Shown here in pieces: positions 1 through 64,000 of a stretch of 64,000 nucleotides of DNA (within the stretch, counting starts at the first letter, position 1; every line of letters begins with the position of its first letter). Made by a program: the position numbers and the translations under genes. The notes under the pieces are model-generated. The model worked only from the letters and a program-made list of their open reading frames with translations, had not been told where the DNA came from and did no database searches. Origin of the DNA: Citrus sinensis (lineage: Eukaryota > Streptophyta > Magnoliopsida > Sapindales > Rutaceae); contig NC_068558.1 of the NCBI RefSeq assembly GCF_022201045.2, positions 51,625,501-51,689,500 on the forward strand, in the 5' to 3' direction.

Positions 1-1617
1 AATGAGAAGAGTAGGGTGACAATGAAGTGTTCGGCTTCAGGATGTACATGGAGAATACATGCGAGTCCAAATTGGAATAAGAAACATTTCCAAATTAAAA
101 CTCATTTGCCCGAACATACTCGTGAAAGAAACAGCAAAAACTATGAAGCAAATTCAACATGGATTGCTGCTACATTCCTTCATTTATTCAGAGCTAACAC
201 AGAAGTTCATATTGATGTGTTCGGGTCAGAATTATTCAGAAATTATGGGATAAAATGCTGCAATCAAAGGCTTTACAGAGCCAAGAACAAAGTCTTAGAG
301 CTGCTTGGTCAAGACCATAAGGCCAGTTTAACAAAGCTATTCAGGTACATGCATGCAATCTTAGCCTCAAATCTTGGTTCAACAGTGTCCCTAGAAAAAG
401 ATTGGCTTGGTGGTAGGGTGAATCTTCACTTTAAAATTTTTTTTGTATTCTTTGATGCATGTAGGAGGGGTTTTGTTTAGGGTTGTAGGCAGTTCATTGT
501 TGTAGATGATTGTCACTTAAAGGGTCTGTACAAAGGGGTTTTACTATCTGCTGTTAGTGTAGATGCCAACTACGGCATATATCCACTGGCCATGTGTGTT
601 GTAGAAACTGAAAACACTGAGTCTTGGGTTTATTTTATAGAGAAACTTTATGATCAAGTATGTTGTAACGATGGTGAGGGTTTGTGCTTCATAAGTGATA
701 GACAAAAGGGTATATTGAATGCACTTGATATGGTTTTTCCTCGGGCCATGAGAAGGTACTGTTGTAGGCACATATATGCAAACTTTAAGCTGAAATTTCC
801 AGGAATCTTGCTTAGGAATGAATTTTGGACAGCATGTAGAAGTGGAAACCAAGTGGAGTTCAACAATCATATGGCTGAAATTAACAGCATCAGCCATGCT
901 GCCCATAGGTGGCTGTTACAAATTCCTGTGACATGTTGGGCCAAATATTGCTTTTCCACACAAACCAAATGCTCACATGTCACAAATAATATGACGGAGT
1001 CCTTTAATAATTGGATAAGTAGCTTTAAAGGCATGCTAATAGTAAGAATGCTTGAGGAGATTAGGAGAAAAATTATGATCCTCATACATAAAAGACATGA
1101 GCTGGTCAATACTTGGCAAGATGAACTGCCTCCACTTGTTAGGAGAAGAGTAATGGAAGCAAGGGTTGAATCTAGGGCATTATCTGTAATATTTGGGCAC
1201 AATAAATCATTTGAAGTTATGGAAAATGTCTCCAAGAGGTGTGTTGTAGATATAGGCAGCAAGCACTGTGATTGCGGGGAGTGGGATATATCAGGCTTGC
1301 CTTGCAAGCATGCTATATGCTGAATTGATGCAATGAGGTATAATGTAAATGAATATGTCCATTCTTTGTTGAAAAAAAAGTGCATTTATGAAAACCTACC
1401 AGCACCAATTATATCCAGTGCCAGATGAAAGTAGATGGCCATTACTCCCACATGATAACTTGCTGCCACCAACTATCACTAGAGCTGCTGGCAAGCCCCA
1501 AACTAAAAGAAGAAGAGAGAATAGTGAAAGACAACCATTTAAGAGGAGCACAAGTGTAAGATGCTCTAACTGTGATGAGTGAGGCCACAACGTGAGGAGT
1601 TGCAAGTTTATTACCAA
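1..1617 (+). pseudogene. Decayed MULE (MuDR-type) transposase, truncated at window start
   Basis: One reading frame runs from the window edge to 1323 and carries the MuDR-type N-terminal zinc-binding region (C..C before an H-rich stretch near 30-110). The MULE transposase core follows: VVDDCHLKG at about 499-525 (first acidic residue), FISDRQKGI near 688 (second), the CRHIYANF motif near 757-780, and a candidate third acid in NNHMAEI near 860. A SWIM zinc finger (CDCGEWD...PCKHAIC) lies near 1266-1320. The frame is interrupted by TAG at 478-480 and TGA at 1321-1323. A frameshift then precedes the conserved YPVPDESRWP segment near 1412-1440. A CCHC zinc knuckle at 1562-1600 is split by TGA at 1580-1582. 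The transposase would cut and paste the element, but this copy cannot make an intact protein. The 5' part lies outside the window. Confidence 0.9.
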
Positions 1618-3369
1618 AGTTGGAAAAAATAAAAAATTAGTAAAGAAGAACTTCTATCAGGTCTTAGTTACTTGTTTGTAATGAAGTTTTTATATTGCTT
1701 TTGTTAGTCTTTGCCTATTTATATGATGAACTAAAATATTTTAATTATTTAAATGTAGGATCGAGGAGCGACATCCAGCTGTAACAAAAAAGAAGTTGTC
1801 ACATGTGGTCTAGCCATGAACACTCAGAACAGTGTCCATGAAAATGGTAAGCATTTCGTGTCTAGTTTATTTATTTTTTACACATATATACAAGTTTAAT
1901 TTCACCACCTGTTTGTTTTACTAATGTTGTAATTCCAAAATAATATGTTACATTTTAATTTTTGTACATTTTATTATGAAGGACAACTTACCCAAGAATG
2001 ACCATTGCCAAGTTAAAGCATCCAACAGCATTACAAATATGTTTTTTGTAATTATGGAAAGAGCAGTAGTGAAGCTAATCCCTTCTAACAAATTCTTTTG
2101 AGGGATCAGATGATGCATCACCTTAACTGTAAGCATTGCTATGAAGATGTCGTATCATCTTTTTGTCACTCAACCATAGATATAGGTTTGAGTTTTTGTA
2201 CATTTTGTAGTTGTGTGGTACATACAAACACACACTTTTGATGGGGCAATATATGCCTTGCCTATTTTTGTCATTTCAAGTAGATATTATAGGTGATAAC
2301 TTCCTGTTATTCTAAACAGAGGGTATTGTTATTTGTATTGGCTAATAGGAATTCAGCCATTGATGACATGTGATACTCTTATTGTTGCTGGAATGCATAC
2401 GTCTTTATAATCTAAATATAAAAAAATTATGTGCTTTATATTGTTTCAGTACTTCATTCCTTATTGATTTTAATTTGTTGATTAAGGATTGAATATTTTA
2501 TGGCAGTCAAGGGTTAACTTCAGCAAAGGCTTATGTTCTTGTTATGTTTGACATTGTCAATTTGAACAGCAGCATTTCCTCAGCATTTCCTCTGCTTGTA
2601 CATGTTATTATGAAATGAGACTTGCTTTGTTTGCGAGGACAAATGGATATATAGTTTGTGCATATTGTTGTGTGTTATTAGATGTATGTTTCTTAAGAAA
2701 TTAACTTGAACAATGTGCTATGTTTGTGCTAGGTGTTATGAAGCGAGTTGCTTGTATGTACTTGTTGAACTTACTAAAGGATGTAACTGCTCATGTGTGT
2801 TATTTATTGTGTGTGCTGGATATGTATAGATATGAACAGCAACATGTGCTGGGTTTGTGGTGGTTCTTATGAAATAAATTGTTGTGTGTCAGTGTGTGCT
2901 TGTTGTCTTTTGAACAACAGCAGCTTCCCATTAACAAAGTTCTTCCAAGCTGGCTCATAAATTTGTTGCATGCTTGATTGGCTGGATGTGTTTGAGCTAT
3001 CAGAATCCATTTAGTTGAGACAATGCATCAGTTTCTTTATGTTGAATGCTGTTGTGGATGAGTTGAATGAATGATGAGTTTGAGACAAATGCAAAGATTT
3101 TTTATACCTTTGTTGAATGCTTATGTTGATAAGAAGAAAATGAAGAATAGATTGTACTTTGTGATTTACTAAGCCTCCATTTATAGCAACTGCTGCTGCT
3201 CAAATTTTTACCGTTTACTTACAACTGCTACTTTTATAAATTTATTTTAGTTTTACTTTTTTTAAATAAGCACTGTCAATTACTTCATATAGTTGGGCAT
3301 TTTGGTCTTTTTTGAATTTTTGTGATTCCCGCCATTTTTAATACCCATCAGTTCTCATCCATTTTATTT
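1618..3369. other. Non-coding interior/3' part of the MULE
   Basis: AT-rich DNA with no convincing gene. It lies between the transposase remnant and the probable right terminus, so it is best read as 3' untranslated or internal element sequence. A stretch near 1760-1845 might hold a last decayed transposase exon, but I could not establish a frame. Confidence 0.4.
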
Positions 3370-3525
3370 AACAATTTATTATTTTGGCGGGAAGGGTATT
3401 TTAGTAAATTTAATAGTCAACTTAACTTATACTTAACGGCGAGGGAGGTATGTGTAATTACATTAATACTTTCTATCAAAGTGTTAATACTTCAAACTTC
3501 AGGGGAGGTCCTTAAAAATTACCCC
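3370..3525. repeat. Probable right terminal inverted repeat of the MULE
   Basis: Read on the minus strand from 3525, this begins GGGTAATTTTTAAGGACC and continues through CTCCCCTGAAG, a typical start for plant MULE termini. It runs through a GGCGGGAA box near 3386-3394. It lies downstream of the transposase remnant in the right orientation to be its 3' terminus. The matching left terminus would be before position 1, so the pairing and the target duplication cannot be checked here. Confidence 0.5.
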
Positions 3526-3739
3526 ATACAAAAATAAGCAGCTCATGTGCTAACAAAATATAATGAACTATAGCTTTAGATAATGAGCAATAGCTTTTTG
3601 ATAACTTATGTAGATTCTCTACTTATTTATCTCTATTATTTAATTTTGTAGTCAATTACTTCATTTTCTACCCGAGATGGTACATGTACATAATACATAC
3701 TTACAAAATTAGAACCATACTTGACGTGTTCAAAAATCT

Positions 3740-4330
3740 CACTTCATTTGTTTAAACAACTTAAAATAGCTAACACTTGATTTATTCAAAAGACTTAATC
3801 AGTTTTTATTTGATTTATTCAAAAGACTTACTCGACTTAATACTCGTTGTATTCAAAAGATTTACTCAACCCCTACTTGATGTGATAAAAAAAAAAAAAC
3901 TTACTTGACTTCATCAAACAACTTAAAATAATTAATATTCAAATTGTTCAAAAAATTACTCATCTCCTATTTATCATTTTCAAAGGACTTAAAATTAATA
4001 CTCAACTTATTCACTAGACTTACTCGACTTATTCGTAAACTTACTTGACTTCTACTCGACTTGTTCAGGGACTTGTTCTACTAATTATCCCAAATTATTC
4101 TATACTACTCGACTAATCTTCTGGCTTGTGCTTTACTACTAGACTTACTATTACTCGACATATCTCTCGACTTCATATCCGACTTACATCATAACTTACT
4201 CGACTTACTTCAATTTTTGTTACACTAGATACTCGACTTACTTGACTTCTTGTTCGACTAGATACTTCACTTCTTGCTCAACTTAATACTCGACTAACTC
4301 AAATTCATACTCGACTTGTTCTTGGAATTA
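3740..4330. repeat. Diffuse degenerate repeat rich in CTCGACTT
   Basis: The words CTCGACTT, CTTGACTT and CTCGACTA recur more than a dozen times at irregular spacing of roughly 10-40 bases. They are interspersed with ATTCAAAAGACTTA. No reading frame is present. It looks like an old, diverged tandem array rather than a clean satellite. Confidence 0.6.
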
Positions 4331-6820
4331 TATTTCAATCACCTAAAATTTAAATTGAATATTTTGATTTTATATCCCTACATTTTATGTAATTGTGTGT
4401 ATGTGTGCAAGCACTAAAATGTATAATATACTATTACAAACTAATAAACTCATAAATCATTAGCAAATATACTTGTAATGAAATCAAATCAAACCCTCAC
4501 CAAACAATTATGTAAAATGTTTATATTTCAAAAATACATAATCCACCACTTGATAATGCACCAACGAGACTATTTTTGAAGAGTTTATTTTTTATTAAAA
4601 ACCTTTGTATTGGAGGTAAGTCATGAAATGGTGAGAGATGAGACAACCACGAGAGAGGAAGAAGGAATTGGTGAGGTGTGAAAAAATATGAAATGGTGAG
4701 ATGAGAAAATGTAGAGGTAGATAGTTTTTAATGGTATTTTCAACCTTTTCTTCCTTGGGACATATGTATGAAATGGGTTATCAGTTTGCTATTTAGGAGC
4801 AAATGGAGTACATTTGAAGAAAAAAACCCAAAATCAATTGGGACCAAGTTCACGTGCGGTTCACAAGGAAGACAGCCATGGATAGTGTTTTACGGTTGGA
4901 TTGCTGTGCGCTGTGGGATTGTCCGACAATTCTTCGGTAGGAATAGTCGCAGGACATGTAACACACGTGTGGGGAAACGTCGGCAATACTCAATTCTCAG
5001 TTGGTGCTTTATATGCATAAAATAATTTTATAATAGAAATAAATATCTTTTATTTAATTAAAATAAGAGATAAATTAAAAAAAATAAAAATCTATTTATA
5101 AAATCTGTTAAAATAATTTTAGATAAATATCAATCATAACAGAAAACGAAATAAGTCTACTCCATCGTAGTAGTAATGCAGACATGCAGTGACCGTGAGC
5201 GAGCAAGTTGCTATTACATTATCACCAAGCTGGCCTACATGTTTGCAGGTAATGAAACGCGTCACGTCACCCGTTCTCAGCCACTCGTACCAATCATCTC
5301 AACGCCAGCTCAATGATTGTTCAAAAACAAGCAAAAAATCAAAAATCAAAAATAATAAAATAAAAAAGCGGCTAAGACTAAAATACCAATTTGAAGTGTC
5401 AATGGAATTGAAGTCCATTGTGGAACATGACTCTCAACATCCTTAAAACTATTAAAAGGTTAATGTCTGTACGAGATATTGTCCTAATTATGGAGAGAAG
5501 ATCATATACAAAAATCTCATGCAATGTACATCATACATACTCGTACAATCATACTGGATTCTATTTTTAATTTTTTAAAAGAAATTTTGAACAATTTTAT
5601 CAGTTAAATAAAGAAAAATAAAATTTACAAGGTGCTGACGCGGAATCGAGGGGTATCCAACTCCAATGATTGGAAAGGAATGGTGTCTAGTAAGCGAGGA
5701 CAAGAAAACAATCGTGGCTGCAGCAAGATACAGCACGTGTAATAATCTTTCGAAACAGTACACGTGTCAGAGAGCACATGCTTGAACACGTGAACTCTGG
5801 ACATATTATTTATGGGCTGCTGGCCATATTTTACACCACACTTCCTCACGTGAACTACACTCGCCCTCACGGCCACTCTTGGACCGACAAATTAAATAAG
5901 TAAAAGCTTTAAATTAAACCCGATTAAAATTGAGGAAATATCAATTAACCCAGTAGTGATGTCTGCCACATGGACACGCACGTGGGGGGGACTTAATCGT
6001 GCAGCCGACATCTCAAATCATTTTGCTAAGTTTCACGCCCACCTGTGGCGCAATTCAGTTCAAAGTTGTAGGAAGATTAGGTAACTACTCGGTTGCCGTG
6101 TGTAATCTTTTTTCAAAGGCTAGCAAACATCCACAAAGCGCCTCATAAATCACTTGAAAATTCAAATCACCGACTTGCGTAAAATTTTTAATCATCGATA
6201 GTATAATGTTTCTAAATATTATTTAATTGCCAACATAAAAATTAGAACGCTATTTAAATTTTGTACGCTTATCGTCTTTTCAAAACATAAATCATATAAC
6301 ATGCACAACTATTATATTTTGTGTAATTTTAGGAATTATTAATCATAATACTTTGTTGAAATAACAAATGAATATTATATAATTATTGAAGCGGAATTTT
6401 TTGTATGTTAATTCTGAAAAAGTAATAGTTTAATATTTGTCTGGATAGTGCTATGGCCAATGAGTGAAATGATGATTTCACGGTGAAAATTTATCTTTAC
6501 ATCAAATCTAACTTAAAATTACAATATACCATAAAATTTGAGGAAAAAATATTTTTTTATAAATCAACTAAAAAATTAGGAAAATATTATTTTTCGTAGT
6601 CAAATGTATTAGGTTTTTTTTTCTTTGTTTTCAAAGTATAAAAGTATCAATAAATAATCCGGACATTTATTGTTGTAGCATACAATAGTGGAAATAATAA
6701 AAGAGAATACCGAGCTAATTTTAATTTATGATTATTATTGTTTCACTATTTTAAGAATTGAAAAATATCAAATGGTTACAATAAGTATTGTTCACTATCA
6801 TTATGAGAAATGTTCCAGTC
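4331..6820. other. Gene-free intergenic DNA
   Basis: No exon-like or RNA-gene-like sequence was recognised. Several ACGTG words (for example near 5734, 5760, 5789 and 5848) resemble G-box/ABRE cores, but there is no adjacent gene for them to serve. The short open frames here have no recognisable protein features. Confidence 0.4.
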
Positions 6821-6950
6821 AGGAATTTTAAAGTGCGGAAAAGTACGGGAAACCTTTTAAACCGCATGGTTTTAAAGGTTAAAAACTGTAAGCCTTCAAA
6901 GCCGTGTGATTTTAAAGCTTTTCCAGACTTTCCCGCACTTTAAAATCCCT
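6821..6950. repeat. Foldback (palindromic) MITE-like element
   Basis: Two arms of about 60 bases are imperfect reverse complements of each other around a centre near 6885. The left arm starts AGGAATTTTAAAGTGCGG. The right arm ends CCGCACTTTAAAATCCCT. No coding content. The size and near-complete palindrome fit a foldback MITE; a transcript would form a long hairpin. Confidence 0.7.
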
Positions 6951-7487
6951 TATCAGAAAACTACTACTATCATTATACTCTTATAACTTTATAAAATCTT
7001 TCATTTTACTACTTTTCTTTTAAAACCATTAGTTGACTAGTCAAATATTAATTTTATCCTTTTATAATAATATAGAGGTATACAAATAAAGGTATCAAAT
7101 AGTAGATAAAAAATAATGTTATGCCCTTAAATTATTAATAATAGTTTTAACCATGAATTTATAAATAACTCTATAATTTGTTATAACTATAAAAGTAGTG
7201 AATTAAAAAAAATCTGGATATTTTTGTTAAAAACACACACAATCTATTCTATTTAAAAAAAATACTTAAAACTTATATATAGAATCAACACTTACATATT
7301 TATTTATTTTTGAATAGATTGTACTTTTAAAAAAAAACATTCGGGTTAATTTTTTCAATTCACTTTTTTATAGTTATAAAAAATTTAATATTATTCATAA
7401 ATTTATGGTTAAATAATTTAAAGGCATAACAATAATTTTATGTTCATTATTTAATACATCTATCTGTGTATTTTATTAATCAACTAA

Positions 7488-8078
7488 GGTGGCATTTATT
7501 TTTTTATCTGAAATCTGAATAGACATGAATTAGTCTGAATTCTGAATAGATCTGAATGTCTGAATTTGAATAATATGTTTGTTTTTTTGTCTGAATCTCA
7601 GAAAATAAGTATTAAGTTATTTTTTTTAACTGAAAAAACTGAAAATATGTAATTTTATATTTGTATCCTTATTAAATTTGAATGTCAGATAAATAATATA
7701 TTAAATACCACAATATTTTAACATTTATAAGTAAAACTATATTCAAGTGAATGCATAATTATTTTAGAATTTTAATATATAAAATACCATAAATTTTAAA
7801 TTTTATCGTATATAATATAAGAAAGAAAAAACAGTGATATTTTTATGTGGGGTAAATGTCTATGGGTGAGTTTTGAGATAGATATGAAAAAAAATTTTAA
7901 AGCATGGATATTTTTGACATTAGTAAGTAATTGACTTAAATCAGATTTCTCCATTAAGTAAAAAGTTAAAAAATTAGCTTATTTTATTAAGTTAAAATTA
8001 TCTAAAAAGTCTCATTAAATTATAAAAATAAATACTTCTAATTAATTTAATTAATTAAGTTAAAAAATAAACGCCACC
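7488..8078. mobile_element. Non-autonomous DNA transposon (PIF/Harbinger-like MITE), copy 1
   Basis: The ends are inverted repeats: GGTGGCATTTATTTTTTTA on the left, and the right end read in reverse is GGTGGCGTTTATTTTTTAA. The 3-bp sequence TAA flanks both sides and fits the 3-bp target duplication of PIF/Harbinger (Tourist) elements. The 591-bp interior is AT-rich and non-coding, with a run of TCTGAAT words. A diverged second copy lies at about 49952-50585. Confidence 0.75.
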
Positions 8079-8224
8079 TAATAGTCCAAATGAAAAAAAA
8101 TATTGAAATGAAAGGTTTTAAAAAATTATAATAATAAAATGATAAAAGAATAATATTTCCTATAGTCATTCCATATTTTACCGCTCTTAAAACAGTGAAA
8201 TAATAAAAACCATTTAACTTAAAA

Positions 8225-8660
8225 AAATGATTCTCAATCTCATAATTTGGTCAGCAAGTGGAGCGGTATACTCGGGGAAGCGCGTGGTGGATGACAAGTC
8301 GCAGGAATGCATGGAATCCCTGTGAGGGAGAGGGAGGATCCAATGATTATCGAGAAGTTTGGTGTCTGGGTGTGAAGAGACAGGGTGACACGCACGAGTG
8401 TGATCGTGGGACCACGTGTTACAGGTTGCTCATGCATCACATGCTGCTTGCACGTGAATTCATGTATCTTCTTCTCCACGGGACCTCCACTCTTCTTTTC
8501 TTCGCTTCTTCTCTCTGCTACTAGACCTAAGCTACGGTCCGAGTGTATATATACAAGTCTAACAGATTTGGACGTACATTTTCTCAATATAATTTGCTGC
8601 TGCATGGGAGAATAATCTTTCCACGAGGATCCTTCGCTTCCAGTTAAATTGAGAATCAAA
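8225..8660. other. G+C-richer island bounded by a short inverted repeat
   Basis: TGATTCTCAATCT near 8228 and its near reverse complement (AATTGAGAATCA) near 8645 bracket a block clearly richer in G+C than its neighbours. Overlapping open frames run on both strands, but neither encodes anything recognisable. It could be a small element or captured genomic sequence. Confidence 0.3.
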
Positions 8661-11600
8661 TTGAAAAAGAAAAGAAATATATAGATTTTAATGTAGCGGT
8701 TTTGGTCCTTTAATAAATTAGAACTTTTTTTTTTTCATTTGAAATAAAAATAAGATCTCCTTCGTTAAAAGGGTACTCTTAGATACTATTTTTTAAAAAT
8801 CAGTATTCATTTAACTTATTTTTTATTTTAATAATTTAAGGAATGTTTCGCTAGAAAATTATTCTTTCTCTTATATATAAAATACTAAGTGAACTAAACA
8901 CTAATAAAAATAGTATATAACTACCATCGGGTTACAATATATGCTAAAAGTTTTATACATTATGTGTGTTGACCTTAGCTGCCAACCCCGTTATATTACT
9001 TATACTTTCATTAATTTAACTAAGTTACTGAAAATGTAACTTAGCAAAAGCTATCTTTTAAATAATCAATCAAAGAATGACAATTAATAATGAACTTTTG
9101 AAATCATTAGACAGCACGCGACCTAACTGGTCATTCTTTGATGATTGATGGAAATCGTTGGATGAATTAAACCCTATTAAAAAGGTGATAAAAACACTGG
9201 GTATATTTCAAAAGAAGGAAAAAAAAAAAATGAACTCCAAACGTCGTCATCCTTCTATGAAGATTTGGTACCAAGATCAGTGTTCAAGATTGATGTAGCA
9301 CGGGGATGGCAGGGCTTTCTGTCTCCATAGTTTGAAGGAGTCACGTGACACTCACTTTGGAAGATTTATGAGGAGATTTAGTGGACAAGAACCATTGAGG
9401 TTGCTGCTGGGTTTCAATCGTATTCGATAGAGGTCTAGTTGCATTTATTCAAAGATTTTGGCCCCAGCCACTGTAATCATCATAGAGCATTTTAATGGGA
9501 GTTGAGAATGATCTTACAATAATTTCCCAATTAAACTACATGACGAGACCAAGGCTAGGCCGATTGCACAGCCGACATGCTTACTCAGTCTCAAGGTTTA
9601 TGTAATGTGCTTACAAATGAGGAGAAAGAAAAAATGCCAAATAATGTATTTAAAAATTCGATTGCAGCAGTTGTACGCCACCGGCCAGCACGCAATTGGG
9701 CAAAATATTATTGCAGCAAGGTCGTCACTAATTGCGGCGAGTTTGTAACAGTAATTCTGCTGCCACCTTCGTTTGTGTGGCAAATTGCAAAATGTGTTCA
9801 GGCAAGTCTGTTAAAAGTCACTGAGATTGGTTTATTTGTAACTTTTTTTTTTGTTGATATAAAAAAAAAACAAACTTAAATTGGGTACAATAAGAAGCTG
9901 AAAATTTATTATATTTGTATCTTTCTCGCTTTTATTGTGTTTATATTTTCCATTAATATCGTATGATTTAATTAAAGTGCTGAATATGTATGATTTAACT
10001 GAAGTGCTGAATATTAACCACGATATAAAAATTCTTTCTTAATTTAAACTCTCACGGACTTTTAAATTTCTCAAACTAAGTATTTGTTAATAAAAGAAAA
10101 TTAATATTAAGCATCTTAATACTTGAGTCATTTGAGGCCTAGTAATAATTGTTATGCGTCACTCTTCTATTTGATGATAAAATTTAATAATCTATGAAAT
10201 TATCATTCTTCAATACAATAGATGAATACCTCATAAATTGAGATTCAATCTAATAATTAAATGTTAAAATTCGTAAACATTACTCATAAACTAATAACAT
10301 AAACAACTGTGATCTCAAATTTTGTTAACAAAATGTTCATGAAAAGGAGAAATTTTTGAAATGCATAAGAGATAATACAACTAATAAATATATGTATAAC
10401 ATGTATAATTAAATTTAATATAACCACTACTTACAGAATAAAATTTTAAATTAAATGCACACACGTATCATAATATTATTTACTTGTTATATAGCTAAAA
10501 TGATACTTTTAATGCATTTTAGAATTTTTTTATGACAAGATATTTGACAATCAACAGAATTAATGACGTTTTTACACCGATTTGTCATTGGTGATTATTT
10601 ATAAGAAACTGCTCTCACTAATCCTTTTAATGAACACAATAATAATATTTATGACATGCTATTATCATGTTCATGGGTCTCGTTGAACGTTAGTTTTGAA
10701 AATTTGACCGATCAATAACTAAAGCAAATCCACGCAGACAAAGCGAAAACTTTCATTAAAGCTATTAAATGGGCAGTAAAAAATTTGACCATCTGCATGT
10801 TCCCTTCGAAGACAACCCCACGAGGTTTCCCCAAAAACCAAAACGCCCTTTTAAGTCTGTACCATAAAATCATGATCACCACCACCACCACCTCTGACCG
10901 CTCACTAGTCACTCCATTGAGCCCAACGCCGATCCACGCGCCAACACGCGCTCCAGATAACCAAAAAAAAAAAAGGGGCCCATTGTTGGATTTCAATTCT
11001 CGATGCTCGTGATTTGATGTTGGCCTGCTGGTAAAAAGCCATGTTATGGGGGGCCACCTTTAATGAGCCCCTGCATAATTTTGGGCCCACGTTAAATTGG
11101 TGGCACATGATTTATCATTATGATGTGATGATTTTCAAGCGCGCGGCCTCGTGCGTGTGGGTGCAAGTGCAACCGCTGCTTTTATTTCTCGTTGGTCAAT
11201 GGTCAACTAGCAAGAAAGCCGCTTTTTAAGGAAAGTTAATAAAAACCTAGACAAGACACAAGCCGTGGTCACATAGCTTTACATTAAAAGAACTCAGTTT
11301 AGTTCACAGTATTTTTAACCACAGTTAAACGAAACTAACCACGATTATGAGGAAAAGATTAACGGGGTTATGACATCTTAGATCCCTCTATATTGAAAAT
11401 ATCAGCCTATATATTGAAAATATCAGCAATATTACTGTCTATTTAAATGAATTTATGGACTTGTTGGTTTCAATGTCTCGAGAACATTCCAATCTAATTA
11501 TTTATTTTGAAAAATGCTAACTTACTGGAATGAAGATGCGACTGAAATGTTACAAATTATTAAAAAAAAATAAGAATGTGTAATTTTTTTGTTATTTACT

Positions 11601-12290
11601 TCACATTCTTTAAATATTTTAATTTTTCACTAATGCTTAGAAAAAAGAGAAGTAAAATTTTACGTTGTTAAGCATTTTAATATTTCACTCATAGTTGTAA
11701 CTTTTTTATAATTTTAAATATTTTGATCACTTCTTTTAGACAAAGTAAGATTTAAGGATTCTTATTTCTTATTAATAATAGTAGGAATTCAGTGTAAAAA
11801 GTTCAAACTATCTTCTTTTAGATATAAATTTACCAAAATTAAGGACTCAAAAACTGTGAACTCAAAGATTTAAACCAGGGTTAAGTTGTGCTAGCTCAGC
11901 AAGCCTATGAGCCCGAGGTATCTCCATATCATCATTGAGCCAACAGGGCCACTGAGGCACTGTCACAAAGTAAAATTAAAATTTCTCTCTCTTTCAATCT
12001 CTGTAAAGCTTTATATATATATATGAGTCAACCTACCATGCAGCGCTGTATCTCATACAGCACATGCATGCAACCGGTACAACCGGTTTTTAACCGGATA
12101 ATATAATGAAAATTATATTTTTATTTGTTTTTAATGTGAAAAAATTATGAAAAAATTTGGAAAAAAAAGAGTAAAATTTTAATTAAATAAGGAAAAAGAT
12201 TGTAATAATTTAAAATTTAAAAATAGTACAAAAAATATAAACATATCACAAAATGGTTACATTCCTACTTATTTTGTCACATTCCAATAT
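8661..12290. other. Gene-free intergenic DNA
   Basis: AT-rich DNA without recognisable genes. Local islands of higher G+C near 9230-9480 and 10780-11220 contain short open frames with no domain or family resemblance. An inverted repeat of TCAAAGAATGAC lies near 9069-9140. A segment near 12040-12180 resembles sequence near 32800-32960. Confidence 0.4.
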
Positions 12291-14420
12291 TTATAATGCA
12301 TATTTCAAGTTTACTTTTCAAATTCCTATTTCTAGTAATGATTTATCTAAATTTTTGTAAGTTGTTTCAACTCATTTTCCCACTAGCTTTTGGTTCTATA
12401 TTTCCACTCTTTTCATCAACTTCCATATTTTTTGATAGATATTTCAAGTTTATTTTCATATCTCTACAATTTGTTAAACTTTATCTAGTTTTTGGTAAAT
12501 TATTTCGATTTATTTTTCCACCACTTTTTTGTTCTATATTCCTACTCGTTTTATTAAATTCCAACATTTTGTTTAGAAATTTCAAGTTCAATTTTTAGAT
12601 CTCTATTTTCTGTTAAAATTTATCAAATTCTTGTTAAGTTATTTCAACTTTTGGGTTAACTTCTTCTACTCTTGTTTCCACTACTTTTTGGTTCTTTATT
12701 CCAATTCTTTTAATTGATTTCTAATATTTTGGTTAAATATTTCAAGTTCATTTTATAGATCTCAACTTATTGTTAAACTTTATCATATTCTTGTTAAGTT
12801 CTTCGAACTTTTAGGTTATGCTCCCCAACTCTTGTTTCCACCATTTTTTTTGTTTTATATTTCTACTCTTTTCATTGAATTTAAGTATTTTTCGTGAATG
12901 TTTCAAGTTTATTTTTTGATCCCTAATTATTGTTGGATTTATCATATTCTTGGTAACTCTTTCCGAATTTTAGGTTAACCTCTTCAACTCTTTTTTCCAC
13001 CACTTTTTGGTTTTATATTCCTACTCTTTTTATTGAATTCCAACATTTTATTTGGAAATTTCAAGTTAAATTTCTAAATTCCCACTTTCAATTAAAATTT
13101 ATCAAATTCTTAGTAAGTTGTTTCAATTTATTTTTCCACCGGTTATTCGTTCTATATTTCCACTCTTCTTATTGAATTCCAAATTTTTAGGTTGATTTTT
13201 CAAGTTTATTTTTTATATCTCTATATCCTGTTAGACTTTATCTAGTTATCGTTAAGTTGTTCCAACTTATTTTTCCAGCACTTTGTGGTTCAATATTTCT
13301 GCTCTTTTTATTGAATTTCAAATTTTGGGTAAATATGTCAAATTTACTTTTTAGATCCCTACTTTGCGTTAGAATTTATCAAATCTTTGTTAAGTTATTT
13401 CAACTTTTGGGTAACTTCTTCCACTCTTGTTCCCACTACTTTTTGTATTTGTATTCCAATTCTTTTAATTAATTTCTAATATTTTGGTTAAATATTTCAA
13501 GTTCATTTTATAGATCTCAACTTATTGTTAAACTTTATCATATTTTTCTTAAGTTCTTCGAACTTTTAAGTTATGCTCCTCAACTCTTGTTTTCACCATT
13601 TTTTTTGTTCTATATTTCTACTCTTTTCATTTAATTTAAGTATTTTTCGTGAATGTTTCAAGTTTATTTTTTGATCCCTAATTATTGTTGGATTTATCAT
13701 ATTCTTGGTAACTCTTTCCAAATTTTAGGTTAACCTCTTCAACTCTTTTTTCCACCACTTTTTGGTTTTATATTCCTACTCTTTTTATTGAATTCCCACT
13801 TTTTGTTTGGAAATTTCAAGTTTAATTTTTAGATCCCCACTTTCCATTAAAATTTATCAAATTCTTGGTAAGTTGTTTCAATTCATTTTTCCACCAGTTA
13901 TTTGTTCTATATTTCCACTCTTCTTATTAAATTTCAAATTTTTAGGTTAACATTTCAAGTTTATTTTTTATATCTCTATATCCTGTTAGACTTTATCTAG
14001 TTATCGCTAAGTTATTCCAACTTATCTTTTCACAACTTTTTTGTTCAATATTTCTACTCTTTTCATTGAATTTCAAATTTTGGGTAAATATGTCAAATTT
14101 ACTTTTCAGATCCCTATTTCGTGTTTGAATTTATCAAATTCATGATAAGTTATTTCAACTTTTAGGTTAACTTCTTCTACTCTTGTTCCCACAACTTTTT
14201 GGTTCTGTATTCCAACTCTTTTTATTGATTTCTAACATTTTACTTAGATATTTCAAGTTTATTTTCTAGTTCTCGACTTATTATTAAACTTTATCATATT
14301 TTTGTTAAGTTCTTCAAACTTTTAAGTTATGCTCCTCAACTCTTGTTAAACTCTAATAATGGTTTTATGTTCCTATTATTTTTATTATATTCCAACACTA
14401 CCAGTACATGTTTCAGGTTC
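12290..14420. repeat. Higher-order tandem repeat array (5 monomers per ~755 bp)
   Basis: The word TTCAAG (or its diverged equivalent) marks equivalent monomer positions at 12304, 12443, 12581, 12741, 12902, 13060, 13199, 13337, 13496, 13657, 13815, 13954, 14092, 14252 and 14412. The spacings are 139, 138, 160, 161, 158, then 139, 138, 159, 161, 158, then 139, 138, 160, 160. Monomers of two length classes are therefore arranged in a fixed five-monomer order with a ~755-bp period. Blocks one period apart are nearly identical; adjacent monomers are much less similar. The strand is strongly pyrimidine-biased and non-coding. Confidence 0.9.
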
Positions 14421-15460
14421 TTTTTTTTTACTAATAATAAATTACTTGTTGAAAATAACAATAATATCAATAAGGCAAATTATGGTTGACCCCTTACTAT
14501 TTTAACAAATATCAATTTACCACATAATACTAAGAATTTTTTTATTGCAACCCTTCATCATTTTCAACATTTTGAGTCCATAATCTAAGTCCTTTTTTTT
14601 TTCATCTTCATTACTTCATGCAATCTTTTGAGTTTGATTGTATGTATACTTGAGCTTTTAACTTTTATACATATCTATTCTCATTGTAATCATTTTAATT
14701 AATAGCGTTTAATTATATTAAAAATAAATCTATGCATTTATTTTCATCTTTCTCTTTACTTTTCAAATTAATTGCTTTAGTTTTTCATAACGTCAACGGT
14801 AAATAAATAAATAACAAGTAAGAAGGATTGCAATTGCTATGCTTCTAAAGCTATGATGATATAAGTTAAGTTACAAAAATACTTTAATTTACAAGATTAA
14901 AGTTTAGTTAATCTATTTTAGTTGAGCATCTCTATTTTTTTTTCTGTGTGCTTGTTGGATATTACTACAGTTATTATTATTAATATCATATCCTGTGGGA
15001 TTTATAATTAAATATAATAAGAATGTACATATGTCCTACGCTATTTTTGCACTCGATGGATATCATTAACATTTTGATTATGCAATTGATTTTTGCAAGT
15101 TACAAAAGAGTGATGATGTATGACAAAACTTCCACGGATAAATTTGTTGTGACCATTCAAAATCTAAAAATTCATTTTTGTAATTTGTAAATAATATTTT
15201 CATTGAGGCGGTAGTTTTACTTGCCAAAATTTTTCTATGTATAAATTTTACATAAAAAAGATATATTTTAAACTTTTGTGCTAATATAAAATTAATTTTC
15301 TACAAATATATTGATAATTTAATATAGATGAGATATATTACTTTGTAAGTATATTAATAATCACGTTGTGGGTACTAATTAATGCAGTTGTAAATCATTT
15401 GAATTAAAAACAAAATAGTTGATGTTTGAATCCATGGGAGTAAATTTAGTTGTTATTAAG
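14421..15460. other. Gene-free AT-rich DNA
   Basis: No reading frame, RNA gene or clear element ends were recognised between the tandem array and the interrupted SINE. Confidence 0.4.
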
Positions 15461-15462
15461 CT

Positions 15463-16740
15463 AAATTAGCCACTTAGGCTTTAGCCCAGTGGTGAACCAT
15501 TGACCTTATGGTGCGTTTACGTCATAGAATGAGAATGTGGTAGAATAGGAATGGGCTGGGAATGAGAATGAGTTGGAATGAGAATGCGATTTTAATGTTT
15601 ACTCGGCAAAAATAAATGGGAATGAGAATGTGCTGAAATGTCATTGATGTATTTACTTGACAAAATAAATGGGAATGAGGAATGTGAATGAAAATCAATT
15701 TACCAAAATACTTATAGTATTAATAATTAATAAAAATAATTAATTTATCATTATTAACAATATTATCATTATTGTTGTTTTTATTATTACTATTATTATT
15801 AACATTTATTATTATTAAATTTTATTGACTTTATTATTTTAGTTATTATTAATTATTGTTATTATTATTTTTATTAATATTATCATTATTAACATTTATT
15901 ATTATTATTATTAAATTTTATTAACTTTATTATTTTAATTATTATTAATTATTGTTAATATTATTTTTATTAATATTATTATTAACATTTATTATTATTT
16001 TTAATTAATATCATTTTTATATCTAGATAATGAAAATTAGATTATTATTACTATTAAATTTTATTAACTTTATTATTTTAGTTATTATTAATTATTTTTA
16101 TTATTATTTTTATTAATAATAATAAAAATAATGATAAATTAATTATTTTTATTAATTATTATTTTTATCATTATTTTTATTGTTAATAATGATAATATTA
16201 ATAATAAAAATAAAAATAATTAATAATAACTAAAATAATAAAGTTAATAAAATTTGATAATAATAATAATTATCATTAATGACATTTAAAATAATAATAA
16301 ATTTTTGATAAATTAAAATAATAAAATTAATTGTGATTTGAATGAGGGTAATTTAGAAAATATGAAAAAATTAGAGGAATACAAAAGTAAACATATATTT
16401 CATTCACATTCCCAACCCCCGGGAATGAGATTCCCATTCCTTATTCCCAAATTGTGTGGGACCCACACATTTTATTCTCATTCCCAAATTACATTTTGCC
16501 AAGTAAATATATGTTTCATTTTTATTCCTTCATTCTCATTCCTCATTCCATGAAGTAAACACACCATTAAAGTAAAACATGACTATGAGGGCAATAATTC
16601 GAGTCCTCATAGACTCAAACTCCCTTAATTAAACATAATTATATGGAGATTATTTGTAAAATTTTTCTCCCTTACGAAATACAAGTGGAGTGGAGACACT
16701 CCTCCTCCGTGAGGGTTATTTGTCTGGGCACTTACTTCAT
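15463..16740 (+). mobile_element. tRNA-derived SINE, interrupted by a Tourist element
   Basis: The head (about 15463-15508) has a pol III A-box-like TAGCCCAGTGG at 15482-15492. The B-box-like TAATTCGAGTCC lies at 16595-16606, just beyond the inserted element. Head and tail join colinearly with the SINE copies near 22605 and 50608. The body after 16606 is diverged, and its 3' end near 16740 is approximate. Confidence 0.6.
15509..16566. mobile_element. Tourist-type (PIF/Harbinger) MITE
   Basis: The terminal inverted repeats are TGGTGCGTTTAC on the left and GTAAACACACCA on the right. They are flanked on both sides by TTA, the usual 3-bp target of this superfamily. Sub-terminal GAATGAGAATG-type words are inverted on the other side. 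The centre (about 15710-16310) is an imperfect palindrome made almost only of ATT/AAT triplets. No transposase is encoded, so movement would need one supplied elsewhere. Confidence 0.85.
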
Positions 16741-18360
16741 AGAATTTAAAATGTAATAATATAAGTCTCAGTTTGTATATCTAATTGTAAATATCAGTGT
16801 AATAATCTGCTGTTATAACAGTTGTAAATATCTGTGTAATACAGTAACATGATGCTTAATCAGTTAAAAAAAACTAAATTGAAAAAATTATATTCAAATT
16901 CAATTTCTTTTACCACTAGAATAAAAGTATATAAATTAAATTTAGCGAGAATTACAGTGAAAACATATTTCATGTGGCAAAGATTATAACAAGCTTAAGA
17001 CGTATAAATAAAAATGAATTTAAAAGACTATATTTCTCCCCAATGGCATAAAATGTTTTAAAAGTAAATTTAGTAAAACATACTGCTTACTATGAAAATG
17101 AATTTATATTTTTCATATTTTTAAATAATTTAATTTTTTTTGGTTGTGATATAAATTAACTTAATTTCAAAAAAATATAGATATAAATTTAAGATTGAAC
17201 ATATTTTATAATACTTGCACATCATTTAGTAGACAAATCATGTACCCATATAGTGAGTGCAATGTTACTCAAATAATTTAATTTAATTTAGAAATATAAC
17301 TGTCATGCTTAAATTATATAACTATAAGTATAACATAATACAACATTATTCAATATTAGTTGCATTCAAATTGTAATTATCCATGTTATGTACCATTATG
17401 AATTTGATTAATGTTTAACAAAAAAATTATTATAGCAAAAAGGATTAAATAAAATAATTAATCTCACTTAAGATAGTATGAATTAATTTGCACAAGAGAT
17501 TGATTATGAGTTTTATTTAAAAATATCAAATATTAGATGCTTTATATTTTTGTAATATATGAATATTTGTTTTAGAGGGTATACATAAAACATACTAATA
17601 TTGGCCACTAATAATAACAACAACAACATTTGAGGGGTAATTACGATGTTTGGAATGATAATTATTTGATAGTTGGATAAATATTGTCCTCATTTTAGTA
17701 GGTAGGGATTTAAGTCCTTGAATGTGAATCGTGAGATCCTGGAATTGATTTCTTCTAAATATCTGGAAATAAATCGATTTCGTTATATGTTTAGATACTC
17801 GGATTCTAATGTAATTAAAAGTTGATAAAATTATTTTGATAGTTTTGTAAGCAAAATATCATTATATTTATTACATAATATTAAAAATAGTGCAATTAAT
17901 AAATTAAATTTTTTAATTAATATATAATTATTTCCATTTATTATATTTAAATAGTATTCTCATTAGTACATAAGTTACATTTTTTAAGGCAAAATATCAT
18001 TAAATTTATAATGTAATATTAAGAAAAATAATATAATTATTTTTATTTAAATATATTAGTCCAATTAATTTTATTTAATTATGTTTCTTTTAGGATATAA
18101 GTTAAATATATTAACTATATTTTCCATGAATCAAAAGAAAAAGGAAGTATTTTTTTGGTGTAAAGTTGAGGGGGTCTTTGATAATTTACTAGTTTTGAAT
18201 TGATTATCTTAATATTTCCTAAAATGAGGGAGTTCTATGATAGTTTCTTTTAACATTTGCCGCTTTAAGCGATTAAAAGGAGCGAATCGGTGGCCGGTTA
18301 CATCCGCATTATTAAAAAAATAATAAAGGCAGCTGCATGACATGCAGCACTGCATTACAG
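16741..18360. other. Gene-free DNA upstream of the HD-Zip gene
   Basis: Very AT-rich, with no exons recognised. The last few hundred bases are presumably promoter of the downstream homeobox gene. Confidence 0.4.
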
Positions 18361-18370
18361 CCCGACCCTA

Positions 18371-18390
18371 TATTATATATATAAATATAT
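18371..18390 (+). promoter_or_regulatory. Possible TATA box of the HD-Zip gene
   Basis: A TATATATAAATA-type run sits about 220 bases before the start codon at 18609 and is the best TATA candidate there. Such runs are common in AT-rich plant DNA, so the call rests mainly on position. Confidence 0.4.
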
Positions 18391-18608
18391 AGTCCCATCC
18401 TATCACTGTGACTGCATAAAGTAAAAGGATGTAACATCTCTTCTGGCTGCAAAAAACGAGCCATTTTCTAGCCCACTTTCCCACCTCTGCCTTCCAACTT
18501 TCTGAGAATCCAAACACCAGGTAGAGTATTTGGAGCAACACCCAGAATATAAGAAGGGAAAACGAGAGTAGTTTTGTGAAAAATTTTTGTTGATAAAAAA
18601 TAGAGAGG

Positions 18609-20187
18609 ATGGGCGAGAAGGATGACGGATTGGGTTTGAGTCTAAGCTTGGGATGTGCTGCAAGAAATGAACCTTCTTTGAGGTTGAATCACATGCCTTT
18701 GTCTTCTTCACAATCCATGCAAAATCATCATAAAAGAAGCCCTTGGACTGAGCTGTTCCATTCGTCCGGTATGTTTGTTTGCTAATTTCTTCTTTAATTA
18801 TCTTAAAAACAATCAGTAGTTTTTATCTTCTAAGCCCCCCCCCCCAACAAAAAAAAAATTACGCTCAGTCTCAGATCTGTAATATTCTTAAACATCTAAA
18901 TAGATCTTCTTTTCAGTTCCCTTTTCCGAAAATATCTTTTGGCTTTGTGTAACAAGCTAAATTTATCGCCTTTGCATTGGCTTGATTCTGACCCCAAAAT
19001 GGCCTTATTAGTGTTGTTGATAATCACAAAATCGCCATCTAATTATGCTTTACAGATCGAAACTCAGATACAAGATCATTCCTTAGAGGAATAGATGTGA
19101 ATCAGGCACCAACAGTGGCAGATTGCGAGGAAGAAAATGGGGTTTCATCACCAAACAGCACTGTTTCTAGCATAAGTGGAAAGAGGAGTGAGAGAGAGCC
19201 CATTGGAGATGAGACTGAGGCTGAAAGAGCGTCTTGCTCTCGCGGCAGTGACGACGAAGACGGTGGCGCTGGTGATGCATCAAGAAAGAAGCTGAGATTG
19301 TCGAAAGAACAGTCTTTGTTGCTTGAAGAGACCTTCAAAGAGCATAGCACTCTCAATCCTGTGAGCGGCATTTGTTACTTCCTTGTTATTTTATTTGCTA
19401 GTGAATAAGGGTTTTCTTTTATTCATTTTTCTTATGGGAATGTGAACTGATGTTGCTTACCGTGTTTCACAGAAGCAAAAGTTGGCTTTGGCAAAGCAGT
19501 TGAATCTTAGGCCTAGACAAGTAGAAGTGTGGTTTCAGAACAGAAGGGCAAGGTTAGTAATTTGTGGATTTCTTATGGGTATTGTTGTCATAGTTTTGAA
19601 TGGATAATTGCCTCCTCATTCGGTCATATAGTTGACCATTTCAGATAAGAAGATTTCGGGTGGTTTTAATTCTACTTGCCATATGGGCTTTGACAGTTCA
19701 ATGTCATTAACTAAAAGTTATTAAGTGATAGACTTAATTTAATGAGACTGATTATCTCTCATTATTGCTTGTATAATTCTAAGTTGTGAATATTATAAAA
19801 AAAGAAAAAAAAAAAAGAAACTGTATGTGCATAGAAATGTTAAATGGGGCTTGATTGTTTTGATTCAGGACAAAGTTGAAGCAAACAGAGGTTGATTGTG
19901 AGTACTTAAAGAGATGCTGCGAGAATCTAACGGAGGAGAACAGGAGATTGCAGAAGGAAGTGCAAGAGCTTAGATCATTGAAGCTTTCTCCTCAACTCTA
20001 CATGAATATGAATCCTCCCACGACACTCACAATGTGTCCCTCCTGTGAGCGTGTGGCTGTATCATCGTCGTCGTCGTCATCCTCTGCTGCTGCCAACGGC
20101 ACCACCCGTCTCCCCATTGGTCCTAACCATCAACGACTGACTCCAGTGAGCCCTTGGGCAGCATTACCAATCCACCACCGGTCGTAA
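18609..20187 (+). CDS. HAT4: HD-Zip class II transcription factor, HAT4/ATHB-2-like
   Basis: Four exons (18609-18768, 19056-19360, 19473-19552, 19869-20187) give 287 residues, normal for the family. The N-terminus carries an LxLxL repression motif (LGLSLSL, residues 8-14). The homeodomain spans about 129-186, with WFQNRRA at 175-181. A leucine zipper follows directly, with heptad leucines 195, 202, 209 and 216. The redox-responsive CPSCE motif is at 238-242. These are the diagnostic parts of class II HD-Zip proteins: DNA-binding dimers that usually repress targets and act in shade avoidance and auxin responses. The closest Arabidopsis group is HAT1/HAT2/HAT4; assigning HAT4 within it is tentative. 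Both homeodomain introns split the domain. Intron 1 contains a C-run followed by an A-run near 18835-18860. Confidence 0.92.
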
Positions 20188-22604
20188 TTATCAGCTTGGA
20201 ATAAGGGCATTGTCCGTAAAGAAGTTAATTGTTAATTAGAAAGATGAGTAGTAGGTTTGATTTTGTTTGTTATTATAAACTGAAGGCTTCTGGGGTAATA
20301 ACTGAGATGCTCGGTTGTGGACTAAGTGGGATTTAGTGGGAATGGGGAGGGACAACGCTTGTGGTTCAAATGAGGCTAAGCAATGAAACAATTATGGAAT
20401 CAAAGAAGATGATAATTTTTTTTAACTCCTATTATATTGGTGCCTTTTCCCCATCCAAAAAGGTTTCTAAGTTCACTGTATCTAGGTTCACATAGTTTGG
20501 AGTCTTCATGTCAATTTTGAAGGTGTTGGTTATACTTAGGATCTGAGATCTAGTAAGACTGTTGGTTATAACTGGAGCTAGACTTGGCTTCATATCATAT
20601 TGTAATATACATAGATTATAACTATTTAAAAAGCTTTGGGGGTAGAAAAATTACTCTTTGTTGAGACTTTGGATCTCTCCCCTGTGAAAAATCCTCCCAA
20701 AACCAAAGAACAACAAAATTGTCTCATTTTTTACGCTTCCAAATCAATGTTCAGTATTTTAACACATTATTAATTTGCTCAAACCAAATACCAAAAACAA
20801 AAAGACCTAACAATTTTATTCTCTTAATCATTATGTTTGCAATTAATTTAAAACCTAAAAATATAATTTTTTTTACAAAGTAGTAAAATCAACTAACACA
20901 GGAACTAAAAAGATACCTCATTTTTAGTCTTCAATTTGCTAGGAGACTGCTAGTTCTTTCTGGAAGATAAACAAGGAGCAAAACAAGACGTCTACGCAGC
21001 AAGATTTTCTCCTACCTAAAATATGAATTGGATTTTTACTATTAGGCCATGTTTGGTTGCAAGAAAGAAGGAGAGAGGATCGGGGAAAAGAGAGAGGGAA
21101 GAGGAGAGTGGGATAATATTATTTAAAAAACAGAGCACTTTTTGTTGGTGATATTCATGCTTCCTATGAAAACAGTTTCAGTTTTCAATTCATCTTAAAT
21201 CTTTCTACAGAGATCAAAACTCTGTTATCTTTTAGGCTCTGCAAAACAAAATGGTAACAAAACTTGTGTTTGAGATTTCTGGGATTCACTATTTATCAAT
21301 TCTGAACAAAGACAAGATCGATAACACAACCAACAAAACGAAAGAATTGTATTGAATATTAATTTTTTTAATATTTTTAACCTTGGGCCAACTTACAGAC
21401 ACAAGCAAGAAGGGCCAACCACAACCCAATAAACCAATGAAGAAGAAAACCGTTGTATTATATGAAGATTTAAGCTGGAACCCTCAATTTTTTAGGGCCT
21501 GACCTGTTATTTTCCCATTAAAATTTTTTAATTTTTATCATTTTACTACTAAATCGCTAACTTCATTAATAAATTGTTAATATCACAAGGGTGTTTTAAA
21601 CATTTCATAAATTTATCAATTAATTATTTTAGATATATTTTATATTATTTTTGTTTGCATATAATTACTTTTATATCTTTTTAATTAAGAGGGTTAAATC
21701 ATATTTATACATTTTAAGGGCAAAAAACTATAATTTTTAGTTAAAAGTTATGTTAACTCTTATAGTTTAGTAGTAAAATGATAAAAACTGAAATATTAAA
21801 TAAAAAATAGTTATTAGAAATTTTTGGTAGTAAAATAATGTATAAAAAATATTAAATGATAAATAATAATATATATTTTTTCTAAATAATAATATAGTTC
21901 AATATAATGATAAATAATTAATTAATTAAAAATTTTTAATTTCTTTAACCAACCTATGTATATCCACTTTTTATTAGTAAATTTTCATCAATTAAAAAAC
22001 CCATTATCATTTAGTAAATGCAATAACCTGATAATTAACAATATAAATATTCTTAAATATTAATCCATAGATAACTAACTAATTACATCCGATCAATATC
22101 TAGAGATGCATTTAGAACAATACACAAGTAAGTTACTCAAACTTCAACAACGACTGAGAGAGAAATTACTAAGGTTTTATGACAATGACATTAAATACAA
22201 AATATTTTTTTGCTCGTTCAAATCAAATCCACCATTCCTCTTTTATTGTTGGAATAGATCTCTTATTGTGCAAATTTTGAAATAGGTATCTTGTTTTGCA
22301 AACCTTGAAATAGTTTTCTTATTGTTATGGAAGCATGGCAAATGTCTAATTGCAGCTTAATTGAGACTCTAACTTTCAAAAATCACTTTATATCTCAATT
22401 ATATTTGAATATACTATCTTTATCTAAAAGAATATGCATGCATAAGTATTATGCAATGAAGCTTCCTTACTTAACGTGTCAAGAATTCAATTTCAAATAA
22501 AAAAAATTGAGATACTCCTATTTTATCCTATCTTTTATTATTATTTTTTTTTATATTTTAAAAATCACCTTTAATCATTTGTTAACTAGCTAAATTATTT
22601 AACT
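20188..22604. other. 3' UTR and gene-free intergenic DNA
   Basis: The first few hundred bases are the likely 3' UTR of the HD-Zip gene. Near 21044, GGCCATGTTTGGTTGC resembles a Tourist-type end, but no opposite end was found, so it may be a fragment. The rest is AT-rich with no recognisable gene. Confidence 0.4.
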
Positions 22605-22733
22605 ATTTGGGCTTAGCCCAAGTGGCTAGAGCCACTCCTCACAAATGTGAGGGAAGTGGTTCGAGTCTCCGCAGACGTATTGTAGGGGTTTAATTTAAAT
22701 GTCCTTCCTTGGAGTCTCAGAACTTGAGTGAAG

Positions 22734-24102
22734 TGAAATACAAGTATGCAACCCAAGAGGGGGGGTGAATTGGGATTCTAAAAAAATTATTCAATATTAA
22801 AGAAAATCTTAATGCAAATATAACTCAAATTCAAAGCAATAACAATTAAGATGATCACAATATAAAAAGATAAGGGAAGAGAGATTCAAACACGAGATTT
22901 TTACGTGGTTCGGCCAACCTCGCCTACGTCCACGCCTCCAAGCTTTCCGGGCTTGAGGATTCCACTAAGCAAGCCTCCAAGGCTTCAAATGCTTACACTT
23001 GACTTCCAAGGTGTCAATGGACCTTTACAACAAGAGATTATCCCCAATCTCTTAACCCAAGTGTATCCCAACACTTACAATCACTCAAAGTAAAAGATTA
23101 CAAATTGTTTTGCCTCTCACAATATATAAGATTACACAATGATGTTTGATATGTGAGTAGATGAAGCAAGAATGTGTTCTAAGCTCTATGAAGATTGTAT
23201 TCTCGAATATTAGCTCAAATGGTTGTGTTGTGATCAATCTTCTTTGAATTTGAATGAGCTTATTTATATTTGGAGCTGAAAATCTAGCCGTTACAAACTG
23301 TCGGACAGAAAACGGTTCGCCGTTAGCCATTAACGGTTAACCGTTTAGGCTGGTCAAAGTTACCGTTGAGCCAGATTTCAAATAAACGGTTTGCCGTTTA
23401 GGATTGCCCTTTCGCCGTTAACTTCCAGAGACCTGCACAATGAACATCAGTTAATCCGTTTTCATTTAGCGGTTAAGGGTTTGCATAAAGTGGCTTCTCT
23501 GGGTGTTATCGGTTGACCGTTTAAAAATAAACGGTTTGCCGTTTGTCTCCAGTAACCTGCACAATAAATTAGCCTTATCAGTTTTCGTTAATCAATGCCA
23601 GAGGAGGACAACCTTCAATTCTGGACGTTATCGGTTAACCGTTTAAAATAAACGGTTCACCGTTAGTGTCCAGTAGCCTTCCCATCTTTGGTGTTTCCGT
23701 TAAGCATAAACGGCTAGAGCTTAGGCAAATATGTTGCTCTCTGGTGATAATCGGTTAACCGTTTAAAAGCAAACGGTTTACCGTTAATTTCCAGTAACCT
23801 CCCTATCCATTGTGTTTTCCGTTTTCCATAAACGGTTAGAGGTTTAGGAAATGTGTTACTCTCTGCCTATAATCGGTTAACCGTTTAAAATAACCGGTTC
23901 ACCGTTTATAACCAGAATTGCAATTTTAAACATGTTTTTGCAGAGAATTTCTTTCTAATTTGAAAAACCATCTTTTATGAAGAAATAAGGCAATGATTAA
24001 AAGAGTTTTCGTTTATTAAGAAATAGCTCCAATATTTATGTCAAAATACATTTAAAATTTGTTATCATCAAAATCAATATTATTAACATATTTATGTTAA
24101 CA
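22734..24102. mobile_element. Solo LTR (or LTR-like insert) within the SINE
   Basis: The insert begins TGAAATACAAG and ends TTAACA, the TG...CA ends of an LTR. It is flanked by TGAAG at 22729-22733 and 24103-24107, a 5-bp target duplication as made by LTR retrotransposons. Removing it rejoins the SINE. At 1369 bp it has no gag or pol coding and no second LTR, which fits a solo LTR left by recombination. The TTACGTGGTTCGGCC word near 22901 is, as I recall, found in repeats of other plants. Repeats at 23280-23930 are listed separately. Confidence 0.65.
23280..23930. repeat. Tandem ~121-bp repeats with hairpin cores
   Basis: ATCGGTT marks unit starts at 23508, 23630, 23750 and 23872 (spacings 122, 120, 122), with a more diverged unit near 23332. 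Each unit starts with CGGTTAACCGTTTA, followed within a few bases by TAAACGGTTCACCG or a variant. These two are reverse complements, so each unit can form a stem of about 14 pairs with a tiny loop. The array lies inside the LTR-like insert. Confidence 0.85.
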
Positions 24103-24209
24103 TGAAGGCAGTCTTTCTCCCAGACTGGGAGTTGACGTCCCTCGAATATTTGAGAGGGTGAAAAATTTGAGCGGTGCCATATCAATATTGATGTCAACAG
24201 GTCTCAGTA

Positions 24210-24226
24210 TATATATATATATATAT
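24210..24226. repeat. (TA)n microsatellite
   Basis: Uninterrupted TA dinucleotides at the 3' end of the interrupted SINE. Confidence 0.8.
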
Positions 24227-24868
24227 GATTGTACATATCAATTATACTCTTGTATAATATAAATTGTAATTTAAGCAATAATATCATGTCATAAAAAAAA
24301 AAAACTAGCTGAATTATTTTTAAAATAGTTAGATTTTCTTATCAAGAGGGATAATAATTTAACGGTACATATTTGTTGCATTATCCGATGCAACAGAAAA
24401 GTTAAAGCGATCCCTTCTTTTAATTGCTGGTAATGCGTGATTGATTTGCACAAATATTGGGTTTCTATATATATATTTTTTAATAAGAAATATGGGTTAA
24501 TTAATTGAAGAGAAAAAAGAAAAAGAGGGAGAATGGGAGACACATGAAAATGACACAAAGGGCCCAGAATACGGAAAAGACGAGAAAGATTTGGTTTCCC
24601 TGTGGAAGAGAGAATTGAATAAACAGAAGAAAAGACAAAAAGGGGAGGCCAATTTCGTCAATTAAGCCAACGGTAATAATAATAACAACGTCACTTTTTT
24701 CTTTCCCTCTGTCTGTTTCTCGCATACTTTGATGACTTACATGTCTTGCCTTAGCTTCAAAGTCTTCCTTTCTCGATCAAAATCTTCATCATTTCAACCA
24801 CCGAATAGAGGCATAAGACTAAGAGACCTAAACTCAAAACAAAGCAAAGCAACTCATTTTCTTCAACA

Positions 24869-26740
24869 ATGGCAGATTCCGAACACTCGTTCGCCAAAAC
24901 CCGTTTGCCTGGGGAGCTAAATTCATCTGCTGAACTAAAAGGCAGGAAATCAGTTGGGCAAGTTAAGTCCTTTACTCACTTTTTGGGTAAGTTTCTTTTC
25001 TTTGCCCTGTTTCTAATTGCTATTCCACTTTTCCCTTCACAAGCTCCTGATTTCATCAATCAAACTGTACTCACCAAGTTTTGGGAGCTTGTTCATCTTT
25101 TATTCGTTGGCCTTGCTGTGTCCTATGGCTTATTTTGTCGTCGAAATGATGATGGCGACATTGAAACTCATTCTAATAACACCGATGATTCGTACTCATA
25201 CGTGTCTAGAGTGCTTCATGTTTCTTCTCTCTTTGATAATGGGTTTGATAATTCGTATGGATTTAATGAAAAATATGCTTACCAAACTGGGTGTTCTGAT
25301 AGTGGAAGCTCTGTGATTGGTGACCAGAGCAAAGTCAGATCTTTGAATCCTGAAGTTTGGTTTCAAAACCCCAGTGGGTGTGGTGAGAATAATGTGAGTC
25401 AAGCATGGAATTATTCACAGTATGTTCAGTCTGAATCAATGGTTGTAGTGAATCAAGAAAATTGTGCTGTCAATGAATATGGTGAATCTGAGTTGATGAT
25501 GGATCACAAACCTTTGGGTTTACCTGTTAGGAGTCTGAGATCGGGAGTAAGAAACCAAGATTTTTCTGAAATTAATAATGGGACTGAGTCTAGTTCAGTT
25601 TCGACTTCTTCGTCAATTAGTCCTAAGGAGAGCATCGAGAACACATTTGGTGAAGTGAGTCCTTTGAACTTGGAGAACAAGTGCAATGAAGGTGAAAGTG
25701 CTGCATTATCTTCGCCAATTCCATGGCGTTCGATATCTGGCAGAATGGAAATGAGAGAAAATGTGGGTATTGCTTCTCATCCTTCTCATTTTAGGCCTCA
25801 CTCGGTTGATGAAACTCAGTTTGAATCACTGAAATCGCAGTCCTTTTGGTCCACTGAAAATTTTTCTTCCCAAATCAGTTCAATGTCTGATTCACCAAAT
25901 AGGCTTTCTCCCTCCCATGCTGTTAGTTCAGAGTTAGAAAACCAGGAAATGGAAGACTTGGGAGAAGAACAGAGTTATCGGAATTCTTATCCTCCAGCTA
26001 ATATGCCTACAAATGGTAAAGCTTCACTAAATGCATTCCATATTAGACGTTATACTAGTGGCTCTTTGTTTGAGAAGAATGTACAGAAAAGCTTTGAAGA
26101 TAACTCGAAGAATAGGGATGAGAGCCAAAGAAAGGATCAATTGGATAATCAAGAGTGGAGATCAGGTTCTTTGAAATGGAATGGAAGTTTGGACAAAGCT
26201 TCATCAAGGGGTAAATCCGTTAGGACTTTTAGATCTCGCAGATATGAACCTGAGGCAGCGAAAAGGGGAGAGAAATCTGGGAATTGTATTAGCAATGATG
26301 TTGGGAAGCCAAAGGAAGAAATTGAGGCAGTGTGCAAAGGAAAAAGTGAAATGGCAAATGGAGGCCTTGATAATCTATCAGCTAGTGCCAAAAAACAGGA
26401 TGTTGATTATCACTTTCCTATGCCAAAGCCAACACATTCTCAGTTTCAGAAGAGGAAGAATAAAGAACATAGTCAGAGGGTTGCTGTAGAATCTAAAGAA
26501 ATATCAGAGAGTAAGGCTGAAAATTATGAAGTCAAGTCTGATGAAGGGTCTATGACTAACAGTGGAAATGATGCTGAACCTGATCCGATGACTAACAGTG
26601 GAAATGATGCTGAACCTGATCCTAATGAGGTTGATAAGAAAGCAGGAGAATTCATAGCCAGATTTAGAGAGCAGATCAGGCTTCAGAAAATGGCATCAAT
26701 CAGCAAATCCAGAGGGCATAAGCATCACCATTTTAGATGA
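24869..26740 (+). CDS. DUF4408/DUF761-type plant membrane protein, function unknown
   Basis: A single open frame of 623 residues without introns. Two hydrophobic segments near residues 38-55 and 70-89 suggest an N-terminal membrane anchor, like the DUF4408 region of this plant family. A long, polar, serine-rich and probably disordered middle follows. The C-terminus has EVDKKAGEFIARFREQIRLQ at about 587-606, the short DUF761 motif found at the end of these proteins, then a basic/histidine tail (GHKHHHFR). Residues 562-585 are a perfect 12-residue duplication (MTNSGNDAEPDP twice) encoded by a 36-bp tandem repeat at 26552-26623. The biochemical role is not known. The start is the first ATG in frame, preceded by an A/C-rich leader (CAACAATGG). 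Confidence is high for a real gene, moderate for the family name. Confidence 0.85.
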   Translation: MADSEHSFAKTRLPGELNSSAELKGRKSVGQVKSFTHFLGKFLFFALFLIAIPLFPSQAPDFINQTVLTKFWELVHLLFVGLAVSYGLFCRRNDDGDIETHSNNTDDSYSYVSRVLHVSSLFDNGFDNSYGFNEKYAYQTGCSDSGSSVIGDQSKVRSLNPEVWFQNPSGCGENNVSQAWNYSQYVQSESMVVVNQENCAVNEYGESELMMDHKPLGLPVRSLRSGVRNQDFSEINNGTESSSVSTSSSISPKESIENTFGEVSPLNLENKCNEGESAALSSPIPWRSISGRMEMRENVGIASHPSHFRPHSVDETQFESLKSQSFWSTENFSSQISSMSDSPNRLSPSHAVSSELENQEMEDLGEEQSYRNSYPPANMPTNGKASLNAFHIRRYTSGSLFEKNVQKSFEDNSKNRDESQRKDQLDNQEWRSGSLKWNGSLDKASSRGKSVRTFRSRRYEPEAAKRGEKSGNCISNDVGKPKEEIEAVCKGKSEMANGGLDNLSASAKKQDVDYHFPMPKPTHSQFQKRKNKEHSQRVAVESKEISESKAENYEVKSDEGSMTNSGNDAEPDPMTNSGNDAEPDPNEVDKKAGEFIARFREQIRLQKMASISKSRGHKHHHFR

Positions 26741-29177
26741 GTACAACATGCTCATGGTGCTCTGTAGATTTCTAACAGTTTTTTTAAGTCTGTCGAATTT
26801 CCATTTCTTAATTTCCCTATGCACATTTTTTTACATCTTTTATACCTTTTTATGTGTTTTTTGATTATATAGTGATGAAGGTGGAAGTTTGTGCCTTTGT
26901 GGCCTCTGTATCCACCAACTTCACAGAAGAATCACAACTGCCATTCCTAGTTTCCTGTGAATGAGTTTCTTATGTATTTCGCTTTATTTTTTTTTAATTT
27001 AGTCCTTGAAAACTTCAACCTTCAAATTATGAATTTTTTTGCTTACAATTTCTGTAGACTATGTGCAGCTTTTACTTAGCTTTTAAAATTCCTATTTAGC
27101 TTCTTCAGAAGAGCACAAGTTCTCTGCCTTAGCATTTCAAACAAGTCGCTGCTTTGACATGGACCACTGGAGGGTTAAGAAGAATGATGTGGAAAAGAGA
27201 AGAAATACTCAGTAGGTTTCAAGAACTTTATGTAGCCCACATGCCCTAAAATTTAACCGAGATTAGTTTCCTTTATCAATGTGATTGAAGTTGTTTTGAA
27301 TTTGCGAAGTTTTTCTCGTTCTGTTAATGGCTCTGGTATCTTTTTAAATGGTTTGGAAATGTTATGAGACGAGGAGAAAGTATAGTTACGCATACAGATC
27401 GAAAAATGTATAACCCTCATGAAGTGTGTTACATAATAATCATTCATTGCATACGACAGGGATGCTGAGGCCTCCGAAACAACATACAGTGAATTATATC
27501 TTATAGGAAATAGACCCGACTTGCGCTCGTATTTGCCAAAACTAATCTTTCAGTTATATGTATGCGTAGGTGATTTTGGTGATGCCTCCATACTACAGCT
27601 AACAGGGTGCTCATTTTATATATACCAGGTCTATTAGACCAATTAAGAAAAGAAAATAATAATCATTGTAACCAATTTTCATTTTAATTGCGAAAATATC
27701 CAATAAATAAAATTTGTTACATGTCAGTATAGAAGCCCATTGCTTCTGCAGATGTCTGGTGTTCATCCTAATCAGAATACAAAACATTGTTATGGGTGAG
27801 AATTTTACTTGAATGGCCTTACATCCATCCAGTTGCAGATAAATAAGAATCCAGTTAAACATGTGTATCTAGATGTATAATCATTCTCACGTCGTATCTT
27901 TTAAAACAAAGATTTCTTGTACACGTCATACAGTGTATTAGTTAATTGAACAAAAAATGATAAAAACATTAACACACCACTATATGATGTATAAAACGAA
28001 TCTATATTTTAAAAGATACGAGCAGTTGCACTATATATATATATATATATATATCATCTAACACATTGACTGTGTAGTGTGTATAGATAGATAAACTAGT
28101 ACGGCCTCTACTGTTAACTTTCTTTGTTGCATCTACTCGGTCATTCTGCTTGGATGACTCGTGTAAAATTAAGAAGAAATTTTAATTAGGACAAAAAAAT
28201 CTTAGTATGGTGTGAAACTGAAAATCCGTAGCTAGATATCTAAAACAGTGCTGGATTTTGAACCGTTTTAATCTTTTTACGCCTGGATCATAACTGGTGT
28301 TGTGCCCAACGATCATAAACGGTTATTTCCTTGCTTATCAAGTTACATTTGACGTTTTGGCGCCGAAAGATTTTCTATCTGAACATCGAATGAAACCAAT
28401 TCCAAGAGTTTAAAATATATATAAAAAAAAAAAATGAACTAAGACTGCACAATTAGCGCGAAGGCTTCCAAAACGGTGGCGTTATCAGCGTTTTGCTGAC
28501 ACAAGATTAAACCGCCAAGCCAAAACGGTGTTGTTAATCAAAATCGAATAGGTCTTCCAACGGAGGGAAGATAACCAACCGTATTTAGTCAACGGGGCCG
28601 TCAAAATAGGGTCCGACAATCCTCTTATTCCGTTCCGTTTCGAAACGGAGATAAATGAAAAAATAAATAAAATGTTGAGTTCCTTCACTCAAATGACGCG
28701 CAGCGTTAATTTCGTTTTCGAGGGTTTGTTGACAGAAAAGGAAAGCTGAAGAAGTCTAAAGGAGCTGAATAAAGGTAACACAGGAAAAAAGGAAAAAAAA
28801 AAAAAAAAAGGAAACAACTTTCTTTAAAATCTTGTCCGAGTTGGACAATTAGCTCCACAATATTCGCAATCTCTCCTATTTCCTCTTTTGTTCTTCGATT
28901 TTGTCGCATCCGGTTTGAAGAATCTTACTCTTTTTGTCTTTAGTTTTCTGGGAAACTTTCATCAACAACAAGCACATTCTTGAATCAATGAATTTTTCTT
29001 TTTTAATCTTATTTACCCCGATTCGACTTCAGAATCATAACTTTTCTTGTCGTATGTTTTCGATTCTAATCTCGAATTGTGTATGCTGATTCGAGTTTAT
29101 TTTCCTTTGAAGATTTTTTAGTAATTTACGATTAATTGTTCGATTATTATTATTATTATTATTACTCGGCTTGAGGA
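26741..29177. other. 3' UTR, gene-free DNA and promoter of the phosphatase gene
   Basis: No exons recognised. There is a (TA)n run at about 28030-28053 and an A-run near 28794-28809. The last ~400 bases are the probable 5' UTR/promoter of the phosphatase gene, including an ATT triplet run at about 29145-29163. Confidence 0.4.
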
Positions 29178-31815
29178 ATGTATATTGAGGAAGTGAAAAG
29201 CTGGGAAGATCAAGATCACGATCAACTAAACGGTGATCTTTCTTGTACTAAAGACGTTGTCGTTTCGGATGCTAAACGCATTTTGGTTGGAGCGGGAGCT
29301 CGCGTTCTTTTTTACCCGACTCTGTTGTATAATGTTGTCCGAAACAAAATTCAATCTGAATTTCGATGGTGGGATCGAGTCGACCAGGTATAATTCGCTC
29401 ACTATAAGATTAATTTATATAAAATTCCCATTATTATTATTTTTTAGCTACTGCAATTAATTTTTTTATTGAATTTTTAGATTTTATTGTTGTGACATGA
29501 TAGTGCATTATATATAATTAACATACTGCATATCGCCGTGTTTATAAGGCTTTTTTTCCCCCTTTGAATAGATGATTTTGTCAAAGAATTTTTTTTTTTT
29601 TTTGGTCCAAAAAAAAACAAAAACTCATGGGATTTTATGTTTATATCTTCTCAATCCTTGTGTTGATGGGTTATTGTATCAGTTTATTATTTTAGGTGCT
29701 GTTCCATTTCCCGCTGATGTTCTGCGCTTGAAGGAACTTGGTGTTTCTGGAGTGGTGACATTAAACGAATCATATGAAACATTGGTCCCAACATCGCTAT
29801 ATCATGTGAGTATATAATTTGGGTTCATAGTTTCATTAATTGTGGCTGCTTCAATCTAAGCAATAGCTAAAAGCTCTAGAAGGTTGCCTTCACAAGCATT
29901 TTCTAGTAACCAGACTATTTGCTGTCTCCCGATGTTGCTATGCTTAACCACTTCATCAGAGCTTGGCCCCCAAACTGCCACTTTATTCATGGTCTTTTGG
30001 CTTATGTTAGGCATTCACTATGTAGTTGTAACACAACCCTACCAAGCTGCCTCTGAGTGAGAGTGATTTACAAGGATGTACTCGTTTAACCTGGCTAGCA
30101 ATCTCAAGATAAGCATCTTCCAGTTTGCTTCTATTGCGGAAGTACTATTTTTCGCAAGATCCATCATCTGCGTTTGTATTTGTCTTTAAACAGAGATAGT
30201 CCTGCATTTTTCTAGCATCTTATTTGCTGCGAAATTCTACAATCTTTTGTTGTATTTTCTCCAGTACATCATGCTGAGACGCTATATAGGATTTGGACAT
30301 TTGGTTATGGTTTTTATATACATTTTGGCTTAACCTGATTTAGAAATGTACCAGATCAGCGGTACTCTGAACTTTTTCATTTGTTTCCATATATGTATGC
30401 CTCAATGCTTATAAACTATTTATTTAACTGTTTCTTTAGGATCACAACATTGATCATCTGGTGATTCCGACAAGAGACTATCTTTTTGCTCCTTCATTTG
30501 CTGACATATGCCAAGCTGTAGATTTTATACATGGTATTGCTCTCTTAAAATTGTATGCTTTGCAAGGATGTGTCATTCATTGCTTGTGAACTGCTTAAGT
30601 TTAAGATCCTATTAAGTTAAATGTTGCAACTTGAATGAAGTTATATGTTAGGATTTGCATTGTGTTCCACTTTCAATAATTGAGCCATAGATTGAGTCTC
30701 ATTTCTAACATCATAATTCAATGGGTTCTGCCAATTTAATATTGAAAAGCCACTAAATTAAAGCCCTGCTCTGTCTTCTTCTCTTTTTCCAAATTGGTGG
30801 TGTCCTTCCATACAATAACCAGCTGTTGATTTCTATTTTGAGGGATGCAAAGCAAATTGTTTGAGAACCAAGCCGCAACTGGAGGTGCCTTGTTGACTTA
30901 TTTAACAATTGTCTTATTCTCTCTTGGTTGCTTTAAGTAAACAATTGATCTGCAATATGATTTCTGAGTGGCATTATTTTATATATAATTGGTCTTGCTG
31001 GCATAGCTTTAATACTATCTCACTGCTCTTACCCAGCAGAGTTACTCTAACTTTGCAATCCTTCATTATGTTACTAATGTATACTTATTTATGCTTGTGT
31101 CTTTTGAAGAAAATGCATCTCTCGGGAAGACAACATATGTTCACTGCAAAGCAGGTCGAGGGCGTAGCACAACCATTGTTCTCTGCTACCTGGTGTGTAC
31201 TGATAATAAATTCAATCTAATTATGAGATACTTTGCAATTTCAACTCAAATTGAGATTGCAGTTTTCATTACAGGTGGAGCACAGACAAATGGCTCCTGA
31301 AGCTGCATACGAGTATGTGAGATCTATCAGGCCGAGGGTACTTTTGGCCTCTTCCCAGTGGCAGGTATGGAATGGTCCGGAATTCAAGCATTCCTTTAAT
31401 GAAGTTTATTCCTGAGTTCACTTGCTGCAATGTCATAATGCAGGCTGTTCAAGACTACTATCTTCAAAAGGTGAAGAAAATTGGAAACTCTGACTGCATT
31501 ACATTAAGGACATCTCTACCTTTCCCTGTGGATCAGGACTCAGAATCCTTTGACGACGGCTCTGTAGTGGTTGTAACCGAAACGGACCTTGATGGATATG
31601 ATGCTAGCTATGACTCAGGTGTAGCAGGGAATCATAGGTTGGCAGAATTGAGCTTGGCTTGCAAGGTTCAGTTTGCTAGTCAATCAGCTATCGCTAGACT
31701 ATCATGTCTCTGGCCTCGGTGGCAGGAGGACCATAAAACGTCAAGACAGAAGCTCAGAAACTCAGTGGGGAATGATCAATTAGGGAGTCTTAGTGTTGAC
31801 ATCTGGGTTTATTGA
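29178..31815 (+). CDS. PTPMT1: PTPMT1-type dual-specificity phosphatase (phosphatidylglycerophosphate phosphatase family)
   Basis: Six exons (29178-29387, 29683-29805, 30440-30533, 31110-31192, 31275-31364, 31444-31815) encode 323 residues. The CX5R phosphatase loop is HCKAGRGRS, with Cys155 as nucleophile and Arg161. Asp124 in PTRDY is the likely general acid. The N-terminal ARVLFYPTLLYN region near 40-55 and the RWWDRVD segment near 64-69 are typical of PTPMT1 proteins. In animals and Arabidopsis these dephosphorylate phosphatidylglycerophosphate in mitochondria during phosphatidylglycerol/cardiolipin synthesis. The ~125-residue last exon, after the catalytic domain, is plant-specific and acidic, with no recognised domain. 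The next gene, FKBP20-2, is on the same strand 2.8 kb downstream. Substrate is inferred from the family. Confidence 0.92.
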
Positions 31816-34605
31816 GATGCCGATATCTATTGCCACTGTTCCATCTAATTTTTCGTGCTTATATTTTTATTGAATGCAAGTTGATGAAATGCTATGTTTT
31901 TTGTTTTTTATATTTATTTCTTTGTTAAGTTGAGAATGAGAAGAATGACGGGAGAAGAGCCTTCTTGGTTTTGGTCCTTCCCACAAGGAAAGTCTTCGAG
32001 ATACCTGGGAGTTTAATGATGTATTTACCAATCGAGAATGGAAATAAGTTGAAATGGTAATTTTTTTTTGTTGTTGTTTAATTTGTATTTTTTGCATTGT
32101 TAAAAGATAATTTGGGAAAATTGAAAATGTATTGAGTAATCTTAGGAATGGAATTCTGATTCCTAATTGCTTAAGAATCAGAATCTCATTCTTGATTCCC
32201 AACAATAACAATCTAATTAATTTTATAAGAAAATAATGTAGTAATTCTTATTCTAATAATCTCATTCCCGTTATAAATTAATAAGCACTCTATAAATTAC
32301 ACAGTGGGTTTTTTCAATTATTTTTCCATGTAATATGATTGCAAACATACAAATCTATTCTCTTCTATATAATAATTCATGCTTTTTGTTATTTTAGTTA
32401 CACATGTCACTTTATATATTAGATGATGAATCTTATAACTAATAAAATTATTATAACATCTAATAAATGAAAGTGGCAAGTAAATTGATAGATGAATGTT
32501 TGATTTATTTTAAATGTTAGGGTAAGAACCGTATTAAAAAAATGGAATGTAATATAATCAATCATTCGCCTGCGTGTGGAGTTTGAGAGGTGAGGTTTAA
32601 GCATCAAATTTTGAAACTTTGAGGTCTTACTGTCGAATTAGTGACAATTTTTTTGTTTAAAGAAAAAAAAAATCATAATCATGTCATTGTAGCCGATGCC
32701 AATAATTTGTTTATTTTTGTTAGGATAAAAAAAAAATAAATGAAAGAAAGGTAAAAAAACATATCAAAGAAAACTGGGTCCGTTTGACATGCCCCACGGT
32801 ATCTTATACAACGCTTGCAAACAAGCAATACGACTGATTTTTAACCGGTTAATATAATAAAAATTATATTTTTATTATTTTCAATTCGAAAAGATATTGC
32901 AGAATTTTTATACTTTATAAACAGTACAAAAAATTACAAAAATAATATAATGGCCATGGCCGCCAAGATGCGTGCTGCGTAGAACAAAGACAAATCCAGC
33001 CAATTTTACAGCAATTTTCATCATCAAGATTAAGTAATTAATTAGTATCAACTACTACCATCAAAAGCAAAAGTCAAAACTCTCAAGTCCCAATACACTG
33101 AAAACTAGCGAACAAGCCGATGGCTTATGGAGAAAAGGATAAAAATTTCATAATTAATAACAACTCTTACCTCAAATTCTAATTTCTTTTCTCCTCCCAC
33201 AGAGTTGTTTCATCTAAAAAATAAATTTGAACTAATAAACATCTCAAGAGATATTTAATACAAGATATGAAAACAACAAGACAAAAACTAATTACATACA
33301 AATTTGTGCACAATTAAAATTCACAATTTGTTCATTAGTTATGTGTCATCCATAATTAGTTTTTGTGTGAAAAGTGTCAATTGACTTTATTATTTATTAT
33401 TAATGTGCTAATTTTATAACCTCTATCAATGAGTGACTCATCATTTAAAATACAAACTATATAAAGTGTAATATCACTCTTGATGGTATCCATAAAACCA
33501 TAATATTATGTGTAAAAAATAAGAGTGGTAATGTTAAAATCATGCTCACATGAGTGGAGAGGGAATTAGATTGTTATTATCAAACTATAATTAAAAAAAT
33601 AATAATGTTGAGTTTTTTTTTTTAATGATCGGATTATAATATTGAGTGTTGTTATACCATTAATCACAATTTCATATGTATAATATATATTATGCAATAG
33701 ACATTGAAGGCTAAATGAAATAATTTTTAACATGTTCAATTTCTATGAGATAATTTTACATGCATAAGAAGTCGTATGCATATTACTCAAAATATCATAA
33801 GAAAACTCGAAAAGATGGTACTTTATGTTTATACATTGTTACTCAAAAAATCAAATTAATACTCCATATGATGATGCTTTATATTATTTTCTACAAAATT
33901 AATTTTGTTCTATTGATTTTATTAAAAATTTGATGAGTAATTATAAAATTTGTTATATTAGTTATAATCGGTTTAGGATGAATTGGATTTATAAAAGTAT
34001 AAAAATTATGCTCATTAATATTAACTTTCCTTATTCAAATAAAAAAAAAAAAGGGCTAACGGTTCCCATTTTTATTTAACATTGTTCGTGTTACACCGAG
34101 GGGGTTTGATAATTTTATAATTTAAATAGCTTTATTTTGAAGTTAGGTAAAGAACAAGTAGCCATCTGATAATTGCCATTGGCTTTGCCATATAATCAAA
34201 TAATTCACAGCCCGCCCGTTTCGGTAGCCGGATTTAACTGCAAAATGTAGTGACCGTTGGATTGCCTCATTAGAAATCCAACAGCCAATGAATTTTAAAT
34301 AAAAAATTCAAATGCCGCTGTATCCTGTATGTGACACAGCGCCGCACGGCAAGATACAAAAGATTAATAAATAACTTAACTGTTAATTGATAGTTAATAA
34401 ATAAATAATTAATTAATCTTATTTATATATCACCCACGAATGAATCAACTGAAGTAATGATGTGGTTTCAATGATATTTATTATTATTATATTCAACAAG
34501 AGCAGGGACACATTTAACCAGCGACAGCGAGCCAAAGATAACACATAGCGATTAACTAGCAACAGGGAACGAGTATTTTCAGTTAGTACTAGGAAGTAGG
34601 AAGCT
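31816..34605. other. Gene-free DNA between PTPMT1 and FKBP20-2
   Basis: No exons recognised. A possibly decayed Tourist-like element lies at about 32012-32290, and a segment near 32800-32960 resembles one near 12040-12180. The last ~100 bases are the probable leader of FKBP20-2. Confidence 0.4.
32012..32290. mobile_element. Possible decayed Tourist-like MITE
   Basis: GATGTATTTACC with GAGAATGG on the left, and CTCATTCCCG with TTAATAAGCACT on the right, are loosely inverted. They resemble the ends and sub-terminal words of the Tourist element at 15509-16566. The match is weak and the borders uncertain. Confidence 0.3.
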
Positions 34606-36579
34606 ATGCAGATGATTTTGTCGTCATCTTCTTCTTCTCTACCTATCCCTTCGTTTCCTTGTAAGTTGCTATTCTCTCCCTCTCTTCGTGTTTACGTTAC
34701 ATGTTTATAGAATTTTTTTTTTTCATTTTCTGGGTAATTTTCGAGTTCGTGTTTGCTTGTGAGTTTGTCTCTGCACTGAAATTGGAATATGGGATTAAAA
34801 GCATTCGTTAGAGTATGGATTTTGGAAATTTTTACACAATACCCGAGCATTTCTTATGGGTTCAGTTTATTTGTCTAATTATTTTTCTGGGTATATGAAA
34901 AAACCTTCATTCGGATGATTTTTTGTAAATTACAATGTGAACGAAGGTGCTCCTGCTTCATTCGTATGATTTATCTATCCTCTTCTCTTTCCTTCCTTGT
35001 TAAATAAATGTGTTTCTTCTCAAATTTTCTTGCAGGTAAATGCTTTTCGACATTTCACGCTTTACGAACTTTCTTTCCTCAAAAGAAGCATATAGTGCGT
35101 TGCAGCTCAAGTCACAACTTGAAAGATAATGGGTTAGGACTTTGATCCCGGCTCCTTATTTTATCTATAACTTTGTGGGTTTCTTACTGTTATTTATCAT
35201 CTAATGTTTTGCCAAGTTTAGATTCCATTGCAAGGTAAAATTGAAGCGGAGGGTTGTCCCTTTCCTTTTGTTCTCATCTGGCTTGTTCCCAACTTTATCT
35301 GCTTCTGGAAAGACGAAGAGTAAGAACCCGTATGATGAAAAACGCTTGTTAGAACAAAACAAACGGATGCAGAAAGAAAATAGTGCGCCAGAAGGTTTTC
35401 CAAATTTTATTAGAGAAGGTCAGTTTCATGCAATCTCAGATTTTTCCATCTTCTGGAAACTATAGCATAACATCTTTAGAAATTGCCAGTTTTCTTTGAA
35501 TAATCAGTCTGGTGCAAAATCTTCAAATTGCAATGATATTACAGTAGCAGTATCTCTGTGTCTCTTTGAGAGTTTTGTCACAAATAGTTAGAGATTGGAG
35601 GAATCAGCAGTGATGTTTGTGGGTCTGTATCAGGTTTTGAAGTTAAGGTAGTAACATCAGAGAATTACACAAAGCGTGACTCGGGGCTTATATACCGGGA
35701 TTTTGAAGTTGGTAAAGGTGATTGCCCAAAGGATGGTCAGCAGGTTTTTCTTTTATCGTCTTTGGAAGCAATATCTTCTTGTTCTTGTTACGATATTTCA
35801 ATACGAGCAGTTTAAGAATCATTTTAAGAATTGGCTGCACATATTAAAACTGACTAGTTTAAAATGTTTTGACAATTTTACTCTGAGAAAAATTGGCTGT
35901 GATGAACAGAAGTAACAAATTTAAGCCATTAACCATAGAATACTTCTAGCCACTCATGAGCTGCACGACTTACTTGACATTCTTTGCAGGTAATTTTCCA
36001 CTATATTGGCTATAATGAGTCGGGCAGACGGATTGACAGCACCTACTTACAGGGTTCTCCTGCCAGAATTCGTATGGGCACTAATGCATTAGTTCCAGGT
36101 TGAAAGAGATAATCTGTAGAGAATTTAACAATTTACTGTGCATACAGAGATCATAAAAATGCTAGAAATTGCTGAAATAAAAACCCTATGCAGGATTTGA
36201 GGAAGGAATTCGAGACATGAGACCAGGAGGAAAAAGGAGGATAATCATTCCTCCAGAACTTGGACCACCAGTCAGTAACTGAAATTGTTCATCTCCTTTC
36301 ATCTTTGACTTTCAACATTCTTTCTGCCTCCTTTTCTTATATGCTGCCAATTAGTCAAATATATCAAGAATACACATGATCAGCATATGCATACTGCTAA
36401 ACTTTGCTCAAATACTGACTCGGAACTTCATCACTAAGTAACTATCTTGTATTATGCAGGTAGGGCCTTCTACATTTTTCAGCGCAAAACAGTTTGAAGT
36501 GTTCGATGTGGAGCTGCTAAGCGTTCAGGATTGTCAAAGGAGGACCATTGGCTTTTACTCTGATGTCGTGTGTAATTGA
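34606..36579 (+). CDS. FKBP20-2: FKBP-type peptidyl-prolyl isomerase FKBP20-2, thylakoid lumen
   Basis: Seven exons (34606-34660, 35036-35132, 35222-35418, 35634-35743, 35990-36098, 36194-36270, 36460-36579) encode 254 residues. The serine-rich N-terminus looks like a plastid transit peptide. [13 protein letters not shown] then resembles a twin-arginine lumen-targeting signal, followed by [17 protein letters not shown]. The FKBP fold spans about 137-238 ([11 protein letters not shown] to FDVELLSV). Two cysteines near the C-terminus (240 and 253) match the redox-active pair reported for Arabidopsis FKBP20-2, which supports photosystem II supercomplex accumulation. The exon 2/3 junction was chosen because only AG at 35220-35221 keeps the frame. 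A second in-frame ATG is at 34612. The downstream CAT9 gene converges, with 568 bases between stop codons. Confidence 0.92.
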
Positions 36580-37147
36580 TGGGGCTAATTTCTAATATTT
36601 CTTGTCTTTGATTTGCCTTCTCACTTCTGGAAATGTATCAGAGCTCCAATGAAAATTCATGTTTGCTAATTAAGCAATAGATTACGGCAAAAGTCCTCTA
36701 TGTCGTTTCAGTGCCAATATTTTCTTTCTTTTGGGCCTCTTGTTCAATCATGCATCCAATTTAGGTAAAAAGGAAATCGGCGGTTTTGAGGCCACGATCT
36801 CATTGAAGATTTTGGGATTTTTATAGCCGCGTCCACCAAAATCGAAAATAGTATGTGCGTTAACGACATTACCAAATATGCTAAGACAGTAAAAAGTCCC
36901 TTAAAATCATTATTCACATCCATAATGTTATGAGAAAGCAAATATTGTTAACATAGTGATGCAGCCTAATGATAAGAGAATATTTCCAAATTTTCCTTCA
37001 TCACATTTAGTTACCTATAATTTTAACAATACGTAGCCAAAAGAAGTATTATTGATACAAGGGGCTGGCCCATTCAGTATGTACAAGAAAAACTACATTG
37101 TGCACAAGTTACAGGCTCGAAGAGTCCTATATTTCATTATCATGTTG
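36580..37147. other. Convergent 3' UTR region
   Basis: Short spacer between the ends of FKBP20-2 (+) and CAT9 (-). It probably holds both 3' UTRs. No gene seen. Confidence 0.5.
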
Positions 37148-40100
37148 TTACTGGGCTTCTGCCACAGCTACCCTGTGGTAAACAATCGTATCTGAACTTG
37201 GATCTGCATGATACTGGCCATAAAATGCATATAAACCAATTGATATGAAGCTGAGAATAACAAATCTCCACCATGCCTCGTAGTGCAACTGCATGAAAGT
37301 CAAGATAATTATCACAAATATCCTTCCCTACTCTAAATTCTTAGATATTTCTCCATCAGTTTTGTACGTAATTGTGACTCTAGGAAGGTGCAGGATGCAA
37401 AAGTGGGGTAGAAGAATACCTGAGCAAAAAGGAACAAGTTGAAGAAAATAGAAACAGCCGGCAGAAGGGGAACCCCAGGACACGAAAACCCTGGAGGATC
37501 CGAATAACCCTGAGACATAAATAGGAGGAGGTAAAATAATGAAAACATTACATGAAGTGTACAGGGCATTCAAAAATTCAAACAACTGAAGTAATTAACC
37601 AGAGAACAATGACCGCTTCTAAACAACTATAAAGGCAGCTCATTATTTACAATGCCCATCAACAAGCCCTTTATAACTTATGACTTCAATGGTTCCACCC
37701 ACTACCCTAAACTGTTATCATATTGATGAAATTTTTTCTAAATACCAGTATCCACTAGCTATCCATATCTATTATTTGCTGCAAGAGCCCAGAATCCCAA
37801 AGCATGAGGTTCAAAAAATTGAAAATAGCTGCATTTAGTGAGTGGAGCCATCACCAACTATTTTGTGTCCATGTTAATGCTTTATGCAACTAATTACAAG
37901 AACATCATTTTATATAGAGAGTAAAGGTTTATAACTCACGTGTCGTAAGCAAAGCATGGCAGAAGCGAGTACTGCAATAACAACTGCTACTATCAGAAGA
38001 ATATATGAAGCATTAATACGGTAAAACAGTCCAGCTCCAAAACCACAACAAGCGATTATAATAAGACAAATGACACCCTGCCGCCAGGCTGAAGTCAATC
38101 TTGATGAATCATTTCTCGATGTCCTATCCTTCCAACGAAGTGCTATAACACAAGCTGAAACAACAGAATAGCCAGTCTTAAACCAGCCAATGAAAAAGGT
38201 AAGCTCCACATGACAAATATTAGTTTCCTTGGAAATCCTACCACACCATCATGCATCAATATCCTTACCGTCATCATGCATCATGAATGAAACTGAAAGC
38301 AAGAAAGTAGGGTCAAGCCTAATGGCATAAAAGTAGGCAATAATTTCAGAATTTACACTAAATATATCAAAGGCAAGAACTGACTATGACCTACCAATGT
38401 GCCAACTGAAAGAATGTGTGAGAGCACACGCACGTTAAATAGCCCTGCCAAAATACCAGCAACAATGCCAACCCAAACCTGGGAATGAACAGGAGTGTGC
38501 CGTTTTGGGTGCACTTTAGCAAATATAGAAGGCAGTAGGCCATCCCTTCCAAGCCCAAGATATAACCGTGACTGTTCATAGAAACATCCAAGTCATTTAC
38601 TTTTGCAAAGGTTACATGGTAAGGACATCTCAATAATGAACTCCGAGAATCCACTCACCTGAACATAAAGACCAACAAGGAGGGTTGTTGTAAGTCCAGC
38701 CACAGCACCAAAGCTGATTAACACTGAAACATATTTCAAACCCCTGGACGCAAAAGCATCAGACAGAGGAGCATCTTCATCAAGGAATTTGTAAGGTACC
38801 ATCCCGGTGAGAACTAAAGAGACACCGACGTATAATGCAGCACATATAAGAAGGCTTCCCAAGATGCCTATCGGCAAATCCCGCTGAAATGTCAAAATTA
38901 GGAGGTAAAAAGGATGAAATGGAAGCTATTTAGAATGAATTCGCACAATCAATTGAAGAAAACATAACAAAAGATATTCACAACTGGACATCATTTTGGA
39001 TTATATAATACACACCTGAGGCTTCTTAGATTCTTCAGCTGAATTAGCAACTGCATCAAACCCTACATACGCAAAGAATACTACAGTAGCTCCAGTCAAT
39101 ATTTCTTTGAAACCATTTGGAGCAAATGGGGACCAATTGGAAACATCAACCTCAAAAGCACCAGCAAAGATTACAACAATGACAATGATAACCTGCAGTA
39201 GAATTGGAGTCTAAATATTATTGCTGATTTAACCACGCCAGGGACTTGAGTCTTCTGTTTATGCAATTTTTACTGAAAAATTTGCATTAAAAAAAAAGGA
39301 CTGGTAACTGTATCGTGAAGAAATGAAAGCAAGTAACCTTTAACAAAATAAGAGTGGAAAAGAAAAGAATGGTGAGATGGTGGATCACCTTTACAACGGT
39401 CATGCACGAGTTCAAAACAGAAGATTCACCGACACCCCAACATAAAACTATAGTCAGAAGTGCAAGGAGAATTGGAGCTAATATATTGATGGATAGAGTT
39501 CCTCCCAAGAACTCTTCACCACCATGTCCAATCCAGCTTGGTATGTTTTCTTTGAAAAAGGGAAAGAGCTCCAAAATTGAAACTACATAGCTAGCTAAGC
39601 TTCGTGCTATGCTCGCTGCACCAATATGGTAGTCCAACATAAGTTGTGCAAAAACAAGAAAAGCTGTAAGTTCATTGAATGCTGTATACGCATACAAGTA
39701 TGCTCCCCCAACAACGGCAGGAAAACGAGATGCCAGCTCAGCATAACAGAGTGCATTTAACACAGAAGCTGCTCCAGCAAGTAAGAAACTAATTGTAACT
39801 CCTGCAGTACCAAAAGCAAATAATCAATAAGCAACGTTGAGCAGAACAACCATATGCATACATGAAAAATTAGTACAATGCTACACATTAAGTCATAAAA
39901 ATTCATAACTACAATTGCATTCACTCAATAGTTTCCACCACTACTTGGACACCTGGCAACTGGCAATTAATGATAGGTGCCATGTCAGTCGACACAATCT
40001 TTGTGCCATGTAATATTATTTTAAATTTTAATGTACAAGGAATTATTGCTCTGATAATACTCGATAAGGAATTGAATTCAATTATTGAAAGGGAAAAGTG

Positions 40101-40427
40101 AACCAAGTAAATTCGTGAAAGTCAACGGATTGAGCAAGCAAATAACGGACCTGGACCGGCGTCGCGAGCCACGGTACCGGTGACAACGAATATTCCGGCG
40201 CCAACAGACGCGCCGACGCCGATGAGCACCAGTTCGAAGAGTCCGAGCCGCCGTAAAAGTCCTTCGCCATCATTTGTACGGACGGACGGAGCAGTTAGGG
40301 TTTTGGCTCGGAGAGCTGAAGACCAGAAATGAGAGAAACACGTGGGTGGTGGACCTGACGCAGATGGTGATGATGACGATGACGAATTATTGTTGCTTTT
40401 TTCGATCTGAACGTTTTCACCTCCCAT
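37148..40427 (-). CDS. CAT9: Cationic amino acid transporter 9-like (APC superfamily)
   Basis: Eight exons on the minus strand (40427-40151, 39801-39389, 39192-39016, 38883-38659, 38571-38395, 38176-37940, 37509-37420, 37288-37148) encode 578 residues, close to plant CAT9 proteins. The N-terminus is serine/proline-rich and polar. Just after it, GLFELVLIGVGASVGAGIFV is the first transmembrane helix with the conserved glycine-rich substrate motif of amino acid permeases. About fourteen hydrophobic segments follow. SRLYLGLGRDGLLP, encoded by exon 5, is a conserved cytoplasmic loop of CAT transporters. The protein should move amino acids across a cell membrane; family members are placed at vacuolar, vesicular or plastid membranes, which the sequence does not settle. 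It diverges from ARABIDILLO, with 2.2 kb between start codons. Confidence 0.93.
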
Positions 40428-42611
40428 GATTGATAAATTTTATTAATTGTCGGAGATGAACAACGTCGACGTGTCATCGTTAACTTTAGCAGCTACTTGT
40501 ATTTATAGGTCCGAATTCTTTCTTCATCCAGTTCGCCAAAGTGCAGTTCGTTAGGCTGCTATTTCCTCACGTGCTCCATTACAATAGTTATTGTATTTAA
40601 TGGGCCGGGCTTAGATTTTACAAACTGGGTTGCCGGGATGGGAATCCACGATTAGAGTTCTTTCCAGTTTGAAGAGCAATGCTTTTCACACCCCTTTAAT
40701 GTTCTTGTAACATGCCATTTTTGTAATCGTAATTTTATTGTTACTGAAAATTACATAAAAGGATTAATATAAATTTAATTAAACTAAAAATATCTTGATA
40801 AGTCATAAAACTCTTAACTGTTTCTTAATCTTAATATATGATAAATTAATTTTGTTGATAAAATTAAAATAATTTTGAAATGATTAAGAAATAAATTGCC
40901 TGATAATATATATATAATTAACTTATTTTAAATGATAGTGAAGATTGATTAAAATTCTATTGTAATTTTATGTTTTTTTGTTATTTAATTAAGGAAAGAG
41001 ATATAAAGAATTAGAAGTGGGGTTCCTAACAGTTTTTAAATGATGTTAGAAGCTCCACTCCAGTTAAAAATGTCAACAATGTAATTTAAAAAAAAATTGC
41101 AATTTCCGACGTTAATTTGATACACTTGAAATTATTAATTAAGATATCTTTTCAATTCATGTAATTAAATATGACAGTATCAACCTATTAAAAATAAATA
41201 ATTATGTATATTTTTTTTTATCGTATTAATATCACTTGTGATTGCTTAAGTTTGAGACGACTTAATCATCCACTTTAATATTTTATTGAATAAAAATGGT
41301 GATAATCGCCCATACATTTGCAAGCACGAAATTTCAAATCCGAAGTCTATATACATGGAATTATTGGTAGTCAAAGCATGGTTAAAGTTAAAATTTGCAG
41401 AAAATACACAACCGATAAAAAAATATAAATATCTCAATTCTTTGGATGGGAGTACAACTGCTACCAAACTTTTCATCATCGGGCACAAATCTTTCGCTAT
41501 ACAAGTTTTAAGTTTACGTATGATTTTATGACCGAAAGTGCGATACGTGACATCAAATTTATAAAATGTGATGGATAATTCGTGAACTATTATGAAAAAA
41601 GTTGTGACCGGTACAACATATAATCTTTTGTTACACTTTATAAGCTTATGAATAACTAAAGAACTATAACGAAAAATTATTTTAGACTTTGTTATTTATA
41701 TAACAAAAGAGAGAGAGACAGAGAGAGAGAACTTTTATGGCTGTGTAACATATAAGTATTACAAGATAGATTAATCTTTGTTTGGATCGCAAGAAATCTA
41801 ATATCACAATTAATGGGAAATGATGCAGGGAAATTGGAAATTCAAATTAAAAAAAAAATTATCATTTAAATTTATGTAACAGAACACTAATACAAAAATT
41901 TTTTCTTTTTATAATATGAATATTAACACATAAATTATGTAGTTTCACACAATTCATCTCTAACCTCCGGCAAATAAATGTTGTAATTCTCTTAATCCGT
42001 ATTTTTCTTTATATATTCCCATCCCCACACACACAATACAAGTACCAAACGTCCAAACCCAAACACAATCCCTTCTCTTGTGTCTTACAATTCTGCCCAA
42101 AGAGAGTTCGAAGACAAAAGCTCACCAGGGTTTGGCTTTTGTTCTCTCTCATTAGTACGCCTGAATCCTTTTTTTAACTCGTCTCCTTTGATTTTTTATT
42201 TTTTTTTTTCAATCTGTGTTTCTTCAGTATTTATTTCTTCAATACAATTGAATTTTCTTGAATGCAATCTCATAAAAGGCACACAAGATTTTAGATTCAA
42301 AGGGTTTATCTATAAACCCACAAAGATTGAGCTTTCGGGTTTGATAAAACCATTGAAAGTTTGATAATCTCGCTACATCCAATTGTACAATTTATTGGGT
42401 CTTCACTATAAGTAGTCTTTGGAATTTGCGATATATCAAAATTTTATTTTTTTGTTGATGTGTGTTGAATTCTGTAGCTTGTTTGAGGATTAGGGTTTTT
42501 GGGTTATTTAGTTTAGTTTATGGGTCATTGTGTTTTCTAAAGTTGTTTGTAGGATTTGGGTTATTAAGGTTGAATGGTCATTGGTATTTGTTATTCGGAT
42601 TTGATTGAGAT
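40428..42611. promoter_or_regulatory. Divergent intergenic/promoter region between CAT9 and ARABIDILLO
   Basis: 2.2 kb between two start codons facing away from each other. It should hold both promoters and 5' UTRs. A GA-rich run lies at 41708-41731. About 600 bases before the ARABIDILLO start (from about 42000) look like leader sequence with T-rich stretches. A 5' UTR intron ending at TTTGTAG near 42552 is possible but unproven. Confidence 0.4.
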
Positions 42612-45600
42612 ATGAGTCGTAGAGTGAGGCGTAAAGTGGCAAGGAGAGGGAAGGAGAAAGTTGTTTTGCCAAGTTACCCCGAAGTTGAGGATGAGGTTAT
42701 AGGTTCTGAGAAGAATGAAGTTGTCGATTGGACTAGTTTGCCTGATGATACGGTGATTCAGTTGATGTCATGTCTGAATTACAGAGACCGGGCAAGCTTG
42801 TCATCAACATGTAGGACATGGAGAGCTTTAGGTGCTTCTCCATGTTTGTGGAGTTCCTTGGATCTTCGTGCACATAAATGTGATATTGCCATGGCAGCTT
42901 CACTTGCTTCTAGATGTATGAATCTTCAGAAGCTTAGATTTAGAGGTGCAGAGTCTGCGGATTCAATAATACACCTTCAAGCTAGGAATTTGCGAGAATT
43001 AAGTGGCGATTACTGTCGTAAAATAACAGATGCAACTCTATCTGTGATTGTGGCTCGTCATGAGGCGCTCGAAAGCCTCCAACTTGGTCCTGACTTTTGT
43101 GAAAGAATCACCAGTGATGCTGTAAAAGCAATAGCTCTTTGCTGTCCCAAATTGAAGAAACTTCGGTTATCTGGGATTAGGGATATTTGTGGTGATGCTA
43201 TCAATGCTTTGGCCAAGCTTTGTCCAAATTTAACAGACATTGGGTTTTTGGACTGCCTGAATGTTGATGAGGTGGCATTGGGAAATGTACTTTCAGTTCG
43301 TTTTCTTTCGGTGGCAGGGACTTCAAATATGAAGTGGGGTGTGGTATCACAGGTTTGGCATAAGCTTCCCAAATTAGTTGGGTTGGATGTTTCAAGAACT
43401 GATGTTGGACCGATTACCATTTCCAGATTGTTAACTTCATCCAAGAGCTTGAAGGTTTTGTGTGCCTTGAATTGTCCAGTTCTTGAAGAGGAAAACAACA
43501 TTAGTGCAGTTAAAAGTAAAGGCAAATTGTTACTTGCCCTTTTTACTGATATTTTTAAAGCTTTAGCTTCTCTATTTGCCGAAACTACAAAGAACGAGAA
43601 GAATGTGTTTTTGGATTGGAGGAATTCAAAAAATAAAGATAAAAATTTAAATGAGATTATGACTTGGCTTGAATGGATTTTGTCCCATATACTCCTACGC
43701 ACTGCTGAGAGCAATCCCCAGGGTTTGGATGATTTCTGGCTCAAGCAAGGTGCAGGACTGTTGCTGAGTTTGATGCAGAGCACACAAGAAGATGTTCAAG
43801 AAAGGGCAGCTACAGGACTCGCAACCTTTGTCGTCATTAATGATGAAAATGCTAGCATAGATTGTGGAAGGGCTGAAGCAGTTATGAAAGATGGTGGCAT
43901 ACGCCTTCTTCTGGACCTTGCAAAATCTTGGCGGGAAGGGCTTCAGTCAGAGGCTGCAAAGGTAAATTCTTTTATGGTAATATTATTATGATCATATCCC
44001 ATCTATTCTGTCACTGAATTGTGCCAACTAATTTTCATCCAGTTGTCTTCTATAATTATTCTCATTTTCTTAAACTGTGCAGGCTATAGCAAATTTGTCT
44101 GTTAATGCCAAAGTTGCAAAAGCTGTTGCTGAAGAAGGAGGAATCAATATCCTTGCTGTCCTGGCTAGGTCCATGAACAGGCTGGTAGCTGAAGAGGCTG
44201 CTGGAGGTCTTTGGAATCTATCTGTTGGAGAAGAGCATAAGGTTAAGTACATTTCTTTTCATCGTTTATCATCACATGGTATATGAGTAAAATTTGTAGT
44301 AGTAATGACTTTGAAACTTCTATCAGGGTGCCATTGCTGATGCTGGTGGTGTAAAAGCTCTAGTTGATCTTATATTTAAATGGTCCTCTGGTGGTGATGG
44401 TGTTCTGGTATGTTCTTAACCTGCGCTGCCGTCTGCCCACATGAATGCTTCATTGATCATGAGCTGCTGCTGTGTGATATCTTATGCTGTTTGTTGTTTC
44501 CCATTTTGTTCTTTCAGGAGCGTGCAGCTGGTGCTTTAGCAAATTTGGCAGCTGATGATAAGTGTAGTATGGAAGTTGCATTGGCAGGCGGCGTACATGC
44601 TCTAGTGATGCTTGCTCGCAGCTGCAAGTTTGAGGGAGTGCAAGAGCAGGTGGTGCTATTTTGGTGTTTTATTCATTCTAGCCAAATTTTTGTCCATTAA
44701 ACTTTCTGGTGTAGTTCTGTTATTTTTCGTCATATCATGTCGTGTAGCCAAGCTAGACTATTTTTCTGTGTTTCTGAATTTGGGTGTTTTTGCTCATATT
44801 TGTTGTCTCTTCTGATATACTCTAGGCTGCTCGCGCCTTGGCTAATTTGGCTGCTCATGGAGATAGCAATAGCAACAATTCTGCTGTTGGACAAGAGGCA
44901 GGTGCCCTTGAAGCCCTTGTTCAACTTACTCGCTCGCCCCATGAGGGTGTCAGGTAGTTTATTTCGATTCCAGAAGTCATTATACTTGTTATTTCAATGC
45001 CTGGGTACATCTTTTATTGACTGCATCTTCTAAAATTCTTTGCCTCTTTGTTTGACTTGTCTATAATAGAATGCTTGCATTTAATTTTTGCGCCTTTCAG
45101 TTTTGTTGGACATTGATTTGATAGATAAAAGTGTTCTTAATTAACACTAAGAGGTTAAGGTAAGAATCCCCATATTTCTAAAAAACAATCGTGGGAATAT
45201 TAGAAATATGAAGAAAGCTTAGCTAATGTATTTATTAAGGAATGTGCAGTTAATATGTGGGACTGCAATGACAGGTTAGATATTTGTTATGTGAAAGGAT
45301 GAAATTTATCGGCATTACTGTGGAAGAATGTAATTTAGGGTTCACTTTTCGGATTGGGGGGTGGATTGTTAGTCACATAAAATGTCGCTGCCCTCAATCC
45401 AGCCCTTTAGAAAAACTTCCAAGTTGGTGGTATTATTGTCAGTGGCAATGAAACATCAAAAAAACTACTTTTGACAACTCTTTTTATTTTCTGTCTATAG
45501 CTTCATTAATAACTTTATGACCCTCAACTTTTGTCTTTGCAAGCAAGATTATGCTTTTTTTTTTAAATGGGTTTTATCTGCTTTCTTGCATGTAATCATC

Positions 45601-48600
45601 GACACAGGCAGGAGGCTGCTGGTGCATTGTGGAATCTATCATTTGATGACAGGAACCGGGAAGCAATTGCTGCAGCTGGTGGCGTTGAGGCATTGGTATG
45701 GTGTTTCTTTTGGAGCTGTTGATAATTGTTCTTTGTCATCTTAGACTGTCTTTGGCACTACGTGATACACTAAGAAGTGGTTCATGGAAAGCACATAACA
45801 AAATGTGTATTTAAATTTTAAAGGAAAGAAATTGTTGAATAACCAAGCAGCACTGTTGCTGAGAGGCTAATTGGTACGGAAACTCATAAAATCTCTTCAC
45901 TGGAAATTATTGTTATCTTATGACCTAGCATTTATAAATTCATAAACCCGCTATGGAAATACCACTGTTGAAATCCACATGGGAGTATGAGTGCATATTT
46001 GCTAGATCACTTTTTGTTTTGAAGTTGATCGTATCAAATATGGAGTTGATTGGCTTTTACGAAACTATCAAAATGCAGTATTACAGTGGTGGTGGGTATT
46101 GCCTCTTGTGAGAGAACATATTGGTGCTGACTGTATAGTATGTATGTTATTTTTGTTCCTTACTTTGTTGTTAAAACACATTATGCGTGTTTTAACCGTA
46201 AGTAGCTGAGTGTTATCTATCATGCTATTGACAACTGTTCTTGATTCTTTCTAGTTTCTTGTGGATAGTTGATTGCATGTCAAAATTCTACTTTTACATG
46301 ATAAAATTTGTTGTAACACATTGATGAGTTGCCTTCCTGCATGTTGACTTCTAATTGTTGGAAGTTCGTCCTTTCTTCGTGGCTTTAACATATCTCTTTT
46401 AGTGATGCTTATATCATCCGGATTATGAAATATGTTTTACTTGTCCATGGTAGAAAGTTTTCACTTAATGTAATGTTGAAGCTCTGTTGTTTTTGTAGGT
46501 TGTCCTTGCACAATCCTGTTCAAATGCCTCTCCAGGTCTGCAAGAGAGGGCTGCCGGTGCTCTTTGGGGATTGTCGGTGTCTGAAGCTAACTGGTAATTC
46601 CATAAGTTACACACATCACACGTGTGCTATGATGTATATGTGTATAATATCTAACTCATTTTCTCTTGTTTACAACTTGATTTTTGAACAAGCTTCTGAT
46701 GCGGTTAAAGTATGTCATATGGTATTGTTTGTGAAATACTATCTATAAGAGGATCCACAAAACTTGTTCATGCTTAAGATGCCAACTACCCTGTGCCCAA
46801 CCCCATAGGTTCTCCGTGCTCTGCCTTTCACAGATTATTTCTATTTGAACCATATATCTCCATTTATATGTTTGTTGATGTATGAAAACAGATTTCGCAC
46901 TTACCACATAGAATAAAATAAGAGGAACATTTGCAAAAGCTTTTCTGGGGGATTGCTTGGTTAGTAAAATTTGTGTGTTGAGCCTTTGGATGATCGAGAT
47001 GATTTTCAAAATACCCTACTTTAATCTAGGCAAGGTTGCTATCTTCAGTCAGTCAACTGTGATATGTAAGCCCATAATAACATCAGAAAATGTGGTCTGG
47101 CAGCAACACCGGACCGAACACTCTGTGCTTGGAAGATATGAAATCATTTATGAACTTTGTCAGCTGTAATCAGTATTTCATTCTTCAGTTCACTCCTCCC
47201 AATTATGCATTCTCAGACCCTGGTATAATAGTTCTACATTATGCTGAATGATGTAGTTGCTTTTTAATCCTGGTAAAATGGGAAATTTGCCCCACATTTT
47301 ATGCTTACTTATTAATGCTTTATTTTCTCATTGGTGTTCGTCAGCATTGCCATTGGACGTGAAGGAGGTGTTGCACCTTTGATTGCCCTGGCCCGCTCCG
47401 AGGCTGAAGTAAGTATTTTACTGTACTCAAAATATTCTGGACAAGTAATTCAAGTATTTTATATTCCTTGGTGATAAATGACATTCTTATTTCTCGATCT
47501 CATCTTTCATTGCATGGTAAGCACAACTCAATTTGTTATACCTTTTACTAATTGGCATGTCATAATTGCTATTCAGTCACCACAACTACCAAACTAACAA
47601 TGTAAAATACTCGGTGCTTGGAGTTTTCCTATACCTGGTATCATATGTGAGATTGAATGGTTATCACTTTGCATCTATTACACACTCTGTGGTCTGATTG
47701 ATTGTTCTTGCTCGTTCTTGTTAGTTCAACTTATATTTTAGGTTTGTATCTAATCTTTCACAAGGAAATTTCAACAGGTGCATTTTTCACCATACTGCTT
47801 GTATTCATCTTTTCTGCTCTATATTTCTTTTCTTCACTTCTCCAATTTGTCGAAGTAGAGACTGATTTTGTGATGTTGTATTGGATTTGCGCCCCCCCCC
47901 CCCCCACCAAAAAAAAAAAGGATGTCCATGAAACCGCTGCTGGAGCTCTTTGGAATCTTGCTTTTAACCCTGGTAATGCTCTCCGTATAGTGGAGGAAGG
48001 GGGAGTTCCTGCCCTTGTTCATTTGTGCTCTTCATCAGGTTCAAAGATGGCGAGATTTATGGCTGCCTTGGCATTGGCATACATGTTCGATGGCAGGTAC
48101 TTTGTGTAACTTCAACCTATTGAGTAGTTACCTTGTTTTTGCGCAAAATGTTAAATTGTTCTAAATACCTTATATTATTTTATTTATTTCAGTACACATT
48201 ATGTTTGCAGTACATACAAGATGGGTTTCTATAGCTTTCATGCTGTGGACAGGTTGTTTGCTTTGTGAGGAAACATACATGCTTACTACTTTTATTTTCA
48301 TGATGTCCTACAGAATGGATGAATTTGCGTTGATAGGAACTTCAACTGAAAGCACTTCAAAGTGTGTGAGTTTGGATGGGGCTAGAAGGATGGCTCTGAA
48401 GCATATTGAAGCATTTGTTCTTACATTTTCTGATCCACAAGCATTTGCAACTGCTGCTGCATCATCTGCTCCAGCAGCATTGACTCAAGTGACAGAAAGA
48501 GCACGTATTCAAGAAGCAGGACATTTGAGATGCAGGTTTACGTTCTCTCTCTAATTTTCTGATCATCTTCATGGCACCAGGTTTATCCAGGAGGCCATAT

Positions 48601-49052
48601 AGTTTGTGAGAAGGAAAAAATGAAGAATACATTTTTCTGACCTTGTGTCACTCTATGTCCACAGTGGAGCTGAAATTGGAAGATTCATCACCATGCTACG
48701 TAATCCTTCTTCTGTACTCAAGTCATGTGCAGCATTTGCTCTTCTCCAGGTAACTATTACATATTCCCTCCTGAGCTTTTATATTTGCCATTGTGCCGTA
48801 TCTTTCTTCCCAATCTTGAATTAAGGTGTTGTACTTAACTGGGAGGCCATTTATTGAATTTCTCAATTGCAGTTTACGATTCCTGGTGGCCGGCATGCTA
48901 TGCATCATGCAAGCCTTATGCAGGGTGCTGGAGCAGCACGGGTTCTGCGTGCAGCAGCAGCAGCAGCAGCTGCTCCAATTGAAGCCAAAATATTCGCTAG
49001 AATTGTACTTCGCAACCTAGAACATCATCACCATGTAGAACTTTCAATATAA
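42612..49052 (+). CDS. ARABIDILLO1: ARABIDILLO-type F-box/armadillo-repeat protein
   Basis: Twelve exons (42612-43961, 44083-44241, 44327-44407, 44518-44649, 44826-44953, 45608-45695, 46499-46593, 47345-47408, 47921-48096, 48314-48535, 48665-48749, 48873-49052) encode 919 residues. The basic N-terminus (RRVRRKVARR) is a likely nuclear signal. An F-box spans about 39-84, leucine-rich repeats about 90-300, and armadillo repeats (repeated EAAGALWNLS-type helices) most of the rest to about 830. An alanine run (RAAAAAAAAP) lies near the C-terminus. Arabidopsis homologues are nuclear proteins that promote lateral root branching, probably as ubiquitin-ligase substrate adaptors. Exon 9 has an odd acceptor: a run of C, then ACC and a run of A, directly before the AG at 47919-47920. 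Confidence 0.95.
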
Positions 49053-49951
49053 TATAAGGATATGTCATGTACACTCATCGTGGTCACCCCTGAAGTCGTG
49101 ATAAAGGCCATTTATTTGAGCTATGGAGCTAAGTGATATAATAAACTGTAAGAATATTTTGTTCAACCTGTAACTATACAAATGTATATGAACCGAAATA
49201 ATTTACTGCTTAATCTTTTCTTCTCCTGCCTCCCATTTGTTTCGGTATTTAAGATGATCTTTTTCTCCTTTATGGAAGAAATCCTTTCTTGTTAAAAAGG
49301 TACTTGGATTTAGGGGATTGACTTGAGAACTGAATATCTCATTAATTTATTTTTTTTCATTGTATTCTTTGTGACAATCTCTACGATCGTAAATATTATA
49401 AGTCGTTTGACTAACATAGACTGGCACTTGGGTTATTTGAGTTTCCGTTATCGTGGAAAATTAATTTGGAAATAGCGCTTTTCTTCGTTAGTACGCTAAA
49501 CGATTGAAAGTATTTACTTAAAAATACTTATTTTAAAAATTTCTTCATAATTTTTTAATATTGTTTGGTTGTATTTTGAGGAGAGCTTTGAAAATGAAAT
49601 AAATTATTTTGTCTCAACTAATAGAAATTTTAATTTATAAGTTTTCTAAAGTAGAGGTTGAATTTTTTAAAAAATATATTAAATTGTATAAAATATTTTT
49701 CACTTATTTTATAATGTTATTTCATTCTTTTAATAACAAAAATTTAAAAACTTGAAGCACAAAAATTCTACTAGTAAAAATTCTACTTAAATAAGTTTTG
49801 TTTTAAAATTCATACACAATTTTTTAAAACTTATAGAAGTAGAGGTTAATTTTTTTAAAAAAAATTAATTATCTACAATATTCTTCGTTTATTTTATATT
49901 TTATTTCATTATTAAAGCCCTAATTTTAAAAATTCCACTATTAATAATTTA
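49053..49951. other. 3' UTR and AT-rich spacer
   Basis: Probable ARABIDILLO 3' UTR to about 49220, then AT-rich DNA without genes. Loosely repeated blocks near 49620-49720 and 49790-49900 share TTATAAGTTT/AAAATTCTACT-type words. Confidence 0.4.
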
Positions 49952-50585
49952 GGTGATACTTGTTTTTTCATTTGAAATTTGAATACACATGAATTAACTT
50001 GAATTCTAAATAGAGTTGAATGTCTGAATCTGAATAACATTTTTTTTTTCATTTGAAGAGCTAGAAATAAGTATTAAATTATTTTTTAACTTAAAAATCA
50101 GTGTTTTTACATCTATGCTCATACAAATTATAAATGTTAAACAAACAATAAATATCTCAAAAAATATAAATAAGATAATATATTCATAATACGTTCAATT
50201 TTGTTGTTTATGATGATTCATACAAAAAATATTCATAAAAAATAATAAAGATAAATAATGCTAATTTAAAGAAAATAAAAATATAAAAAATAATAGTCTT
50301 ACCACTATACTATCACAAATTGTAGATGATGGGTAATAGTGATAATTATTAAGTTTTATTCAGGTAAGGATCAAAATTAATTAATTAAATAGAGATATTT
50401 TGGAGAATATCTTTTAATGATGTCATTCAAACTTTTTAAATTAAGTGAAAAGTTAAAAAAAAATTAACTTAATACCTTAATGATCTAATGGTTGAAAATT
50501 TTCATAGTTAAAAAAATAAATAGATTTAATAACTTAATTGATTGAAATTGTGTCTGTTAAATCAATAGAGAAAACAAACAACTCT
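49952..50585. mobile_element. Non-autonomous DNA transposon (PIF/Harbinger-like), copy 2
   Basis: The first ~150 bases align along their length with the element at 7488, sharing for example TGAATGTCTGAAT and ATAAGTATTAA in the same order. The ends (GGTGATACTTG; right end reversed AGAGTTGTTTG) are more diverged, and the 3-bp flanks no longer match perfectly, so this is an older copy. Non-coding. Confidence 0.6.
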
Positions 50586-50607
50586 TAATCTTTTTATTGA
50601 TCTCAGC

Positions 50608-51625
50608 CACTAGGCTAAAACCTAGTGGTTAGAACCCATTCCTTACAATTATGAGGTCATGAGTTCGAGTCCCCACAATGCATTGTGGGGGTTTTATTTT
50701 CTTTCTCAATTTGAGTGAAGACAATCTTCTCTCTTTCGAAATGTGAGTAGAGTAGACATCCCTCGAATATTAGAGAGTAAAGGTGGACTTTATAAAAATT
50801 GATATAAACTAGTCCCATTAATATTAATTGTAATATCATTTAATATAAGTTGTGCTCTTGAGTAATAATCTGCATTGTGGAGGTTTAATTTTCTTTCTCA
50901 ATTTGAGTGAAGACGGACTTCTCCCTTTCGAAATGTGAGTGGAGTAGCAGTCTTTTCCTTTTCGAAAAGTAAGTGGAGTAGACATCCCTCGAATATTAGA
51001 GAGCAAAGGTGGACTTTATAAAAATTAATGTAAACTAGTCCCATTAATATTAATTGTAATATCATTTAATATAAGTTGTACTCTTGAGTAATAATCTATA
51101 TTGTGGGGGTTTAATTTTCTTTCTCAATTTGAGTGAAGACAGTCTTCTCCCTTTCGAAATGTGAGTAGAATAGACGTCCCTCGAAATGTGAGTGGAGTAG
51201 CAGTCTTCTCCTTTTCGAAAAGTAAGTGGAGTAGACATCCCTCGAATATTAGAGTAAAGGTGGATTTTATAAAAATTGATGTAAACTAATCCCATTAATA
51301 TTAATTGTAATATCATTTAATATAAGTTGTACTCTTCAACAATAATCTACATTGTGGTGGGGGTTTAATTTTCTTTCTCAATTTGAGTAAAGACAGTCTT
51401 CCCTTTTTTGAAATGTGAGTGGAGTAGACGTCCCTCGAAATGTGAGTGGAGTAGCAGTCTTCTCCTTTTCGAAAAATAAGTGGAGTAGACATCCCTCAAA
51501 TATTAGAAAGTAAATGTGAATTTTATAAAAATTGATGTAAACTAGTCACATTAATATTAATTGTAATATCATTTAATATAAGTTATACTCTTGAGTAATA
51601 ATCTCATGTAAAAAAAAAAAAAATT
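50608..51625 (+). mobile_element. tRNA-derived SINE with tandemly amplified body
   Basis: The head has an A-box-like region near 50616-50630 and a B box GAGTTCGAGTCCC near 50661-50673. The body starting ATTGTGGGGG at 50682 is repeated at 50874, 51100 and 51351 (intervals 192, 226 and 251). Later units differ mainly by an extra internal GGAGTAGCAGTCTT segment. The final unit ends in an A-run at about 51611-51623. Only the first unit has the promoter head. The sequence is pol III-type and encodes no protein. Confidence 0.8.
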
Positions 51626-52613
51626 GGGTCTACTGTTCTTGCATTCGGGGTTTTTACTATTTAAATGACAGTAATATCAGGGTGTTGTTTTAATTAATAA
51701 CAATAACATTCGGATCCCTGTAGTTCTTGCGTTTTGCAAGTAAGCACGTAGTAGTCCGTCCGTTTGTGTCAAGTAGATGCCTGAGCCGGTGAGCCCTGAG
51801 CCCCTGACTTGACACCCTGCATGAATGATCCAATCGACTGTTTTATGGTGGAACATCACAGTGCTCCCAGAATCGTGTTGAACTTTTTACCGTCACAATG
51901 TTAATTTTTTTTTTCGAAAAAAGGGGAACAATCACACTGAGGGCCTTTTTTTAAATTGTAATTTTAAAGAAATTAAAAATTAATTTAAGTGTTTGATAAT
52001 TTTTTTTAAATTTAATTCTATAATAAATTTTAAAAAATAAGAAAAAATAAATTTTTAAAATTTAAGTTTGGACATCAAATTTATACTTGAATATAATTCT
52101 GCCTATACCCTTACAAATATTATAAAAATTTAAAATTATCCTTATTAATTAAGAAATAAAATAATTAAATTTAAAAAAATTATTAAATAACATAATAAAA
52201 AATTAAAATTAATAATATTAAAATATTTATTTTAGTTATCGATTACTATATGTACATAATAAAAAAATATTTTGTATACACATTTTTAAATATGTAAATA
52301 AATTTTATTTAACATTATGTTCATTTTAATTATTTATATTCTTACAATAATTTATCAGTAAAATTTACCAAATACATAAAATTATTTTTAAAACACTTTT
52401 AAAAATAAAATTTATCAAATATTTAACTAATTTTCTTTACTGCTAATTTTTTTTTAACACAACTAACATAAATTATTTTAAAAAATACAATGTTACCAAA
52501 CTGACCCTTAAGGTTTAGGGACCTATTTGATAGACATGGACAACCTATTTCTTGATTTCTGAAAACTTAAAAAGAATAGGGATCCTAGTATTATTACCCA
52601 AATATTTATCAAC

Positions 52614-52652
<39 letters not shown>

Positions 52653-53012
52653 CCACACGCGCACACACACTGAGATAAAAATATAGAGTAATTACTAATA
52701 TTGCAATAATATGGTCTTGCAGTTTCAAATGATCAGTAAATTACACCGCAATTGGTATCCTCCCATAGTGGACAATTGGAATCTGGTCATAATCTCCATT
52801 GTTTAGACATAAATTTCACTTATCAGAATATCAGTTATCCCGATCAACAACATCAATAGAAAATCATCAGGCCAAATGTTACCTTCAATAAAAACTCGAG
52901 AAACAGAAAAAATAGTGGAATGTGTCAAGAATAACATATGAACTTGCAAGTGTTTGTTAATTTGTCCCTTTTTGCTTTCTACTGATTCACGTGGGAAAGA
53001 GGACGCTTACTT
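51626..53012. other. Gene-free DNA downstream of the thioesterase gene
   Basis: AT-rich. A short G+C-richer block near 51710-51870 has no recognised coding. A (CA)n microsatellite lies at about 52618-52650, followed by a mixed CA/CG stretch to about 52670. The part next to 53013 is the thioesterase 3' UTR. Confidence 0.4.
52618..52670. repeat. (CA)n microsatellite
   Basis: About 16 uninterrupted CA units, then an interrupted ACCACACGCGCACAC tail. Confidence 0.9.
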
Positions 53013-56000
53013 TTAGTACACAACTGATAGCAAAGGTTGATCCTCACTGAACCTGCCCATATTCATTAAGAAATTCCACATGGATGAAACCCATTTATGA
53101 GATGAAGATTTTGTTGTCATCAGCTGCATTGCCGTCAATGATTGGTCCTTCAAGTACGGAACTATGTACTTTTTCATGTCGCTTCGAGATATTTCAAGAT
53201 GACTTCCAGTAACATTAATGAATTTAACTTTTCCAGCTTCATCCAAGGTTTTCAAACCAATCCAGTCTTCTGTGTACAATTGGGTCTGCATGAACAGATA
53301 TATGTGGCACAAAAATTAATCAACGTCAAAGAAAAAAGCTGGGCGAGAAAGAAAAACAACTTGAAATGTTTTCTAGGTTTTGATCCAAGTTGCCTATCTT
53401 TTTCACCATTCCGTTTGGATCTATGCTTTTTTTAAGGCACTCAATGTGCTACATTGCATTCAGTTCATAAAAGGTAAAAGCATGAAAACTCTATAAGGGC
53501 AAAGGTTTGTCTTAGAAGACTAGAAATTGAGTTAGAAGTAAGCCCTTCGTTGTTGCATGATAAGATGAGGAAAAATGTGAAAATACTCATCATCAGCATC
53601 TGCAAAATGAAATTAACAATTTTGCTCAAATCCAGAGAGTTCAAATTAAAAAGTAGGCAAAACTACCTGTTGTGCAGGTAAAAGAGGATCAAACGACCCA
53701 TCTGGATAATACCCAAACCACGAGGTTTCCTTAGGTACCAAAACTGAGTCTTGCTCAAACTGAATCACAATAGGCGAAAAAAGAATCAACAAACTTTCAA
53801 GTATAACTGTTAACTACATCATATCTAAAGAGCCAGGGAATGTTAAGGAAACAAGGAGAGGTCTTCAACTCACCATAATAAGCACCAAATTCTCCAAGCT
53901 AGCAAAACGTTCCTTATAAGTTGAATTTCTTTCATTAACAATTTCATTGTTAAGTTTTGGGAGAAACTTACAGCCTTTAAGATAGTCGGGAATGTCCTGG
54001 GGAAAGCAAAGGGGGAGGGGGGAGGGAATAGAGGAAATCAAGCTCCTAGTTCCAAAGTATTAATTGAAGCAAAATATACAGGAAGTCGAAAAACAATGCA
54101 CATACGGAGCTAATACAAGTGAACAGTATAATAATTGGTGGACAGAAATAAAAAAAAAAAAGATTTGCAGGAGAAAAAGGATAGCGAATTTCTATTAAGT
54201 CCAACCAATGCATGGTACTTACAGTTGGTATTTTGTAATAACCACTGGGAGCCAGGTGATCCTGCAAATTCATCAAAGGTAAGCAATACAAATTCCATCA
54301 TTTGCCAATGTCACAAAAGCCTCAAAATGGAAATGATTTTACCACAGCAACTGCTACTGGTATAATAAAAATGATTTGCCTTTCTTCTAGATGCGTCATC
54401 TATCGTTTTCTTCTCAATAATTATACCGATAACGAAAAAAATGCAAGCTTGAGTGCTCAAATAAAGTTTCTTACCTGTAAAAAGTCACTGTAGATCTCTA
54501 ACTTAACCAAAGCATCCAGAAGAATGCATATCGGGAGAAACTGCAAAATTTGAGCATATCAAATCAGATCAGAATAATAGATGACAGCAATAGAAAATGT
54601 AGGTGGGTTTCAAAATCTATAATTAAAAACATGATTTCTTGAGTTGTATATCTTGAGCCACAACTAATTCGGTTAAATTAAGAATGAAGTGATCTAGTTC
54701 AACAATAGGTAGAAGGAGCACTTACTCCACATAATGGAATTGCAGCGATACCAGCATGAGGGCCTGCCAGCGATATCAAGTTCTTTACCTGTTCCATGTA
54801 TTGACAAAAAGGGTTATAACATCATATGTTTACAAAAAGCCCTTGCCCTTCATACATGGAGTACCAAGATGAACCTTCTCAAAGGCCTTGAAGACAATTC
54901 TTTTACAGCATACAGTAATTAAAATATCGAGAAATGGTCAGGTGCCTTCAGAGATGTATAAATACCTAAAAGAAATGGTGGGTTCATATTGAAGAGGAGT
55001 CAAAGAGTACCTCTGCATCAGAAAGACTGTTTAAAGATGAATAAAGCAAGGTGCAATAGGATAATGTTAGTGAAATTAGTTCTTACAGGAGGTCCTCCTT
55101 CACAAAATTCGATAATCCCTCGACCAATCATATTACCCTGTCAAACAAAAAGATTGTTTAAACTGTTAACCAAAATAAAATGGAAAAACCGTCTATTAGA
55201 GTTATAGGCCTGAACAGTGGCAACGGACTAACAAAAGCACATAATTGAGTATATTTGATATCAAAATCAAATGCAATTCTAATACAAGATGAATGGAAGT
55301 CACAAATTTAACATAAAGGATATTCCATCCTCTGAGAAGCCAATTCTAAAGAGGCTTATCGGTAAAACTACTAAAAGGTTTAAGATGGATTAAATATTAA
55401 AACTGCTATTCTGGGATAGATAGTTAATCCTTTACACAATGATTTTGAGGAGAGTATGCTCTTAGTCCAAACATTTTATAACTTCAGTAAGTTAATTACC
55501 TGAGAAAGTCCAATGATGTTGTAACCATCACTAAGTTGGCTCATATTCTTGACCTGCAAATGCAGATGGAAATTTGACGGGAAGCAAGTTAAACTTCATA
55601 ATGCAGAAATTTGGCATGTAAGCATGTTACCAAATAGCTTTATGACCTTCTCACAAGCAATTGCAGTCTGCAGGAACAGTAAGAATATTCGTTAGCATAT
55701 CCCGTTCATTAAGAAACATTGTAGATGGAATGTTATCTATCCAAGTGTCACCTGTTGGAAAAGGGGCATAGTCCAGGAGTCCCAAGCTCCATCTCCAATT
55801 TCTCTAGGATGAAACAAGGACAACAAAAAAAATTTATAGTAAGTTTTCCTTGATAAACTAGCCAGAACATGATCAAAAGTAATTAAAAAGGCAATAAACA
55901 AATATCTTGCACGCTGAACATTATTTGAGAACATTAAGTGCTGAGTTCCGCTTAATAAGTAAGTGAATAGTACACAATAACTAGTAAACCATTTTAAGAA

Positions 56001-56501
56001 TATATCGAGTAAACTATAACTATTACATGCCGTTACCCAGAAGTTAAGACAAGATTCGATGCTTTGATTCGATAGATTAATAAAAGTAAAACACGAAAAG
56101 TGAAAGGTGAAGCAGGCATACATGCAATATCCTTGAGAACCAGACCAACTGCTCAATAGCTCCGTGAACTGTGTGACTCCTCGGTTAGTGCATTTATCAC
56201 TGATGCCTGCCAGTGCCACGCACAGAAAAAAGTGTAACAAAGAAAGAGCAAAATTTTAGAAGAAGCCAAAAAAAAAAAAAAAAAAAGGAAAAGAAAAAGA
56301 AAAGTCACATTTAAACCTTTCTAAATAAACAAAACCAACCACGTGATGTGAGAAGAAAGAAATCAGTGGAGAAGAGCAACATCAAACGAAAATTAAAGAT
56401 AAGTAGAGAAAGGTACCATGCAAAACGATGAAAGGAAGCGAGTAGGAGAGTGGGATAAGACAAAATGCGAAGATGATGGAGAGTGTTAAAGGAGGAGCCA
56501 T
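53013..56501 (-). CDS. PPT1: Palmitoyl-protein thioesterase (PPT1-like)
   Basis: Twelve exons on the minus strand (56501-56417, 56206-56122, 55803-55752, 55667-55647, 55553-55500, 55137-55087, 54788-54726, 54540-54475, 54261-54223, 53996-53874, 53759-53667, 53285-53013) encode 334 residues. The hydrophobic N-terminus (LTLSIIFAFCLIPLSYSLP) is a signal peptide. Ser98 in GLSQGN is the nucleophile, and Asp217 (EQDSVLVP) and His273 (GSHLEIS) complete the triad. Their spacing is nearly that of animal PPT1, the lysosomal enzyme that removes palmitate from cysteines. In plants it would act in the secretory/vacuolar system. Exon 4 is only 21 bases. An upstream in-frame ATG at 56651 would add 50 residues in front of the signal peptide, so the inner ATG is preferred. 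Confidence 0.93.
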
Positions 56502-57074
56502 TGCAGTTGGCTCGTTAATTGTTGTTGTCAATTTGGCTCCTGGGATTTTGGGGGAAACGCAAGAGCAACATGAACTGAATCGAGAGGTTGTGTTGATTTT
56601 TTGCACTTGGTTTTGACAGTCTGGAGGACAGCACCCCATGCCAACTGCCATTCTTTAAGCTGACGTGTCTTTCTCGATCGAGACTCGAGAGAGATCGGCT
56701 CCTAAAATAAGTCAAAACAGTTGTTGTTCCAGAACAACATTTTGGACAGAACTTTCACGCTACCCTGGGGCCGTGGTGGCACGCGCCATAACTAATGGAA
56801 ATAATTCATGAAATTAAATTATTATTATTTTTCTTTGAAAACAAAAAAAGTTAGATAATCAATGAAATTTAACTGTCTGATAATAAAATGAAGATATTCT
56901 TTTTTATGTTTCAATCATGTATGAAATATGAATAGACAATATGTATCTATTTTGACCTTAGAGAAACAATCAGTGTCCATATTCTACGAATTCATCAAGC
57001 TTTTACAAAGGAAAGAAAGAATGAAGTCCAAAGGAAGGATGGATTATGGAATTCGCAGTTTGAAAGATCAGCGC
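56502..57074. other. Promoter side of the thioesterase gene
   Basis: Upstream DNA of the minus-strand thioesterase and the 3' flank of the H+-ATPase remnant. No gene seen. Confidence 0.4.
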
Positions 57075-59907
57075 TTATATCAAAACAGTGTAGTTCTGGT
57101 TCATTGCATCAATGTCAAAGCCCCTCAGCGTGGCAAATGATTCAACCTTGCCTTTGAGAGTGTGTGAAGCTCCCTCATCCTCGCAATCTCTGCACGCCTT
57201 TTAGCTTCTTCAGCCATAAGATTGACGTCCCTATGGCTAGAAGTGCTTCTCTCGCCAAACAATTTTTTGTCCGTAGACTGCAGCTGGAGGCCATGCAATG
57301 TTCGCTTCTCAGCTGCCCATGCAGCTTCACGAGCTTCCTTACCAAAGTCCTTTCAGTTGGTGAATGCAGTCTGGTTTTTTTTTTTTTTTTGTTAAAAAAA
57401 AAATTACACAATTCACAGCTCATTTGCATTTGTTAGACAATTTAAAGATACAAATCTCTCCATAATTCTGAATGCACTCACTCTTTGGTCGACGACCAGG
57501 CCCCAGGCTCTTCCACTGAGAGCAAATCTCACCGGAAATTTGAGAGAATCAAGCAGCATGTCTGTTACAATATTATACAACCAAATGTCAGCTTTCTTTA
57601 AGGCAGGAGCATCACTGACCCCGTCCCGTCCCCAGTCATTCCACTGATGTGCTTCCTATCATGTAATCTTCTCACAATCTCATATTTATGCTCTGCAGGT
57701 TGAAAATACGGAATCAGAAATTTGATAAAACAGTGAAGTTAAGGAATAGAGGTAATGGGTTTAAACCAATAAACCTACCAGGAAATAGACCAGCAAAACC
57801 ATCAGCTTTTTCAATGAGTTCATCAATTGGAAGAGCTGAATTTGTCTCATCCTTACTCTCACGAAGCAGAGATGATGATAGGTACATATTTGTGCCCATT
57901 CCAAGCTTTCTACCTGTTTCCTTAGCAATTGCAATCTGATCACCTGAAAAGGTTTTCATTTGATAAATTAGGAGATGTATAGATGTGTTAAAACATTTGA
58001 ACAAGATACAGAAGTAGCTTTGCTGAATCAATCAATGGCTGCCAGCTGTAGTGCAAATATGGGAAAATGACTGAAGTAGAACCCATAATTAGCAGAGCAC
58101 AGACCTGTGATCATCTTAATTAACATTGACACCAACATCTAGAGCTCTTACTAATAGTTTCAGCACTGTCATGGTGAGGAGGATCAAAGAGAGGAAGAAG
58201 TCCAACAAATTCCCAGGGGCCACCAGGATTGTCCTTGGTACCACGCTTCCTACAGAGGTTAATTACCTGCCAAGCAACTGCAAGTGATCTTAGTCCGCAT
58301 TCGGCAAACTTGTCAATTATTCCATGTACCTTCTTTTCAATTTCTTTATGTGCCAGATGGAGAATCTACAATTTATTTATAAATAGAGCTCAGTAATAGA
58401 GGAAGCACTCCTATGGGTTGCTTTGATGATAATAAAATCATATTTGTACCTGCTCTGGTGCACCTTTGCTGACTCTGTGCATTATACCAGCACCATCTAC
58501 ATATGTAATTGCAGCCCTTTTATCAGTGGGATTGAAGAGTAGGAAGTGAACTCGTGCCTTCAAAACAATCATCAAATTAATTCATCAATATATATATAAA
58601 AGTTTGGCTGTAAACATTGTATACTAGACACAGTTCGTTCAAATATCCATAGAGATCAGTTGCCTAAATATTTATTTCAGTACCTTCTTAGGGCCTGCCA
58701 ACATTGAAACAATTGCACCATCAATAGCGACTTGGTTCTCTAAAGTTGATGCCCTTGCCGCCATAAGTACTACCATATCCTTGTCAACACCTTTGGCAAA
58801 AACCGCAAAAACTCAGAAATAGGAATTCAGCATCTTCTAGACAGCTTGCTTCATTCAATCATAATATTCTCCACTGTAAGTTTGTTTAGTGTCAGTGTTC
58901 CCGTTTTATCACTGCACAACACATCCATTCCAGCCATTTCCTCAATGGCAGTCATTCTTTTTGTTATTGCACTCTGAATAAGATGTAGATGCCCATTACT
59001 CGAACAAATTACACAATTATGTACCTATAGTTCATGATGAGCAACCATTTGGAGTTCATAAGTTAAGGTTATTTTCAGACATGGCTGCATTTTCACAGAC
59101 ATGCTGAGACAAGCAATGTGAACCAATGGCCATAGTTACACAAAGAACAGTTGGCATTGCTATTGGAATCCCACCAATTAGCAATAACAACTGCTGCAAT
59201 TTCACCTTGCTTACATGTTGAACCTGAATAAACCCCATCACCGGGATTCTTGGTTACTGGAAGAGACTCTCCTGTAAGAGCTGACCACAAGTAAAATTGA
59301 AACTTGTCAATTGAAAAAAAAATTCTATGTTGTGTACAAATAAAATATTAATTTTGTTTTATTTATGCATGATTGTCTACCCGATCAATTTTCAAAGGAT
59401 CTCCTTCTACTAGACGTGCATCGGCTGAAACAATCTCCCCTAGTTTGATACTGATTATATCTCCAGGAACCATTTCGGCAGCATCTTCCTCGTTCCATCT
59501 TCCATCACGTAAGTAAGACCTGGTAAGAATGATTGGTCAGTTATTATTTAAATGTAGAATGATTTTATTTTCTCCAAATTAACTTTCAAGAAAAGAGACC
59601 TTGGCTTTTGGGGCCAACTGAGCCATAAGAGCAGCTGCTGCATTTCCAGCATTGTTTTCTTCTTTGAAACTGGTGGTAGAATTGATTATAATGACGATTC
59701 CAATGAAGTCATGATAATCTGGATCTTTTCCCTGCCGAATATTTGAATTATCTTAACTTAATCTCATACTCAAAATGTAATAGCACATTATCAACTAATG
59801 ATCTTCGGGAGAAATTAACAGCTGAAGAATCACTAATAGACCTACCCCTCCATGTGCAAGAGCAATAGCCATAATGGCTGCAGCTTCCATAACCCATGAC
59901 AGAGGAT

Positions 59908-60905
59908 TAGGGATGGCAATGGGGAGGGGAGGGGAGGGACCGATCTCCCCGTACCCATCCCCGATATTTTGCGTATGTCCCCGTCCTCTCCCCGTCCCCG
60001 TCAGAATTACTTGAGAGAATCCCCATCCCCTCCCCGAATAATAACAGGGGATCCCCGAGGGTCCCCGATCCCCGAATAACTAATACATTTTTTTTTCAAT
60101 TTTGAGTTAATCATATTAAAATAAAAAATTCAAATAAAAGTAAAGTTCAAAATATATCTTACATTAATATATATTACAAAAGTCACATACATTAAATTAG
60201 TAAGTAACGCAACATGCAAGGAATACAAAATTCTTTTACAAACTATCATAAACAAATTAATAGTTTAATACAGAATTGTTACAAATAAAATCGAATTTAG
60301 ATTCAAAATTAACTTTTTCAATGGTGGCGTGGGCACTTTATAAATGTGGATTATTCCTTTTACAACACAATAGTTAAATCGGAGCAAATCAAAAGCAAAT
60401 ATTAGATTAGATTAGATTAGATTAGATATTAAAATTGTGATTCGCTGTGGGCAATTATAACATCTAAAAATAAATAAAAAATAGATTTAAGTTTAAAATA
60501 TTTAAAGAATATTAAAATTAAAAAAAATGTTTGGCTAATAGAATCTACTCGATCTTTTTAATGTCCTAAATAAAAATTTAGGACTTTAATTAGTTAATTA
60601 GGCCTAAAAGTTTAATAGTATAAATATTTCGATATTTTTTATTTTTACCAATATTTATAATTTTATTATTTATTTACTAGTAATTTTAAAAAATTAAAAT
60701 AAAATTAAAAATTAAAATGGGGAAATGGGTAGGGGATGGGGATTCCACCTCATCCCCGTCCCCTCCCCGAATAAGAAATTGGGTAAAAAAATTTCCCCGC
60801 CCCCTCCCCGAATAAGAAATTGGGTATGAAATTATTCCCATACCCTCCCTGAATGGGGAAAATCCCCGAGGGTACCCGTCCCCGTGGGGATTTTTGCCAT
60901 CCCTA
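59908..60905. mobile_element. hAT-type non-autonomous element inserted in the H+-ATPase exon
   Basis: Perfect terminal inverted repeats TAGGGATGGCAA / TTGCCATCCCTA are flanked by CAGAGGAT at 59900-59907 and 60906-60913, the 8-bp target duplication of hAT elements. Removing the element and one duplicate restores an in-frame exon (CNPLSWVM). The 998-bp interior has no transposase. Its ends are G+C-rich with many CCCCG/CGGGG words in inverted orientation, and its middle is AT-rich with an ATTAG run at 60401-60425. Confidence 0.92.
60401..60425. repeat. (ATTAG)n microsatellite
   Basis: Five ATTAG units in tandem inside the hAT-type element. Confidence 0.85.
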
Positions 60906-61201
60906 CAGAGGATTGCACATACAGCCCAAATACTTCAGAATTTTACTTTCCTGTAAAAAGAAAGACGGAATCAACATAATTTATGTGGACAAAAAAAAAA
61001 AAAAAAAAAAAAGCTGAAGCACTAACAAGAAGGTAAAAAAAAAACTTAACATTAAAAGAAGCACGGTACAGTAAACACTTTTCGCCTAACCTTTTTACCC
61101 TCAAGTCTGTTGTAGCCAAACAAATTCAACCGCTCTTTGACATCATCAGAGGTTAAGCATTTCAGATTTTCAAAAACCTCTTCTATGGGTATATCTTCAT
61201 A

Positions 61202-62264
61202 TTAGATCATGCATGCATTCCCATTAATTTCGTCCAAGTTCTATGCAAATTGGGCTACAAGAAATCAATCAACTAGGTTATGACATTTAACATACATTAA
61301 CCCAACCAAAAAAAAAAAAAAAGAAATATTGTAATACCTATCTTACCCAGAAGTACTTGTTGGTGCAACGACGTGCAGTTAATAGAGTGTATAAAGCTGG
61401 CTGAAAGGTCAATCAACATCACAGAATAAGATTTTTAAAAAAAGGAAAAAAAAACATGTACAGGGAGTCACGATGTAACAGGGAAATGAGAGAGTACGTG
61501 TGGCAATTGTGAAGCATTTGAATGAGACAAGAAGCAAGAAGACGTTGGTAGTTTCATTTGTACGGGGATTGGCCGGCTAGAGTCAGCAACGGCTCTAGCT
61601 TATTAATTAACTGATTTTTGAACGTTTGTTAATTTGCCGTCAAGGACTCAAGGTATGTCTGCCTTCACTTTCCACGCTAACTACCCGCGCAATTAAAACC
61701 CCCAACAAAATGGGCAAAATACTCTTCAGCATCAGTTTATGGTCCTATTTGATACAAATGAACGCGTTATGTCCTTATTTGTGAAAGCATTAAAATTCGG
61801 GCATTCAAATGTTATTACCCATCTATCACCACAATAGGCCGTACGAGTAGAAACAGACGAGGTGAGAAGTACAAGCGTGATGGAAGCTTTTGACTTGTCC
61901 TTTATAATTGAACATGATTGCGATTATTAGAATCTCCGAAACCTACGAGGTCCTTGTCACATTAGATTGAGCGCAGTTTCATCTTCCCTTGAAATTGCAC
62001 AATGGCAATGAAATCTAAGGGTAATATTCAATGGGATTCAGCCACTGAATTATCTCAGATTGTTCAAGGACCGCAAAAAAGAGGCATGCCACTTGGTAAA
62101 ACTCCACCTTCATGTCCATCATTTGCAGAAACAGTTAAATTTAACTTGCAGGGAGGAAGATGTATCCAATGCCCATTTCATTAATTTATAAACAAAAATT
62201 AAGTAAATTACTTATCACAAGCATATGTGTACTAACGCTTATACATAGGCATTTCACAAGACTT
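61202..62264. other. Gene-free spacer
   Basis: DNA between the H+-ATPase remnant and the C2orf69-family gene. A 60-residue open frame at 62002-62184 (+) has no recognised features and is probably chance. The part next to 62264 is the 3' UTR of the minus-strand gene. Confidence 0.4.
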
Positions 62265-63767
62265 TTAACTAACATCCATACTTTCAATGATTTCAAAATG
62301 CATCTGCATATCAGGAGGTTTGTCAGCAAAATAAAATCTCTCACACACCTGCAATTTCCCACCATTCTTCTGGGATTCAGATTCAAGCAGATGAACCAAT
62401 TTGTCTTTCTCGTTACGAATCCAAACTCGCCAGCTATCACTCCATTGCCTAGGAGTTCCGTGGAGGACAAAGCGGATTCCTGAACCAGAAGTTTGCTCCA
62501 TAAGGCGTTTAGATATTCTTTGAATAACATTGCTGTCAGTGATATACGCACCAGCTGTGTTTAAACCAACATCTACGTAATGAATCTCATTAATGCTGTT
62601 TAACAGGCTTTCTTTGGTTCTAGGTATAATTTGAGGCTCTTCCTGAATTGAGCTCATTGCCCATTCCTCAATGCTGGCTGCATTTACAGGGGATTTATTA
62701 GCTTCCAAGTGTCCAAGCTCAGTAACAAGCTGGTTAAGTACTGTTCCACCCTTGCTAAATCCCAGGATGAAAGTTTTGGGCTTATAGAAGCTTGATGCAG
62801 AAGTGCCGGTAGAATATGATTCTCTTGGGTTTCTTGAAGTGACGTTCTTGGCCTGCAGATAAGGTATAAAGTAAATAATAACTGCCAATGCCATGAACAA
62901 TAATTACGAGTCAAGTTCAAGTGTTGAAAGTACTTTAAACATGTTCAGCAGAAATAGTTTTCATTTGGGATCAAGGTGCTGGTGGAATGACAGCAATAAC
63001 TGTCAATTATAAGTAAACATTTGCTGCTAATGAAATTTTTTTTTTCATTTCAGTTTTTCTCTCAAAATTGAGCAGAAACACAAACACTTACATACAAACC
63101 CTCAGGAAAATATCCACATTGACAATAATTATTATAAATTTCTAACACAAACCAATAATAATGATAATATGATAGCTGCAAAGTCAAAAGTCATTACCCT
63201 CATAGTCTTCTTAAAATAAAAGCTTTTTCGTCCTCCGCACAATTCAAAGAAAAAAGATCGAAAACGAAAAAGCTTGGCTTACCTCTTGAAGGCAATTTGA
63301 TAAAAGGGAAACAGTGGCAGTAGAAGCAGGGAACCCAATTGGGCTGTAGGATTTCGGCTCGCCCCTCGAATTCAAATTAGGAACAAAATCATTATAAATA
63401 GCAAAAGGCCCATTATGAACACAAGCATCAATGACCCAAGCATTAACAGAAGCACCAAATTTAGAAACAAGAATATCAGCTATGTTCTGCAAATCAGATA
63501 GCTTCTCAATCACCGGATTTCCCGTCCCTTCAACTCTATCACCGTTAAAAAATATCGCATTTGCAGAAGGCACCTGCTGCCCCCAAAACCAATAAATATG
63601 ATATAAATATTTATTTTTTTGCGTAAATGAAGAAGATTACTACTTACGGCGAGTGCTTTTGTTTTTGTTTTCGAGGAAGAAGAGAGGCAGAGAGATGCCC
63701 CGATTCTGTAAAAAGTGTTGGTATTCGGGTTTAATGGAATCCTCAGTATCCCACTCCAACGATCCAT
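62265..63767 (-). CDS. C2orf69-family (UPF0565) protein
   Basis: Three exons on the minus strand (63767-63648, 63573-63283, 62852-62265) encode 332 residues. The protein matches the plant members of the UPF0565/C2orf69 family. FILGFSKGGTVLNQL at about 165-179 is a G-x-S-x-G-type nucleophile elbow with Ser170, which suggests an alpha/beta-hydrolase fold. HYVDVGLNTAGAYITD and RFVLHGTPRQW are further conserved blocks; the histidine in the latter could be catalytic. In humans C2orf69 is a mitochondria-associated protein linked to multisystem disease. The plant role and substrate are unknown. The N-terminus is basic and serine-rich (RIPLNPNTNTFYRIG..SSSSK), compatible with organelle targeting but not proof of it. 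All three exons are in one frame with GT-AG borders. Confidence 0.88.
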
Positions 63768-64000
63768 AGATGAATTAATTTTTTTTTATTTAAAATTTTA
63801 AATGGTTTTTGCTTTATACTTCTAGACAGGCACAGGCTCTCGCCGCTCTGCTTCACATCAATACAGAGAGTAGGATGAGAATCGGTTCGTGGAATTGGGA
63901 CTTCTGAGGATGGAGAGATCATCACTTATTGGGGCATTTCGGCCCACGTGTAGCTCAAGCCTATATGGATTTATGTTTCAAGTGGGCCTTGGCCCAATAG
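63768..64000 (-). promoter_or_regulatory. 5' flank of the C2orf69-family gene
   Basis: Upstream sequence of the minus-strand gene up to the window edge, expected to hold its leader and proximal promoter. A CCCACGTG box lies near 63942-63949. No gene seen. Confidence 0.4.

Follow-up and report, generated by a model that had tools for sequence, protein, structure and literature searches.

The tandem array at positions 12302 to 14409 of the window (the whole 64,000-nucleotide stretch of Citrus sinensis DNA analysed here) forms, in our reading, the left (5') subterminal part of a non-autonomous Mutator-like element (MULE) that has moved recently, and we give this reading a probability of roughly 0.85. 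A preliminary description, made from the letters of the window, had proposed two origins for the array: it might be the starting point or a remnant of a larger family of satellites, or it might be a tandem segment inside an element that had gone unrecognised. The second proposal is supported, as the array is located inside a 6,344-bp MULE-type transposon. The features of this element are as follows.

12016..12024 (no strand): left flank TATATATAT, at an insertion site within an AT-repeat; imperfect when compared with the right flank TATATTATA
12025..18368 (+ strand): complete non-autonomous MULE-type element, 6,344 bp, with boundaries common to 20 fetched copies, one of them broken
12025..12061 (+ strand): left terminal inverted repeat, 37 bp, palindromic core GCTGTAT-CTC-ATACAGC
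12062..12301 (+ strand): left subterminal stretch, from the terminal inverted repeat to the first anchored monomer, kept in relatives
12302..14409 (+ strand): tandem array with 14 anchored monomers (138/139 and 158-161 bp) and a higher-order period of 755 bp
12579..14249 (+ strand): core of the higher-order register, monomers 3-13, 86-97% identical one period (755 bp) apart, approximately 2.2 periods in all
14430..18331 (+ strand): AT-rich interior, without a long open frame and without a match to the transposase of the relatives
18332..18368 (- strand): right terminal inverted repeat, 37 bp, palindromic core GCTGCAT-GTC-ATGCAGC

Ends and copies of the element

MULEs are characterized by a target-site duplication of approximately 9 bp, and their terminal inverted repeats (TIRs) are long in TIR-MULEs and degenerate in non-TIR MULEs. 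The two TIRs of the window element are short and imperfect, agreeing at 26 of 37 positions, and their features fit only the degenerate (non-TIR MULE) class. The arms of the palindromes at the two ends differ in step, and the element termini read GAGTC...GACCC. The TIR core pattern, with at most two mismatches allowed, has 128 matches genome-wide (100 of which are listed), while the reversed-pattern control has none. The left subterminal stretch is 92-100% conserved among the 40 matches scored from 111 candidates. The longest stop-free frame in the window element is 123 amino acids. By tblastn of P0001 (E 1e-3) against the window and those fetched loci that exceed 1 kb, no transposase is found in the window element or in an older 9.2-kb relative (L049); the sole match is P0001's own locus.

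A genome-wide search with one 755-bp unit, which the preliminary description had proposed as a check, places the fetched matches in copies of one bounded element. The search gives 129 matches, and among the 40 scored of 136 candidates, 24 have the full score over all 755 bases. We fetched 20 loci. Similarity to the window begins at 12014-12025 in every one of them and the right end is at 18368; one locus, L024, is a broken copy. By hand count, 23 pairs of ends lie exactly 6,344 bp apart, on seven contigs. Two more copies, on C4 and C9, have a length of approximately 6.41 kb; in five older relatives it is 9.1-9.2 kb (two on C1 and one each on C2, C3 and C6).

Perfect 9-bp target-site duplications are present in 16 of the 22 copies that have both flanks read (14 of 18 in one comparison and two more in another). 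The copies without one are L016, L021, L023, L024, L025 and the window copy. The flanks of L023, L024 and L025 match one another's instead of their own, as expected from an inversion together with a nested insertion. All three are located in one region of contig C3 (G000:C3:39373602-39420524, which also contains L032, L048 and L060). In this region copies of opposite orientation have the flanks TAAATTTAG and CAATAAAG swapped around approximately 28 kb. One of the copies here has inserted into another at its array, with the duplication AAATATTGA. The arrangement looks like an element-mediated inversion.

How recently has the element moved? Among the 19 copies compared with the window copy (the broken L024 being excluded), 15 have no mismatch over 5,020 bp (4,020 bp for L009), and the other four have 1, 4, 3 and 1 mismatches. 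The spread of the element is therefore very recent. The occurrence of such near-identical sequences on seven contigs suggests very recent, perhaps continuing, movement.

Higher-order order of the array and its relatives

In the window the array has 15 anchors between 12302 and 14410, with spacings of 139, 138, 160, 161, 158, 139, 138, 159, 161, 158, 139, 138, 160 and 160 bp. On re-measurement the spacings given in the preliminary description are reproduced, a single one being off by 1 bp, and the fixed order of monomer lengths that it reported extends to the edge monomers 1, 2 and 14. The array is T-rich (50% T, 9% G). Compared with itself without gaps, it has a self-match of 0.695 at an offset of 755 bp, versus 0.50 at 139 bp and 0.48 at 160 bp. 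The maximum at any offset from 100 to 800 bp is 0.396 in 200 dinucleotide-preserving shuffles. The 755-bp period is thus stronger than the offsets of approximately 140-160 bp, both in self-match and in monomer comparison, where it corresponds to a lag of five. In an alignment of the 14 monomers the mean identity is 86.6% at lag 5 and 64-69% at lags 1-4, in agreement with the earlier statement that neighbours are diverged. When 13 monomers of the window array are used, none of 2000 shuffles of monomer order reaches the lag-5 identity (87.8%).

The statement that sequence is nearly identical one period apart applies to monomers 3-13 (86-97%) and fails for the edge monomers 1, 2 and 14 (76-77%), so that the good periods number approximately 2.2 and not nearly three. 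The counterpart pairs are 88% (E3/E8), 96% (E4/E9), 97% (E5/E10), 91% (E6/E11), 92% (E7/E12) and 86% (E8/E13) identical. Tandem Repeats Finder (TRF), run with periods up to 500 bp, recovers the array repeat solely as periods of 138-160 bp, 755 bp being outside this limit. The observed/expected CpG ratio is 0.46 in the array, 0.62 in the rest of the element and 0.58 in the rest of the window; we set this depletion aside as a weak sign of methylation history.

The same array is present beside diverged left ends. Array sequence is found within approximately 500 bp of nine out of ten further sampled left ends, the exception being L078. Among the 87 left-end matches, seven sites share the same two changes and form a subfamily with the left end GAGTCAACCTACAGTGCAGCGCTG (G000:C4:19220211, C9:4494877, C1:12627148, C1:14638031, C5:14711616, C8:5648275 and C8:20764691). 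Both of its sampled members (L058, L059) lead into the array. The older relative L049 has an identical 14-monomer layout and is 95.3% identical to the window element along 3.1 kb, while the periods differ from each other by approximately 12% within each of the two. The 755-bp pattern must therefore predate the split between the window element and L049, and it was copied afterwards.

Lag 5 is strong in L049 (87.9%) and in L053 (93.2%), and in both cases none of 2000 shuffles reaches it. L053 (G000:C8:14972000-14977760) has approximately 31 whole monomers, corresponding to approximately 5.6 units of 754 bp that are 97-98% identical, over approximately 4.7 kb. Other relatives have other orders. 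In L054-L057 lag 3 (437 bp) leads with 71-73%, versus 62-70% at other lags (p-values over all lags: 0.03, 0.012, 0.07 and 0.11 for L054, L055, L056 and L057, respectively). In the transposase-bearing element on C9, described below, a 2-mer (approximately 316 bp) leads, with 64% versus 48% in the last block of its array (p 0.018) and p 0.32 in the first block. The lengths 755, 437 and approximately 316 bp match the sums of 139-, 138- and 160-bp monomers as 5-, 3- and 2-mers. The 5-mer order is strong, the 3-mer order is weaker and older, and the 2-mer order in the transposase-bearing element is faint.

We crossed the 87 left-end matches with MULE-domain matches (150 scored of 899 candidates). 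On C9, C3 and C5, a left end with 2 mismatches in 24 is followed on the same strand, approximately 6.27 kb inward, by an open frame of 859 amino acids. The three frames are 99-100% alike, and the one on C9 has FAR1, MULE (PF10551 at 102 bits) and ZSWIM domains. The left flanks on C3 and C9 differ up to the element end, and the sequences are identical over the 6 kb compared 3' of the frame. These two loci are therefore either separate insertions or a duplication edged by the left end. On C9 most of the sequence from the left end (at approximately 101) to the transposase is array, with 30 monomer matches at positions 172-6002 of that sequence; this array, approximately 5.8 kb long, is interrupted by an unrelated insert of approximately 0.9 kb. 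On C5 (L068) the array is present in the first 1 kb read. The transposase nearest in identity after these three (70 and 66%, two frames) is located 20 kb 3' of an exact left end with the array. In the 25.8 kb of C9 only the left end of the transposase-bearing element is identified and no right end is recognised, and no transposase is found together with the right end of the window element. The autonomous partner is for this reason a candidate.

Origin and persistence of the array

The window element would move by cut-and-paste, using the transposase of relatives that share its left end and array; we infer that the 859-amino-acid transposase could mobilise it in trans. The higher-order pattern would arise via unequal exchange or slippage inside elements, and it is by such events that the periods would change. 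The pattern would then be frozen and multiplied to many sites by transposition, with relatives differing from one another.

It is tempting to hypothesize that the array is retained because it has a function. By analogy with VANDAL elements and their VANC proteins, it might serve as a cis-acting platform at which an element-encoded protein, either the transposase or an anti-silencing factor, would bind DNA at multiple sites. We propose this tentatively, at somewhat less than even odds. A more elaborate version, in which the element protein would bind the monomers cooperatively and recruit the transposase or block silencing, and in which the 2-, 3- and 5-mers would be successive re-tunings of platform and protein, seems unlikely to us. 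If this version is true, the turnover of a satellite-like library takes place within the transposons.

A serious rival to such a function, to which we give very nearly an even chance, is a neutral array that grows and shrinks by slippage and persists only through its adjacency to a left end needed for transposition. This explanation competes with the platform and not with the assignment of the array to a MULE. It is consistent with the T-rich, low-complexity sequence, with the variation of period and unit number between relatives, and with a binding-motif test in which the clustering of conserved monomer columns is not significant (p 0.096). It accounts less readily for the presence of the array after nine of the ten sampled diverged left ends and in the transposase-bearing relative, though these arrays are only approximately 68% alike. 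Per-column conservation is also correlated between E (the window element) and B (r=0.60), a value that shared ancestry, or an alignment built on the E profile, could produce as well.

Far less probable is an interstitial satellite, i.e., an array that began as the seed, or a small remnant, of a chromosomal satellite and was captured later by a transposon. The monomer length is near nucleosomal and the higher-order order is satellite-like, and in L053 the array has expanded to approximately 5.6 nearly identical units. Since the array has expanded inside one relative, a role as seed is conceivable in principle. Centromere-type satellites, however, form long arrays of tens of kilobases or more at centromeres with CENH3. 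The organisation seen here, which the preliminary description had likened to theirs, covers 2.1 kb inside element boundaries, and the longest arrays among the fetched relatives are those of L053 (approximately 4.7 kb) and C9 (approximately 5.8 kb including the 0.9-kb insert). The 20 fetched copies hold the array inside identical element boundaries (one copy being broken), and nine of ten sampled diverged left ends lead into it. The array is also found between the left end and the transposase in the diverged C9 relative, and must therefore be old in the element family.

A search with the monomer-core pattern gives a similar picture, with 336 matches in the genome and none in the reversed control. 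Among the 100 matches listed of these 336, 99 lie within approximately 12.3 kb 3' of a listed left end (hand count), the lone match without a nearby left end being C6:11311438. These 100 matches are dispersed in short clusters and include no long satellite block. The proposed link to a larger satellite family, as its seed or relic, thus finds no support here, and a free-standing satellite is rejected for the window array, whose copies share element ends.

A Helitron or CACTA-type element in place of a MULE is hardly conceivable: subterminal repeats are common in CACTA elements, but the termini GAGTC...GACCC fit neither type (Helitron ends read TC...CTRR), the left end is linked to a MULE-domain transposase, and the 9-bp target-site duplications argue against both and rule out a Helitron.

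Our preferred reading, an array that belongs to a MULE, has some practical consequences. Most work on higher-order repeats concerns centromeres, in which homogenisation is difficult to trace. When such repeats lie in a family of dispersed transposons, each insertion preserves a fixed state of the array that can be dated on its own. Because the movement is very recent and perhaps continuing, both the turnover of the array and its effect on transposition could be measured. An array on a chromosome arm that resembles a satellite may belong to a transposon, and element ends should be looked for first.

Known systems and other features of the window

Recent MULE activity in Citrus, FAR1-type MULEs and transposon tandem repeats that feed satellites are already in print. 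In Arabidopsis, VANDAL elements are described as having non-coding tandem repeats, including some upstream of VANA21, that expand, contract and diverge between copies (PMC5735166, PMC10398659). The window element resembles VANDAL21/Hiun and VANDAL6 in being MULE-type with degenerate TIRs and non-coding tandem repeats (PMC5735166, PMC10398659). The VANDAL repeats, in the same accounts, hold a short motif bound by VANC (PMC5735166, PMC10398659), while the monomers here are 138-161 bp long and have a higher-order order. Unlike in VANDAL, the transposase of the relatives is FAR1-type. Of the seven other stop-free frames with at least 110 amino acids in the 25.8 kb of C9, five were compared with Pfam and have no VANC-like domain; none of the five has a match above the curated cut-off, and two weak matches (HMG box, SNaCT7) fall below it.

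In Citrus clementina, CitMule is reported as a transposase-coding element of 6,926 bp with a TC-rich 5' end that contains GGG triplets (PMC4334395). CitMule shares with our family the FAR1, MULE and SWIM domains (here in the relatives), 9-bp duplications and short degenerate TIRs (PMC4334395). Judged by CitMule's description, the window element differs from it by having an array and no long open frame; the word "tandem" does not occur in the main text of the CitMule paper (PMC4334395).

In sweet orange, 31 of 40 spontaneous structural variants are attributed to three possibly hyperactive MULEs (PMC9832951). These three are recently active, as is the family described here; the one size given in the portion of the report at hand is 5,086 bp, versus 6,344 bp for the window element (PMC9832951). 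A possibly active Mutator-like MITE has also been noted in Citrus (PMC6466647).

Tetris of Drosophila virilis is, like the window element, a non-autonomous DNA transposon with internal tandem repeats, and these are reported to be able to expand into satellite-like arrays (PMC4079207). Tetris is portrayed as foldback-like, with repeats of approximately 220 bp in its TIRs and known satellite-like arrays (PMC4079207), whereas here the array occupies a single end and the listed matches include no satellite block. A barley MULE is singled out as unusual by its extra ORFs, and the available part of its report does not mention "tandem" (PMC9168764). Among the open PMC papers listed by our searches, none shows this element or a MULE family whose left end carries a higher-order array.

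Several other features of the window deserve mention. Inside the element, positions 15510-16575 are TTA-rich with inverted GAATGAGAATG-like ends, and perhaps represent an older nested miniature transposon. At 22731-24000 there is the start of a high-copy repeat, of which 1.27 kb is matched at at least 38 or so other places, often in pairs approximately 9 kb apart; it is likely the LTR of a retrotransposon. The segment at 32776-34370 (approximately 1.6 kb) has a left end 76% like that of the element over 122 bp and a related inverted end. By eye it has no array, and it is a possible array-less relative. At 50734-51604 a separate tandem array has units of 226/254 bp that match at 92-93% (TRF).
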